This document shows, piece by piece, positions 1-38,670 of a stretch of DNA of 38,670 nt. This DNA comes from Pirellulales bacterium. Lineage in GTDB: Bacteria; Planctomycetota; Planctomycetia; Pirellulales; DATAWG01. Below the pieces are notes generated by a model. That model saw only the letters and a list, made by a program, of their open reading frames with translations. It was not told the DNA's origin and ran no database searches. Position numbers and translations under genes: made by a program. Position 1 is the stretch's first letter. Every line of letters begins with the position of its first letter. Location: assembly GCA_035939775.1 (NCBI GenBank), contig DASZFO010000059.1:1-38670 (forward strand), read 5' to 3'.

Positions 1-132
1 ATCGAGAAACATTCGCCCGGCTATCTACTCGCCGTTTTCAGCGGCGGCAAATCGGATGATGATGTCGCCGTCGCCCAAGCCGGCCTGGCACAATTGGGCA
101 AAGCGATGGACGCTGGCGCGACAGGCAAATGA
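1..132 (+). CDS. C-terminal end of an unidentified protein
   Basis: An open frame enters the window at base 1 and stops at TGA 130-132, giving the last 43 residues of a protein. The tail contains FSGGKSDDDVAVAQAG and a short alanine/glycine-rich helix. I do not recognise the family from this piece. No gene follows closely on the same strand, so it is probably the last gene of its unit. It is judged coding because codon use is GC-rich at third positions, as in the clear genes of the window. Confidence 0.5.
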   Translation: MEKHSPGYLLAVFSGGKSDDDVAVAQAGLAQLGKAMDAGATGK

Positions 133-517
133 TGGGCGAGAAGGGAGGCGCGTACGCCGACTATCTATCTGACCATCCAGAGTAAAACTGCCAAAGCCGC
201 TGCTCGGGAATGTCTGACGGCGTCTCGGTTAGTCGCGGGCATGATCGCGCGTCATGCCGTGAGCCAGAATCCCTATTCCCGCCAGCCAAGCCCACGCAGA
301 CATGCCGCGAAGCGCGCCGGCGACTGGCTTCGCTGCAACAACGATGCCTAGGCGTCATTCACCGTGCATTGGGCCAGGGTGCGCGCTCGGGGTACTCGGT
401 CATAAAACCGAACGCAGCTTCAGGGAAAAGGGTCTTCATCCGATGCGCTTGCGGCTTGGAATTACCTTTTGGAAAATTGATGATCAATGCCGTATGATCG
501 CCCATTAGAGGGCGAAT
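133..517. other. Intergenic stretch with no supported gene
   Basis: The open frames here (for example minus strand 161-358, plus strand 210-497) are arginine/cysteine-rich, have no recognisable motif and lack a plausible ribosome binding site. I see no hairpin terminator, tRNA or repeat. It may be decayed sequence, in keeping with the remnants that follow up to 4.9 kb. Confidence 0.4.
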
Positions 518-757
518 CTATGGGATCTGTGACATCTCGTGATGCTCCATCTCGTATTGCACATCTTCAATCACGCCACCGTTGTCCAGCAACCACGACC
601 GAAGGGCCTTGCGTTCCTCCACGATCCGGGCTTGATTCGCAAGCCAACCGCACGGAACCGCAAGGATTGTTACAACGAGGAATAGCGTCCGCAGTCGGTA
701 TTGGAACCAGCGGCGTTTGCGCTTTGGCGGGTCAGCTTTGGGCGGCTCCGTTTGCAT
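518..757 (-). CDS. Small planctomycete-type membrane protein (RLRTLF family), perhaps truncated
   Basis: This 79-residue protein has a basic N-terminus (PPKRKRRWFQYRLRTLF), then one hydrophobic segment (LFLVVTILAVPCGWLAN, about residues 27-43) and a charged helix ARIVEERKALRSWL. The arrangement 'W-F-x-(Y/F)-x-L-R-T-L' followed by a membrane helix and 'xxERKA' is common among small uncharacterised proteins of Planctomycetota, as far as I recall. ATG at 757 was chosen over a TTG at 784; neither has a strong ribosome binding site. Such proteins usually run further past the helix, so the stop soon after NGGVIEDVQ may mean a shortened C-terminus. Function is unknown; the protein is expected in the inner membrane. 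Confidence 0.6.
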   Translation of the reverse strand: MQTEPPKADPPKRKRRWFQYRLRTLFLVVTILAVPCGWLANQARIVEERKALRSWLLDNGGVIEDVQYEMEHHEMSQIP

Positions 758-905
758 GGCCGCATTATCCCCGACCGCGCGCAACCGGGGAAAAAGTTAA
801 GCAGTGCCGGGAGACCGAGTCGGCTTGATTGCTCGGGGCCAACGCGTTGTCGGGCTGGATTCTGGGCGAACTCAACCACTCAAGCAGCGCACCAGTCTCT
901 TTCGT

Positions 906-1016
906 AAGCCTTCTCGATGGACCCAAAAACTCCGACAACTCGCCGAAAAGGAATCCGACTTCGACCCCATCCGTTCCGACCCCGGCTTTCAAAGCCTGAC
1001 GAGCATTATTGTCTGA
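906..1016 (+). pseudogene. Possible 3' remnant of a TPR-type protein
   Basis: Frame 3 on the plus strand ends with AEKESDFDPIRSDPGFQSL shortly before TGA 1014-1016. The string 'D-F-D-P-I-R-x-D-P-x-F' is typical of the closing unit of tetratricopeptide-repeat proteins. Upstream in this frame the sequence does not continue as a convincing TPR. The neighbouring frames show no clean continuation either, so the rest was probably lost or frameshifted. The opposite strand also carries an open frame over the same bases (765-1031), but it has no family signal. Confidence 0.35.
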
Positions 1017-1063
1017 GAACCCTTCACACAATCAACAGATGTGCGCGCGGAGGTTCTGCTCGG

Positions 1064-1130
1064 CGCGCACCAAAATGAATTGCCAAAGATCGTCACTGCA
1101 AGCTCGCCCATTTTACAAAGGCCCCTGGCC
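1064..1130 (+). repeat. Dispersed 67-bp repeat, copy 1
   Basis: This 67-bp block matches the reverse complement of 4649-4715 at about 58 of 67 positions by hand alignment without gaps. It starts at cgcgcaccaaaatgaattgc and ends at cccctggcc. It is not strongly palindromic. It ends exactly where the terminal inverted repeat of the next element begins, which suggests that element inserted at or near its edge. Confidence 0.7.
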
Positions 1131-1253
1131 GGCTCTGTTGAAAACCTCACTCACTCGATGGGTTTGGCCAAAATCGAAGTGGTGTTTTTCTCGAAGAAAA
1201 CGACACCTTTTCAAAATCGTCAATAACTAGAGAGATGGGTTTTCAACAGAGCC
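1131..1253. mobile_element. 123-bp miniature element with perfect 16-bp terminal inverted repeats
   Basis: The left end ggctctgttgaaaacc (1131-1146) is the exact reverse complement of the right end (1238-1253). One more flanking pair (1130/1254) also matches. The interior is only 91 bp and too short for a transposase. It includes a small inner palindrome (tttttctcgaagaaaa, about 1185-1200). This is the architecture of a MITE moved in trans by an IS transposase. No clear target duplication is visible, and I cannot name the parent IS. Confidence 0.7.
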
Positions 1254-1288
1254 GACTTATCCCCTTTTCTACGCCCCGCGTTGCGCCC

Positions 1289-1804
1289 TTACTGCCGTCT
1301 TGTGAGCTTTAGACGATCAAGAGTGTCCACAAACCGCGCTAGGTGTGCCTCATCCTTCGCGCAGACGGAAAGCCACTCATCGTGGCCGGTCTTGAATAGG
1401 ACTTTCCCGGCTCCATCCAAGAGGCTTGAGTCCCAATAAAAATAAAGTGTCAGCGCGAGCAAACATTCTAGCGCTTGCAGATCCGTGTGATCAAAAACGA
1501 GGCCCGGGGCTTCATCGAGAGGACGAGTCTCACCTAACGAACTCCGGTAACCATCGAATATCGCCATATTCTCCGACGACGGCCAGACCCCATGGAGCGT
1601 GATCCAAAACAGCCCGGGTTGCCGAACATCAATAGAAGAATAGTGAGTAACGTAGTGTGCGAGCGCCGTCTTCTTGCCCGTATCGACTGGCATCGAGTAG
1701 CTAACCCGATGCGGATAACCGTCTTCGACATTTTCCAATGTTACGGTTGGCCCGACGTTCGCCTTCAGCCATTCCTCGCATTCGTGCTGCGAAAGCATCT
1801 TCAT
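1289..1804 (-). CDS. Putative Rhs-linked immunity protein, copy B
   Basis: This 171-residue, apparently soluble acidic protein has no signal peptide. It is a clear paralogue of the gene at 1957-2478: both share a QxECEEWL N-terminus, RQPGLFWIT in the middle, FDGYRxSLGE, and ALYFYWD near the C-terminus. The frame is open upstream to 1978, but that extension only translates intergenic DNA and a palindromic repeat. ATG 1804 matches the start of the paralogue, and both have the same 'ggggac' 6-8 bases upstream. The gene lies downstream of an Rhs C-terminal module on the same strand, which is the usual place for immunity genes of polymorphic toxins. The immunity role is inferred from position; I do not recognise the family. 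Confidence 0.7.
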   Translation of the reverse strand: MKMLSQHECEEWLKANVGPTVTLENVEDGYPHRVSYSMPVDTGKKTALAHYVTHYSSIDVRQPGLFWITLHGVWPSSENMAIFDGYRSSLGETRPLDEAPGLVFDHTDLQALECLLALTLYFYWDSSLLDGAGKVLFKTGHDEWLSVCAKDEAHLARFVDTLDRLKLTRRQ

Positions 1805-1858
1805 AAAGTCCCCATCGCATAATGAATTCTTTCCGAGGCCATTTCGAGCCGGGGCAAG

Positions 1859-1905
1859 AAAAGGGGACATTCTACTTTTCACGAGAAAGTAGAATGTCCC
1901 CTTTT
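1859..1905. repeat. REPIN-like palindrome between the two immunity-like genes
   Basis: Two 20-bp arms (1859-1878 and 1886-1905) are exact reverse complements with a 7-base spacer. Each arm contains 'ggggacattctacttt'. The size and symmetry fit REP/REPIN elements moved by REP-associated tyrosine transposases. It sits in the short gap between the duplicated genes, inside the upstream region of copy B. As RNA it would form a strong hairpin between the two cistrons. Confidence 0.7.
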
Positions 1906-1956
1906 CCTCGCCTACGCGCGTTCGAGTTTTCCCTTTAGTTTTTCCGCTTTCCAGCC

Positions 1957-2478
1957 CTACACCGTTAGTTTCCCCCATGGCTTGAGACTTAGGCGATCGA
2001 GGCTTTGGGCGAACTGCTTTAGCCGCTCCTCATCCTTTGCGTGGACGGCAACGAACCCGCCATGGCTGCAATTGAATGCAATTCTACCGCCTCCCTCGAA
2101 GAGGACGGCGTCCCAATAGAAATAAAGCGCAAGGTCGAGCAGGCACTCTAGCTGCTGTACATCCGACTCGCCAAATACATGGCCGGGAGAGTCAAAAACG
2201 TGGCGATTCTCACCCAAAGATTTCCGGTAGCCGTCGAAGAGCGCCATATTCTCCATCGCGATTCCCCAGGCGGTGATCCAAAACAGCCCTGGTTGCCTGA
2301 TGTCAAGAGAACAGTAGTGGATCACCATATTTGCGAGTGCTGTTAGCTTCAGGGCTTCGGCTGGATGCCAATAGGTGACGCAATGCGGGTATTCTTCATC
2401 CAGCGTCTCCACCGAGAGAGTTTTCCCGAGGTTGCCCCGCAGCCACTCCTCGCATTCCTGTTGCGAAACTATCTTCAT
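1957..2478 (-). CDS. Putative Rhs-linked immunity protein, copy A
   Basis: A 173-residue soluble protein, paralogous to 1289-1804 and the nearer of the two to the Rhs module. Shared features are the N-terminal QxECEEWL helix, YPHxVxY, DIRQPGLFWIT, FDGYRKSLGE, a leucine-rich LECLLDLALYFYWD helix and a C-terminal KDEERLKQFAQSLDRL helix. ATG 2478 is preceded by 'ggggac' in the expected window. About 260 bp separate it from the end of the Rhs frame; that gap shows no gene. As with its paralogue, the proposed role is binding and neutralising the toxin tip encoded upstream. No homologue of known function is recognised. Confidence 0.72.
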   Translation of the reverse strand: MKIVSQQECEEWLRGNLGKTLSVETLDEEYPHCVTYWHPAEALKLTALANMVIHYCSLDIRQPGLFWITAWGIAMENMALFDGYRKSLGENRHVFDSPGHVFGESDVQQLECLLDLALYFYWDAVLFEGGGRIAFNCSHGGFVAVHAKDEERLKQFAQSLDRLSLKPWGKLTV

Positions 2479-2741
2479 AAGGTCCCCGTAGCATAAGGGA
2501 TTCTTTCCGAGGCACTTTCGAGCCGGACCGCGACGCGATCTTCAGGAGCCAAGAGCGCGTCGGTCAAGTAAGAGTTTTCGAGCTTACTCCGAAGGGCGGC
2601 TCAACACGAAAACGCGGCATTAATGGCGGCTCATTTGAGTTTTGTCGTCGCGAACGACGCGGCAGTTGCGGGATTATGGCCTTCACGCGTAAAATGTATT
2701 GTTTTCTAGGGCCTGCGACAATAGTGGTGTGCCAGCAGGGA

Positions 2742-3840
2742 TTAGTCCCAGATGCCCAATATTAAAATCCACGGAGGAATCGGAATGCTCCTGTGTACCG
2801 GAGGGGGCTGATAGGGGTGGGCCTGATCTGGCGTGAGCGGATTGCCATCCGGATCGAAATGCTGAACCGGACTGCCAAGGCCGTCATTTACGTCCCAGTG
2901 AGGAACAGGGCCGTCTCCGTCCCAGCTCGCGTTCGGTTGGCTCTGGTTCGGTATTGGCCTTCGCGGTCCGTATGTACCCTTACGTGTATTTCCAGGGTCG
3001 CGGTTCCATTTCCAACCATTCCCTTCGCCCCCGTTTGGTACTGGGAACGGCGGGTCCGGCGTCGGCGACGCTGCGATGGGTGAGTTGATTTCGTTAAGCC
3101 ACTCCTGACGATTACCAATGCCGTCGTCTGAATGCCCCGGTCCGCCGTACCACGCGTGGTGGTGGCGGTCCACCCAGTAGCTATGGGTGCTCTGCGGATC
3201 ACCACTCCAAGGGAACCACACGCCCTGCGAGTTGGCGATTTGTCCGTCTCCGCCACCTCCTCCTCCTCCTCCGCCCCCCGGCCCCAACAATCCCTCGCCG
3301 CCCCCGCCTCCGTCGAGCCCGGCGGTCATGGGTCCACCGCCGCCCGCCCCCAACAACCCCCCGCCGCCCCCGCCCCCGAACTCGAACCCGCCAGACCCGC
3401 CGCTCCCGCCGACGAAACCGATATCGAATTCCCCCGCCAACCCGCTCGGGTCGATGAGATTCGTCGGGCTGTTGCCGACGTAGCGGAAGGGGTCCGAGTC
3501 GAAGGTCAGGCCCGCCGGGTCTTCGCTCAGCCAACGCTGGTCGGTGGGATAATACCAGCGGCCGGGCAAGCCGCTCGACGGGTCGTTGTGGTATTCGAGG
3601 CCGATGTTCGGGTCGTAGAACACCCCGCTGTGCATGAACGCAAACGGGACCGACGTGCTCGACTGGCTGTAGATCTTGCCGAAGCTGTCGTACACGATGT
3701 GGTCGACGAGCGAGCCGGAGACGATCCAATCGCGCACCGAGCCTTCGTTGTCCCCGAGCGCCCAATAGGTTGTGCCCGGACTGGACGGCATCCAGTTGCT
3801 CCCGCTCGGCGTGAACCGCTCGTCGGCACTGGGTTTTTTA
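2742..3840 (-). pseudogene. Orphan Rhs core end and C-terminal tip, 5' truncated
   Basis: The frame holds the last Rhs repeats and core end: TPSGSNWMPSS, TTYWALGDNEGSVRDW, then YDPNIGLEYH, GRWYYPTDQRWLSEDP, DPFRYVGNSPTNLIDPSG. 'NxPxNxxDPSG' is the classic boundary of Rhs proteins before the variable toxin tip. A glycine-rich linker of about 60 residues follows, then a tip with HWDVNDG and FDPDGNPLTPDQAH. A full Rhs protein has well over 1000 residues; here only the last ~365 remain. The frame stays open to 3968, but upstream of about 3840 it reads antisense to a glycosyltransferase, so the true 5' part is missing. ATG 3791 is the first internal start. It could be a silent displaced tip cassette rather than an expressed protein. 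The toxin activity is not identified. Confidence 0.75.
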
Positions 3841-3842
3841 GC

Positions 3843-4631
3843 CCGCCCGACGTGACACCGCTGCCAAACTTGCGCACGTGGTTCCAGCCGGACGCGACTC
3901 TGTTGAAGGCGCACGAGTCGCGAGTGCTTGACAATATCAATGCGGTGCTCGACCGTTGGGCTGAGCAACCGCTAGCGCGTGTCGCGCAGCTCTATCAACC
4001 CGTCGATCGAGATTTCCTGCTGACGTTCCGCGAGTTGGATTCCTATTCGCGCCCGCCGGAGACCGAGTATTGGGACGTGTGGAGCGCCGGCATGGGAGAG
4101 CCGCCGCAATGGCCGCCGGGACGAGGGCGGAGAATCTTCGCCTACCTGAAGCCGTTCAAGGCGCTTCCGCAACTCTTGGCCGCGCTCAATGGGCTGCCGA
4201 ATCCGAGCATGATCTTCGCTCCCGGCGTCGACCCGCGGCTTCGGAACGAGTGCCGCAACCCGACACTCCGATTTGTGGATAAGCCGGTCGAAATGGCCCA
4301 GGCGGCGCGCGAGTGCAATCTCGCGATCCTCAACGGGACTCATGCGACGACCGTGGCGATGCTGCTCGCAGGCAAGCCGGCCTTGCACATTCCCATCTTT
4401 CTGGAGCAGGCGCTCAACGCCCAAGCGGCCGAACGATTAGGTGCGGCGGTCGCCACGTCTCCGAACGAGTCGAAGCAGACCATCGACGCTCTGCGGCTGC
4501 TGCTCGCGCGCGACCAGTTCGCAGAAGCCGCTCAATCGTTCGCCGCCCGATACGCCATATTTGATCCGAACATTCAAATTGAGCGGCTCGTCAATCGCGC
4601 GGAAGAGCTGGCTGTGGGACCTGACCCGTGA
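3843..4631 (+). pseudogene. C-terminal half of a GT1-like glycosyltransferase, 5' truncated
   Basis: From about 3843 the plus strand encodes 262 residues typical of the C-terminal half of a UDP-glycosyltransferase-like protein: FAYLKPFKALPQLLAAL, PSMIFAPG, LRFVDKPVEMAQAARECNL, then LAILNGTHATTVAMLLAGKP and HIPIFLEQALNA. The last blocks resemble the nucleotide-sugar site and 'G-x-H-x-T' loop of the GT-B fold. No start codon lies near 3843; the open frame upstream is only the antisense of the Rhs remnant. The N-terminal acceptor domain is absent. The gene ends at TGA 4629-4631. It seems to have been cut by the event that brought in the Rhs module. Confidence 0.7.
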
Positions 4632-4648
4632 ACCCGGCGTAGAAATTG

Positions 4649-4715
4649 GGCCAGGGGATTTTGTACAATGGGCCAAGTTACGGTGACGATCTTCGGCAAT
4701 TCATTTTGGTGCGCG
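4649..4715 (-). repeat. Dispersed 67-bp repeat, copy 2 (inverted)
   Basis: The reverse complement of this block matches 1064-1130 at about 58 of 67 positions with no gaps. It lies between the end of the broken glycosyltransferase and the terminator of the BBP7 gene. Both copies are in non-coding DNA and flank the Rhs/immunity segment in opposite orientation. Confidence 0.7.
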
Positions 4716-4794
4716 ATGGCGCTCGCTCCGCAAAATAAGGACAGTTCCCGCCGCGGCGGATGTTCCACCCGGCGTTTCTCCGGTAGGCGCTAAC

Positions 4795-4835
4795 AAAAAA
4801 AATCCCCGGTCGGCGGATGGTTGCCGACCGGGGAT
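4795..4835 (-). terminator. Rho-independent terminator of the BBP7 gene
   Basis: A perfect 13-bp stem (4802-4814 with 4823-4835, atccccggtcggc) with an 8-base loop is followed on the minus strand by a run of seven T. It lies 46 bases beyond the stop codon of the minus-strand gene ending at 4881. Confidence 0.9.
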
Positions 4836-4880
4836 CACTGACGCGGTTGAAAAGGAGTCCGCGAACCGACCACATTCGTT

Positions 4881-6188
4881 CTAGAACCGGAACGTCGCGC
4901 CCAGGAAGGCGCCATGCACGATCAAATCGCCGTTGGTCTTCACGTCGGCGAATTCGCTCGCCGCCGCCAGGAAGTGCGGGATCTGATTGTCCGACAAGGC
5001 AATGCCGCTCACCGCCACCACGCGATAACCGCCCACGATGCTCCAACGCTGTCCGACGTCGTAGTTCAAGCCCAAATCGAACGAGCCGAGGAACGAGACC
5101 GTGTCTTTGTGCCCGACGATGTCGAAGTTGACGATCCCGTCGCCGCGATAGTAGCGCGACTCTGCCTGAGCGTAGTCGCCAAAGATGCCCATCTTCGGCA
5201 GGCCGAAGATAGACAGCCGATTGGTGAGCTTGTAGTTCACCAGGGCGCCGATCTGGAAGCCGGCCATGTCGTTCTCGCAGTGCACATTCAAGTTGGCCTG
5301 ATCGGCGCCGCCGTTGTCGCCAAAGTTGAAGCCGCCCGCCACCGAAGTCCAGAGCAAGTTCTCATCAAAGTTGAAGAACCGCACGCCATACAACCAAGTC
5401 GTTTGTAGATAAGCGCAGGTGTCCGCGGCACAGGGGTTGTAGGTGAAGTTGATCTCGACGTTGTTGACCTGGTCGTTCCGCCAGATCAGGGCCTCATGGG
5501 CATTGGTGAAGAAGCTATCGGGAGTTTGGCCGCCGAGGAGCAGGCCGGCCGCTCCATTGGTGGTGTCCATCGGGGTGCCGAGGTTGTTGGTCGCCGACGA
5601 CACGCTGGCAAACCCATTCATGTTCCAGATGCCCCAGTAGGTCAGCTCGACGCCGCATTCGCAACAGAAGTTGTAGCCGATGCCGAATTCACCGCCGCCG
5701 TCCCAATGGACGTTGGCGTCTTCGGTGTTGAGGTTCTGGAAGTTATTGTTGGTTTGATCGTAGGTGGTCCAGAATTTATTCGGCTGGTTGCGGGTCATCA
5801 CGATTCCGCCCGCGTAGCCGGTCCAAGTCGGGCAGCAACAGCCACAACCGCCTTCGCAGCCGCCGGCACAATCAGCACAACCGGTCGGAGCCTGCATGGC
5901 ATCATAAACGTCGTGCGATGCATCCGGGGCGGCGGGCTGAACCTGCCCGCCCGGCGCCGGTTGATACCGCGCCATGAGCGCGTAGGGCTGTCCAGCCGTC
6001 GGATCAACGACCGGCGTGAGCGATGCGTAGTTGCCGTTTGACCAGGGCGAAGAGAGTTCTGGAAGCGGCAGAAGGCTGGGGACGGCCGCTGAAGGCGGGG
6101 CTTCAGGGTCGCCGTATTGGGCCCAAGCGCTGGACGTGGTCAGTCCGCTGACCATCAGCGCCAGAGCAATCATTCTGGCGGATTTCAT
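4881..6188 (-). CDS. BBP7 family outer membrane beta-barrel protein
   Basis: A 435-residue secreted protein. Residues 1 to about 24 are a signal peptide (IALALMVSGLTTSSAWA, cleaved before QYG). A proline-rich linker and a cysteine-rich segment (CADCAGGCEGGCGCCC, about residues 105-120) follow. The remainder is alternating aromatic/polar strands ending in FLGATFRF, a C-terminal phenylalanine as in outer-membrane barrels. Motifs such as GYAGGIVMTR and FGIGYNFCCECGVELTYWG fit the planctomycete-specific BBP7 family. ATG 6188 has GGAG eight bases upstream; a GTG at 6197 is less likely. A strong terminator follows. The function of the family is unknown; an outer-membrane location is inferred. Confidence 0.85.
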   Translation of the reverse strand: MKSARMIALALMVSGLTTSSAWAQYGDPEAPPSAAVPSLLPLPELSSPWSNGNYASLTPVVDPTAGQPYALMARYQPAPGGQVQPAAPDASHDVYDAMQAPTGCADCAGGCEGGCGCCCPTWTGYAGGIVMTRNQPNKFWTTYDQTNNNFQNLNTEDANVHWDGGGEFGIGYNFCCECGVELTYWGIWNMNGFASVSSATNNLGTPMDTTNGAAGLLLGGQTPDSFFTNAHEALIWRNDQVNNVEINFTYNPCAADTCAYLQTTWLYGVRFFNFDENLLWTSVAGGFNFGDNGGADQANLNVHCENDMAGFQIGALVNYKLTNRLSIFGLPKMGIFGDYAQAESRYYRGDGIVNFDIVGHKDTVSFLGSFDLGLNYDVGQRWSIVGGYRVVAVSGIALSDNQIPHFLAAASEFADVKTNGDLIVHGAFLGATFRF

Positions 6189-6219
6189 CTTCAACACTCC
6201 TTTTGAAGGACACTATTCC

Positions 6220-6231
6220 GTAACGCGTTAC
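6220..6231. promoter_or_regulatory. 12-bp perfect palindrome upstream of the BBP7 gene
   Basis: gtaacgcgttac is a perfect palindrome 32 bases before the BBP7 start codon, close enough to lie within the promoter or the early leader. It could be an operator for a dimeric regulator, but no regulator gene is adjacent. Confidence 0.3.
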
Positions 6232-6541
6232 CCGACCCCGTTCAGTTGAGCCGGTGCATTCGTCCAACAAGACCAGGACGCCTGGTCGCGTTCCAAAGGC
6301 GATGGAAATCCGTTCCCTGCCAACACTCCGTTCTGCACCACTCAGAATCGTCCGGCGTGGCGGCGGAGTCTTCGCGATTTAGCCCTCACGCGGCGGTTTT
6401 CTGAAACCCCCGGCACTGCAATCGCTGCCCGCGCTGCGGTCTAGGCAGGGCAAAAAAAGTCGCTGGTTCGCATCCGCGGCAAATCCGTCACGGCGCGCAC
6501 ACAACTCCCGCACAGCCCGCATATCCGGAGGGGCGAGGGGA

Positions 6542-6576
6542 GACAGGAGGCAGTGGGCAGGAGGCCGGAGGCAGGG
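6542..6576 (+). repeat. Heptamer tandem repeat (5 units)
   Basis: Five head-to-tail 7-mers close to GGCAGGA (units begin at 6542, 6549, 6556, 6563, 6570). The single pyrimidine C recurs every 7 bases at 6544, 6551, 6558, 6565 and 6572. It lies downstream of the ParA-like gene. It belongs to the same class as the repeats at 6678, 21089, 21319, 30756 and 34839. Confidence 0.65.
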
Positions 6577-6652
6577 CATCGCTCGCGCGTCTACTGCCAA
6601 CTACCGACTTGAAATTCGGCCGGGGTAGGCAAGAAGACCGAGAAGTAACCAG

Positions 6653-7501
6653 TTAGCGGGCGTCCGCTTGCGCTTCCCTCGTCTCTCGCCCCTCGCCCCT
6701 CGCCACGTCCAGCACTTCTTCCGCCAACTGCCGATAGTCTTCCGCGCCATGGGAATCGGCCGCGTATTGGAAGATCGATTGGCCAAAACTCGGGGCCTCG
6801 GCCAGGCGGATATTGCGGCGGATGCGGGTGCTGAACATCCGAGCTTCGGACCAAGGGCCGCGCGCCTCCCGTTGTCCCTTGAAAAACTCCTCGACGTCGC
6901 GCCCCACTTCCGCCGCCAGCCGCGTACCGGACTCGTAAAGACAAAAGACGATGCCGGTCAAGCGCAGCCGATCGTTCAGTCGCTTCGACACCAGTTCGAT
7001 CGTTTGCAGCAGCTTGCTTAGCCCGTGCAAGGCCAGAAAATGGGGTTGCAGCGGCAGGAAGACCTCATCGACTGCCGCCAGGGCGTTGAGCGTCAAAATG
7101 CCGAGCGACGGCGGACAATCGATTAGCAAGAAGTCGAAAGACGGCGCGTCAGGCGACTGAGCGTCTTCGAGCAACTTATCGCGCAGCACGACCTCGCGCC
7201 CGACCACTCCCACCAATTCCACTTCCGCGGCGGCCAGATCGATGTGCGAACCGATAACCCAAAGATTCTCGCTCACCTGCCGCCGGGCCTCGGCCAATGC
7301 CGCGTCGCCGGTGAGCACATCATACACTGATCGCTCCGAATTTCCGGTGGTCACGCCGAGGTGCAGCGACGCGTGGGCTTGCGGGTCGAGATCGATCAAG
7401 CAGACCCGCTGCCCTGAGGCCGCGAGCGCGGCGCTGAGATTGACGGCGGTGGTCGTCTTGCCGACGCCCCCTTTCTGATTCAAAATCGCGATCGATCGCA
7501 T
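6653..7501 (-). CDS. parA: ParA/Soj-type ATPase
   Basis: A 282-residue ATPase of the MinD/ParA family, expected to bind DNA and form ATP-dependent dimers in chromosome, plasmid or cargo positioning. Residues 8-17 form the deviant Walker A ([10 protein letters not shown]), 33-41 the A' motif (VCLIDLDPQ) and FLLIDCPPS near residue 125 the Walker B. ATG 7501 was chosen because the P-loop follows at the usual distance, with GAGG six bases upstream; the longer open frame to 7729 has no support. No ParB or parS-like site is seen beside it, so it is an orphan here. The last ~17 residues ([10 protein letters not shown]) come from a 7-bp tandem repeat and extend past the usual end of the domain. Confidence 0.9.
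6678..6705 (+). repeat. Heptamer tandem repeat inside the 3' end of parA
   Basis: Four consecutive 7-mers (ctcgtct, ctcgccc, ctcgccc, ctcgcca) within the C-terminal coding end of the ParA-like gene. In the gene frame they give the RGEGRETRE tail. The period is exact, and the purine strand reads GGCGAGG-like units. Confidence 0.65.
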
Positions 7502-7710
7502 CCTTGACCTCTCTGCCGCCGGCATAATTGCGGCGGCCTGCCGTTCGGCCCGGATTATAGCCGCCCACTCTCTCGCCGGCCTAGAGGTCTGACGCTCGAC
7601 CCCGGCCGTTGCCGACGCTGCCAGCGGCGGTTGCGAAAATCGCAACGGCAGCCAACGTCGGCGATCAATGCGCGTTTGTCGGCGGAATGCAGGCGCGATA
7701 AGCTGATGGC

Positions 7711-8433
7711 ATGAAGCCCGTTCTTGCACTGCGACACGTTGCCCACGAAGGTCTTGGCACGATCGAGGACGTTTTGCGCCGCGAGCAATTGGTTTTCAGC
7801 GTGGTCGATCTGTTCCACGAATCGTTGCGAACGTTTAATCCAGAGCAGCTCGCCGGATTGATCGTGATGGGGGGGCCGATGAATGTCGATGAGACCGATC
7901 GCTATCCGTTTCTCGCCGACGAGGTGAAATGGATTCGTCAATCGGTCGACGCTGGGCTGCCCGTGCTCGGCGTTTGCCTCGGTTCGCAATTGCTGTCCAA
8001 AGCCCTGGGATCGCGCGTCTATCCCAACCGAGTCAAGGAGATCGGCTGGTACGAGATCGGACTGACCGATGCCGCCCGCAGCGACCAACTCTTCGGCGAC
8101 TGCCGGCCGACTGAAACCGTCTTCCAATGGCACGGCGACACGTTCGATTTGCCCGACGGGGCCGTGCGCCTGGCTCACAGCGAACAATGCGAAAACCAAG
8201 CGTTTCGTTTTGGCCGGGTGGCGTATGGATTGCAATTCCACCTCGAGGTCACGCCGGAGATCATTGCAAGTTGGCTTGGCGAGCCGGGAAATTGCGGCGA
8301 ATTGGACGGATTGGATTATATCGATCCGGAGGCGATCCGCCGGCAAACGCCCGACCGAATCGGCCCGCTCAAATCGCTCGGCGACGGCATCCTCGGCCGG
8401 TTCGCCGCGTTGTGCCGTGGAGTTTCAGGGTAA
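7711..8433 (+). CDS. Class I glutamine amidotransferase (GATase1)
   Basis: A 240-residue stand-alone amidotransferase resembling the glutaminase half of GMP synthase. The nucleophile is Cys89 in [11 protein letters not shown]; the His/Glu pair is His177 and Glu179 in LQFHLEVT. The oxyanion-side loop VMGGPMNV is at residues 52-59. Such proteins release ammonia from glutamine for an unknown partner, or act on gamma-glutamyl compounds (GGP/peptidase C26-like). No synthetase domain or partner gene is adjacent, so the substrate is unknown. ATG 7711 follows a weak ribosome binding site. The gene is divergent from the ParA-like gene with about 210 bp between starts. Confidence 0.85.
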
Positions 8434-8505
8434 GATGGAATCGGGCTCTTCGTCAGTCAACGGCCAGCGGATTTCATCTGCGGTCTCCTTCGCATCAATC
8501 GTCCA

Positions 8506-9372
8506 ATGCAAGTTACGATCTCCGCTGTCGGGCCGGATAACCGCGGGTTGGCCGATCCGATTATTCATCACGTCACAGGGCTGGGCGCCAATATCGCCGA
8601 GATCCAGATGTATGACCATGACGAGGAATGCCTCTTCGCCATGCTCCTGCGCATCGAATTGGACGGGGCTCACTTCGCCGATCTGAAATCTGCGCTTGAA
8701 GAGATCGGCGCGACCAAGAAACTCTCGATCCGAGTGTGGTCGCCGGACGTGCGAGCGGCCCGGCCCCGACTCGCCATTTGCACGACGCTTCGCCCCGAGC
8801 CGCCGCTGGCCCTGCTGCGGGCGATCCGCGATCGGACGATCGCCGCCGAGGCGGCCGTCATGCTCGGCAACCGCAATCACTGCCGCGCGCTGGCCGAGCA
8901 GTTCGGCATCGACTGGCACTCGATCGGCGACGAGAACGGCGCGGCCGACGAAAATCGATTGATAGAATTGTGCGATCAATACGAGGTGGACTACATCGTT
9001 CTCGCCCGCTACATGAGGATTCTTTCACCGTCGGTCTGTTGGAAATACGCCGGCGGCCGGATCGTCAATCTGCATCACGGCCTGCTGCCCAGCTTTCCCG
9101 GCATGCGGCCCTATCACGAGGCCTATGCCGTCCGCATGCTGACCTACGGCGCGACCTGCCACTTCATCGTCCCGGAACTCGACGCCGGCAATCAGATCGT
9201 CTATCAATCGACGTTCACCGTCCCGCCGGGCATGAGGCTCGACGAAATCATGCGCAGCGGCCAGGAAGACAACGAGCCGCACTGCCTCGTGGAAGGCGTC
9301 CGCCGAGTGGTCTCCGGCGAAGTGCGCCTGCACTTCCATCGCGTCGTGGCGGCACGAGCGTCAGGGAGTTAG
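8506..9372 (+). CDS. purU: PurU-like formyltetrahydrofolate deformylase
   Basis: A 288-residue cytosolic protein with an N-terminal ACT-like domain (about 1-80, starting VTISAVGPDNRGLAD) and a C-terminal formyltransferase-fold domain (about 88-280). The active-site pattern is present: Asn188 and His190 in IVNLHHGLLPSFPG, and Asp226 in ELDAGNQIV. PurU splits 10-formyl-THF into formate and THF for purine synthesis. The sequence departs from typical PurU in the second half (LTYGATCHFIVPELDAG, followed by a tail with EDNEPHCLVEGVRRV), so a related formyl or carbamoyl transfer cannot be excluded. The gene follows the amidotransferase by 72 bp on the same strand and converges with the purine nucleoside phosphorylase. 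The leader is pyrimidine-rich without a clear Shine-Dalgarno. Confidence 0.78.
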   Translation: MQVTISAVGPDNRGLADPIIHHVTGLGANIAEIQMYDHDEECLFAMLLRIELDGAHFADLKSALEEIGATKKLSIRVWSPDVRAARPRLAICTTLRPEPPLALLRAIRDRTIAAEAAVMLGNRNHCRALAEQFGIDWHSIGDENGAADENRLIELCDQYEVDYIVLARYMRILSPSVCWKYAGGRIVNLHHGLLPSFPGMRPYHEAYAVRMLTYGATCHFIVPELDAGNQIVYQSTFTVPPGMRLDEIMRSGQEDNEPHCLVEGVRRVVSGEVRLHFHRVVAARASGS

Positions 9373-9394
9373 CCGCGGCAATTGTGCCGTGGAG

Positions 9395-10384
9395 CTACGC
9401 GCTTCGAGCCCTATCGAGTTCGTCACTTGTCGGCCGATTGCAATACTCGCGGCTCGATTCGCTCGCCAGTATCTCCAATAATATCCACCGCACTTTTGGT
9501 TCGGACTTGGCCGCCGCCGCGATGACATCGGCGGCGTGGGTTTTGTGCGGGGCGTCGGGCAGGCCGAGGTTGGTGATCGTCGAGAGGGCCAAGATGCGCA
9601 GGCCCAATTGCGCGGCGACCGTCACCTCGGGTACGGTGGACATGCCGACTGCGTCGCCGCCGATGCGCCGCAGGAAACGATATTCGGCCCGTGTCTCGTA
9701 GTTCGGCCCGGTCACGGCAATGTAAACTCCTTGATGGGCCACGAAGTTCGCGCGGCGGGCGATTGCGGCGGCGCGCGCGAGCAGGGACGGATCGTAGGGA
9801 CTTGGGCGCATCGCGGTGATCGGCAGCGCGTCATTGCTGGACAAGCCAGCAGCAGCTTGGGTAGCACTGGCCAGCGAAGTCGGCCAGTGTCGCGCGGGTT
9901 GGGATGCCACTGGCCGACGTTGCTGGCCAGTGGCACACGCCGATTCGAAAGTGCCGAACATTAAGTTGATGTGGTCGGCGATCAAGAGGATGTCGCCGGG
10001 CGAGTATTGCGGATTTAACCCGCCGGCGGAGTTGGTGACGATCAGCAATTCGATCCCGAGCGCGTGAATCACGCGCGTCGGAAACGTGATTTCGGCGAAT
10101 GAGTAGCCTTCGTAGGCATGCAGCCGGCCGTCCATCACGACGACCGGCAAATTCGCGACGTGGCCGCATACGAGCCGCCCTCGATGCCCCAGCGCCGTCG
10201 CCCGTTCAAAGTGTGGAATCGATTCATACGGCAGAATCGTTTCGGCTTGAACTTCGTCGGCGAAGTGCCCTAATCCAGTGCCCAGAATCAGTCCGGCGCG
10301 CGGCATGCCATTCCACCGCCGGCGAATCCACGCCACTGCTTCAAGAATCTTCGCTTCCGATGGTTCGATGGCTTTGCACTGCAT
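9395..10384 (-). CDS. punA: Purine nucleoside phosphorylase (trimeric type) with a repeat-derived loop
   Basis: A 329-residue enzyme that cleaves purine nucleosides with phosphate (purine salvage). Family blocks are GLILGTGLG (31-39), RLHAYEGYS (87-95), VTNSAGGLN (116-124), VTGPNYETRAE (224-234) and GMSTVPEV (247-254). Glu230 and the Asn of STITNLG match the base-binding Glu/Asn of the human enzyme. Between DHINLMF (137-143) and MRPSPYDPSLL (192-202) the family normally carries a 'NPL-x-GPND-x-x-FG-x-RFPDMS' loop. That loop is missing and replaced by about 48 residues translated from two palindromic repeats. In the human enzyme this loop supplies Phe159 to the neighbouring active site, so activity may be altered. 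ATG 10384 is the first start before the domain; the ribosome binding site is weak. Confidence 0.85.
   Translation of the reverse strand: MQCKAIEPSEAKILEAVAWIRRRWNGMPRAGLILGTGLGHFADEVQAETILPYESIPHFERATALGHRGRLVCGHVANLPVVVMDGRLHAYEGYSFAEITFPTRVIHALGIELLIVTNSAGGLNPQYSPGDILLIADHINLMFGTFESACATGQQRRPVASQPARHWPTSLASATQAAAGLSSNDALPITAMRPSPYDPSLLARAAAIARRANFVAHQGVYIAVTGPNYETRAEYRFLRRIGGDAVGMSTVPEVTVAAQLGLRILALSTITNLGLPDAPHKTHAADVIAAAAKSEPKVRWILLEILASESSREYCNRPTSDELDRARSA
9865..9935. repeat. Pair of palindromic repeats inside the phosphorylase gene
   Basis: Two hairpins lie in tandem. At 9865-9889 the arms cactggcc/ggccagtg flank a 9-base loop. At 9905-9935 the arms tgccactggcc/ggccagtggca flank a 9-base loop. 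The loop of one is nearly the reverse complement of the loop of the other (agcgaagtc against agcaacgtc), so the two units are inverted copies. Both are read through in frame by the minus-strand phosphorylase gene. Confidence 0.85.
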
Positions 10385-10512
10385 AGCGGGTGGATCATAC
10401 TCGATAGCCGAAGAAAGTGGTACGCTGGAGCGAACTCCCGGCGTAAACCCCGATGCGAGATGCGGAGTGCAGTTTGCACGTCGTCTTGTCTCCAATCCAT
10501 CGCTTGTCACTT

Positions 10513-11319
10513 ATGCTCACAGTTGCCTCGATCGCCGAATTCCTCGAACATTTCGCGCCGCCGCGGTTGGCGGAGGAATGGGACAACGTCGGATTGCTGG
10601 TCGGCAATGCCGCGCGGCCGGTTGAGCGGATGATGACCTGCCTCACACTCACCCCCGACAGCGTCGGCGAGGCGGTCGCCGAGCGGGTCGATCTGGTCGT
10701 CACGCATCATCCGCTGCCGTTCCGGCCGCTGCGACGCGTGACGTCAGATTCGCCGGAAGGCCGGCTGCTGCTCGATCTCATCGAGGCGCGGATCGCGGTC
10801 TACAGTCCGCATACGGCCTTCGATTCGACCGGACGCGGCATTAACCAACGGCTAGCCGAAGGTCTTGGATTAGACGCGATCGAGCCACTCGTACCGGGCG
10901 TCGACGATCCGGCGATTGGCACGGGACGCTGCGGCAAGCTTGCCAAATCGCTAAAGCTCACCGAACTGGCGAAGCGAACCGGCCGCTTCGTATCGATTGA
11001 AACGGTGCAGGTTGTCGGCGATCCGGACCGCGCGATCCAAAAAGTCGCCGTCGGTTGCGGCAGCGCCGGAGAATTGTTTGCCGTTGCACGAGATTTGCAT
11101 TGCGATTGCTTTGTCACCGGCGAAGCGCGGTTCCATAGTTGCCTCGAAGCGGAGGCGATTGGAATTGCCCTGATCCTAGCCGGCCATTTCGCCAGCGAGC
11201 GATTCGCTCTCGAAGGATTGGCCGAACTGCTGGCAGTGCAATTCCCGTCGGCGACGGTATGGGCCAGCCGTCGTGAGCGCAATCCGCTCCGCTCGATCGA
11301 AACGAACTGTCCATCGTGA
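10513..11319 (+). CDS. Nif3-like / DUF34 metal-binding protein
   Basis: A 268-residue protein of the Nif3 (YbgI/YqfO, DUF34) family, often labelled GTP cyclohydrolase I type 2 without direct proof. The N-terminal signature is AEEWDNVGLLVG (20-31), and the metal-site histidines are in VVTHHPLPF (62-70). The C-terminal metal motif is present as TGEARFHSCLEA and LAGHFASE. The family binds two metal ions and forms toroidal hexamers. ATG 10513 starts at the conserved N-terminus; the preceding leader is pyrimidine-rich with no Shine-Dalgarno. It is transcribed divergently from the phosphorylase gene, with 128 bp between starts. Confidence 0.88.
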   Translation: MLTVASIAEFLEHFAPPRLAEEWDNVGLLVGNAARPVERMMTCLTLTPDSVGEAVAERVDLVVTHHPLPFRPLRRVTSDSPEGRLLLDLIEARIAVYSPHTAFDSTGRGINQRLAEGLGLDAIEPLVPGVDDPAIGTGRCGKLAKSLKLTELAKRTGRFVSIETVQVVGDPDRAIQKVAVGCGSAGELFAVARDLHCDCFVTGEARFHSCLEAEAIGIALILAGHFASERFALEGLAELLAVQFPSATVWASRRERNPLRSIETNCPS

Positions 11320-11411
11320 GATTTTGTCGGGAAACGCCGCACGTCGCCGTTCGTTGACGAACGGTTCGCCCGATCTAGAATGAATGCACCCCGAAAAATC
11401 AAGCTGAGATT

Positions 11412-12179
11412 ATGTCGTCGCATTTTCTAACTGCACTGCCCGTTTTTAACGAAGTCGGCCACGTGGCGGCCGTGCTCGACGAGGTGTTGCGCTATAGCCG
11501 GGACGTGCTGGTGGTGGACGACGGCTCGACCGACGGCACGTCGGAATTGCTCGCCGCGCGGCACGACGTGCGCCGAGTGACGCATGAGGTGAATCGCGGG
11601 TACGGCGCTGCACTGCGCTCCGCCTTCGACTATACGCTGGCTCATGGCTACGAAGTCTTAGTAACCATCGATTGCGATGGCCAGCATACGCCGCAGCGCA
11701 TTCCGCTATTTGTCGCCGCCGCACGGGACGCCGATATCGTTTCCGGGAGCCGTTATCTCGAGCGGTTCGACGGCGACAGCCTGGCCCCCGCCGATCGACG
11801 CCGAATCAATCTGCAAGTCACGGCCGAGCTGAACCGCCGGCTCGGCCTGAACTTGACCGACGCGTTCTGCGGTTTCAAGGCCTATCGCTCGTCGGCGCTC
11901 GAGGCGCTCGACATCAAGGAGCCCGGCTACGCCATGCCTCTGGAGCTTTGGGTCCAAGCCGCTCACGCCAGACTCAAGATCGTCGAGTTGCCGGTGCCGC
12001 TGATCTATTTGGAGGAAGAGCGATCGTTCGGCGGCTCGCTGGACGACGCACGCAAGCGACTGCAATACTATCACGAAATCATCGATCGGAGCCTGACGGC
12101 GATCGCATCGGCCCGAAACGAGTCCGATCAGCCGCACGATTGCTGCGCTTCGGGCGTGTGCGATGAAGATCAGTCGTAG
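11412..12179 (+). CDS. Family 2 glycosyltransferase (dolichyl/polyprenyl-phosphate sugar synthase-like)
   Basis: A 255-residue GT-A fold enzyme. Motifs: LPVFNE (9-14), VVDDGSTDGTSELL (34-47) for nucleotide binding, TIDCDGQH (85-92) with the metal-binding DxD, SGSRYL (111-116), and DAFCGFKAYR for the acceptor side. It lacks the C-terminal membrane helices seen in some relatives and so acts as a peripheral membrane or cytosolic enzyme, probably moving a sugar from NDP-sugar to a lipid phosphate. The tail has CCASGVCDEDQS. The 541-residue protein gene follows 79 bp later on the same strand. Confidence 0.85.
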   Translation: MSSHFLTALPVFNEVGHVAAVLDEVLRYSRDVLVVDDGSTDGTSELLAARHDVRRVTHEVNRGYGAALRSAFDYTLAHGYEVLVTIDCDGQHTPQRIPLFVAAARDADIVSGSRYLERFDGDSLAPADRRRINLQVTAELNRRLGLNLTDAFCGFKAYRSSALEALDIKEPGYAMPLELWVQAAHARLKIVELPVPLIYLEEERSFGGSLDDARKRLQYYHEIIDRSLTAIASARNESDQPHDCCASGVCDEDQS

Positions 12180-12258
12180 GGCGGCGCAGGATCCAAGTTC
12201 ATTTACGCATCCCCTTTATATCGTGATCCTCGCTCACACCTCCGCGACTCATAGCTTG

Positions 12259-13884
12259 ATGCCGAAGCCTCCCATTCCGAACGCTGAATTGGCAGCGCCG
12301 CGGACGAGTGGGGCGAAACTCATCCTGCCGCCGATCGATGAGGCAGGTGAATGGGCGGCGGCCAATCGCCGGATTATCGACCGCTCGGACTACGAGCTGC
12401 AAGGGCGCCGACTTTCCGCGCTCGCGGCCCAAGCGCGCGACGAGCTGCTGATCGCCGCCCTGCGGCACACGCGTTCGTATCGCGATGTCGCGGAGCCGGC
12501 GAAGTTGTCGGACACTCTGTTTCTCGCCGGTCATCAGCCGGAGATCTATCATCCGGGCGTCTGGCTGAAGAACTTTATTCTCGACCGCTTGGCGCGTCGG
12601 CACGACGGCGTGGCGATTAACCTGGTGATCGACAGCGACACGATCAAGTCGTCGGCGTTGCGGGTGCCCGGCGGTTCGATCGCCGAGCCGACCGTCGAAG
12701 GCGTGCTCTTCGATCGGCCGTCGGCGGAGATTCCATTTCAATCGCGGACCATTCTGGACCAAGAGCTGTTTGAGAGCTTCGGCCGCCGGGCGGCCGCACG
12801 GCTGGCGCCGCTGGTTCCCGATCCCATGCTGATCGACTACTGGCCGCTCGCCGTTGCCTGTTCCCAGCGGACGCGCAATTTAGGCGAATGCTTGGCGCAG
12901 TCGCGACATCAATGGGAAGGGAGCTGGGGGCTCTCGACGCTCGAGATTCCCCAGAGCTGCGTGTGCCAACTCGAGGCGTTTCAGTGGCTCAGCGCGCATT
13001 TACTGGCCCATCTGCCGCGGTTCTGGGACGTTTATAATTCCGCCCTGGCGGACTATCGCCGTTGCTACCACGTACGCAGCCAGGCGCATCCGGTGCCGGA
13101 ATTGGCCGTCGACGATCAATGGCTCGAAGCGCCGTTCTGGATCTGGACCGATGAGGATCCGCGTCGGAGGCGCGTCTTTGCCCGCCAGCGGGGCGATGAT
13201 ATCTTGCTCACAGATCGAGAGCGGATCGAGGTGGCGATTCCTCTGTCGGCCGATTCGGATGGGGCGCGAGCCGTCCAGCAATTGGCGGCCCTGGGAGATC
13301 GCGGAATTCATCTGCGGAGCCGCGCGTTGCTGACAACGCTGGCGGCGCGGCTCGTGTTCGGCGACTTGTTCTTGCACGGCGTCGGCGGGGCGAAGTACGA
13401 CCGGCTGACCGACGCGATCATCGAGCGATTCTTCGGCCTGGACGCCCCGGCGTATATGGTCGTCTCGGGGACGTTGCACTTGCCGATCGCGCGCCCGACG
13501 GTGAGCGGCGGCGATTTACGCGACGTCGAACGCGAGCTGCGCGATCTGACGTTCCATCCGGAGCGATTTATTACCGAATCGCCGCGCGATGCATCCGACA
13601 ATGAAACTTCGCCCGCGCCATGGCTTGAAATGAAACGGCGATGGATCGCCGCCCCGTTTGCACCGAGCCAAGCGCGCGAGCGCTACCGCGCGATCCGCGC
13701 GGCCAATGAAGATCTGCAACGGTTTATCGTCGCGCGGCGCGAGGAGGCCTTGCGCCGCTCCGATCGGCTGGCTCGCGAGCTTCGCGCCGAAGCGATCCTC
13801 TCGTCGCGCGACTATGGGTTCGGTTTGTATCCAGAAAAAAGTTTGCACGATTTCCTACTAGCTTTTCCCGTTGAGAGAGTTTAG
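12259..13884 (+). CDS. Uncharacterised 541-residue protein, perhaps distantly BshC-like
   Basis: A cytosolic 541-residue protein of a family I know only as uncharacterised. Distinct motifs are FLAGHQPEIYHPGVWLKNF (about 88-106), INLVIDSDT (120-128), LFLHGVGGAKYDRLTDAII (about two thirds along) and PEKSLHDFLL at the end, with a long basic helix before it. The order 'G-H-Q-P/Q near the N-terminus, V-I-D-x-D block, C-terminal coiled helix' is reminiscent of BshC, the cysteine-adding enzyme of bacillithiol synthesis, but this is only a resemblance. ATG 12259 was chosen over the upstream open frame (12163), which overlaps the preceding gene's end. It may be co-transcribed with the glycosyltransferase. 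Confidence 0.6.
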   Translation: MPKPPIPNAELAAPRTSGAKLILPPIDEAGEWAAANRRIIDRSDYELQGRRLSALAAQARDELLIAALRHTRSYRDVAEPAKLSDTLFLAGHQPEIYHPGVWLKNFILDRLARRHDGVAINLVIDSDTIKSSALRVPGGSIAEPTVEGVLFDRPSAEIPFQSRTILDQELFESFGRRAAARLAPLVPDPMLIDYWPLAVACSQRTRNLGECLAQSRHQWEGSWGLSTLEIPQSCVCQLEAFQWLSAHLLAHLPRFWDVYNSALADYRRCYHVRSQAHPVPELAVDDQWLEAPFWIWTDEDPRRRRVFARQRGDDILLTDRERIEVAIPLSADSDGARAVQQLAALGDRGIHLRSRALLTTLAARLVFGDLFLHGVGGAKYDRLTDAIIERFFGLDAPAYMVVSGTLHLPIARPTVSGGDLRDVERELRDLTFHPERFITESPRDASDNETSPAPWLEMKRRWIAAPFAPSQARERYRAIRAANEDLQRFIVARREEALRRSDRLARELRAEAILSSRDYGFGLYPEKSLHDFLLAFPVERV

Positions 13885-13941
13885 TCTGATGGCAAGCGTG
13901 GGGCATTCAAGGATCGAAGTCTAGCTAAGAAGGGATTCGCA

Positions 13942-15591
13942 ATGAGCCGCTCGGCAGCCGGGGCGGTCGTTTCCGAGGCCAATGCTGTGGCCGGAACAAA
14001 GCGTCCCCAGGATTCGCGGCAAACTCTGTCAGATCGGCGCCGAGAGAGAAATCGCTCTCGGCCTCCGGAACCGAAGCCGGCCCAATTGAAGGGATGCCTT
14101 CCTTTGTCGGCAGAAGATCGCCGTCGCGTCGCCGCCGACAAGCGGCGACCCGTGCGATCGGAAAGTCAGCGAACCCAGCCGGTTCGCAAGCCTTCTCGCC
14201 AGAACGCTCCTCACGAGCATCGTCATGGTTCGCGCGATAAGGCATCGCCCCTCGTCGCTCTCGATGGAGTCAGCCGGTTGGCGGCGCCTTCCGCGACCAA
14301 CGGAACGCGACGCGGCGATCCAGCGGCGCCTCCGCCCGTCTGGCAGGTCGTCGAGGCCCGAGCCGGCGATCATCCCAGCATTTACCAGTGGCTATTGGCC
14401 GTCTTTCATGCTCCCACGCGCGAGGAGTTTCACGCCGAGCAGGACGATCCGACGTATGAGCCGGTCAATCGCTTGCTCGTGAAGCGAGGCTCGCGGATCG
14501 TCTCCCATGCGCAGCTCATTGACCGAACGATGCTCTTCGGTTCGTTGCGGTTGCCGATCGACCAGGTGGCGTGGCTGGGCACGCTGCCGGAGTTTCGCCG
14601 GCAAGGGGCGGCCACCGCCTTGCTGGAAGCCGTGGATGCTAAGATGCGCCGCGACGGCGCAGTGCTTGGTTTGCTGCGCACGCGGGTGCCGCACTTTTTT
14701 CATCGGGCGGGCTGGGCGGTCTGCGGGCGACATTGTTTCTCCCAAGCCAAGGCCCGAGATATCTTGGCCCGCTATTGGGCGGAGCCGGCCCTGCGCCGCG
14801 ATCCGCTCAATCTGCGCCTTTGGCGTCACTTCGAGTTGCCGGCCTTGATGCGAATCTACGCACAGAACACGAGCGAGGCATTTGGTCCGCTGGCGCGCGG
14901 CGAGACCTATTGGCGATGGTTGATCTCTCGAGGGGCGTTCGATCATATCATCATCGCGCTGGCTGGACCCGACCGGCTGGATTTGAACGAAGCGGGGGCG
15001 CCGATCGTCGGTTATGCGGTCGTTCGACAGGAGCGGGTCGTTGAACTGCTCACGAACCCGGCCTATCCGACGGCCGGCGTTCAGCTTCTTGCCAGGGCCT
15101 GCTCCGATGCGATCGAACGTCGCGGCAACGAGATCGTGCTCGAAGCGCCACCATGCGATCCGCTCCATCGATTCATGACCTCCGCCGGCGGCGAGTTTCG
15201 TCATCATGAATCCGACGATCAAGAAGTATTCATGATCAAACTTCTCGATCCGGCAGGTTTTCTCAACGGCTTGTCCGGGCTTTTGGACGCGCGCTCCCGA
15301 GCGGCTGGCGTTCCGCGGAATTGCGAGTTGGGCCTGCTGGCCGGCGCGGATAAGTTCTTGTTTACGATGAGTCGAAACGGGCTGAAAATCGTGCGCGGTC
15401 GGCTGGGGAGGAGCCACGTGGCTTGCTCGGGCTCCGAATTCACGCGTTTGCTGCTGGGGCATGACTCTCCGGAGGAGTCCGCCGCGCAAGGGCGATTGAC
15501 CGCCTCGACCCAATTGGCGCTCGAATTGGCTGGGATTCTGTTCCCGCGTCTCCCAACGTGGCGACCGCTTTTGGACGATCTGACCATATAA
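13942..15591 (+). CDS. Eis-like GNAT acetyltransferase with disordered basic N-terminus
   Basis: A 549-residue protein. Residues 1 to about 130 are arginine/proline/serine-rich and look disordered. The first GNAT domain (about 132-280) carries WLGTLPEFRRQGAATALLEAV, where the RxxGxA loop binds acetyl-CoA. A second degenerate GNAT-like part follows, and the last ~110 residues (from CELGLLAGADKFLFTMSR) resemble the SCP2-like C-terminal domain of Eis proteins. Eis enzymes acetylate amines, including aminoglycosides; here the substrate is unknown. ATG 13942 has AAGGGA seven bases upstream. The long basic extension is unusual for Eis; the first 130 residues could be partly untranslated if a later start is used, although no better one is visible. 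Confidence 0.75.
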   Translation: MSRSAAGAVVSEANAVAGTKRPQDSRQTLSDRRRERNRSRPPEPKPAQLKGCLPLSAEDRRRVAADKRRPVRSESQRTQPVRKPSRQNAPHEHRHGSRDKASPLVALDGVSRLAAPSATNGTRRGDPAAPPPVWQVVEARAGDHPSIYQWLLAVFHAPTREEFHAEQDDPTYEPVNRLLVKRGSRIVSHAQLIDRTMLFGSLRLPIDQVAWLGTLPEFRRQGAATALLEAVDAKMRRDGAVLGLLRTRVPHFFHRAGWAVCGRHCFSQAKARDILARYWAEPALRRDPLNLRLWRHFELPALMRIYAQNTSEAFGPLARGETYWRWLISRGAFDHIIIALAGPDRLDLNEAGAPIVGYAVVRQERVVELLTNPAYPTAGVQLLARACSDAIERRGNEIVLEAPPCDPLHRFMTSAGGEFRHHESDDQEVFMIKLLDPAGFLNGLSGLLDARSRAAGVPRNCELGLLAGADKFLFTMSRNGLKIVRGRLGRSHVACSGSEFTRLLLGHDSPEESAAQGRLTASTQLALELAGILFPRLPTWRPLLDDLTI

Positions 15592-15818
15592 GCCATTATA
15601 TCTATGGCAATTTTGTCGCTTAATAAAAAAAGTTCTTGCGTTGGCCGAAGAGAGCGTTACAATGCCGATAACCCTCATGGCTGGGTGCAAGCACCGCTAC
15701 TAGGAACTTGATCGGGGACTGTCTTGCATCGTTTGCTTTGAGTTGCTGCCTGCTATTGTCGGGGTCGGCCGGTTAACAAGACTCGACACCAAGGATTAAA
15801 TGGGTAGGAGGGCTGCTC

Positions 15819-16652
15819 GTGAAACGTCTACCAACCTATCTCGCGCCGATGGCGTGGGCCAAACCTTTGGCGCTCGTGCTGTTCGGTGCGGCGGTGTGCG
15901 TATTGGCGCAATCGCCTGCGATGGCCGCAGCGCCCCTTTTGGCGGGCGGGAGTGTTGTCAAACCGGCAGTTTCTCCGGGCTTTGGTTCGCCTTACACGGT
16001 GGAGCCGGCCGGTCAGCCCGTGCCTGCAAATTTCTCGAAGCTGGTTGTCACCACTCAGTTTCCTTATCTGTTCACCGCCACGCAAAACGGCGCTTTCAGT
16101 GGATCGGTAACGAGCAGCATCTGGCAGGATCCGACCACATCGAATCTGGCGTTCAGCTACAGTTTCAATAATTTGCAGACGTCTCTTTATGGCGGTCCCG
16201 CCGGTACCGATATCGTGCGAGTTACGCTCGACGATTCGACGCATCCGTGGTTTGGATTCAACATAACAGACTCCGGCGTCGGCACGCCCACTATCGGTCA
16301 CTCCACCCCGCAGGGATCGATCTCATGGAATGATGGCGATCCGTTTGCTCTCGACCGCGACGCCACGTTCCAGAATCCGGACGTGCAATTTCGCGTTTTG
16401 GGTTTAGGCACGGCACTGCTCTCGGCGACGAGCGATGCTTCGGCCAACATTTGGTTCGCGACCAGCGCGAAAAACGCGTCGATCACCAACGTCGGATTTC
16501 TTGACGGTGGCAATACGGGCAGCGCCAAAGCGTATGCGCCGGGTCCGGGCAATGTCCTCATCATCCCGAGTCCCGAGCCGGCATCTTGGGTTTTGATGGC
16601 CATTGGCGGCATCGGGCTCTTTATGATTCGCCGACGCCGCCGTGGCAATTGA
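15819..16652 (+). CDS. PEP-CTERM sorting domain protein
   Basis: A 277-residue exported protein. It has a signal peptide (LALVLFGAAVCVLAQSPAMAA), a beta-rich body with no known catalytic motif, and a C-terminal sorting signal: SPEPASWVLMAIGGIGLF followed by the basic stop-transfer IRRRRRGN. PEP-CTERM proteins are processed by exosortase and tied to extracellular polysaccharide or biofilm matrix. The start is GTG 15819, fixed by a strong AGGAGG eight bases upstream. A 227-bp leader separates it from the previous gene; it contains GC-rich inverted segments but no riboswitch class I can name. A clear terminator follows. Confidence 0.88.
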   Translation: MKRLPTYLAPMAWAKPLALVLFGAAVCVLAQSPAMAAAPLLAGGSVVKPAVSPGFGSPYTVEPAGQPVPANFSKLVVTTQFPYLFTATQNGAFSGSVTSSIWQDPTTSNLAFSYSFNNLQTSLYGGPAGTDIVRVTLDDSTHPWFGFNITDSGVGTPTIGHSTPQGSISWNDGDPFALDRDATFQNPDVQFRVLGLGTALLSATSDASANIWFATSAKNASITNVGFLDGGNTGSAKAYAPGPGNVLIIPSPEPASWVLMAIGGIGLFMIRRRRRGN

Positions 16653-16692
16653 CGGTTCCGCTTGCCCATCGCTAGCGATAGTCAGCAATACG

Positions 16693-16716
16693 AAAGACCG
16701 CCTCAGGGCGGTTTTT
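16693..16716 (+). terminator. Rho-independent terminator of the PEP-CTERM gene
   Basis: A 6-bp GC-rich stem (accgcc/ggcggt, 16697-16702 with 16707-16712) with loop tcag is followed by TTTTT and preceded by AAA. It lies 40 bases after the stop codon of the PEP-CTERM gene. Confidence 0.85.
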
Positions 16717-16883
16717 GCTTGCGCGGCAGGAGTCCGGCCGACGGACGCTCAGAAGATAGGCGGCGTCATGCTGACGACCCGCAAATCCGCGCACTTTCGC
16801 TAGCTTGACACTCTCCGTGGCCGCATTTAGTATGAAATCATCCCGTCGTGCCGTAAGTTCAAGGCGCCAAAGGTCGCTCGATC

Positions 16884-18245
16884 ATGGAATATATCGTGCC
16901 CGGAATCTGTGGGTTGCTGCTCATCCTCGGGCTGGTGGCGATCGTCATGAGCCGGTCGAACTGGCGGATTCCGCAGATCGTTCTTTCGGCGTTCATCTTG
17001 ATTTTTTCGCTAGCGTTCTTTTACTTGGCGGCCCGAACCCTAAAGACGCACGAGAATTGGGAACGGGAGATCAAGCAGTTTCAGGACGGCATCGCGCGGG
17101 CCCAAAACGGGGATCCGACGAAAGGCGAGCTGGGAATTCTTCAACTGACGAACGATCGAAATCAGTTAAAGCAGCAAGTCGCCGAGGCGATGGCCGAGCG
17201 CGGCCGGATGTGGCCCGATGCGCTCAAGGACAAAGTCAATCCGGCGGACGGCACGCTCGTCGCCTCGTTTGAGCAGCCTCCACCAGGATTGGAGCCAAAG
17301 GCGATCGTTTTTGTGTTCGAGCAAAACGACAAGGAAAAGGGTGGCCAGTATCTCGGCGAGTTTAGCGTCGTCAAGGTGGAGGGCAAGCAAGTGACCGCGG
17401 CGCCCGCCAGCACGTTGGTGCAGCGCGAGCTAAACCTGATCGCCGCCAGCAAGGGTCCCTGGGTGTTCTATGAGATCATGCCGATCGACAGCCACTCGCT
17501 GTTCGCCGAAACCGACCCCAGTGCATTGAAGGGCCTGTTGCCCGATCGCGATGTTCCCGCAGCCGAGCGCGATGAATACGCGCGTGACGGCAAGCCGGCG
17601 AAAGAGGGTGACCCGACGGATCGCGTTTCAGTGCTGGTGAAATTCACGAAGGCCTGGCCTGAGAATGCCGCCGCGCCGGCAGCGCCGGCCGACAACGCCG
17701 CGGGAAATGCGGCCGCCGCGCCGAAGGCCGCGGTCGCCGAACCGTCGTTCAGGCCGGGCGACGTGGCCTACTTCGATCCCGATGCGGCCAAGGATTTGGT
17801 GGAAAACAAGAAAGTTGCCGAATACGACACGAGCGATCCGGCGAAGGCGCGGATTTACGTCCGCCCGCTGCGCGATTATGCTCGGCTGTTCCGCGAGACG
17901 TATCGGCGGCGCAACGAGTTGTTCGCACTGTTGGCAGAAACCAAAGGCCAGGCCGACCGCGTGGCCACCGCCGTGGGACAAGTGCAAGACGACATCAAGG
18001 CCGCAGAAGCTGACAAGGAGGGCCTGTCAAAGGATCTGGCGAAGTTCAAATCCGAACTTGACGCGGTCGTGGCGTATCAGCAATCGCTGGAGGCCAAGCT
18101 GGCCAAAACCCGCGCCACGCTGTCCGAACTGTTCCGCTCGAATCTTCAATTGAGCGCCCAATTGGCCGATGCCGAGAAGAAAGCTGCCGAGGCGATCCAC
18201 CGCCAAGCGCCTCCCGCCGAAGCCAGCGCTAGCCTCGGCCGCTGA
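16884..18245 (+). CDS. Uncharacterised membrane-anchored coiled-coil protein
   Basis: A 453-residue protein with two N-terminal membrane helices (about 5-22 and 30-49), then a coiled coil (about 60-105), a globular middle and an Ala/Pro linker (about 255-290). A long C-terminal coiled coil (about 345-440) contains QVQDDIKAAEADKEGLSKDL. The middle includes AIVFVFEQNDKEKGGQYLGEF. I do not recognise a characterised family; similar proteins are, to my knowledge, restricted to Planctomycetota. The large region after the helices could be periplasmic or cytoplasmic. ATG 16884 directly precedes the hydrophobic helix. The gene stands alone and converges on the prepilin peptidase gene, with 53 bp between stops. 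Confidence 0.75.
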   Translation: MEYIVPGICGLLLILGLVAIVMSRSNWRIPQIVLSAFILIFSLAFFYLAARTLKTHENWEREIKQFQDGIARAQNGDPTKGELGILQLTNDRNQLKQQVAEAMAERGRMWPDALKDKVNPADGTLVASFEQPPPGLEPKAIVFVFEQNDKEKGGQYLGEFSVVKVEGKQVTAAPASTLVQRELNLIAASKGPWVFYEIMPIDSHSLFAETDPSALKGLLPDRDVPAAERDEYARDGKPAKEGDPTDRVSVLVKFTKAWPENAAAPAAPADNAAGNAAAAPKAAVAEPSFRPGDVAYFDPDAAKDLVENKKVAEYDTSDPAKARIYVRPLRDYARLFRETYRRRNELFALLAETKGQADRVATAVGQVQDDIKAAEADKEGLSKDLAKFKSELDAVVAYQQSLEAKLAKTRATLSELFRSNLQLSAQLADAEKKAAEAIHRQAPPAEASASLGR

Positions 18246-18298
18246 ACGGCCTTGGCCGCTGAACAGAGTTCAGAAACCAGCGGTCACAGATTAAAAGA

Positions 18299-19204
18299 TT
18301 AGTTGCCAGGGGCCAGGGGAATAGACGGGGGGAAAAAGCGCGCGGCTAGGATCCAAGCCAGTCCGCCAATCAGCACAAACGTGCTCCAGCCGAGGCGCGC
18401 GACCGAGCGCTGGGGTTTTTTGAGCCTTCGAGCGGCGATCAGCGCGATGCCTGCGAACATTCCCACGGCGATCGCCGCGGCCCAGCCGAGAATCGCGCCG
18501 GTGCAGGCTAGAGATAGTGAGGCAACCGGGCCGCCGTCGTTGTCGGCGCTTCGGTAATCCCTTCGCAAGGCCATTGCATTGGCCACTACGGCCAGGATAT
18601 GCCCGGTTGCCCATCCGGCGATCGACCCGGCGGCGGCAATCGCCAAACCTCGCCAAGCCGGGCCTTCCTGCCGTGCCGCTGGGAAAACCCCCGCCGCAAT
18701 CAGGCCCACAAGGGTCGCAGCCCAAAAGACTCTTCGAGGCGCCCGTGCGCCGTCGAGTTCGATGAGCGCAGCACAGAACAGCGTGCAGAGCAGCCACAGA
18801 TCGCCGGCATAGCGAATCACGATGTCGAATCCGGTGGGCATTGCCGCGGATCGCTCGGGATTCGCTGGCAGAGCAATCCGCGGCCGAACGTTCGCGGCAA
18901 ACACCGCCACGAACAAAATCGCCGTTGCCAGCTCCACCAGTGGATAACGCGGGGAGATCTTCGCGCGGCAATCGTAGCATCGGCCCCCGAGGATCAGCCA
19001 GCTCACGATCGGCAGATTGTGATACCAGCGAATCGGATGTCCGCAAGCGGGGCAGCACGATCCCGGATGCGCGATGCTTCGTCCCGCCGGCAGTCGATAA
19101 GCGACGACATTCAAGAAGCTCCCAACAACGCCGCCAAGCGCAAACAGCCAGGCGACGAGAATCCAATCGAGGCGGACGATCCAGTCGATTATCGGGTCCA
19201 TCAT
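18299..19204 (-). CDS. pilD: Prepilin peptidase family (A24) protein, protease motif degenerate
   Basis: A 301-residue membrane protein with about seven to eight helices. The N-terminal part has GSFLNVVAYRLP (28-39), the zinc tetracysteine pair Cys51-x2-Cys54 and Cys76-x2-Cys79, and SPRYPLVELAT (84-94), all standard for PilD-type enzymes. In the protease half, acidic residues occur at ALIELDG (146-152), but the second catalytic 'GxGD' is not seen. The aligned place before GAILGW reads GGPVASLSLACT, with Ala instead of Asp. The methyltransferase half looks intact, so it may be an altered or inactive peptidase. Pilin genes are not nearby. It follows the UbiD gene by 18 bp and is probably co-transcribed. 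The last codons carry two GCCAGGG heptamers. Confidence 0.82.
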   Translation of the reverse strand: MMDPIIDWIVRLDWILVAWLFALGGVVGSFLNVVAYRLPAGRSIAHPGSCCPACGHPIRWYHNLPIVSWLILGGRCYDCRAKISPRYPLVELATAILFVAVFAANVRPRIALPANPERSAAMPTGFDIVIRYAGDLWLLCTLFCAALIELDGARAPRRVFWAATLVGLIAAGVFPAARQEGPAWRGLAIAAAGSIAGWATGHILAVVANAMALRRDYRSADNDGGPVASLSLACTGAILGWAAAIAVGMFAGIALIAARRLKKPQRSVARLGWSTFVLIGGLAWILAARFFPPSIPLAPGN

Positions 19205-19222
19205 TGCGAACGGGGTCTTTTC

Positions 19223-21088
19223 CTAGATGATGCCGTGAAAAGGTCCGCCCGGCGCGGCCAACGCATCCACGCGGCGGCTGATGGCCGGGTCCTCCACGAG
19301 CGGCGGGGCGTGGTGCGGTTTCATCCGGGCATCGATCACGAGCGAACCGCGGCAGCCCCAGTGCTTGCGATCGATGAACTCGCCGATGCCGTGAACATCG
19401 GCCGCCGGATCGCTCCGCGTGAAGGTCACCCACAGGAAATTGCCGAGCGACGCGGCGGCGAAGTCGCTGTCGTCCACGATTACGACCAACGGAAATCGAC
19501 TGATCGCGTCCTCGCAAGTATACGCCGAGCAGAACCGCTCGATTGCGGAATCTGTCACGCCGGCTTCGGAAAAACGGGGGCCTTCAATCGCCAACACGCC
19601 GGGCAAACAGAGCCGCGGATTGCGGAAGCCGCGCTCGTCGCCGCTTCCCGAGCCGATCCCGCTCGGTAGCCGCAGATCGCTGGGGATTTCCGCCGGCAGC
19701 TCGCGAACGGGCTTCCCCACAACTGCGATAACCAGCTTCGAACCCTCGTTCAGCGCGCCGCCCGAATAGTCGAGCGTGTCGATCGTCGTACAGGTCTGAA
19801 AGTGCAGGTCGCGCCGCCAATCGACGCGGGCCAGCATGTGTTGCAGGAACCGATCGATTTGATGAACGCCCAAGCTCGGATCGTCGTCGCCGTTGGCGAT
19901 CCAAAGATACTTAGCCAGCGACATCTGCCCTTGGCCGAGGATGGCATTGGCTTGCGTCAGCAGTTCCTGCGGCCGAGCGCGCTCGCCATAGGGCACATAC
20001 CGCTCGCTGCCAATCGCCAAGAGCAGGGGATGAACGCCCGCCGCGTCCACCGCGTGCACGGCGCGCAGGCCTGGAACCAGGCTCGGCACGATCGGGCCGG
20101 TGAGTTCGTGAATGAACTTGCCAAAGACCGTGTCCTCTTGGGGCGGACGACCAACCACCGTAAACGGCCAAATCGGATTCGGCCGATGATAGACCCGTTC
20201 GACCCGGAGCACCGGAAAATCGTGTGCAAGGCAGTAGTAGCCGAGATGGTCGCCGAACGGTCCCTCTGGCAATTGCCGGTCGGGATCGACCGTGCCGACG
20301 ATGCAAAAATCGGCCTCTGCGTAGATCGGCAGTCCGTTTGGCTGGCGGACCATCGGAACGCGCCCCCCACTGAGCACGCCCGCAAACGACAGCTCGGAGA
20401 CTCCCTCGGGCAGCGGCATCACGGCGGCGACCGTTAGGGCCGGCGCACCGCCGACGAACACGTTCACGCGCAGCGGCTCGCCGCGCCGAATTGCCGCGGC
20501 ATGGTGCACACCGATGCCGCGATGAATCTGATAGTGCAGCCCGACTTCGGCGCCTCCGCGGTATTGCCCGCCGGAAAGTTGCACCCGATACATGCCGAGA
20601 TTCGAGCGTTTGAAGCCGGGTTGCTCGGCATCTTCGGTGTAAACCAGCGGCAGCGTGATGAATGCTCCGCCATCGTCAGGCCAGGACTTTTGCTGCGGCA
20701 ACTGGTCGATGGTCGATTCATGAGCAAGAACCGGCCCCTGCGACGCAAATCGCGGGAGCATCTTCGTCGCGGCCCAGGGGGCCGTGAAGTACCGCAACGG
20801 ATGCCGCAGTCCGCGCGCCGGATCGAGCTTGAGTTCAATCAACCGCCGCACGTCGTCGAGCGTGTCGCGGAACAGGTAGTGCATCCGCTCGATCGTGCCG
20901 AACAGATTCGAGACCATCGGGAACCGGCAGCCCTTGACGCGAGCGAAATAAATCGCCGGTCCACCGGCGCGATACACGCGCCGCTGGATCTCGGCTGCCT
21001 CGAGGCACGGGTCGATTTCCGCATCGATCCGCACCAATTGCTTGGCGCCGGCCAGATCGTCGATACATTCTCGGAGGTTGCGATGCAA
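19223..21088 (-). CDS. ubiD: UbiD family decarboxylase
   Basis: A 621-residue prenylated-FMN-dependent (de)carboxylase. Family motifs are SNLGMYRVQ (162-170, with Arg168 at the place of the active-site Arg), HYQIHRGIG (185-193) and LPEGPFGDHLGYY (273-285), whose Glu275 and Asp280 match the catalytic acid pair. It is longer than E. coli UbiD (about 500), chiefly in the C-terminal half. A partner flavin prenyltransferase (UbiX) is not in the window. The substrate could be a quinone precursor or another aromatic or unsaturated acid. The chosen start is TTG 21088, because the conserved RNLRECIDDL N-terminus begins there. It has no Shine-Dalgarno but is preceded immediately by seven heptamer repeats. 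Confidence 0.88.
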   Translation of the reverse strand: MHRNLRECIDDLAGAKQLVRIDAEIDPCLEAAEIQRRVYRAGGPAIYFARVKGCRFPMVSNLFGTIERMHYLFRDTLDDVRRLIELKLDPARGLRHPLRYFTAPWAATKMLPRFASQGPVLAHESTIDQLPQQKSWPDDGGAFITLPLVYTEDAEQPGFKRSNLGMYRVQLSGGQYRGGAEVGLHYQIHRGIGVHHAAAIRRGEPLRVNVFVGGAPALTVAAVMPLPEGVSELSFAGVLSGGRVPMVRQPNGLPIYAEADFCIVGTVDPDRQLPEGPFGDHLGYYCLAHDFPVLRVERVYHRPNPIWPFTVVGRPPQEDTVFGKFIHELTGPIVPSLVPGLRAVHAVDAAGVHPLLLAIGSERYVPYGERARPQELLTQANAILGQGQMSLAKYLWIANGDDDPSLGVHQIDRFLQHMLARVDWRRDLHFQTCTTIDTLDYSGGALNEGSKLVIAVVGKPVRELPAEIPSDLRLPSGIGSGSGDERGFRNPRLCLPGVLAIEGPRFSEAGVTDSAIERFCSAYTCEDAISRFPLVVIVDDSDFAAASLGNFLWVTFTRSDPAADVHGIGEFIDRKHWGCRGSLVIDARMKPHHAPPLVEDPAISRRVDALAAPGGPFHGII

Positions 21089-21137
21089 GGCAGGGGTCGG
21101 AGATCAGAGGTCGGAGGACGGAGATCGGAAGTCGGTG
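21089..21137 (-). repeat. Heptamer tandem repeat (7 units) directly before the UbiD start
   Basis: Seven contiguous 7-mers on the plus strand fit RTCRGAG: ggcaggg, gtcggag, atcagag, gtcggag, gacggag, atcggaa, gtcggtg. The array ends at the base next to the UbiD TTG start codon. In the sense direction of ubiD the leader is therefore a CTCCGAC-type pyrimidine-rich array with no Shine-Dalgarno. Confidence 0.8.
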
Positions 21138-21318
21138 AATCCGCAAGCGGTCGGGTCCATCAAGCGGTTCGCTGACGCACGTGGGACGAAACTGGCGATG
21201 CGGGCCCCTCGAAATCATAGCCGCTCCGGCTACAATGTGGCAGGCGTCGCGGTTTCACCAATCTCGTAACCGACTTCGATCCCGGCCGTTCACCGTCGTC
21301 GCGCGCCGCTCTCGTTTT

Positions 21319-21346
21319 CCCGAGTCCCGAACCCCGAGACCCGAGC
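21319..21346 (+). repeat. Heptamer tandem repeat (4 units) before the pepA start
   Basis: Four contiguous 7-mers, cccgagt, cccgaac, cccgaga, cccgagc, end eight bases before the ATG at 21355. There is no Shine-Dalgarno between. The array faces that of ubiD about 180 bp away, but the unit sequence differs. Confidence 0.8.
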
Positions 21347-21354
21347 CCCCAACT

Positions 21355-22809
21355 ATGAATCGCATCGACACACCTCTTCCCACCACCGACGCCGATGCCA
21401 TTGTCGTCGGTGTTTTTTCGGGCGAAGCCCTGAGCGGCTCGTCCGCCGAAGCTGATCGCGCGACGGGCGGCCTTTTGGCCAAGCTCATCGAGCGAAAGGA
21501 GATCACCGGCAAGAAATTCGAGACCGTCGCCTTGCTAGCGCCATCGGGCGTCGCTGCGGGGCAAATCCTCGTCGTCGGCTTGGGCGAACGGGCGAGTTAC
21601 GACGCCGGCACGGCCTATCGCGCCGCGGCGGCGGCCGCGAAGGCGCTCGCCGGCAAGCCGCGCGGCCGCGTCGCCTACTTTCTCGACGCCGGCGGTTCTC
21701 CCGCCCTGAACGAGGCCGCCGTCGCTGGTGCGATCGTGGGCTGCCAGGGTCAAGACCTTTATCGAGCCGAAAAGAAGCGGAACCCGCCAAAGGAGGTCCT
21801 CTGGTCCGGCGGCGATCCGGCCGCGATCGAGCGCGGTCGCATCATCGGCGATTGCGTGAACCTAACTCGCCGGCTGGTGAACGAACCGCCGCAGGATATG
21901 TACCCCGCCTCGTTTGCAGCCAAGGCCGAGGAGGTGGCCAAACAATATGGAATCAAGGCCGAGATTTGGGATCAAGCACGGCTCGAAAAGGAGCGGTGCG
22001 GATCGCTGCTGGCGGTCGCCAAGGGATCGAATCGTGAGCCCCGGCTGGTGATCCTCCGCTATCAAGGGGCCGAGCCAAACAAACCGCTGTTGGCGCTCGT
22101 CGGTAAAGGAGTGACCTTCGATTCCGGCGGCCTGTCGCTCAAGCCGTCCGATTCGATGCTAACGATGAAGTGCGACATGTCGGGCGCCGCCACCGTGCTC
22201 GGGGCGATGCAGGCGATCGCCCAACTCAAGCTGCCCGTGAATGTGGTCGGCTTGATGGGCTTGGTCGAGAACATGACCGGACCGGCAGCCTATAAGCTCG
22301 GCGACGTGCTCACCGCCCGTAACGGCAAAACGATCGAGGTCCACAACACCGACGCCGAGGGGCGGCTGGTGCTGGCCGACGTGCTCTGCGTCGCGGTCGA
22401 AACCGGCGCGGCGAAGATCATCGACCTGGCGACGCTCACCGGCGCCTGCGTCGTGGCCTTAGGAACCGACGTGGCGGGGCTGATGACCAACGATCAGGCT
22501 TGGTGCGAAGCAGTCGCCGCGGCGGCCCGCGCCGTCGGCGATCCGGCCTGGCAATTGCCGATGTTTCCTGAGTACGACGAGCAGATTCAGGGTGAAGTGG
22601 CCGACATCAAGAACGTGGGCGAAGGGCGCTGGGGAGGCGCAATCACGGCCGCCAAATTCCTCGAGCAGTTCGTGGATAAGAAACCCTGGACCCACATCGA
22701 CATCGCCGGCCCGGCCTTCCTTGAAAAACCCAAACCCTGGCTCGACGCCGGCGCCAGCGGCGCCTTCGTCCGCACGCTGATCGAAGTTGCCCGAGGATGG
22801 AAAGGTTGA
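21355..22809 (+). CDS. pepA: Leucyl aminopeptidase (M17, PepA)
   Basis: A 484-residue cytosolic two-metal aminopeptidase that removes N-terminal residues from peptides. The C-terminal catalytic domain shows VGKGVTFDSGGLSLKP (249-264; Lys251 and Asp256 as metal ligands, Lys263), MKCDMSGAAT with Asp274, and the family signature NTDAEGRL (331-338; Asp333, Glu335, Arg337). The N-terminal macro-like domain is present and of normal length. ATG 21355 was chosen at the conserved N-terminus and not the longer open frame from 21181, which covers the repeat array. Its stop codon is two bases before the start of the LarA-like gene, so the two are very likely one transcript. Confidence 0.93.
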   Translation: MNRIDTPLPTTDADAIVVGVFSGEALSGSSAEADRATGGLLAKLIERKEITGKKFETVALLAPSGVAAGQILVVGLGERASYDAGTAYRAAAAAAKALAGKPRGRVAYFLDAGGSPALNEAAVAGAIVGCQGQDLYRAEKKRNPPKEVLWSGGDPAAIERGRIIGDCVNLTRRLVNEPPQDMYPASFAAKAEEVAKQYGIKAEIWDQARLEKERCGSLLAVAKGSNREPRLVILRYQGAEPNKPLLALVGKGVTFDSGGLSLKPSDSMLTMKCDMSGAATVLGAMQAIAQLKLPVNVVGLMGLVENMTGPAAYKLGDVLTARNGKTIEVHNTDAEGRLVLADVLCVAVETGAAKIIDLATLTGACVVALGTDVAGLMTNDQAWCEAVAAAARAVGDPAWQLPMFPEYDEQIQGEVADIKNVGEGRWGGAITAAKFLEQFVDKKPWTHIDIAGPAFLEKPKPWLDAGASGAFVRTLIEVARGWKG

Positions 22810-22811
22810 CG

Positions 22812-24122
22812 ATGCCTTGGATCGCGGAAAGTGCCGATGAGATCGGTTGGGACCGGCTCGAATCGCTGATGCGCGAGACGGTTGCGACGGCGCGGCGGAA
22901 GTTGTGCGACAAGCCGCGGCGAGTATTGCTGTTGCCGCCGGATATTACGCGGATGCATTCGGGGGCCGGGCGGATCACCGAGATTCTGTATAACCTGCTG
23001 GTGGACGAGGCGGAGGTTCACGTAATCCCGACGCTCGGGCAGCATGTGCCGCATTCGGTTGACCAAAATCGGCGGATGTTCGGTTCGATCCCGAACGAGC
23101 TAATCCACGCTCACGATTGGCGCGGCGGCTGCATTGCGGTCGGTGAGGTCCCAGCCCGAATGGTCGATCAACAGACCGATGGGTTGGCCGATTGGCCGTT
23201 GCCGATCGTGCTCAATCGGATGTTGATGGAAGGGCCGTGGGACTTGGTGATCAACGTGGGCCACGTCGTGCCGCACGAGGTGCTCGGGTTTGCCAACCAC
23301 AATAAGAATTATTTCATCGGCCTGGGCGGCAAAGACCTGATCTGCGCCGCGCACATGATGGCCGCCGCCTGCGGGATCGAAAACAATCTGGGGAACCTCA
23401 TCACGCCGCTGCGGGCTTGCTTCAATTGGGCGGAGGACCAGTATCTCTCGCAGCTCCCCGACCTATACGTGCAAGTGGTGCTGGCCCGCAATGCCGGCGG
23501 CCAGTTGGTCCACACCGGGCTATACGTCGGCGACGATCTGGAAACGTATCTCGCCGCAGCCCGCCAATCGCGCGAGCAGAATATCACGCTCCTCGACGAA
23601 CCGATCGACAAGATTGTCTGCGTCATGCAGGGGGACGAGTTTTTCAGCACCTGGGTGGCCGACAAGGCGATCTACCGCACGCGGATGGCGCTGGCCGACG
23701 GCGGTGAGCTGGTGATCATCGCACCGGGGCTCAAGCGATTTGGCGAGCAGCCAGATGTCGATGCGCTGATTCGCAAATACGGCTACGTCGGCACCGAGCG
23801 AGTCATGGAGCAGTATCGCCGCAATGCCGACATGCAGGACCTGGCTCATGCCACGGCACATCTGATTCACGGCTCGACTGAAGGTCGCTTCACCGTGACC
23901 TATGCGCCGGGGCATCTCAGCCGCGCGGAGATCGAGCAGGTGAACTATCGGTACGCCGATATCGGCCAAATGATGGATCGCTATCAACCCAGCCGCCGCC
24001 AGCAGGGCTGGAACACGACCGACGACGGCGAGCGGTTCTATTTCATTCCCACGCCTTCGGCTGGGCTGTGGGCAACGCGGGAAAAACTCTTTAGCCGGCC
24101 AAGTGGTTTTGGAGAGGAGTAG
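22812..24122 (+). CDS. larA: LarA-like nickel-pincer racemase/epimerase family protein
   Basis: A 436-residue protein of the lactate racemase LarA family (N-terminal DUF2088 type). Visible motifs are PPDITRMHSGAG (42-53), LGQHVPHS (75-82; His78, His81), GHVVPHEVLGF (150-160; His151, His155) and GLGGKDLI (170-177; Lys174). These match the His/Lys pattern that holds the nickel-pincer cofactor. Characterised members racemise or epimerise 2-hydroxy acids; the substrate here is unknown. LarB, LarC and LarE, which make the cofactor, are not in the window. ATG 22812 has AAAGG six bases upstream inside the end of pepA. It converges on the response regulator gene, with three bases between stops. Confidence 0.82.
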   Translation: MPWIAESADEIGWDRLESLMRETVATARRKLCDKPRRVLLLPPDITRMHSGAGRITEILYNLLVDEAEVHVIPTLGQHVPHSVDQNRRMFGSIPNELIHAHDWRGGCIAVGEVPARMVDQQTDGLADWPLPIVLNRMLMEGPWDLVINVGHVVPHEVLGFANHNKNYFIGLGGKDLICAAHMMAAACGIENNLGNLITPLRACFNWAEDQYLSQLPDLYVQVVLARNAGGQLVHTGLYVGDDLETYLAAARQSREQNITLLDEPIDKIVCVMQGDEFFSTWVADKAIYRTRMALADGGELVIIAPGLKRFGEQPDVDALIRKYGYVGTERVMEQYRRNADMQDLAHATAHLIHGSTEGRFTVTYAPGHLSRAEIEQVNYRYADIGQMMDRYQPSRRQQGWNTTDDGERFYFIPTPSAGLWATREKLFSRPSGFGEE

Positions 24123-24125
24123 TCC

Positions 24126-24725
24126 TTATTCGCCGGCCGCCGGCTGGAGCGCTTTCTCCGCGGTAACGATCATCTGGGCGATATCGACAAGTTTGCGATT
24201 CTGATCGCGGGCCAACTTTTGCAGGCGGCGGAATGCGTCCGGCTCGCTCAGATTCGCCCGGAGCATCAGGATTCCCTTCGCTCGCTCGATCAACTTGCGA
24301 TCCTCCAGCGCCTGGCGAAGGCTATTGGCTTCGGTGCGCAGGGCCTTGAACTGGGCGAAGCGCTGAGTGGCGATCGCGATGGCCGGCTCGAGATCGGCCC
24401 GCTTGATCGGCTTGACGAGGTACGCCAGGATGTGGTCCTGTTCGGCCCGCTCGAACAATTCCGGATCGTAATACGCTGAAACGAGAATCACTGGCACCGG
24501 GCGATCACGATAGATTTCACTAGCGGCATCGATCCCGTCGAGTTCCGGCATCTTGATGTCGGTCACCACCAGATCCGGATGGAGTTCGTGGCAATGCGCG
24601 ACCAACTCGCGGCCGTTCGTGGCGGTGGCGACGACTTCATGCCCCATGTCGGGCAACGTCTGTTGGAAATAATCGCGCATGTCGGCTTCGTCATCCGCAA
24701 CGACGATTCGCAGACCCTGGGTCAT
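24126..24725 (-). CDS. ANTAR-domain response regulator
   Basis: A 199-residue two-domain protein. Residues 6-120 form a receiver: Asp11-Asp12 acidic pocket, phospho-acceptor Asp56 in VVTDIKMPELDG, and Lys105 in YLVKPIKRAD. Residues about 135-190 form an ANTAR RNA-binding domain (DRKLIERAKGILMLRANLS, then AFRRLQKLARDQNRKLVDIA). ANTAR proteins bind two-hexaloop RNA hairpins and prevent termination (AmiR, NasR, EutV). No such paired hairpin stands out nearby, so the targets are elsewhere. ATG 24725 has GGAGG seven bases upstream and overlaps the kinase stop by four bases, so translation is coupled. Confidence 0.92.
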   Translation of the reverse strand: MTQGLRIVVADDEADMRDYFQQTLPDMGHEVVATATNGRELVAHCHELHPDLVVTDIKMPELDGIDAASEIYRDRPVPVILVSAYYDPELFERAEQDHILAYLVKPIKRADLEPAIAIATQRFAQFKALRTEANSLRQALEDRKLIERAKGILMLRANLSEPDAFRRLQKLARDQNRKLVDIAQMIVTAEKALQPAAGE

Positions 24726-25591
24726 GATTTCCTCCTGGGAAAAATTAAGACAAATTGGGCGCCTGCCCGAGAACCTGCGCCGAGCCGGATTTGGCCGCCA
24801 TGGGCCTCGACGATTCGCTTCGTTAGAGCCAGGCCCAGGCCGGTTCCCCTGGTTCTCGTCGTGTAAAACGCGGCGAAGGCCTTGTCGCGATCGGCTGGGG
24901 CAAATCCTGGGCCGTTGTCCTGGAGCACGATTTCCAGCGCCGGTTGGCCGTTCAATTCCGAGTCGCGATAGCTCACGTCGATTTCGAGCGGATCGGGGCA
25001 AGCCGCCAACGAATTCTTCAGCAAGTGGCTGAAGACGATCGTCATCGCCCGCCGATCGATTTCGCCGGTTGGATCCGACCCAGTGTATTCTTCGCGCAAT
25101 CGCGCGTTACGCCCGACCCGCAGCGATTCGAGTTCCAGCCAGGCTTGGCGGATGATCGGCGAAAGTGCATGCCGTTGGGGGTCGATCCGCAGTGGAGACG
25201 CGTAGTCGCGCACTTTTTCATAGAGTTGGTGCAGGTCGTTCTGGGCCTGCTGCACGCGGGCGATGAGGTCGAGCGCGGCGGGACGATCCTGCACTTCGCG
25301 GGCCAGCATTTCCAGACAGGCCTGGGCCCGCTGCAACGCATTGCGGCTTTCGTGGGCCATGGCGTTCATTGCAGCGCCGATCGCAGAGAGCCGCTCGGAT
25401 TCGAGGAGCCGCTCGTGCTCGCTGTCCCGCTCGGCGACGACCTCCTTCGATTGCGGTTCGTGAGATGAATCTTCCGGCATCCGCTGGCATGTGCTCGCCC
25501 CGGCAGGCTGCCTGCCGCCGGCGGAGCGCTCGACTATCCGCGCCGCTGCCACACGCGATGATCGGCCCTCGCGGGCATCGTCGGTTTCCAT
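24722..25591 (-). CDS. Soluble histidine kinase partner of the ANTAR regulator
   Basis: A 289-residue kinase with no transmembrane segment and no PAS or GAF domain. The phospho-acceptor is His80 in MNAMAHESRNALQRA. The ATPase domain shows the N box at Asn193 (SHLLKNSLAA), the G1 box DNGPGF (225-230) and the G2 box GTGLGLAL (249-256), with an F box at AFAAFYTT. The first ~70 residues are low-complexity and charged, and part of them (AGGRQPAG) is translated from a palindromic repeat. ATG 25591 follows 'gtggaaact', a weak site; an internal ATG at 25480 would remove the repeat-derived part. Input must come through another protein or the N-terminal helix. Forms an operon with the overlapping regulator gene. 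Confidence 0.88.
   Translation of the reverse strand: METDDAREGRSSRVAAARIVERSAGGRQPAGASTCQRMPEDSSHEPQSKEVVAERDSEHERLLESERLSAIGAAMNAMAHESRNALQRAQACLEMLAREVQDRPAALDLIARVQQAQNDLHQLYEKVRDYASPLRIDPQRHALSPIIRQAWLELESLRVGRNARLREEYTGSDPTGEIDRRAMTIVFSHLLKNSLAACPDPLEIDVSYRDSELNGQPALEIVLQDNGPGFAPADRDKAFAAFYTTRTRGTGLGLALTKRIVEAHGGQIRLGAGSRAGAQFVLIFPRRKS
25501..25517. repeat. Short palindrome in the kinase N-terminal coding region
   Basis: cggcagg/cctgccg, 7-bp arms with a 3-base loop, is followed by a GC-rich ccggcgg. It encodes the AGGRQPAG piece of the histidine kinase if the long form is translated. It looks like another inserted palindromic unit. Confidence 0.5.
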
Positions 25592-25900
25592 AGTTTCCAC
25601 CACGTTGGATCTGGCCTATTCATGGTCTAATCGTTCAAGCGGCGTCGTGGCCTCGATCTGAAGTGGACCGCAGCGGCCGACCGTTTCAAGAGTGGACCGC
25701 CGGATTCGCGCATTCTAACCTTCGGGAGTCCGACTTGGAAGCGGCGACTCGACTTGGCCCAATCTTTCGGTCGCGGAGCGGTTATTTGACAGCACGACTC
25801 GCGCAGTCCATGATTAATCTCAGCCGATCAGCAGTGGTGTCGGGGTCGCGAGCGCTAGTTCGAAGAATTACCCGGTTTGACCGGAAGGGCTCGAAGAGAA
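25592..25900. other. Divergent intergenic region
   Basis: 309 bp between the divergent kinase and PQQ-like genes. It must hold promoters for both, but I see no clear -35/-10 pair. 'agtggaccgc' occurs twice (about 25661 and 25690), 29 bases apart. No RNA gene or small protein is supported. Confidence 0.4.
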
Positions 25901-26698
25901 ATGTTACCCAGCAGGCATGTTTGGCGCTTCGTGCTGGTTGCGCTCGGCAGCTCCCTTCTCGGCCATTTTATTGGGCGATCGCTGCACGCCGACTCGCCTC
26001 CCGCGAAGGAGATCAGCCCGGTGCTAATTCCGGGCGGCGTTGCCGATCCAGAAGGAAAATTCGGTTACGTTACGAATCCCAAAGGTGGCACGGACGCATT
26101 GCGGCTGGCGACGGGCGAATTGCTCTGGACAGTCAAGGAAGTTCGGCCGTTGATTGTCTCGGGGAACCGGTTGGTCGCTCAAGCTGCTGTCAAAGATCAG
26201 CCTAAGCAATTCATGTTGGTGGTCATGGATATTGCTCAATCGGGGGCCCGCTTGACTCGTTCGGAGCCATTGACCTTTCCGGAATGGGTGTCGATTGAGA
26301 GAGAGCTGTCTCATTCGTTTTCGACAGAATGCCGCGTCGTGGGCAACACATTGATCCTGAGCTGGCGAGCCGACGCCTGGTCGAGCGTAGGCTCCAGTCT
26401 TTTGTCCAAACCGGAAACCCCGCAGCGAACGGCAGCGTCCGGTAGAATCCAGATGGATCTTACGACCGGCAAGACGGTGTCGAAGCCCGACGAGAACCCG
26501 GTTGAACTGAACGGCCCAGCCGAACCACGCGATGTCACGCTGGGAACCTGCCGCCTCATGCTCGCCGAATCGGCTCAAGCAGGACAGGGCTTCAGCCGCA
26601 ATATCAAGCGCTGGCTCCAGGCGATCGACGCCAAGAGCGGCAAGGTGCTCTGGGAACACAATCTCGCGCCCGAGGCCGTCATTCCGCCGGCGCATTGA
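25901..26698 (+). CDS. Exported PQQ-like repeat protein, function unknown
   Basis: A 265-residue protein with an N-terminal hydrophobic segment (FVLVALGSSLLGHFIG, about 8-23) acting as signal or anchor. Two places look like PQQ/WD-type propeller blades: LRLATGELLWTVKE near residue 70 and LQAIDAKSGKVLWEHNL near the end. Only a few blades fit in this length, so it may be a partial propeller or part of a larger assembly. ATG 25901 has GAAGAG just upstream; a longer frame from 25877 lacks support. It converges with the acetyltransferase gene. Confidence 0.65.
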   Translation: MLPSRHVWRFVLVALGSSLLGHFIGRSLHADSPPAKEISPVLIPGGVADPEGKFGYVTNPKGGTDALRLATGELLWTVKEVRPLIVSGNRLVAQAAVKDQPKQFMLVVMDIAQSGARLTRSEPLTFPEWVSIERELSHSFSTECRVVGNTLILSWRADAWSSVGSSLLSKPETPQRTAASGRIQMDLTTGKTVSKPDENPVELNGPAEPRDVTLGTCRLMLAESAQAGQGFSRNIKRWLQAIDAKSGKVLWEHNLAPEAVIPPAH

Positions 26699-26717
26699 CC
26701 GATCGGGATCGAATCCT

Positions 26718-27266
26718 TCAAGCGGTGGAATTCGTCATTTCCTTGAGCAGTCCATAGAGCTTGACGTCGATTAGCCGCCCGTCCTTCTTGAGATGCCGGC
26801 GCAAGTATCCTTCGGGCTCAAAGCCGCACTTTTGGAGAACGCGCGCCGAGGCGTCGTTGAAGGAAAAGACATGGGCATCGATCTTCACGAACCCAAGCGT
26901 CTCGAAGGCGTGCCGGCAAATTGCCGCGACGACTGCCGTCATGATGCCGCGTCCCCAGTAAGGCTTTGCCAGCCAGTAGCCAATTTCGGAACGATGCGGC
27001 CCGAAAGCTTCAAAGCCGCGAAGGCCTGCCCCGCCGATGAGTTGCCCTGCCGCATTACGGATCGCCCAGTTTAGCGTTTGACCGTTCTGGCGCGTGGCCT
27101 GTTCGACAATCTCCAGCCATTTCTCGGCGTCGGCCAACGTATACGGATGCGGAATCCGCAACGTGCGCTCGTAGATTTCCGGCTCGGCGAGCCATTGGAC
27201 GAGCGTTTCGAGATCGGACCGTTTGAAGTCCGTAAGCGAAATCTCTGGAGTGACCGTCAGGTTCAT
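26718..27266 (-). CDS. RimJ/RimL-type GNAT acetyltransferase
   Basis: A 182-residue single-domain acetyltransferase of the Acetyltransf_3 type. Motifs: DLETLVQWLAEPEIYERT near the N-terminus, IGYWLAKPYWGRGIMTAVV (acetyl-CoA binding R/Q-x-x-G-x-G/A region, about 110-128), and FSFNDASARVLQKCGFEPEG near the C-terminus. Family members acetylate protein N-termini, spermidine or small amines; the substrate here is unknown. ATG 27266 was chosen at the conserved start; the longer frame to 27464 overlaps the divergent gene. The two genes share a 115-bp promoter region. Confidence 0.88.
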   Translation of the reverse strand: MNLTVTPEISLTDFKRSDLETLVQWLAEPEIYERTLRIPHPYTLADAEKWLEIVEQATRQNGQTLNWAIRNAAGQLIGGAGLRGFEAFGPHRSEIGYWLAKPYWGRGIMTAVVAAICRHAFETLGFVKIDAHVFSFNDASARVLQKCGFEPEGYLRRHLKKDGRLIDVKLYGLLKEMTNSTA

Positions 27267-27381
27267 GGGAAGCCGGCAGAATGTTGCGCAACTGCGGGGC
27301 AGAGATAAGATTAGTAGACAACACGATTGACCTGCGGGTTCACCGTCGCGAGAGCGGCTTTTTCTTGGACCGCCGTGTACA

Positions 27382-28638
27382 ATGTCCGGCATGGCAAGCG
27401 ACGCTGCGCCAGCACTGAAGTCGATCCCACCGAAAGTTGAATCGAACGCGTCGGCCGGCGTCAAGCCGTTGGGCCGCGTCGGCTCGATCGACGCTTATCG
27501 CGGCTTGGTCATGCTGCTGATGATGGCCGAGGTTCTAGAGCTGCGGCATGTGGCCAATGCTTTGCCCAATAGCGGCTTCTGGAAGTTGCTGGCCTATCAT
27601 CAAACGCACGTCGATTGGATCGGCTGTTCGTTGCACGATCTGATTCAGCCGTCGTTTTCGTTTCTGGTGGGTGTGGCGCTGCCGTTTTCGCTGGCGAAGC
27701 GGGCGGGAGAAGGGCAGCCGGCCTGGCGGCGCACGCTGCACGCCTTCTGGCGGGCGCTGGTGCTGGTGCTGCTCGGCGTGTTCCTGCGTTCGATCGACCA
27801 CAAGCAGACGTACTGGACGTTTGAAGACACGCTCTCGCAAATCGGGTTGGGGTACGGGTTCCTGTATATTCTGGCCAATCGATCGGTCGCGGTGCAGTGG
27901 TCGGCGCTGGCCGTGATTCTCGTCGGCTATTGGGCGGCGTTCGCGGTGTATCCGTTGCCGGGAACCGATTTCGATTGGACCGCGGCCGGCGTGAGCGCCA
28001 AGGATACGGTCTGCCATCTCTCCGGCTTCGCGGAGCATTGGAGCCTGAATACGAACGCCGCTTGGGCGTTCGACACGTGGTTTCTCAACCTGTTTCCGCG
28101 GGAAGCGAAGTTCACGAACAACGGCGGCGGCTATGCCACGCTGAGCTTCATCCCGACGCTGGGGACGATGATCCTCGGCTTATTAGCCGGAGGCATGTTG
28201 CGAAGCGGTCGCCAGCCGCTGTTGAAAACTCGCTGGCTGCTAGCTGCGGGGATTCTCTGTCTTGCCGCCGGCTGGTTGCTGGGAGATGTCGGAATCTGTC
28301 CCGTGGTCAAAAGAATCTGGACGCCGAGCTGGGTGCTGTTCAGCGGCGGATGGTGCTTTCTTCTCTTGGCTGGGTTCTACCTGGTAATGGATATCTGGAA
28401 CCTGCGCGGCTGGGCGTTCGCATTGGCGGTAATTGGGGCGAACTCGATCGCCGCCTATCTGATCGCGCATCTCTTTCCGCATTTCATCAAAGAGGCGCTG
28501 CCGCGGCATCTAGGTTCAGACGTTTTCAGTTCCTACGGCGTGGCTTATGAACCTCTGCTGCTTGGTTTCGGTATTTTGATCGTCGAGTGGCTGATTTTAT
28601 TTTGGATGTATCGCCGGAAGGTTTTCCTGCGAATCTGA
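27382..28638 (+). CDS. HGSNAT/DUF5009-like multi-span membrane acyltransferase homologue
   Basis: A 418-residue protein with about ten membrane helices. The opening motif [17 protein letters not shown] with a conserved 'D-x-x-R-G' in the first helix, followed by a conserved His-containing loop ([19 protein letters not shown]), is typical of DUF5009 and the heparan-alpha-glucosaminide N-acetyltransferase group. Such proteins are thought to carry acyl groups across the membrane to sugars. The first ~30 residues are a soluble leader. ATG 27382 or 27391 are both possible. The ThuA-domain gene follows 51 bp later on the same strand; a shared role in polysaccharide use is plausible but only inferred. 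Confidence 0.82.
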
Positions 28639-28689
28639 GATGTATCTTTTGGCTTTCAAACAATACCGAACTTCTCAGGAAATCTCGCC

Positions 28690-29640
28690 ATGACAACTCG
28701 ATTTCTGTTGCTTGCGGTCGCGCTTTTCCATGTTTCGTTTGGTCTGGCCGTAATTGCCGCTGAAGCGCCCGTGCGGGTCCTGATTTGGGACGAGCGGCAG
28801 CCAAAGCAGAAAGTGGCCTACGAAAACTTCCTCGGCAATGCCATCGCCGACTATCTGGAAAAGCAACCGGGAATCACCGTGAAATCGGTGGCGCTCGATT
28901 CGCCCGAGCAGGGGCTCGACTTGACGACGCTCGACGCGACCGACGTGATCGTCTGGTGGGGGCACGCGCGGCACGACAAGGTCACGGCTGAGCATACGGA
29001 CGCCGTTGTGAAGCGGGTGCTGGACGGGCGGCTCGGATTCGTCGGACTGCACTCCACGCAGTTTGCCGCGCCGTTCATGCGGCTGATGTACGAACGGGCT
29101 AAGGCCGACGCGCCGAAGATGGTTCCCGAGGCGGACCGGGCCACGGCGAAGTTCGATTTCAGTCTGCTCGACCCGCCGCTCAAGCGCGAGAAGGTGAAGC
29201 GCGATCAACCTCTTACCCCGCGGCTCGAGAAGATCGGCGACAACACCTGGCGGCTGATCCCCCCGGCTTGCGTCTTTCCGAGCTGGCGCGAGGACGGCGC
29301 GCCAAGTCATGTGAAGGTGCTCTTGCCCGATCATCCGCTGGCCAAGGGGCTGCCGGCGGCATGGTACATACCGCATACGGAGATGTACGAGGCCCCGTTC
29401 CACGTTCCCACTCCCGACGCGACGGTGTTCGAAGAGCATTGGGACAAAGGGGAGCATTTCCAAAGCGGCCTCGTCTGGAAAATCGGCAAAGGGACCGTCG
29501 TCTATTTCCGCCCCGGGCACGAGACCTTTCCGGTTTACCGGCAGCAAGAAAACCTCCGCGTCGTCGAAAACGCCGTGCGTTGGCTCGGGCATCTCAAGGC
29601 TGAGACGGGAACGGCGGGCCGGTCAAGTTCAGCGCCCTGA
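28690..29640 (+). CDS. Secreted ThuA-domain protein
   Basis: A 316-residue protein with a signal peptide (LLLAVALFHVSFGLAVIAAEA) and a ThuA-like glutamine-amidotransferase-fold domain (about 27-300). Family features are VLIWDERQP, DVIVWWGHARHD, GFVGLHSTQF and VWKIGKGTVVYFRPGHET near the end. ThuA-like proteins are abundant in Planctomycetota and tied to trehalose or other sugar use, but the catalytic Cys of true amidotransferases is absent and the chemistry is unproven. ATG 28690 has AGGAAA at good spacing. It likely shares a transcript with the upstream membrane acyltransferase homologue. Confidence 0.85.
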   Translation: MTTRFLLLAVALFHVSFGLAVIAAEAPVRVLIWDERQPKQKVAYENFLGNAIADYLEKQPGITVKSVALDSPEQGLDLTTLDATDVIVWWGHARHDKVTAEHTDAVVKRVLDGRLGFVGLHSTQFAAPFMRLMYERAKADAPKMVPEADRATAKFDFSLLDPPLKREKVKRDQPLTPRLEKIGDNTWRLIPPACVFPSWREDGAPSHVKVLLPDHPLAKGLPAAWYIPHTEMYEAPFHVPTPDATVFEEHWDKGEHFQSGLVWKIGKGTVVYFRPGHETFPVYRQQENLRVVENAVRWLGHLKAETGTAGRSSSAP

Positions 29641-29706
29641 CGAGCGGATATGCCAAGCAACTCGAATCCTGGCGAATTCCGCTACGGGTTCCTGTCCTCG
29701 TGGGGA

Positions 29707-30105
29707 TCACCGCTGCTTCAGATAGCCGGCGCTCGATTGCAGATACTTACGGCGGCGCTGGGCGACGACCGGGGTTGATTGCTGCTGCGATTGAAGATCG
29801 GCCAGGTTTGCCTGGCAGTAGCGGCAGCCGATGGTGTCGAGATGGAACCGGATATAGGCGGCCAAGTCGTCGGGAAGAATGCCGAGCAAATGGCTTCCCA
29901 ATTGCTGCCGGGTCGGGCAACTGAGTCGGTTGCGCCGCCAAATCTCGCCGAGAGAATGCACTCCGGCATCGCGCCGGCCATGAATCGCCTCGAGCGCGCG
30001 GAGCAACTGCGGATCGCGGCGCAGGGCGTCTTCCACCGCCGCCATCCGCGCGACCGGCAGCGATTCGTCGAGGTAGGCTTCGAGTTCCGCGGTGGTAAAG
30101 CTCAT
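29707..30105 (-). CDS. Zinc-finger anti-sigma-like protein
   Basis: A 132-residue soluble protein encoded 9 bp after the ECF sigma gene. The core has LSCPTRQQLGSHLLG (Cys63), then FHLDTIGCRYCQANLADL with His88, Cys94 and Cys97. This gives a C...H-x5-C-x2-C zinc site similar to but not identical with the H-x3-C-x2-C of ZAS anti-sigma factors. There is no membrane helix, so control would be cytosolic. The sigma-binding role is inferred from position and the zinc motif. The N-terminal half has a helical segment (LEAYLDESLPVARMAAVEDA). Confidence 0.75.
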   Translation of the reverse strand: MSFTTAELEAYLDESLPVARMAAVEDALRRDPQLLRALEAIHGRRDAGVHSLGEIWRRNRLSCPTRQQLGSHLLGILPDDLAAYIRFHLDTIGCRYCQANLADLQSQQQSTPVVAQRRRKYLQSSAGYLKQR

Positions 30106-30114
30106 GTCGAATCG

Positions 30115-30747
30115 CTAATTGGTCTCGTGCAGCTCGGGAAACAGGTCTTCCGACAATCGTTGCTTGCGGAGCGAGGAGCGGAGGCGTTCCAGGAATTCGA
30201 ACTTCTGATTGGCCACGGCTTGCTCGGAAATCCCCAACTCCGCGGCCGCACGCTTATTCGGCCAACCGGCGACGAACAGCAGCTCCGCGCACTTGATCTT
30301 CTCCCACTCGTCGCGACTCGTCCAGCGCTCGATCTGCTCGGCGATCGCTCGAGCCAGGGCGGCGGCCTCGACGCCCCGCCGCTCTCCGCTGCGAAGAATG
30401 CTGCTCGCAGGGCGGTCTTTCGCGGGTAGATCGATCTGGCCGAGGCTCGATTGGCCCGTGACCAGCGGCAATGCGGGTCGCCGCCCCTCGCGGCGAAAGT
30501 AATCGGTCAACTTGTGGGCCGCGATCGAGAACAAATAGCCCTCGAGCGGCCGCGAGGCGTCGTAATTCGGCAGGCTCGTGAGAAAGCCGATGAACGTCTC
30601 CTGCACGACATCCTCGCCGGCATTGCGGCGCCCGACGCGCGATTCGACAAACGCCAGCAGTCGTCCTTCGAATCGGGCGATCAATTCTTCCCACGCCTCC
30701 AGTTCGCCGGCTTGAATGCGATCGATCAAAACAGCGTCGGACGACAT
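30115..30747 (-). CDS. ECF-type RNA polymerase sigma factor
   Basis: A 210-residue sigma-70 family factor. Region 2 holds DVVQETFIGFLTSLPNY and LEGYLFSIAAHKLTDYFRRE (core binding and -10 recognition). Region 4 has NKRAAAELGISEQAVANQKF, a helix-turn-helix for -35 recognition. Between them is a long linker (about residues 90-150). ATG 30747 has no Shine-Dalgarno; a heptamer repeat lies nine bases upstream. It is followed by the zinc-finger gene and preceded by kinase-cluster genes on the same strand, so its activity may be linked to the Ser/Thr kinase, as for ECF groups controlled by STPKs. That link is inferred. Confidence 0.92.
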   Translation of the reverse strand: MSSDAVLIDRIQAGELEAWEELIARFEGRLLAFVESRVGRRNAGEDVVQETFIGFLTSLPNYDASRPLEGYLFSIAAHKLTDYFRREGRRPALPLVTGQSSLGQIDLPAKDRPASSILRSGERRGVEAAALARAIAEQIERWTSRDEWEKIKCAELLFVAGWPNKRAAAELGISEQAVANQKFEFLERLRSSLRKQRLSEDLFPELHETN

Positions 30748-30755
30748 AAGTCAAG

Positions 30756-30783
30756 TACGAAGGACGAAGGACAAAGTACGAAA
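30756..30783 (-). repeat. Heptamer tandem repeat before the sigma factor start
   Basis: Four 7-mers on the plus strand, tacgaag, gacgaag, gacaaag, tacgaaa, sit between the membrane-protein stop (30793) and the sigma start (30747). In the sense direction the leader is CTTCGTC-like. No Shine-Dalgarno follows. Confidence 0.75.
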
Positions 30784-30792
30784 GGAAGGGCG

Positions 30793-31674
30793 TCAACGAT
30801 TGATGACCGGAGTGCCGCGGGGGGCGCCTCGTTTGAGGAGCGAGTAAATTCCGCCGAGCAGGGCGAGCGCGAGCGCGGTGCCGGCAGCCGCATAGTGTAG
30901 CCGGCCGCCGACCGTTGCCTCTCGCGCGCGATCGATCAGGTCGCCGCGGACCTGGCTATCGAAGACCAAGAGTGCATGAAGCTGGTTCATCGGAGCGACG
31001 GTGCTATTGACCGTCTCCCAGTACGTGTCCTTGACAAGCTGCGAGTTGACGTAATCGGGTTCCAGCACGATTTCTTGCCCCGTCGCTTCGGGAATATAAT
31101 CGGCGACATATTTGTTGACGGCGTCGTTAATCGCCAGGATGATCGCCCGTTCGCATTCCGCTTCCGTGAGATAGGGCCCAGAGCTGACGCCGGTCTCGAA
31201 AACCTGTTGGCCATTGTCGAGCGACGTGCGGTGCAGCGCGCGGCCGAGCCAATCGGGACGCCGCCTCGGCGCGGATGGCGGTGAAGCTGACGCGGTAGGT
31301 GGCGAGGATATCGTCGCCGCCTCGGCCGATTTTCCGGCGGAATTGGAATCCAATCGCGGCGCGGCATCGGCTTGCTTCCGCTCGCGGTCGGAAGTCACTC
31401 GCTCGCGCTCGAGGTTCGATTGCCGCATCCGCTCTGCTTCTTGCGTCACTGCTTCTTGCGTCGCGAAATGGGCGTAGTCCTGGCGCAACGACACGCGGGT
31501 CGCGAAATAACCGGCGAACACGAAGAAACCCACGCCGAGCACGAACAGGAGGATGCCGAACACCGGCTTCCAATGATGGTGGTTAAACATCCAAACGATG
31601 CCAAACAGCACCAGGACGGCCACGAAGAGCACCATCGGAATACCGAATGTCCGGATTGGTGTAGTGGGATCCAT
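30793..31674 (-). CDS. Uncharacterised membrane protein of the kinase/sigma cluster
   Basis: A 293-residue protein with two N-terminal helices (about 12-30 and 38-56), a charged coiled-coil stretch (EAERMRQSNLERERVTSDRE) and a disordered Pro/Ser-rich linker. A folded domain (about 145-250, with TEAECERAIILAINDAVNKY) and one C-terminal helix (LHYAAAGTALALALLGGIYS) complete it. The soluble part probably faces one side of the membrane between the second and third helices. Family unknown. ATG 31674 is preceded by an A-rich stretch rather than a strong ribosome binding site. It lies between the kinase and the sigma factor and could be a kinase substrate or a sensor. Confidence 0.72.
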   Translation of the reverse strand: MDPTTPIRTFGIPMVLFVAVLVLFGIVWMFNHHHWKPVFGILLFVLGVGFFVFAGYFATRVSLRQDYAHFATQEAVTQEAERMRQSNLERERVTSDRERKQADAAPRLDSNSAGKSAEAATISSPPTASASPPSAPRRRPDWLGRALHRTSLDNGQQVFETGVSSGPYLTEAECERAIILAINDAVNKYVADYIPEATGQEIVLEPDYVNSQLVKDTYWETVNSTVAPMNQLHALLVFDSQVRGDLIDRAREATVGGRLHYAAAGTALALALLGGIYSLLKRGAPRGTPVINR

Positions 31675-31726
31675 TTTAGTACGCCTCCGACTATCCGCGC
31701 CGACACAATGCGTGCCGGCTTGCTTC

Positions 31727-31743
31727 GGCACGCCGAGCGTGCC
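31727..31743 (-). repeat. Hairpin between kinase and membrane-protein genes
   Basis: ggcacgc/gcgtgcc, a perfect 7-bp stem with a 3-base loop, lies 8 bases after the kinase stop. It has no T-run, so it is more likely an mRNA stability element or a palindromic repeat than a terminator. Confidence 0.5.
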
Positions 31744-31750
31744 CTACTTG

Positions 31751-33868
31751 TCACTTGCCACCGGTCGCCTGCCACTCGATGCGTCCTCGGTCGCGCGGCG
31801 GAATCCATACGCCGGCCATTTGCACGGCGATCGAGATCGTCGCGGCGAGCATCAGGCCCCAGGGCTGTGGCAACGGCCACAGCGTGTTCGCCACGCCGGC
31901 CCAAAATACCGTGACCGCGACTGACCAAATTCGCAATCGCGAGCGACGCAGCGGGTCCGCCTGCCGCCACCATCGCAAGACAAAGAATAAGAATCCAAAG
32001 TACGTCAAGAATGAATACACCGACGGCGCGCCATAGGCATCTTGCCATTGCCCCTCGTTCGCCATCGAGGGAATGAATAGGTGCCCGGCACTAATCGGCC
32101 ACGGCAAATGACGGTTCATTTCATAGGGTAAATGCACGAGCAAACCCGTCTGAACTCCGTAGGCGGCGGCGCCCAACAGCAGCCCGACCGCCAGCATCAC
32201 GAACCGCCGCAGCGTGGTGTCTTCTCGGCTTCCCTGCCAAAGCTTAGCGGGGATCAGAACGCCCCAGGCCCCGACGATCGCCGAGAGCGCAAGCCAAGCG
32301 TATTGGTTCAAATTCGATTGGACGGATGGGCCGTGGATTCCGCCGCGGACGAGAAACATCACTAGAGCCACGAAAATCGCGACAATCGCCCCAGCGAACA
32401 TCGAGCCGACCAATTCCGTCGCCCGTTGCCTCCCGGTCAACGGAGGCAGCGACGTCCCGCCATTTTGCCAGCGCTGGAAGGTCGGGCCGCCGCGCCCCCA
32501 TGTCTTGGGATTCATCGCGATCGGGGGAGCCGCGGAGCCGGCCCCTGGCTGAATGTTCGATGCTGCACGGCGTTGCTTCTTAAATGCAAGGGCCCACACG
32601 ACCCAATAGACTCCATAAAACACGGATAGCACTGCGAGGGTTGGAAGCCAGATCAATGCGGTTTTCAGCAACAAAACCAATGCGGCGATCAGAATGATGA
32701 GTCGCTGCCAGGCGAGAAGATTCGACCGGTCCCACCAGCGGCGCACGTCGAACCATGTGGTCCGAACCAAACGCCACAGTGGCTCCTCATTTCCCGCTGG
32801 AGGAATCACTTCGGCGCGAATTGGCGGGTCGTCTACGGCGCCATTGTGGAACGCCGCAGCGACTGCGGGCCCGTCGGCCGGATGAACGGCAGCGGCAACC
32901 GGCGCAGCGGCGACGGGCACGCCGGCGACTGGCAAACCGATAGCGATTGGCGAGCCGGTCTTTACCCCCCCAGCCGCCACCAAAGTCGGCGGCAGCACGG
33001 CACAACGTTGCGGATCGGCGTAGCCGCCACCTGATCGCGGCAACAAGGCCATCAGGTCCCCCACCGAACGCACGCGCTGCTCGGGGTCTTTCGCCAGCGC
33101 CCGGGCGATTGCCGTTCGGTACGGCTCCGCGATCATCGACAAATCCGGCTGCGCGGTGAGATGCTTCATCAACACCTCGCCCAAGCTCTCGCCGTCGAAC
33201 GGCACGTGGCCAGTGATCATCTCGTAGAGCACAATGCCTAGAGCGTAGATATCGACCTCTTTGCCATACCGGCCGTTGGCCACTTCAGGGGCCATATAAT
33301 GCACGGTGCCGACGCTCCCCGTCTGTCCGCTGCGGCGACTGCACGAGATGAATTTCGATAGCCCGTAGTCACCGATTTTGACGGTCCCATCTTCGCAAAA
33401 CACGTTGCCCGGCTTGAGGTCGCGATGGACGATGCCGTGATCGTGAAGATACGCCACGCCGGCACCGATCCCTTGCATCCATTGCATCACTTGCTCGACC
33501 GGCAATCCACTCGGATGCGAGGCCAACACCTCTTGCAGACATTGGCCGCTGACATACTCCATGACAACCCAGGTCTCGCCCTGATCGTCCTGACGGATAT
33601 CGAACAGCGAGACTAGGTTCGGATGCTTGAGGTTAAGGCATTGGGTGACGCCGCGCAGCTCGATGTCCAGATTGCGGCGAACGAGCTTGAGAGCAACCTC
33701 CTTGCCGGCGTCGCTTACCGCGTAATAGACCTCGCCGAACCCGCCATGACCGACGCCCCGCTTGATCGTGTATCCATCCAGAGGCCGGGCGCCGCTGGCA
33801 AACGCAAAGCGCGCGGCGCCGGGCGCAGGAGCGGAATTTTCGGTCGGCTGGGTCGCATGGAGGTTCAT
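31751..33868 (-). CDS. Ser/Thr protein kinase with multi-span membrane tail
   Basis: A 705-residue protein. The kinase domain (about 30-300) has the glycine loop GVGHGGFGEV (38-47), Lys61, the catalytic loop HRDLKPGN (148-155) and MAPE (192-195). The DFG motif is DYG (167-169), which I recall as common in planctomycete kinases. Key residues for catalysis are present. An alanine/valine/proline linker (about 310-370) leads to about seven membrane helices in the last 300 residues. The kinase is therefore cytoplasmic and tethered at its C-terminus, unlike PknB types with one helix and PASTA domains. ATG 33868 has GAGGA four bases upstream. It follows the FHA gene by about 180 bp and leads into the membrane protein and sigma factor. 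Confidence 0.9.
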   Translation of the reverse strand: MNLHATQPTENSAPAPGAARFAFASGARPLDGYTIKRGVGHGGFGEVYYAVSDAGKEVALKLVRRNLDIELRGVTQCLNLKHPNLVSLFDIRQDDQGETWVVMEYVSGQCLQEVLASHPSGLPVEQVMQWMQGIGAGVAYLHDHGIVHRDLKPGNVFCEDGTVKIGDYGLSKFISCSRRSGQTGSVGTVHYMAPEVANGRYGKEVDIYALGIVLYEMITGHVPFDGESLGEVLMKHLTAQPDLSMIAEPYRTAIARALAKDPEQRVRSVGDLMALLPRSGGGYADPQRCAVLPPTLVAAGGVKTGSPIAIGLPVAGVPVAAAPVAAAVHPADGPAVAAAFHNGAVDDPPIRAEVIPPAGNEEPLWRLVRTTWFDVRRWWDRSNLLAWQRLIILIAALVLLLKTALIWLPTLAVLSVFYGVYWVVWALAFKKQRRAASNIQPGAGSAAPPIAMNPKTWGRGGPTFQRWQNGGTSLPPLTGRQRATELVGSMFAGAIVAIFVALVMFLVRGGIHGPSVQSNLNQYAWLALSAIVGAWGVLIPAKLWQGSREDTTLRRFVMLAVGLLLGAAAYGVQTGLLVHLPYEMNRHLPWPISAGHLFIPSMANEGQWQDAYGAPSVYSFLTYFGFLFFVLRWWRQADPLRRSRLRIWSVAVTVFWAGVANTLWPLPQPWGLMLAATISIAVQMAGVWIPPRDRGRIEWQATGGK

Positions 33869-34045
33869 CGCGTCCTCTTTCGCAGATTCCAGCGTAACCA
33901 TTGGATAGTCCCTGTGCAAAGTCGCACTCGTTCAATCGACGTTTCACACCGCTTGCGCTCTTCTCGTCCAGTTTTTTTACTCGTTCACGCGCGTCGCAAG
34001 CGATCGCGGCTAAATGTTCATGCGGATCACGCTTTCACGACGCTG

Positions 34046-34828
34046 TCAACACTCCTCGAGCGTAAATGCGAAGTCGCTGCCCTCCACGCGTGATTTGGCG
34101 GTCAGCGGGCCTCGCCCCTCATGTCCCTTGCCGTCGATCCGCATCTGTCCCGCCGTCCGGCACGCCAAGCCGGTCCCTTGCCGGAACAGAACCACGTCGC
34201 CCGCCAAATCTCGGGCGACGACGTGACTCTGCGGGCCAGGGCCGACGATGCACGAATCGGCCATCAGTAGCACGCCGTCCAAGGCGGGCAGCGTGCGATG
34301 TGGACTCATCAGCTCCAGCCGCGCCGTGAAACTGAGCGGATGCGGGCGGCGAAACCGCAGCCGCACCCCGTTGCCCAGCTCGATCACCCGGCCGTCGGCA
34401 AGGGTCGTCGGCCGTTCAATCGCTCGGCCGTCAACCTTCACCATCCGCACCGGGTCGATCACATATCCCTCCTCGTCGCGATGGATCAGCGCATGCCGCC
34501 GCGACAGATCGCCCAAGATCGGCACGTCGGGAGAGTTTTCCGACGCGGCTTGCCCCAACACGATCTCGTCGCCGAGGCAAACGAGAAAGCCGCCGACCGC
34601 GTCGATCCAAAGGCGAAATCGTTGCTGTCCGGAAGTCGTTGCCATGGTAGTCGGCCGAATCACGGTTCGATCCTTCGTGGCAAGAAACGGCATGAGGAGG
34701 CGTCGCCAGGCCGCACCGTCGTTTGAGCCAGCCGTTCGCAGTTGTTCGGCCACCGCTCGCACTTCGCTCCAGCGCTGCCTGAGCAGCGCTCGTTGCAATC
34801 GCTCGGCTAGCTGGCGTCGATCGTACAT
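34046..34828 (-). CDS. FHA-domain protein
   Basis: A 260-residue cytosolic protein. An N-terminal helical segment (about 1-50) precedes a forkhead-associated domain (about 72-160). The domain shows the phosphothreonine-binding pattern: LGDLSRRHALIHRDEEG, with SxxH in the binding loops, then VDGRAI and LADGRVIELGNGVRLRF. A second, more degenerate FHA-like fold (about 183-258, with CIVGPGPQSHVVARD) may follow. FHA domains bind pThr peptides, so the natural partner is the Ser/Thr kinase encoded next. ATG 34828 has no Shine-Dalgarno; four heptamer repeats end ten bases upstream. Confidence 0.88.
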   Translation of the reverse strand: MYDRRQLAERLQRALLRQRWSEVRAVAEQLRTAGSNDGAAWRRLLMPFLATKDRTVIRPTTMATTSGQQRFRLWIDAVGGFLVCLGDEIVLGQAASENSPDVPILGDLSRRHALIHRDEEGYVIDPVRMVKVDGRAIERPTTLADGRVIELGNGVRLRFRRPHPLSFTARLELMSPHRTLPALDGVLLMADSCIVGPGPQSHVVARDLAGDVVLFRQGTGLACRTAGQMRIDGKGHEGRGPLTAKSRVEGSDFAFTLEEC

Positions 34829-34838
34829 TTTAGCAAGG

Positions 34839-34866
34839 GTCAGGGGTCGAAGGTCAGGGGTCAGGG
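34839..34866 (-). repeat. Heptamer tandem repeat (4 units) before the FHA gene
   Basis: gtcaggg, gtcgaag, gtcaggg, gtcaggg on the plus strand, contiguous, ten bases before the FHA start codon on the minus strand. The sense strand reads CCCTGAC-like units. Same class as at 21089 and 30756. Confidence 0.8.
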
Positions 34867-34911
34867 AGAGTGAGGCTGCTGGAAGCAGTCGGCGCTCCAA
34901 TCGCCGTTCGA

Positions 34912-34940
34912 CTGGGGCGTGCCTTTGGGCTTTGCCCCAG
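34912..34940 (-). terminator. Possible hairpin after the coiled-coil gene
   Basis: ctggggc/gccccag, a perfect 7-bp GC stem with a 15-base loop, lies 12 bases beyond the stop of the minus-strand coiled-coil gene. No T-run follows, so termination is uncertain; it may be a processing or stability hairpin. Confidence 0.4.
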
Positions 34941-34952
34941 CCGGCCAACCCT

Positions 34953-35753
34953 TTATTTCTCCACCTTAGCGACCTTGACCGGATCATGGCCGGGGCCGAA
35001 GTAATCGGTCACCTGATCGACGATATTGGCCGGCGTCGCGGAATCGAGCGGAATTCCATCGTTTAGGTTGCTCTCGGCGTTGACCATTTTCTCCGCGACT
35101 TGCAGCCGCGTCCGCAGATCGGTCACGAGTTCCTTCACCTGGCCCAACTGGCTGTCGTCGAATTGATAGTTGCTCGTGGTTTCGGCCACTTCGACCATCT
35201 TCTTGCGGGCTTCGAGGTTCTCGACATCGACCTCCAATTGCCGCTTGGCCGCGAGCATTCCCTCGAGCTTCTGACGGGCCGCGTCGAGGCTCTTTTGCCG
35301 GGCCTTCTCGATCTGCTGCAAACTCGTGAGCGTGGCGTCGTTCGTCTTGAACCGCTCGAAACGGTTCGCCAAATCCGACTTCACTTCGGCCACGGTGTAC
35401 ACCCGGCCGCCGTAGTTGTACGTTTGCTGCGCACTCTCGGCGTCGGTCTTCAGGCGGAGCAGCTCTTTCTTGTCCTTTTCGAGCTTCTGCTGATTGTCGG
35501 CAATCTGATGCTCGAGTTGATCGACGGCCACTTCTTCCTGGGCGATGACGTGCATGTTGTGCTGGATGTCGGGCACGAGGTCCTTGACCATTTTCCTGGC
35601 CCGATCGAGTTCGAAGCTGATCGGCACGCTTTCCTTGATCGAATCCTTGATCCGGCCGACGGTCGTGCGCATATAGCTGGCGGCGTCGCGGCCGAAGAAG
35701 AACGTCCCTAGGAGCACCAACCCAACCGCTGTGAAAACTACCCGCTTGATCAT
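34953..35753 (-). CDS. Uncharacterised coiled-coil protein with one membrane helix
   Basis: A 266-residue protein. The N-terminus has one hydrophobic segment (VVFTAVGLVLLGTFFFG, about 5-21), then charged heptads form long coiled coils (about 55-105 and 135-220): VDQLEHQIADNQQKLEKDKK and EKARQKSLDAARQKLEGMLA are examples. Overall it resembles the phage-shock PspA type of coil but has a membrane anchor. I do not recognise a family. ATG 35753 is fixed by a strong AAAAGGAGGG seven bases upstream, the best ribosome binding site of the cluster. It leads the six-gene minus-strand run and could be a structural or sensing partner of the kinase. Confidence 0.75.
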   Translation of the reverse strand: MIKRVVFTAVGLVLLGTFFFGRDAASYMRTTVGRIKDSIKESVPISFELDRARKMVKDLVPDIQHNMHVIAQEEVAVDQLEHQIADNQQKLEKDKKELLRLKTDAESAQQTYNYGGRVYTVAEVKSDLANRFERFKTNDATLTSLQQIEKARQKSLDAARQKLEGMLAAKRQLEVDVENLEARKKMVEVAETTSNYQFDDSQLGQVKELVTDLRTRLQVAEKMVNAESNLNDGIPLDSATPANIVDQVTDYFGPGHDPVKVAKVEK

Positions 35754-36065
35754 GATCGCACCCTCCTTTTCAAGGATTTCCGGCAACTGGACTGCAAACT
35801 TCTCGGCGGCGAGCCACATCTCGGCCGTCACAGAGGTTGTTCGCCCGAGCGCAAGTCATCTTGGAAATCTCTTGGAAAGTTTTTCAAGTTTCCGGATCAG
35901 AAGCGGAAACGCGGAGAGCGCCGAGAATGCGGAGAAGGCAAAGTGGTTTCGTGTTTCCTCTGCGATCTCAGCGACCTCCGCGTTTCAAAACCTGGATCGG
36001 AGTCAGTGTGAGGGGCCTAGCAGTTCCCGGCTGTGGTAGAATCGGTGCGAGGAGCCGTGGTGAAA
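35754..36065. other. Divergent intergenic region with a long imperfect palindrome
   Basis: 312 bp between the divergent coiled-coil and CinA-fusion genes. It holds promoters for both sides, a direct repeat of 'cttggaaa' (about 35861 and 35872) and the inverted repeat at 35906-35985. No small gene is supported. Confidence 0.5.
35906..35985. repeat. Long imperfect inverted repeat with 9-base periodicity
   Basis: Arms of about 31 bases (from gaaacgcggag at 35906 and its partner ending ctccgcgtttc at 35985) are roughly 80% complementary around a ~19-base spacer. The left arm also has a 9-base rhythm (gcggagagc, gccgagaat, gcggagaag). Elements built from 'gcagagaac-like' 9-mers folded back on themselves are widespread in many bacterial genomes, as I recall. 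Confidence 0.65.
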
Positions 36066-37346
36066 ATGTCGGAAGTCGATGCGCAAGCTCTGGTTGCCAA
36101 AACCCACGCCGGCTCGACGCGGCTGGTAATGGCAATCACCGGGGGCGGGAGCCGGGCGATCGCCGAGCTGCTCGAAGTTCCCGGCGGCTCTAGGACGCTT
36201 TTGGAGGCGGTCGTACCCTATTCACTGCTTGCAGTAACGCAATGGCTCGGCGGAGTACCGGAACACTTCTGCTCTGCACGAACGGCGCGAGCCATGGCGA
36301 TGTCTGCGTTCTTGCGAGCGCGGCGCCTGTCTTCTCTCGGTCCTGGCGAACTGACGGGCGAAGGAGAAATGTTTGTAGGTTCCCCTCACCCTCGCCCTCT
36401 CCGAGAGGGAGAGGGAACTGTTGGACGACCGCTTCCCGACCGAGAAAGATCCGCGTCAAGGCTAGTTGCGGGCATCGGCGGCACTGCCAGCCTGGTCAGC
36501 GAAAGGCCGAAGCGGGGAGCACACCGAGTCCACGTCGCCTGGCAAAGCAATTCGACGACTGCGACCTACTCGTTGGAACTCACCAAGGGGAGCCGGAGCC
36601 GCCTGGAAGAAGAGCAAGTGGCCGCCCGGCTCGTTCTTAATGCCACGGCCGAAGCTTGCGGCCTGAGCGATCGTTTGTCGCTCGGAACGCTAGGCGACGA
36701 ACCCCTGACGGTCTCAAGGACCGACGCGCCGCGCGTCTGGCAGAACTTGCTTATCGGAAAGACGCTGGCCGTACGGCACCAAAATGGTTCACCTGGCGCG
36801 ATAACGTCTACCATCGGCGCGGCAATGGCCGGTCGGCGAGCGGTGTTCCCCGGCGCCTTCAATCCGCTTCACGAAGCTCATCGGCGGATGGCCGAATTGG
36901 CCGAGACGATTCTCGGCCTGCCCGTCGAATTCGAGATTTCGATCGATAACGTGGACAAGCCCCCGCTCGATTTCACCGAGATGGACGAGCGGTTACGCCA
37001 ATTCTCAGCCGGGCAGACCCTTTGGTTTACGCGCGCACCGACGTTCGACCGCAAATCCGGATTGTTCACGAACACCACGTTTATCGTCGGGGCCGACACG
37101 ATCCGCCGCATCGCCGATCCACGCTACTATGGCGACGATCCGACCGCGGCCGCCGCGGCGACCGAACGGATTGCCCAGCGAGGCGGCCGGTTCCTGGTCT
37201 TCGCACGCGTCTGCGACGGCCGGTGTGATACACTCAGCCAACTGAGCCTGCCCGACTCCCTTCGACAACTATGCACCGAAGTGCCAGCCGATCAATTCCG
37301 CCTCGATGTCTCCTCGACGGCGCTGCGAGATCGCCGGAGCTTGTGA
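36066..37346 (+). CDS. CinA (NMN deamidase-like) fused to nicotinamide-nucleotide adenylyltransferase-like domain
   Basis: A 426-residue two-domain protein. Residues 5 to about 205 form a CinA C-terminal (PncC, NMN amidohydrolase) domain: AITGGGSRAIAELLEVPGG, then ERPKRGAHRVHVA and TYSLELTKGSRSRLEEEQV. Residues 256-426 form a nucleotidyltransferase of the NadD/CTP-transferase superfamily: FPGAFNPLHEAH (261-272, the GxFxPxHxGH-type motif) and SSTALR (416-421, the ISSTxxR-type motif). Together they would turn NMN into nicotinate mononucleotide and then adenylate it toward NAD. Residues about 92-133 interrupt the CinA domain and are partly translated from a palindromic repeat. ATG 36066 was chosen; GTG 36060 is possible, with GAGGAG upstream of both. 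Confidence 0.82.
   Translation: MSEVDAQALVAKTHAGSTRLVMAITGGGSRAIAELLEVPGGSRTLLEAVVPYSLLAVTQWLGGVPEHFCSARTARAMAMSAFLRARRLSSLGPGELTGEGEMFVGSPHPRPLREGEGTVGRPLPDRERSASRLVAGIGGTASLVSERPKRGAHRVHVAWQSNSTTATYSLELTKGSRSRLEEEQVAARLVLNATAEACGLSDRLSLGTLGDEPLTVSRTDAPRVWQNLLIGKTLAVRHQNGSPGAITSTIGAAMAGRRAVFPGAFNPLHEAHRRMAELAETILGLPVEFEISIDNVDKPPLDFTEMDERLRQFSAGQTLWFTRAPTFDRKSGLFTNTTFIVGADTIRRIADPRYYGDDPTAAAAATERIAQRGGRFLVFARVCDGRCDTLSQLSLPDSLRQLCTEVPADQFRLDVSSTALRDRRSL
36379..36418. repeat. Palindromic repeat inserted in frame in the CinA domain
   Basis: An imperfect palindrome with arms ccctcgccctctc and gagagggagaggg (36389-36401, 36403-36415; one mismatch). It is read in the gene's frame as SPHPRPLREGEG, a string familiar from translated interspersed repeats of other bacteria. 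It lies between the two conserved blocks of the CinA domain. Confidence 0.8.
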
Positions 37347-37407
37347 CGCCGGCGAGTCACTGATAAAATCGCGAGTTTGATTTATCGCTAATCGCTGAGA
37401 TGCCACT

Positions 37408-38484
37408 TTGAACACGACCCAGAAACTCAAGATCGCCGTCATTGGCGGCGACGGGACCGGACCCGAAGTCACTGCCGAGGCGATCAAGGTGCTCGCGGCG
37501 GTTGCCGGGCTGGAAAAGTTCGGTTACGAATTGCAGCATTACGATTTTGGCGGCGAGCGCTATCTGCGCACCGGCGAGACGCTCCCGAAGGGGGCCGTGG
37601 AGGAACTGCGAAAGTTCAACGCCATTTTCCTCGGCGCCGTCGGCCATCCCGACGTGCCGCCCGGCGTGATGGAAAAGGGGTTGCTGCTGGAACTGCGGTT
37701 CCAGTTGGATCAGTACATCAACCTCCGCCCGGTCAAGCTATTTCCGGGCGTCGAAACGCCGTTGCGCGACAAGGGGCCGGCGGACATCGATTTCGTCGTG
37801 GTCCGCGAGAACACGGAGGACCTCTATTGCGGCGTCGGCGGTTTCCTGAAGAAGGGCACTCCCGATGAGGTAGCCAGCCAGACGGCCGTTTACACGCGCA
37901 AAGGCTGCGAGCGCTGCATCCGCTGGGCCTTCGACTACACCCGGCGGCGGAACAATCCCAAGGGAAAAATGCTCACGCTCGTGGCCAAGACCAACGTGCT
38001 CACCTTTGGCCACGATCTCTGGTGGCGCACGTTTCAGGAAGTCGCTCGCGAATATCCCGACGTCAAGGCCGACTACAACCACGTCGACGCCTGCTGCATG
38101 TGGATGGTGAAGAACCCCGAGTATTACGACGTGATCGTGACCACGAACATGTTTGGCGACATTATCACCGATTTGGGCGGCATCTTGCAGGGCGGAATGG
38201 GCGTGGCGGCCGGCGGCAACATCAATCCCGACCCGGGCGGAGTGAGCATGTTCGAGCCGATGGGAGGCAGCGCCCCGAAATACACAGGCCTGAATGTCAT
38301 CAACCCGATCGCCGCCATCAACGCCATGAGCATGTTGCTCGAGCAGACCGGCCACGCCAAGGCCGCCGACCGAGTGATGCGGGCAATCCAATCCGTGACC
38401 GGTACGAAGATGAAAAGCCAGGCCGCCGGCAAAATGGGCCACGGCACCCGCGAAGTCGGCGATCTCGTGGTGCAGGCTCTTTAG
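37408..38484 (+). CDS. leuB: Isocitrate/isopropylmalate dehydrogenase family, probably 3-isopropylmalate dehydrogenase
   Basis: A 358-residue cytosolic NAD-dependent decarboxylating dehydrogenase. Motifs: IAVIGGDGTGPEV (9-21), QYINLRPVKLFPG (substrate Arg), DFVVVRENTEDLYCGVGG, the Tyr/Lys pair via TLVAKTNVLTFG, the metal-binding TTNMFGDIITDLGG, and the NAD loop MFEPMGGSAPKYTG. The pattern 'LRPVKL-PGVETPL' is close to actinobacterial-type 3-isopropylmalate dehydrogenases of leucine synthesis. Tartrate or homoisocitrate dehydrogenase cannot be excluded; no leu neighbours are in the window. The start is TTG 37408, since no ATG/GTG precedes the conserved strand in frame. It follows the CinA fusion by 61 bp on the same strand. 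Confidence 0.85.
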   Translation: MNTTQKLKIAVIGGDGTGPEVTAEAIKVLAAVAGLEKFGYELQHYDFGGERYLRTGETLPKGAVEELRKFNAIFLGAVGHPDVPPGVMEKGLLLELRFQLDQYINLRPVKLFPGVETPLRDKGPADIDFVVVRENTEDLYCGVGGFLKKGTPDEVASQTAVYTRKGCERCIRWAFDYTRRRNNPKGKMLTLVAKTNVLTFGHDLWWRTFQEVAREYPDVKADYNHVDACCMWMVKNPEYYDVIVTTNMFGDIITDLGGILQGGMGVAAGGNINPDPGGVSMFEPMGGSAPKYTGLNVINPIAAINAMSMLLEQTGHAKAADRVMRAIQSVTGTKMKSQAAGKMGHGTREVGDLVVQAL

Positions 38485-38553
38485 ATAAGAAGCCCTGCCG
38501 AAATCGGGTGGAACGAGCGAGTCAATCCGGGGTGCATTCCTTACTTTGCGCAA

Positions 38554-38670
38554 TCAGGCGGCGGTCTGGTAGCGGTTGCTGCCGTTTTGACGGGATTGCC
38601 AGCGTTGCCAAAAACGTTCCATCGGCTGGCTGTCGCTGAGCGTATCGGCTCGTAATTGCAGAACTGCTTC
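38554..38670 (-). CDS. C-terminal tail of a possible transposase, cut by the window edge
   Basis: The minus strand is open from the window edge to TGA 38554-38556, giving 38 residues: LQLRADTLSDSQPMERFWQR and then QNGSNRYQTAA. The pattern 'LQLRAD-x-LS-D-x-x-P-M-x-x-FW' resembles the tail of some IS transposases from planctomycetes, as far as I remember; I cannot name the IS family. It converges on the dehydrogenase gene. Confidence 0.4.
   Translation of the reverse strand, partial: EAVLQLRADTLSDSQPMERFWQRWQSRQNGSNRYQTAA

Follow-up and report, generated by a model that had tools for sequence, protein, structure and literature searches.

The analysis of a second purine nucleoside phosphorylase (PNP) gene in a planctomycete MAG revealed palindromic repeats translated in frame at the place of an otherwise near-invariant loop. 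We consider it probable that these repeats are a REPIN and a second type of REP, carried as tolerated passengers in an interface/active-site loop that is labile in one clade of the enzyme (clade B), while the catalytic core remains under selection.

The PNP gene and its catalytic core

The window, that is the whole stretch of 38,670 nucleotides that was analyzed, is contig C59 of a 6.39-Mb draft MAG of 384 contigs (G000), whose best hits among genome contigs were MAGs of Pirellulales and Planctomycetaceae. Positions 9395-10384 of its minus strand (ATG at 10384, stop codon included) encode a trimeric-type PNP of 329 amino acids. This protein scored 290.7 bits against PRK08202 (NCBIfam; cut-off 218) and 163.4 bits against Pfam PF01048; its score for TIGR01700 (PNP I), 255.8, was under the cut-off of 293.35. 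The PNP of Planctopirus limnophila (4m1e) was both the best solved relative and the best structural match (Foldseek TM 0.89 by target length). The genome encodes two PNP paralogues. The window PNP is the second and belongs to clade B; the other, a canonical clade-A enzyme (L046), is located on contig C301, a context that the preliminary description of the gene had overlooked.

The N-terminal core (residues 1-143; 9956-10384, minus strand) keeps His67, Arg87, His89, Tyr91, Glu92 and Asn118, and the C-terminal core (residues 197-329; 9398-9796, minus strand) keeps Tyr229, Glu230, Met248, Ser249 and Asn272. All members of the catalytic set are thus present, at positions which we take to be equivalent to human His64, Arg84, His86, Tyr88, Glu89, Asn115, Glu201, Met219, Ser220 and Asn243. 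The preliminary description had all motifs outside the loop intact, and this is nearly so: 59 of the 61 positions outside the loop that are conserved in at least 95% of sequences are kept, canonical proteins having between 0 and 6 such changes. One of the two altered positions lies in the NAxGG motif of the active site (A119S, with Ser at the Ala116 equivalent); the other is A294S. A119S was found in one of 172 PNPs, the window protein itself; its position in the active site could be read as a sign of relaxed selection and counts against a tolerated insertion. Codon-position GC is typical of a coding gene on either side of the insertion. In the reading proposed here, the enzyme would still phosphorolyse 6-oxopurines, and the contacts between its subunits would be changed.

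The canonical PNP loop consists of 23 residues, nine columns of which are 97-100% identical among 114 canonical homologues. The window PNP has 53 residues between DHINLMF and YDPSLL, in which no trace of the motif is recognisable other than possibly a Met. It was claimed earlier that palindromic repeats fill the position of this loop, and this is borne out.

Palindromic repeats within the gene

Hairpin search and genome pattern counts located two type-1 REP units in the gene. The unit at 9865-9889 has the structure CACTGGCC-AGCGAAGTC-GGCCAGTG with the outer tag GTAG (the majority of the family has GTGG), and that at 9908-9932 the structure CACTGGCC-GACGTTGCT-GGCCAGTG with the outer tag GTGC. 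As first described, they are mutually inverted hairpin units read in frame without a stop; their 25-nt arms are 92% complementary and separated by 18 nt. Together they form an inverted doublet at 9861-9942 (minus strand), translated as residues 148-175 (SACATGQQRRPVASQPARHWPTSLASAT), with matches elsewhere in the genome at C195:5684-5771 and C65:9538-9622. The predicted RNA fold of the gene strand at 9820-9945 had an energy of -66.8 kcal/mol versus -48.1 +/- 3.7 for shuffled sequences (z -5.0), and the single-strand DNA fold of the same region gave z -5.7 versus shuffled sequences. By both values the doublet is predicted to fold into the single long hairpin that characterizes a REPIN.

The pattern CACTGGCC-N{4,16}-GGCCAGTG occurs 46 times in the 6.39-Mb source genome, always with a directional spacer of 9 nt, and the reversed control does not occur at all, so the type-1 palindrome is not a product of chance. 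A consensus built from 45 units showed that beyond the palindrome and a GTGG-like outer tag they have hardly anything in common; the tags of 49 units were GTGG in 38, GTGC in seven and GTAG in two. All 14 neighbouring pairs are in inverted orientation, at a spacing of 18-238 nt. These data show that the type-1 repeats exist in many copies and are arranged like mobile REPINs. Their distribution is narrow. The only other genome of the same family (G001) contains 88 copies, and the 56 other genomes of the order yielded single chance-like hits in two only; the type-1 repeats are restricted to the source family, with practically no copies in the remainder of the order. Rfam searches returned sub-threshold matches only; most were to microRNA families and simply reflect the hairpin.

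Among type-1 units with judgeable flanks, both PNP units sit in coding sequence of the same frame, with a positive coding score on either side. The remaining units of this set look intergenic in a simple codon-usage test, with the exception of a cytochrome c and a uvrA case. A multihaem cytochrome c ORF (L056, G000:C372:15463-15487) has an in-frame type-1 REP between haem motifs, encoding TGRLRWPVLP, and is a second intragenic case. The C-terminal end of uvrA (L065, G000:C96:26145-26169) is extended by a read-through type-1 REP; in other phyla, too, intragenic REPs are known to target uvrA (PMC3733652).

Adjoining the doublet, at 9825-9852, is a degenerate type-2 REP (93% identity over 28 nt with a copy on C356), with its core TGCTGGACAAGCCAGCA at 9835-9851 and translated as residues 178-187 (AAGLSSNDAL). 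The layout of this type is CACT-GCTGGACAAGCCAGC-AGTGGCACCC, inverted pairs are frequent, and GCTGGACAAGCCAGC is found 16 times in the source genome versus zero for the control. The repeat-derived DNA is therefore composite and spans 118 bp, 9825-9942. A repeat stretch had been correctly noted before, at 9860-9940, but it is longer than that because of the second REP type; likewise, the replacement of the loop stands, but the repeat-encoded residues (148-175 and 178-187) number 38 of the 53 and not about 48. We also considered an insert of exactly 31 residues followed by a merely diverged 3′ part of the loop, and the type-2 match argues against it. Possible remnants of the ancestral loop are GTFE on the 5′ side (residues 144-147; 9944-9955, minus strand) and PITAMRPSP on the 3′ side (residues 188-196; 9797-9823, minus strand), the latter to be compared with RFPDMSRP in relatives.

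A RAYT flanked by type-1 REPs was found neither among the four Y1_Tnp loci of G000 nor among the nine of G001. Mobilization in trans or a missing contig are possible explanations. Since none of these loci is flanked by the repeat, we claim the layout of a REPIN and not membership of a RAYT-driven system. One RAYT-like Y1 transposase gene (G000:C165:5044-5415; L210, L213) has its own palindrome, GTCAGGCC...GGCCTGAC, on both sides, which represents another REP family. Elsewhere in the window, a minus-strand ORF (1289-1978) contains, at 1859-1905, a long inverted repeat that is nearly perfect (arms AAAAGTAGAATGTCCCCTTTT). Contig C88 has the same palindrome close to a RAYT-like gene (L211), and this repeat is therefore probably a member of another family.

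Loop loss is confined to one clade

All counts, trees and models that follow rest on exact translations. The conserved loop with the Phe159 equivalent is absent from the window PNP and from 41 other proteins, and all 42 of these non-canonical loops, out of 172 PNPs, fall inside one clade of 56 members (clade B; support 0.87) together with 14 canonical ones. None was found among the 116 proteins outside it. In a tree of 134 proteins the non-canonical loops are within a clade of 37 members with support of 0.999. Losses of the motif number no fewer than three in the larger tree and no fewer than four in the smaller. The loops that took its place are unrelated in sequence, 15 to 60 residues long and mostly devoid of palindromes. 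In one clade-B loop (L172:4956-5108) there is a tandem repeat of 15 nt (GGCGAACCGATACTG), a further way for the loop to grow. In clade B, where 42 paralogues lack the motif, the loop is not indispensable, and in the wider PNP family it is thus a common and not a defining feature.

The homologues nearest to the window protein in the tree (L128, L127, L026 and L021) have a canonical loop of 23 residues and no palindromic DNA, as had been expected of its closest relatives. The loop was therefore probably lost on the window protein's own branch. Neither a con-generic genome nor a close orthologue that would show an empty site at the DNA level was found in the genome collections searched.

Clade B differs from the other PNPs at positions that contact the substrate. 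The equivalent of Asn243 (window residue 272) is Asn in 56/56 clade-B proteins versus Asp in 111/116 others, and that of Phe200 is Tyr in 53/56 versus Leu in 106/116; Glu is retained throughout at the position of Glu201 (56/56 in clade B). In mammalian PNP, Glu201 and Asn243 touch the 6-oxopurine base (PMC9916683), and human PNP with Asp at Asn243 together with E201Q accepts adenosine analogues (PMC2799393). This split suggests that the clade-A and clade-B paralogues probably differ in purine specificity. Clade B appears to retain the 6-oxopurine signature even where the loop is gone. At the level of sequence, the clade as a whole is shown to have lost the apparent constraint on the loop and to have kept that on the catalytic residues.

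Predicted consequences for the enzyme

In an AlphaFold2 monomer model of the window PNP the core has pLDDT values mostly above 90, N-terminal part included, and residues 149-178 are below 50. The translated repeat is accordingly modelled as what would be a disordered surface loop. Mammalian PNP subunits touch one another mainly through the loop 141-168, and simulations suggest that the isolated monomer is non-functional (PMC9916683). Loss of the loop could for this reason matter in the window PNP, which speaks against a tolerated insertion. However, the human F159A protein remains a trimer and its activity is not significantly altered (PMC9916683), so an enzyme without the Phe159 equivalent is not necessarily impaired. 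With the loop as main contact and Phe159 dispensable, changed oligomerization is the most likely consequence by analogy, and loss of activity a possible one. The enzyme had been proposed to be impaired, changed in specificity or adapted to its new loop; given the tolerance of F159A and the paralogues without the motif, impairment is only one of three live options, and the dispensability of the loop in clade B had been missed.

Other repeat-encoded loops in clade B

Two more clade-B loops are encoded by palindromic repeats. That of L176, from a MAG deposited under a Kuenenia name, reads GIGVGQVFNLPHEPF. The REP that encodes it is degenerate and belongs to an unrelated family, which gave 70-75 hits in the L176 genome and none in the control, G000 or G001; a canonical PNP (L181) is encoded under the same MAG accession. 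The loop of L232 (genome G305) is encoded by a palindrome of about 100 bp, whose fold z of -6.2 was the best of 172 loops. Several near-full-length copies are present elsewhere in G305, with conserved arms and a variable centre; the purine-rich arms are low in complexity, which makes this case somewhat weaker. Both proteins have all the listed catalytic residues and belong to a sub-clade in which every member lacks the loop motif. The loop palindrome of L135 (10-bp stem) was rejected as a REP, being single-copy in its genome.

A fold z below -2.5 was obtained for 4 of 42 non-canonical versus 0 of 130 canonical loops. Most non-canonical loops are not palindromic, and repeats are thus one source of loop sequence and not the sole one. 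With other, unrelated palindromic repeats in this loop in two distant relatives, one loop of one enzyme appears to receive mobile DNA repeatedly. That unrelated mobile palindromes keep landing in this interface/active-site loop of the second planctomycete PNP while catalysis persists is, in our estimate, slightly less likely than not.

Origin of the loop and alternative explanations

We propose that gene duplication provided a canonical clade-A copy, which would have freed the clade-B loop from selection. REPs landing in a stop-free orientation and frame would then be tolerated in the relaxed loop, and the ancestral loop would have been displaced by repeat insertion and afterwards eroded. The repeat would be a passenger and not a designed part. 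A disordered loop, as predicted, and the lack of any sequence shared among clade-B loops fit such a passenger better than a loop maintained by selection for a new role in specificity, oligomer state or regulation; that three unrelated repeat families occupy the same loop, and that clade-B loops vary in both length and sequence, could be cited for such a role, which we nevertheless regard as quite improbable. An artefact, in which the assembler of the MAG joined two fragments over a repeated palindrome, is more improbable still. The draft state of the genome and the difficulty of assembling palindromes would allow for it, but the two halves of the protein are in one frame and match one gene family, and clade-B members are among the nearest neighbours of each (L028 for the N-terminal half; the second PNP of L038, and L028, for the C-terminal half). 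Neither half is matched better by any other gene of the genome than by the clade-A paralogue, and analogous cases exist in two independent assemblies (L176 and L232). Separate trees of the halves gave no sign of two sources, though the halves resolve neighbours poorly.

A more serious competitor, though in our opinion unlikely, is that the paralogue is inactive or has recently become a pseudogene: trimer formation and activity would have been lost with the insertion, the clade-A copy would do the work, and the frame would not yet have decayed. Neither a stop nor a frameshift is seen in the window PNP, codon-position GC is of the coding type around the insertion, the core is conserved like that of canonical enzymes (2/61 changed), and the Asn and Glu residues are kept throughout clade B in spite of its free loops. 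All this argues against a pseudogene, and against it must be set the clade-A copy in the same genome, the uniqueness of A119S and the importance of the loop as an interface element. Also, many genomes of the order show just one PNP, G001 having only the clade-A type among the matches listed.

The reading as a tolerated passenger has a wider bearing. Repeats inserted in genes are usually assumed to survive only where the protein is indifferent to them, whereas here the loop is near-invariant in 130 homologues and the catalytic residues are kept. Three unrelated repeat families in one loop offer a direct test both of whether mobile palindromes feed the evolution of enzyme loops and of whether catalysis depends on the Phe159 loop at all. 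If the loop does receive such repeats recurrently and the enzyme stays active, this would be a natural experiment in which selfish DNA has repeatedly supplied raw sequence to one enzyme loop, in some lineages possibly with a new function.

Comparison with known systems

REPINs, or REP doublets, are high-copy short palindromes arranged as inverted pairs with a spacer and predicted to form a long hairpin (PMC3116915, PLoS Genet 2011). The repeats of the window share with them the inverted high-copy palindrome pairs and the hairpin; those described are extragenic, whereas the copy in the window is translated and no cognate RAYT was found flanked by it. Intragenic REPs with GTAG/CGTC tags are known as in-frame, head-to-head dimers encoding 20-30 residues (43-82 in clusters), and most GTAG-20 elements of Opitutus terrae have the tag GTGG (PMC3733652, BMC Genomics 2013). 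Two Xanthomonas recB genes carry different REPs at roughly corresponding positions, and many of the intragenic REPs reported are in genes of DNA synthesis and repair, where they were suggested to lie within neutral linkers or loops (PMC3733652). In contrast to these genes, the enzyme described here is metabolic, and its repeats lie in an active-site/interface loop that is otherwise near-invariant and whose lability could be mapped on the family tree. Rickettsia palindromic elements (RPE; Ogata et al. 2000, 2002, as cited in PMC6649704) are likewise selfish palindromes in frame in protein genes, of another sequence family and in another phylum; they recur in many Rickettsia genes, whereas in PNP one loop has received different repeats in different species. 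With the trimeric PNPs themselves (4m1e, human and calf) the window protein shares the fold and the catalytic residues, but 53 other residues are found instead of their NPLxG...RFPDM loop. In-frame REP dimers in genes and the Rickettsia elements were thus already known. What is new is the site in a near-invariant interface loop, its lability in one paralogue clade only, and the presence of three unrelated repeats there.
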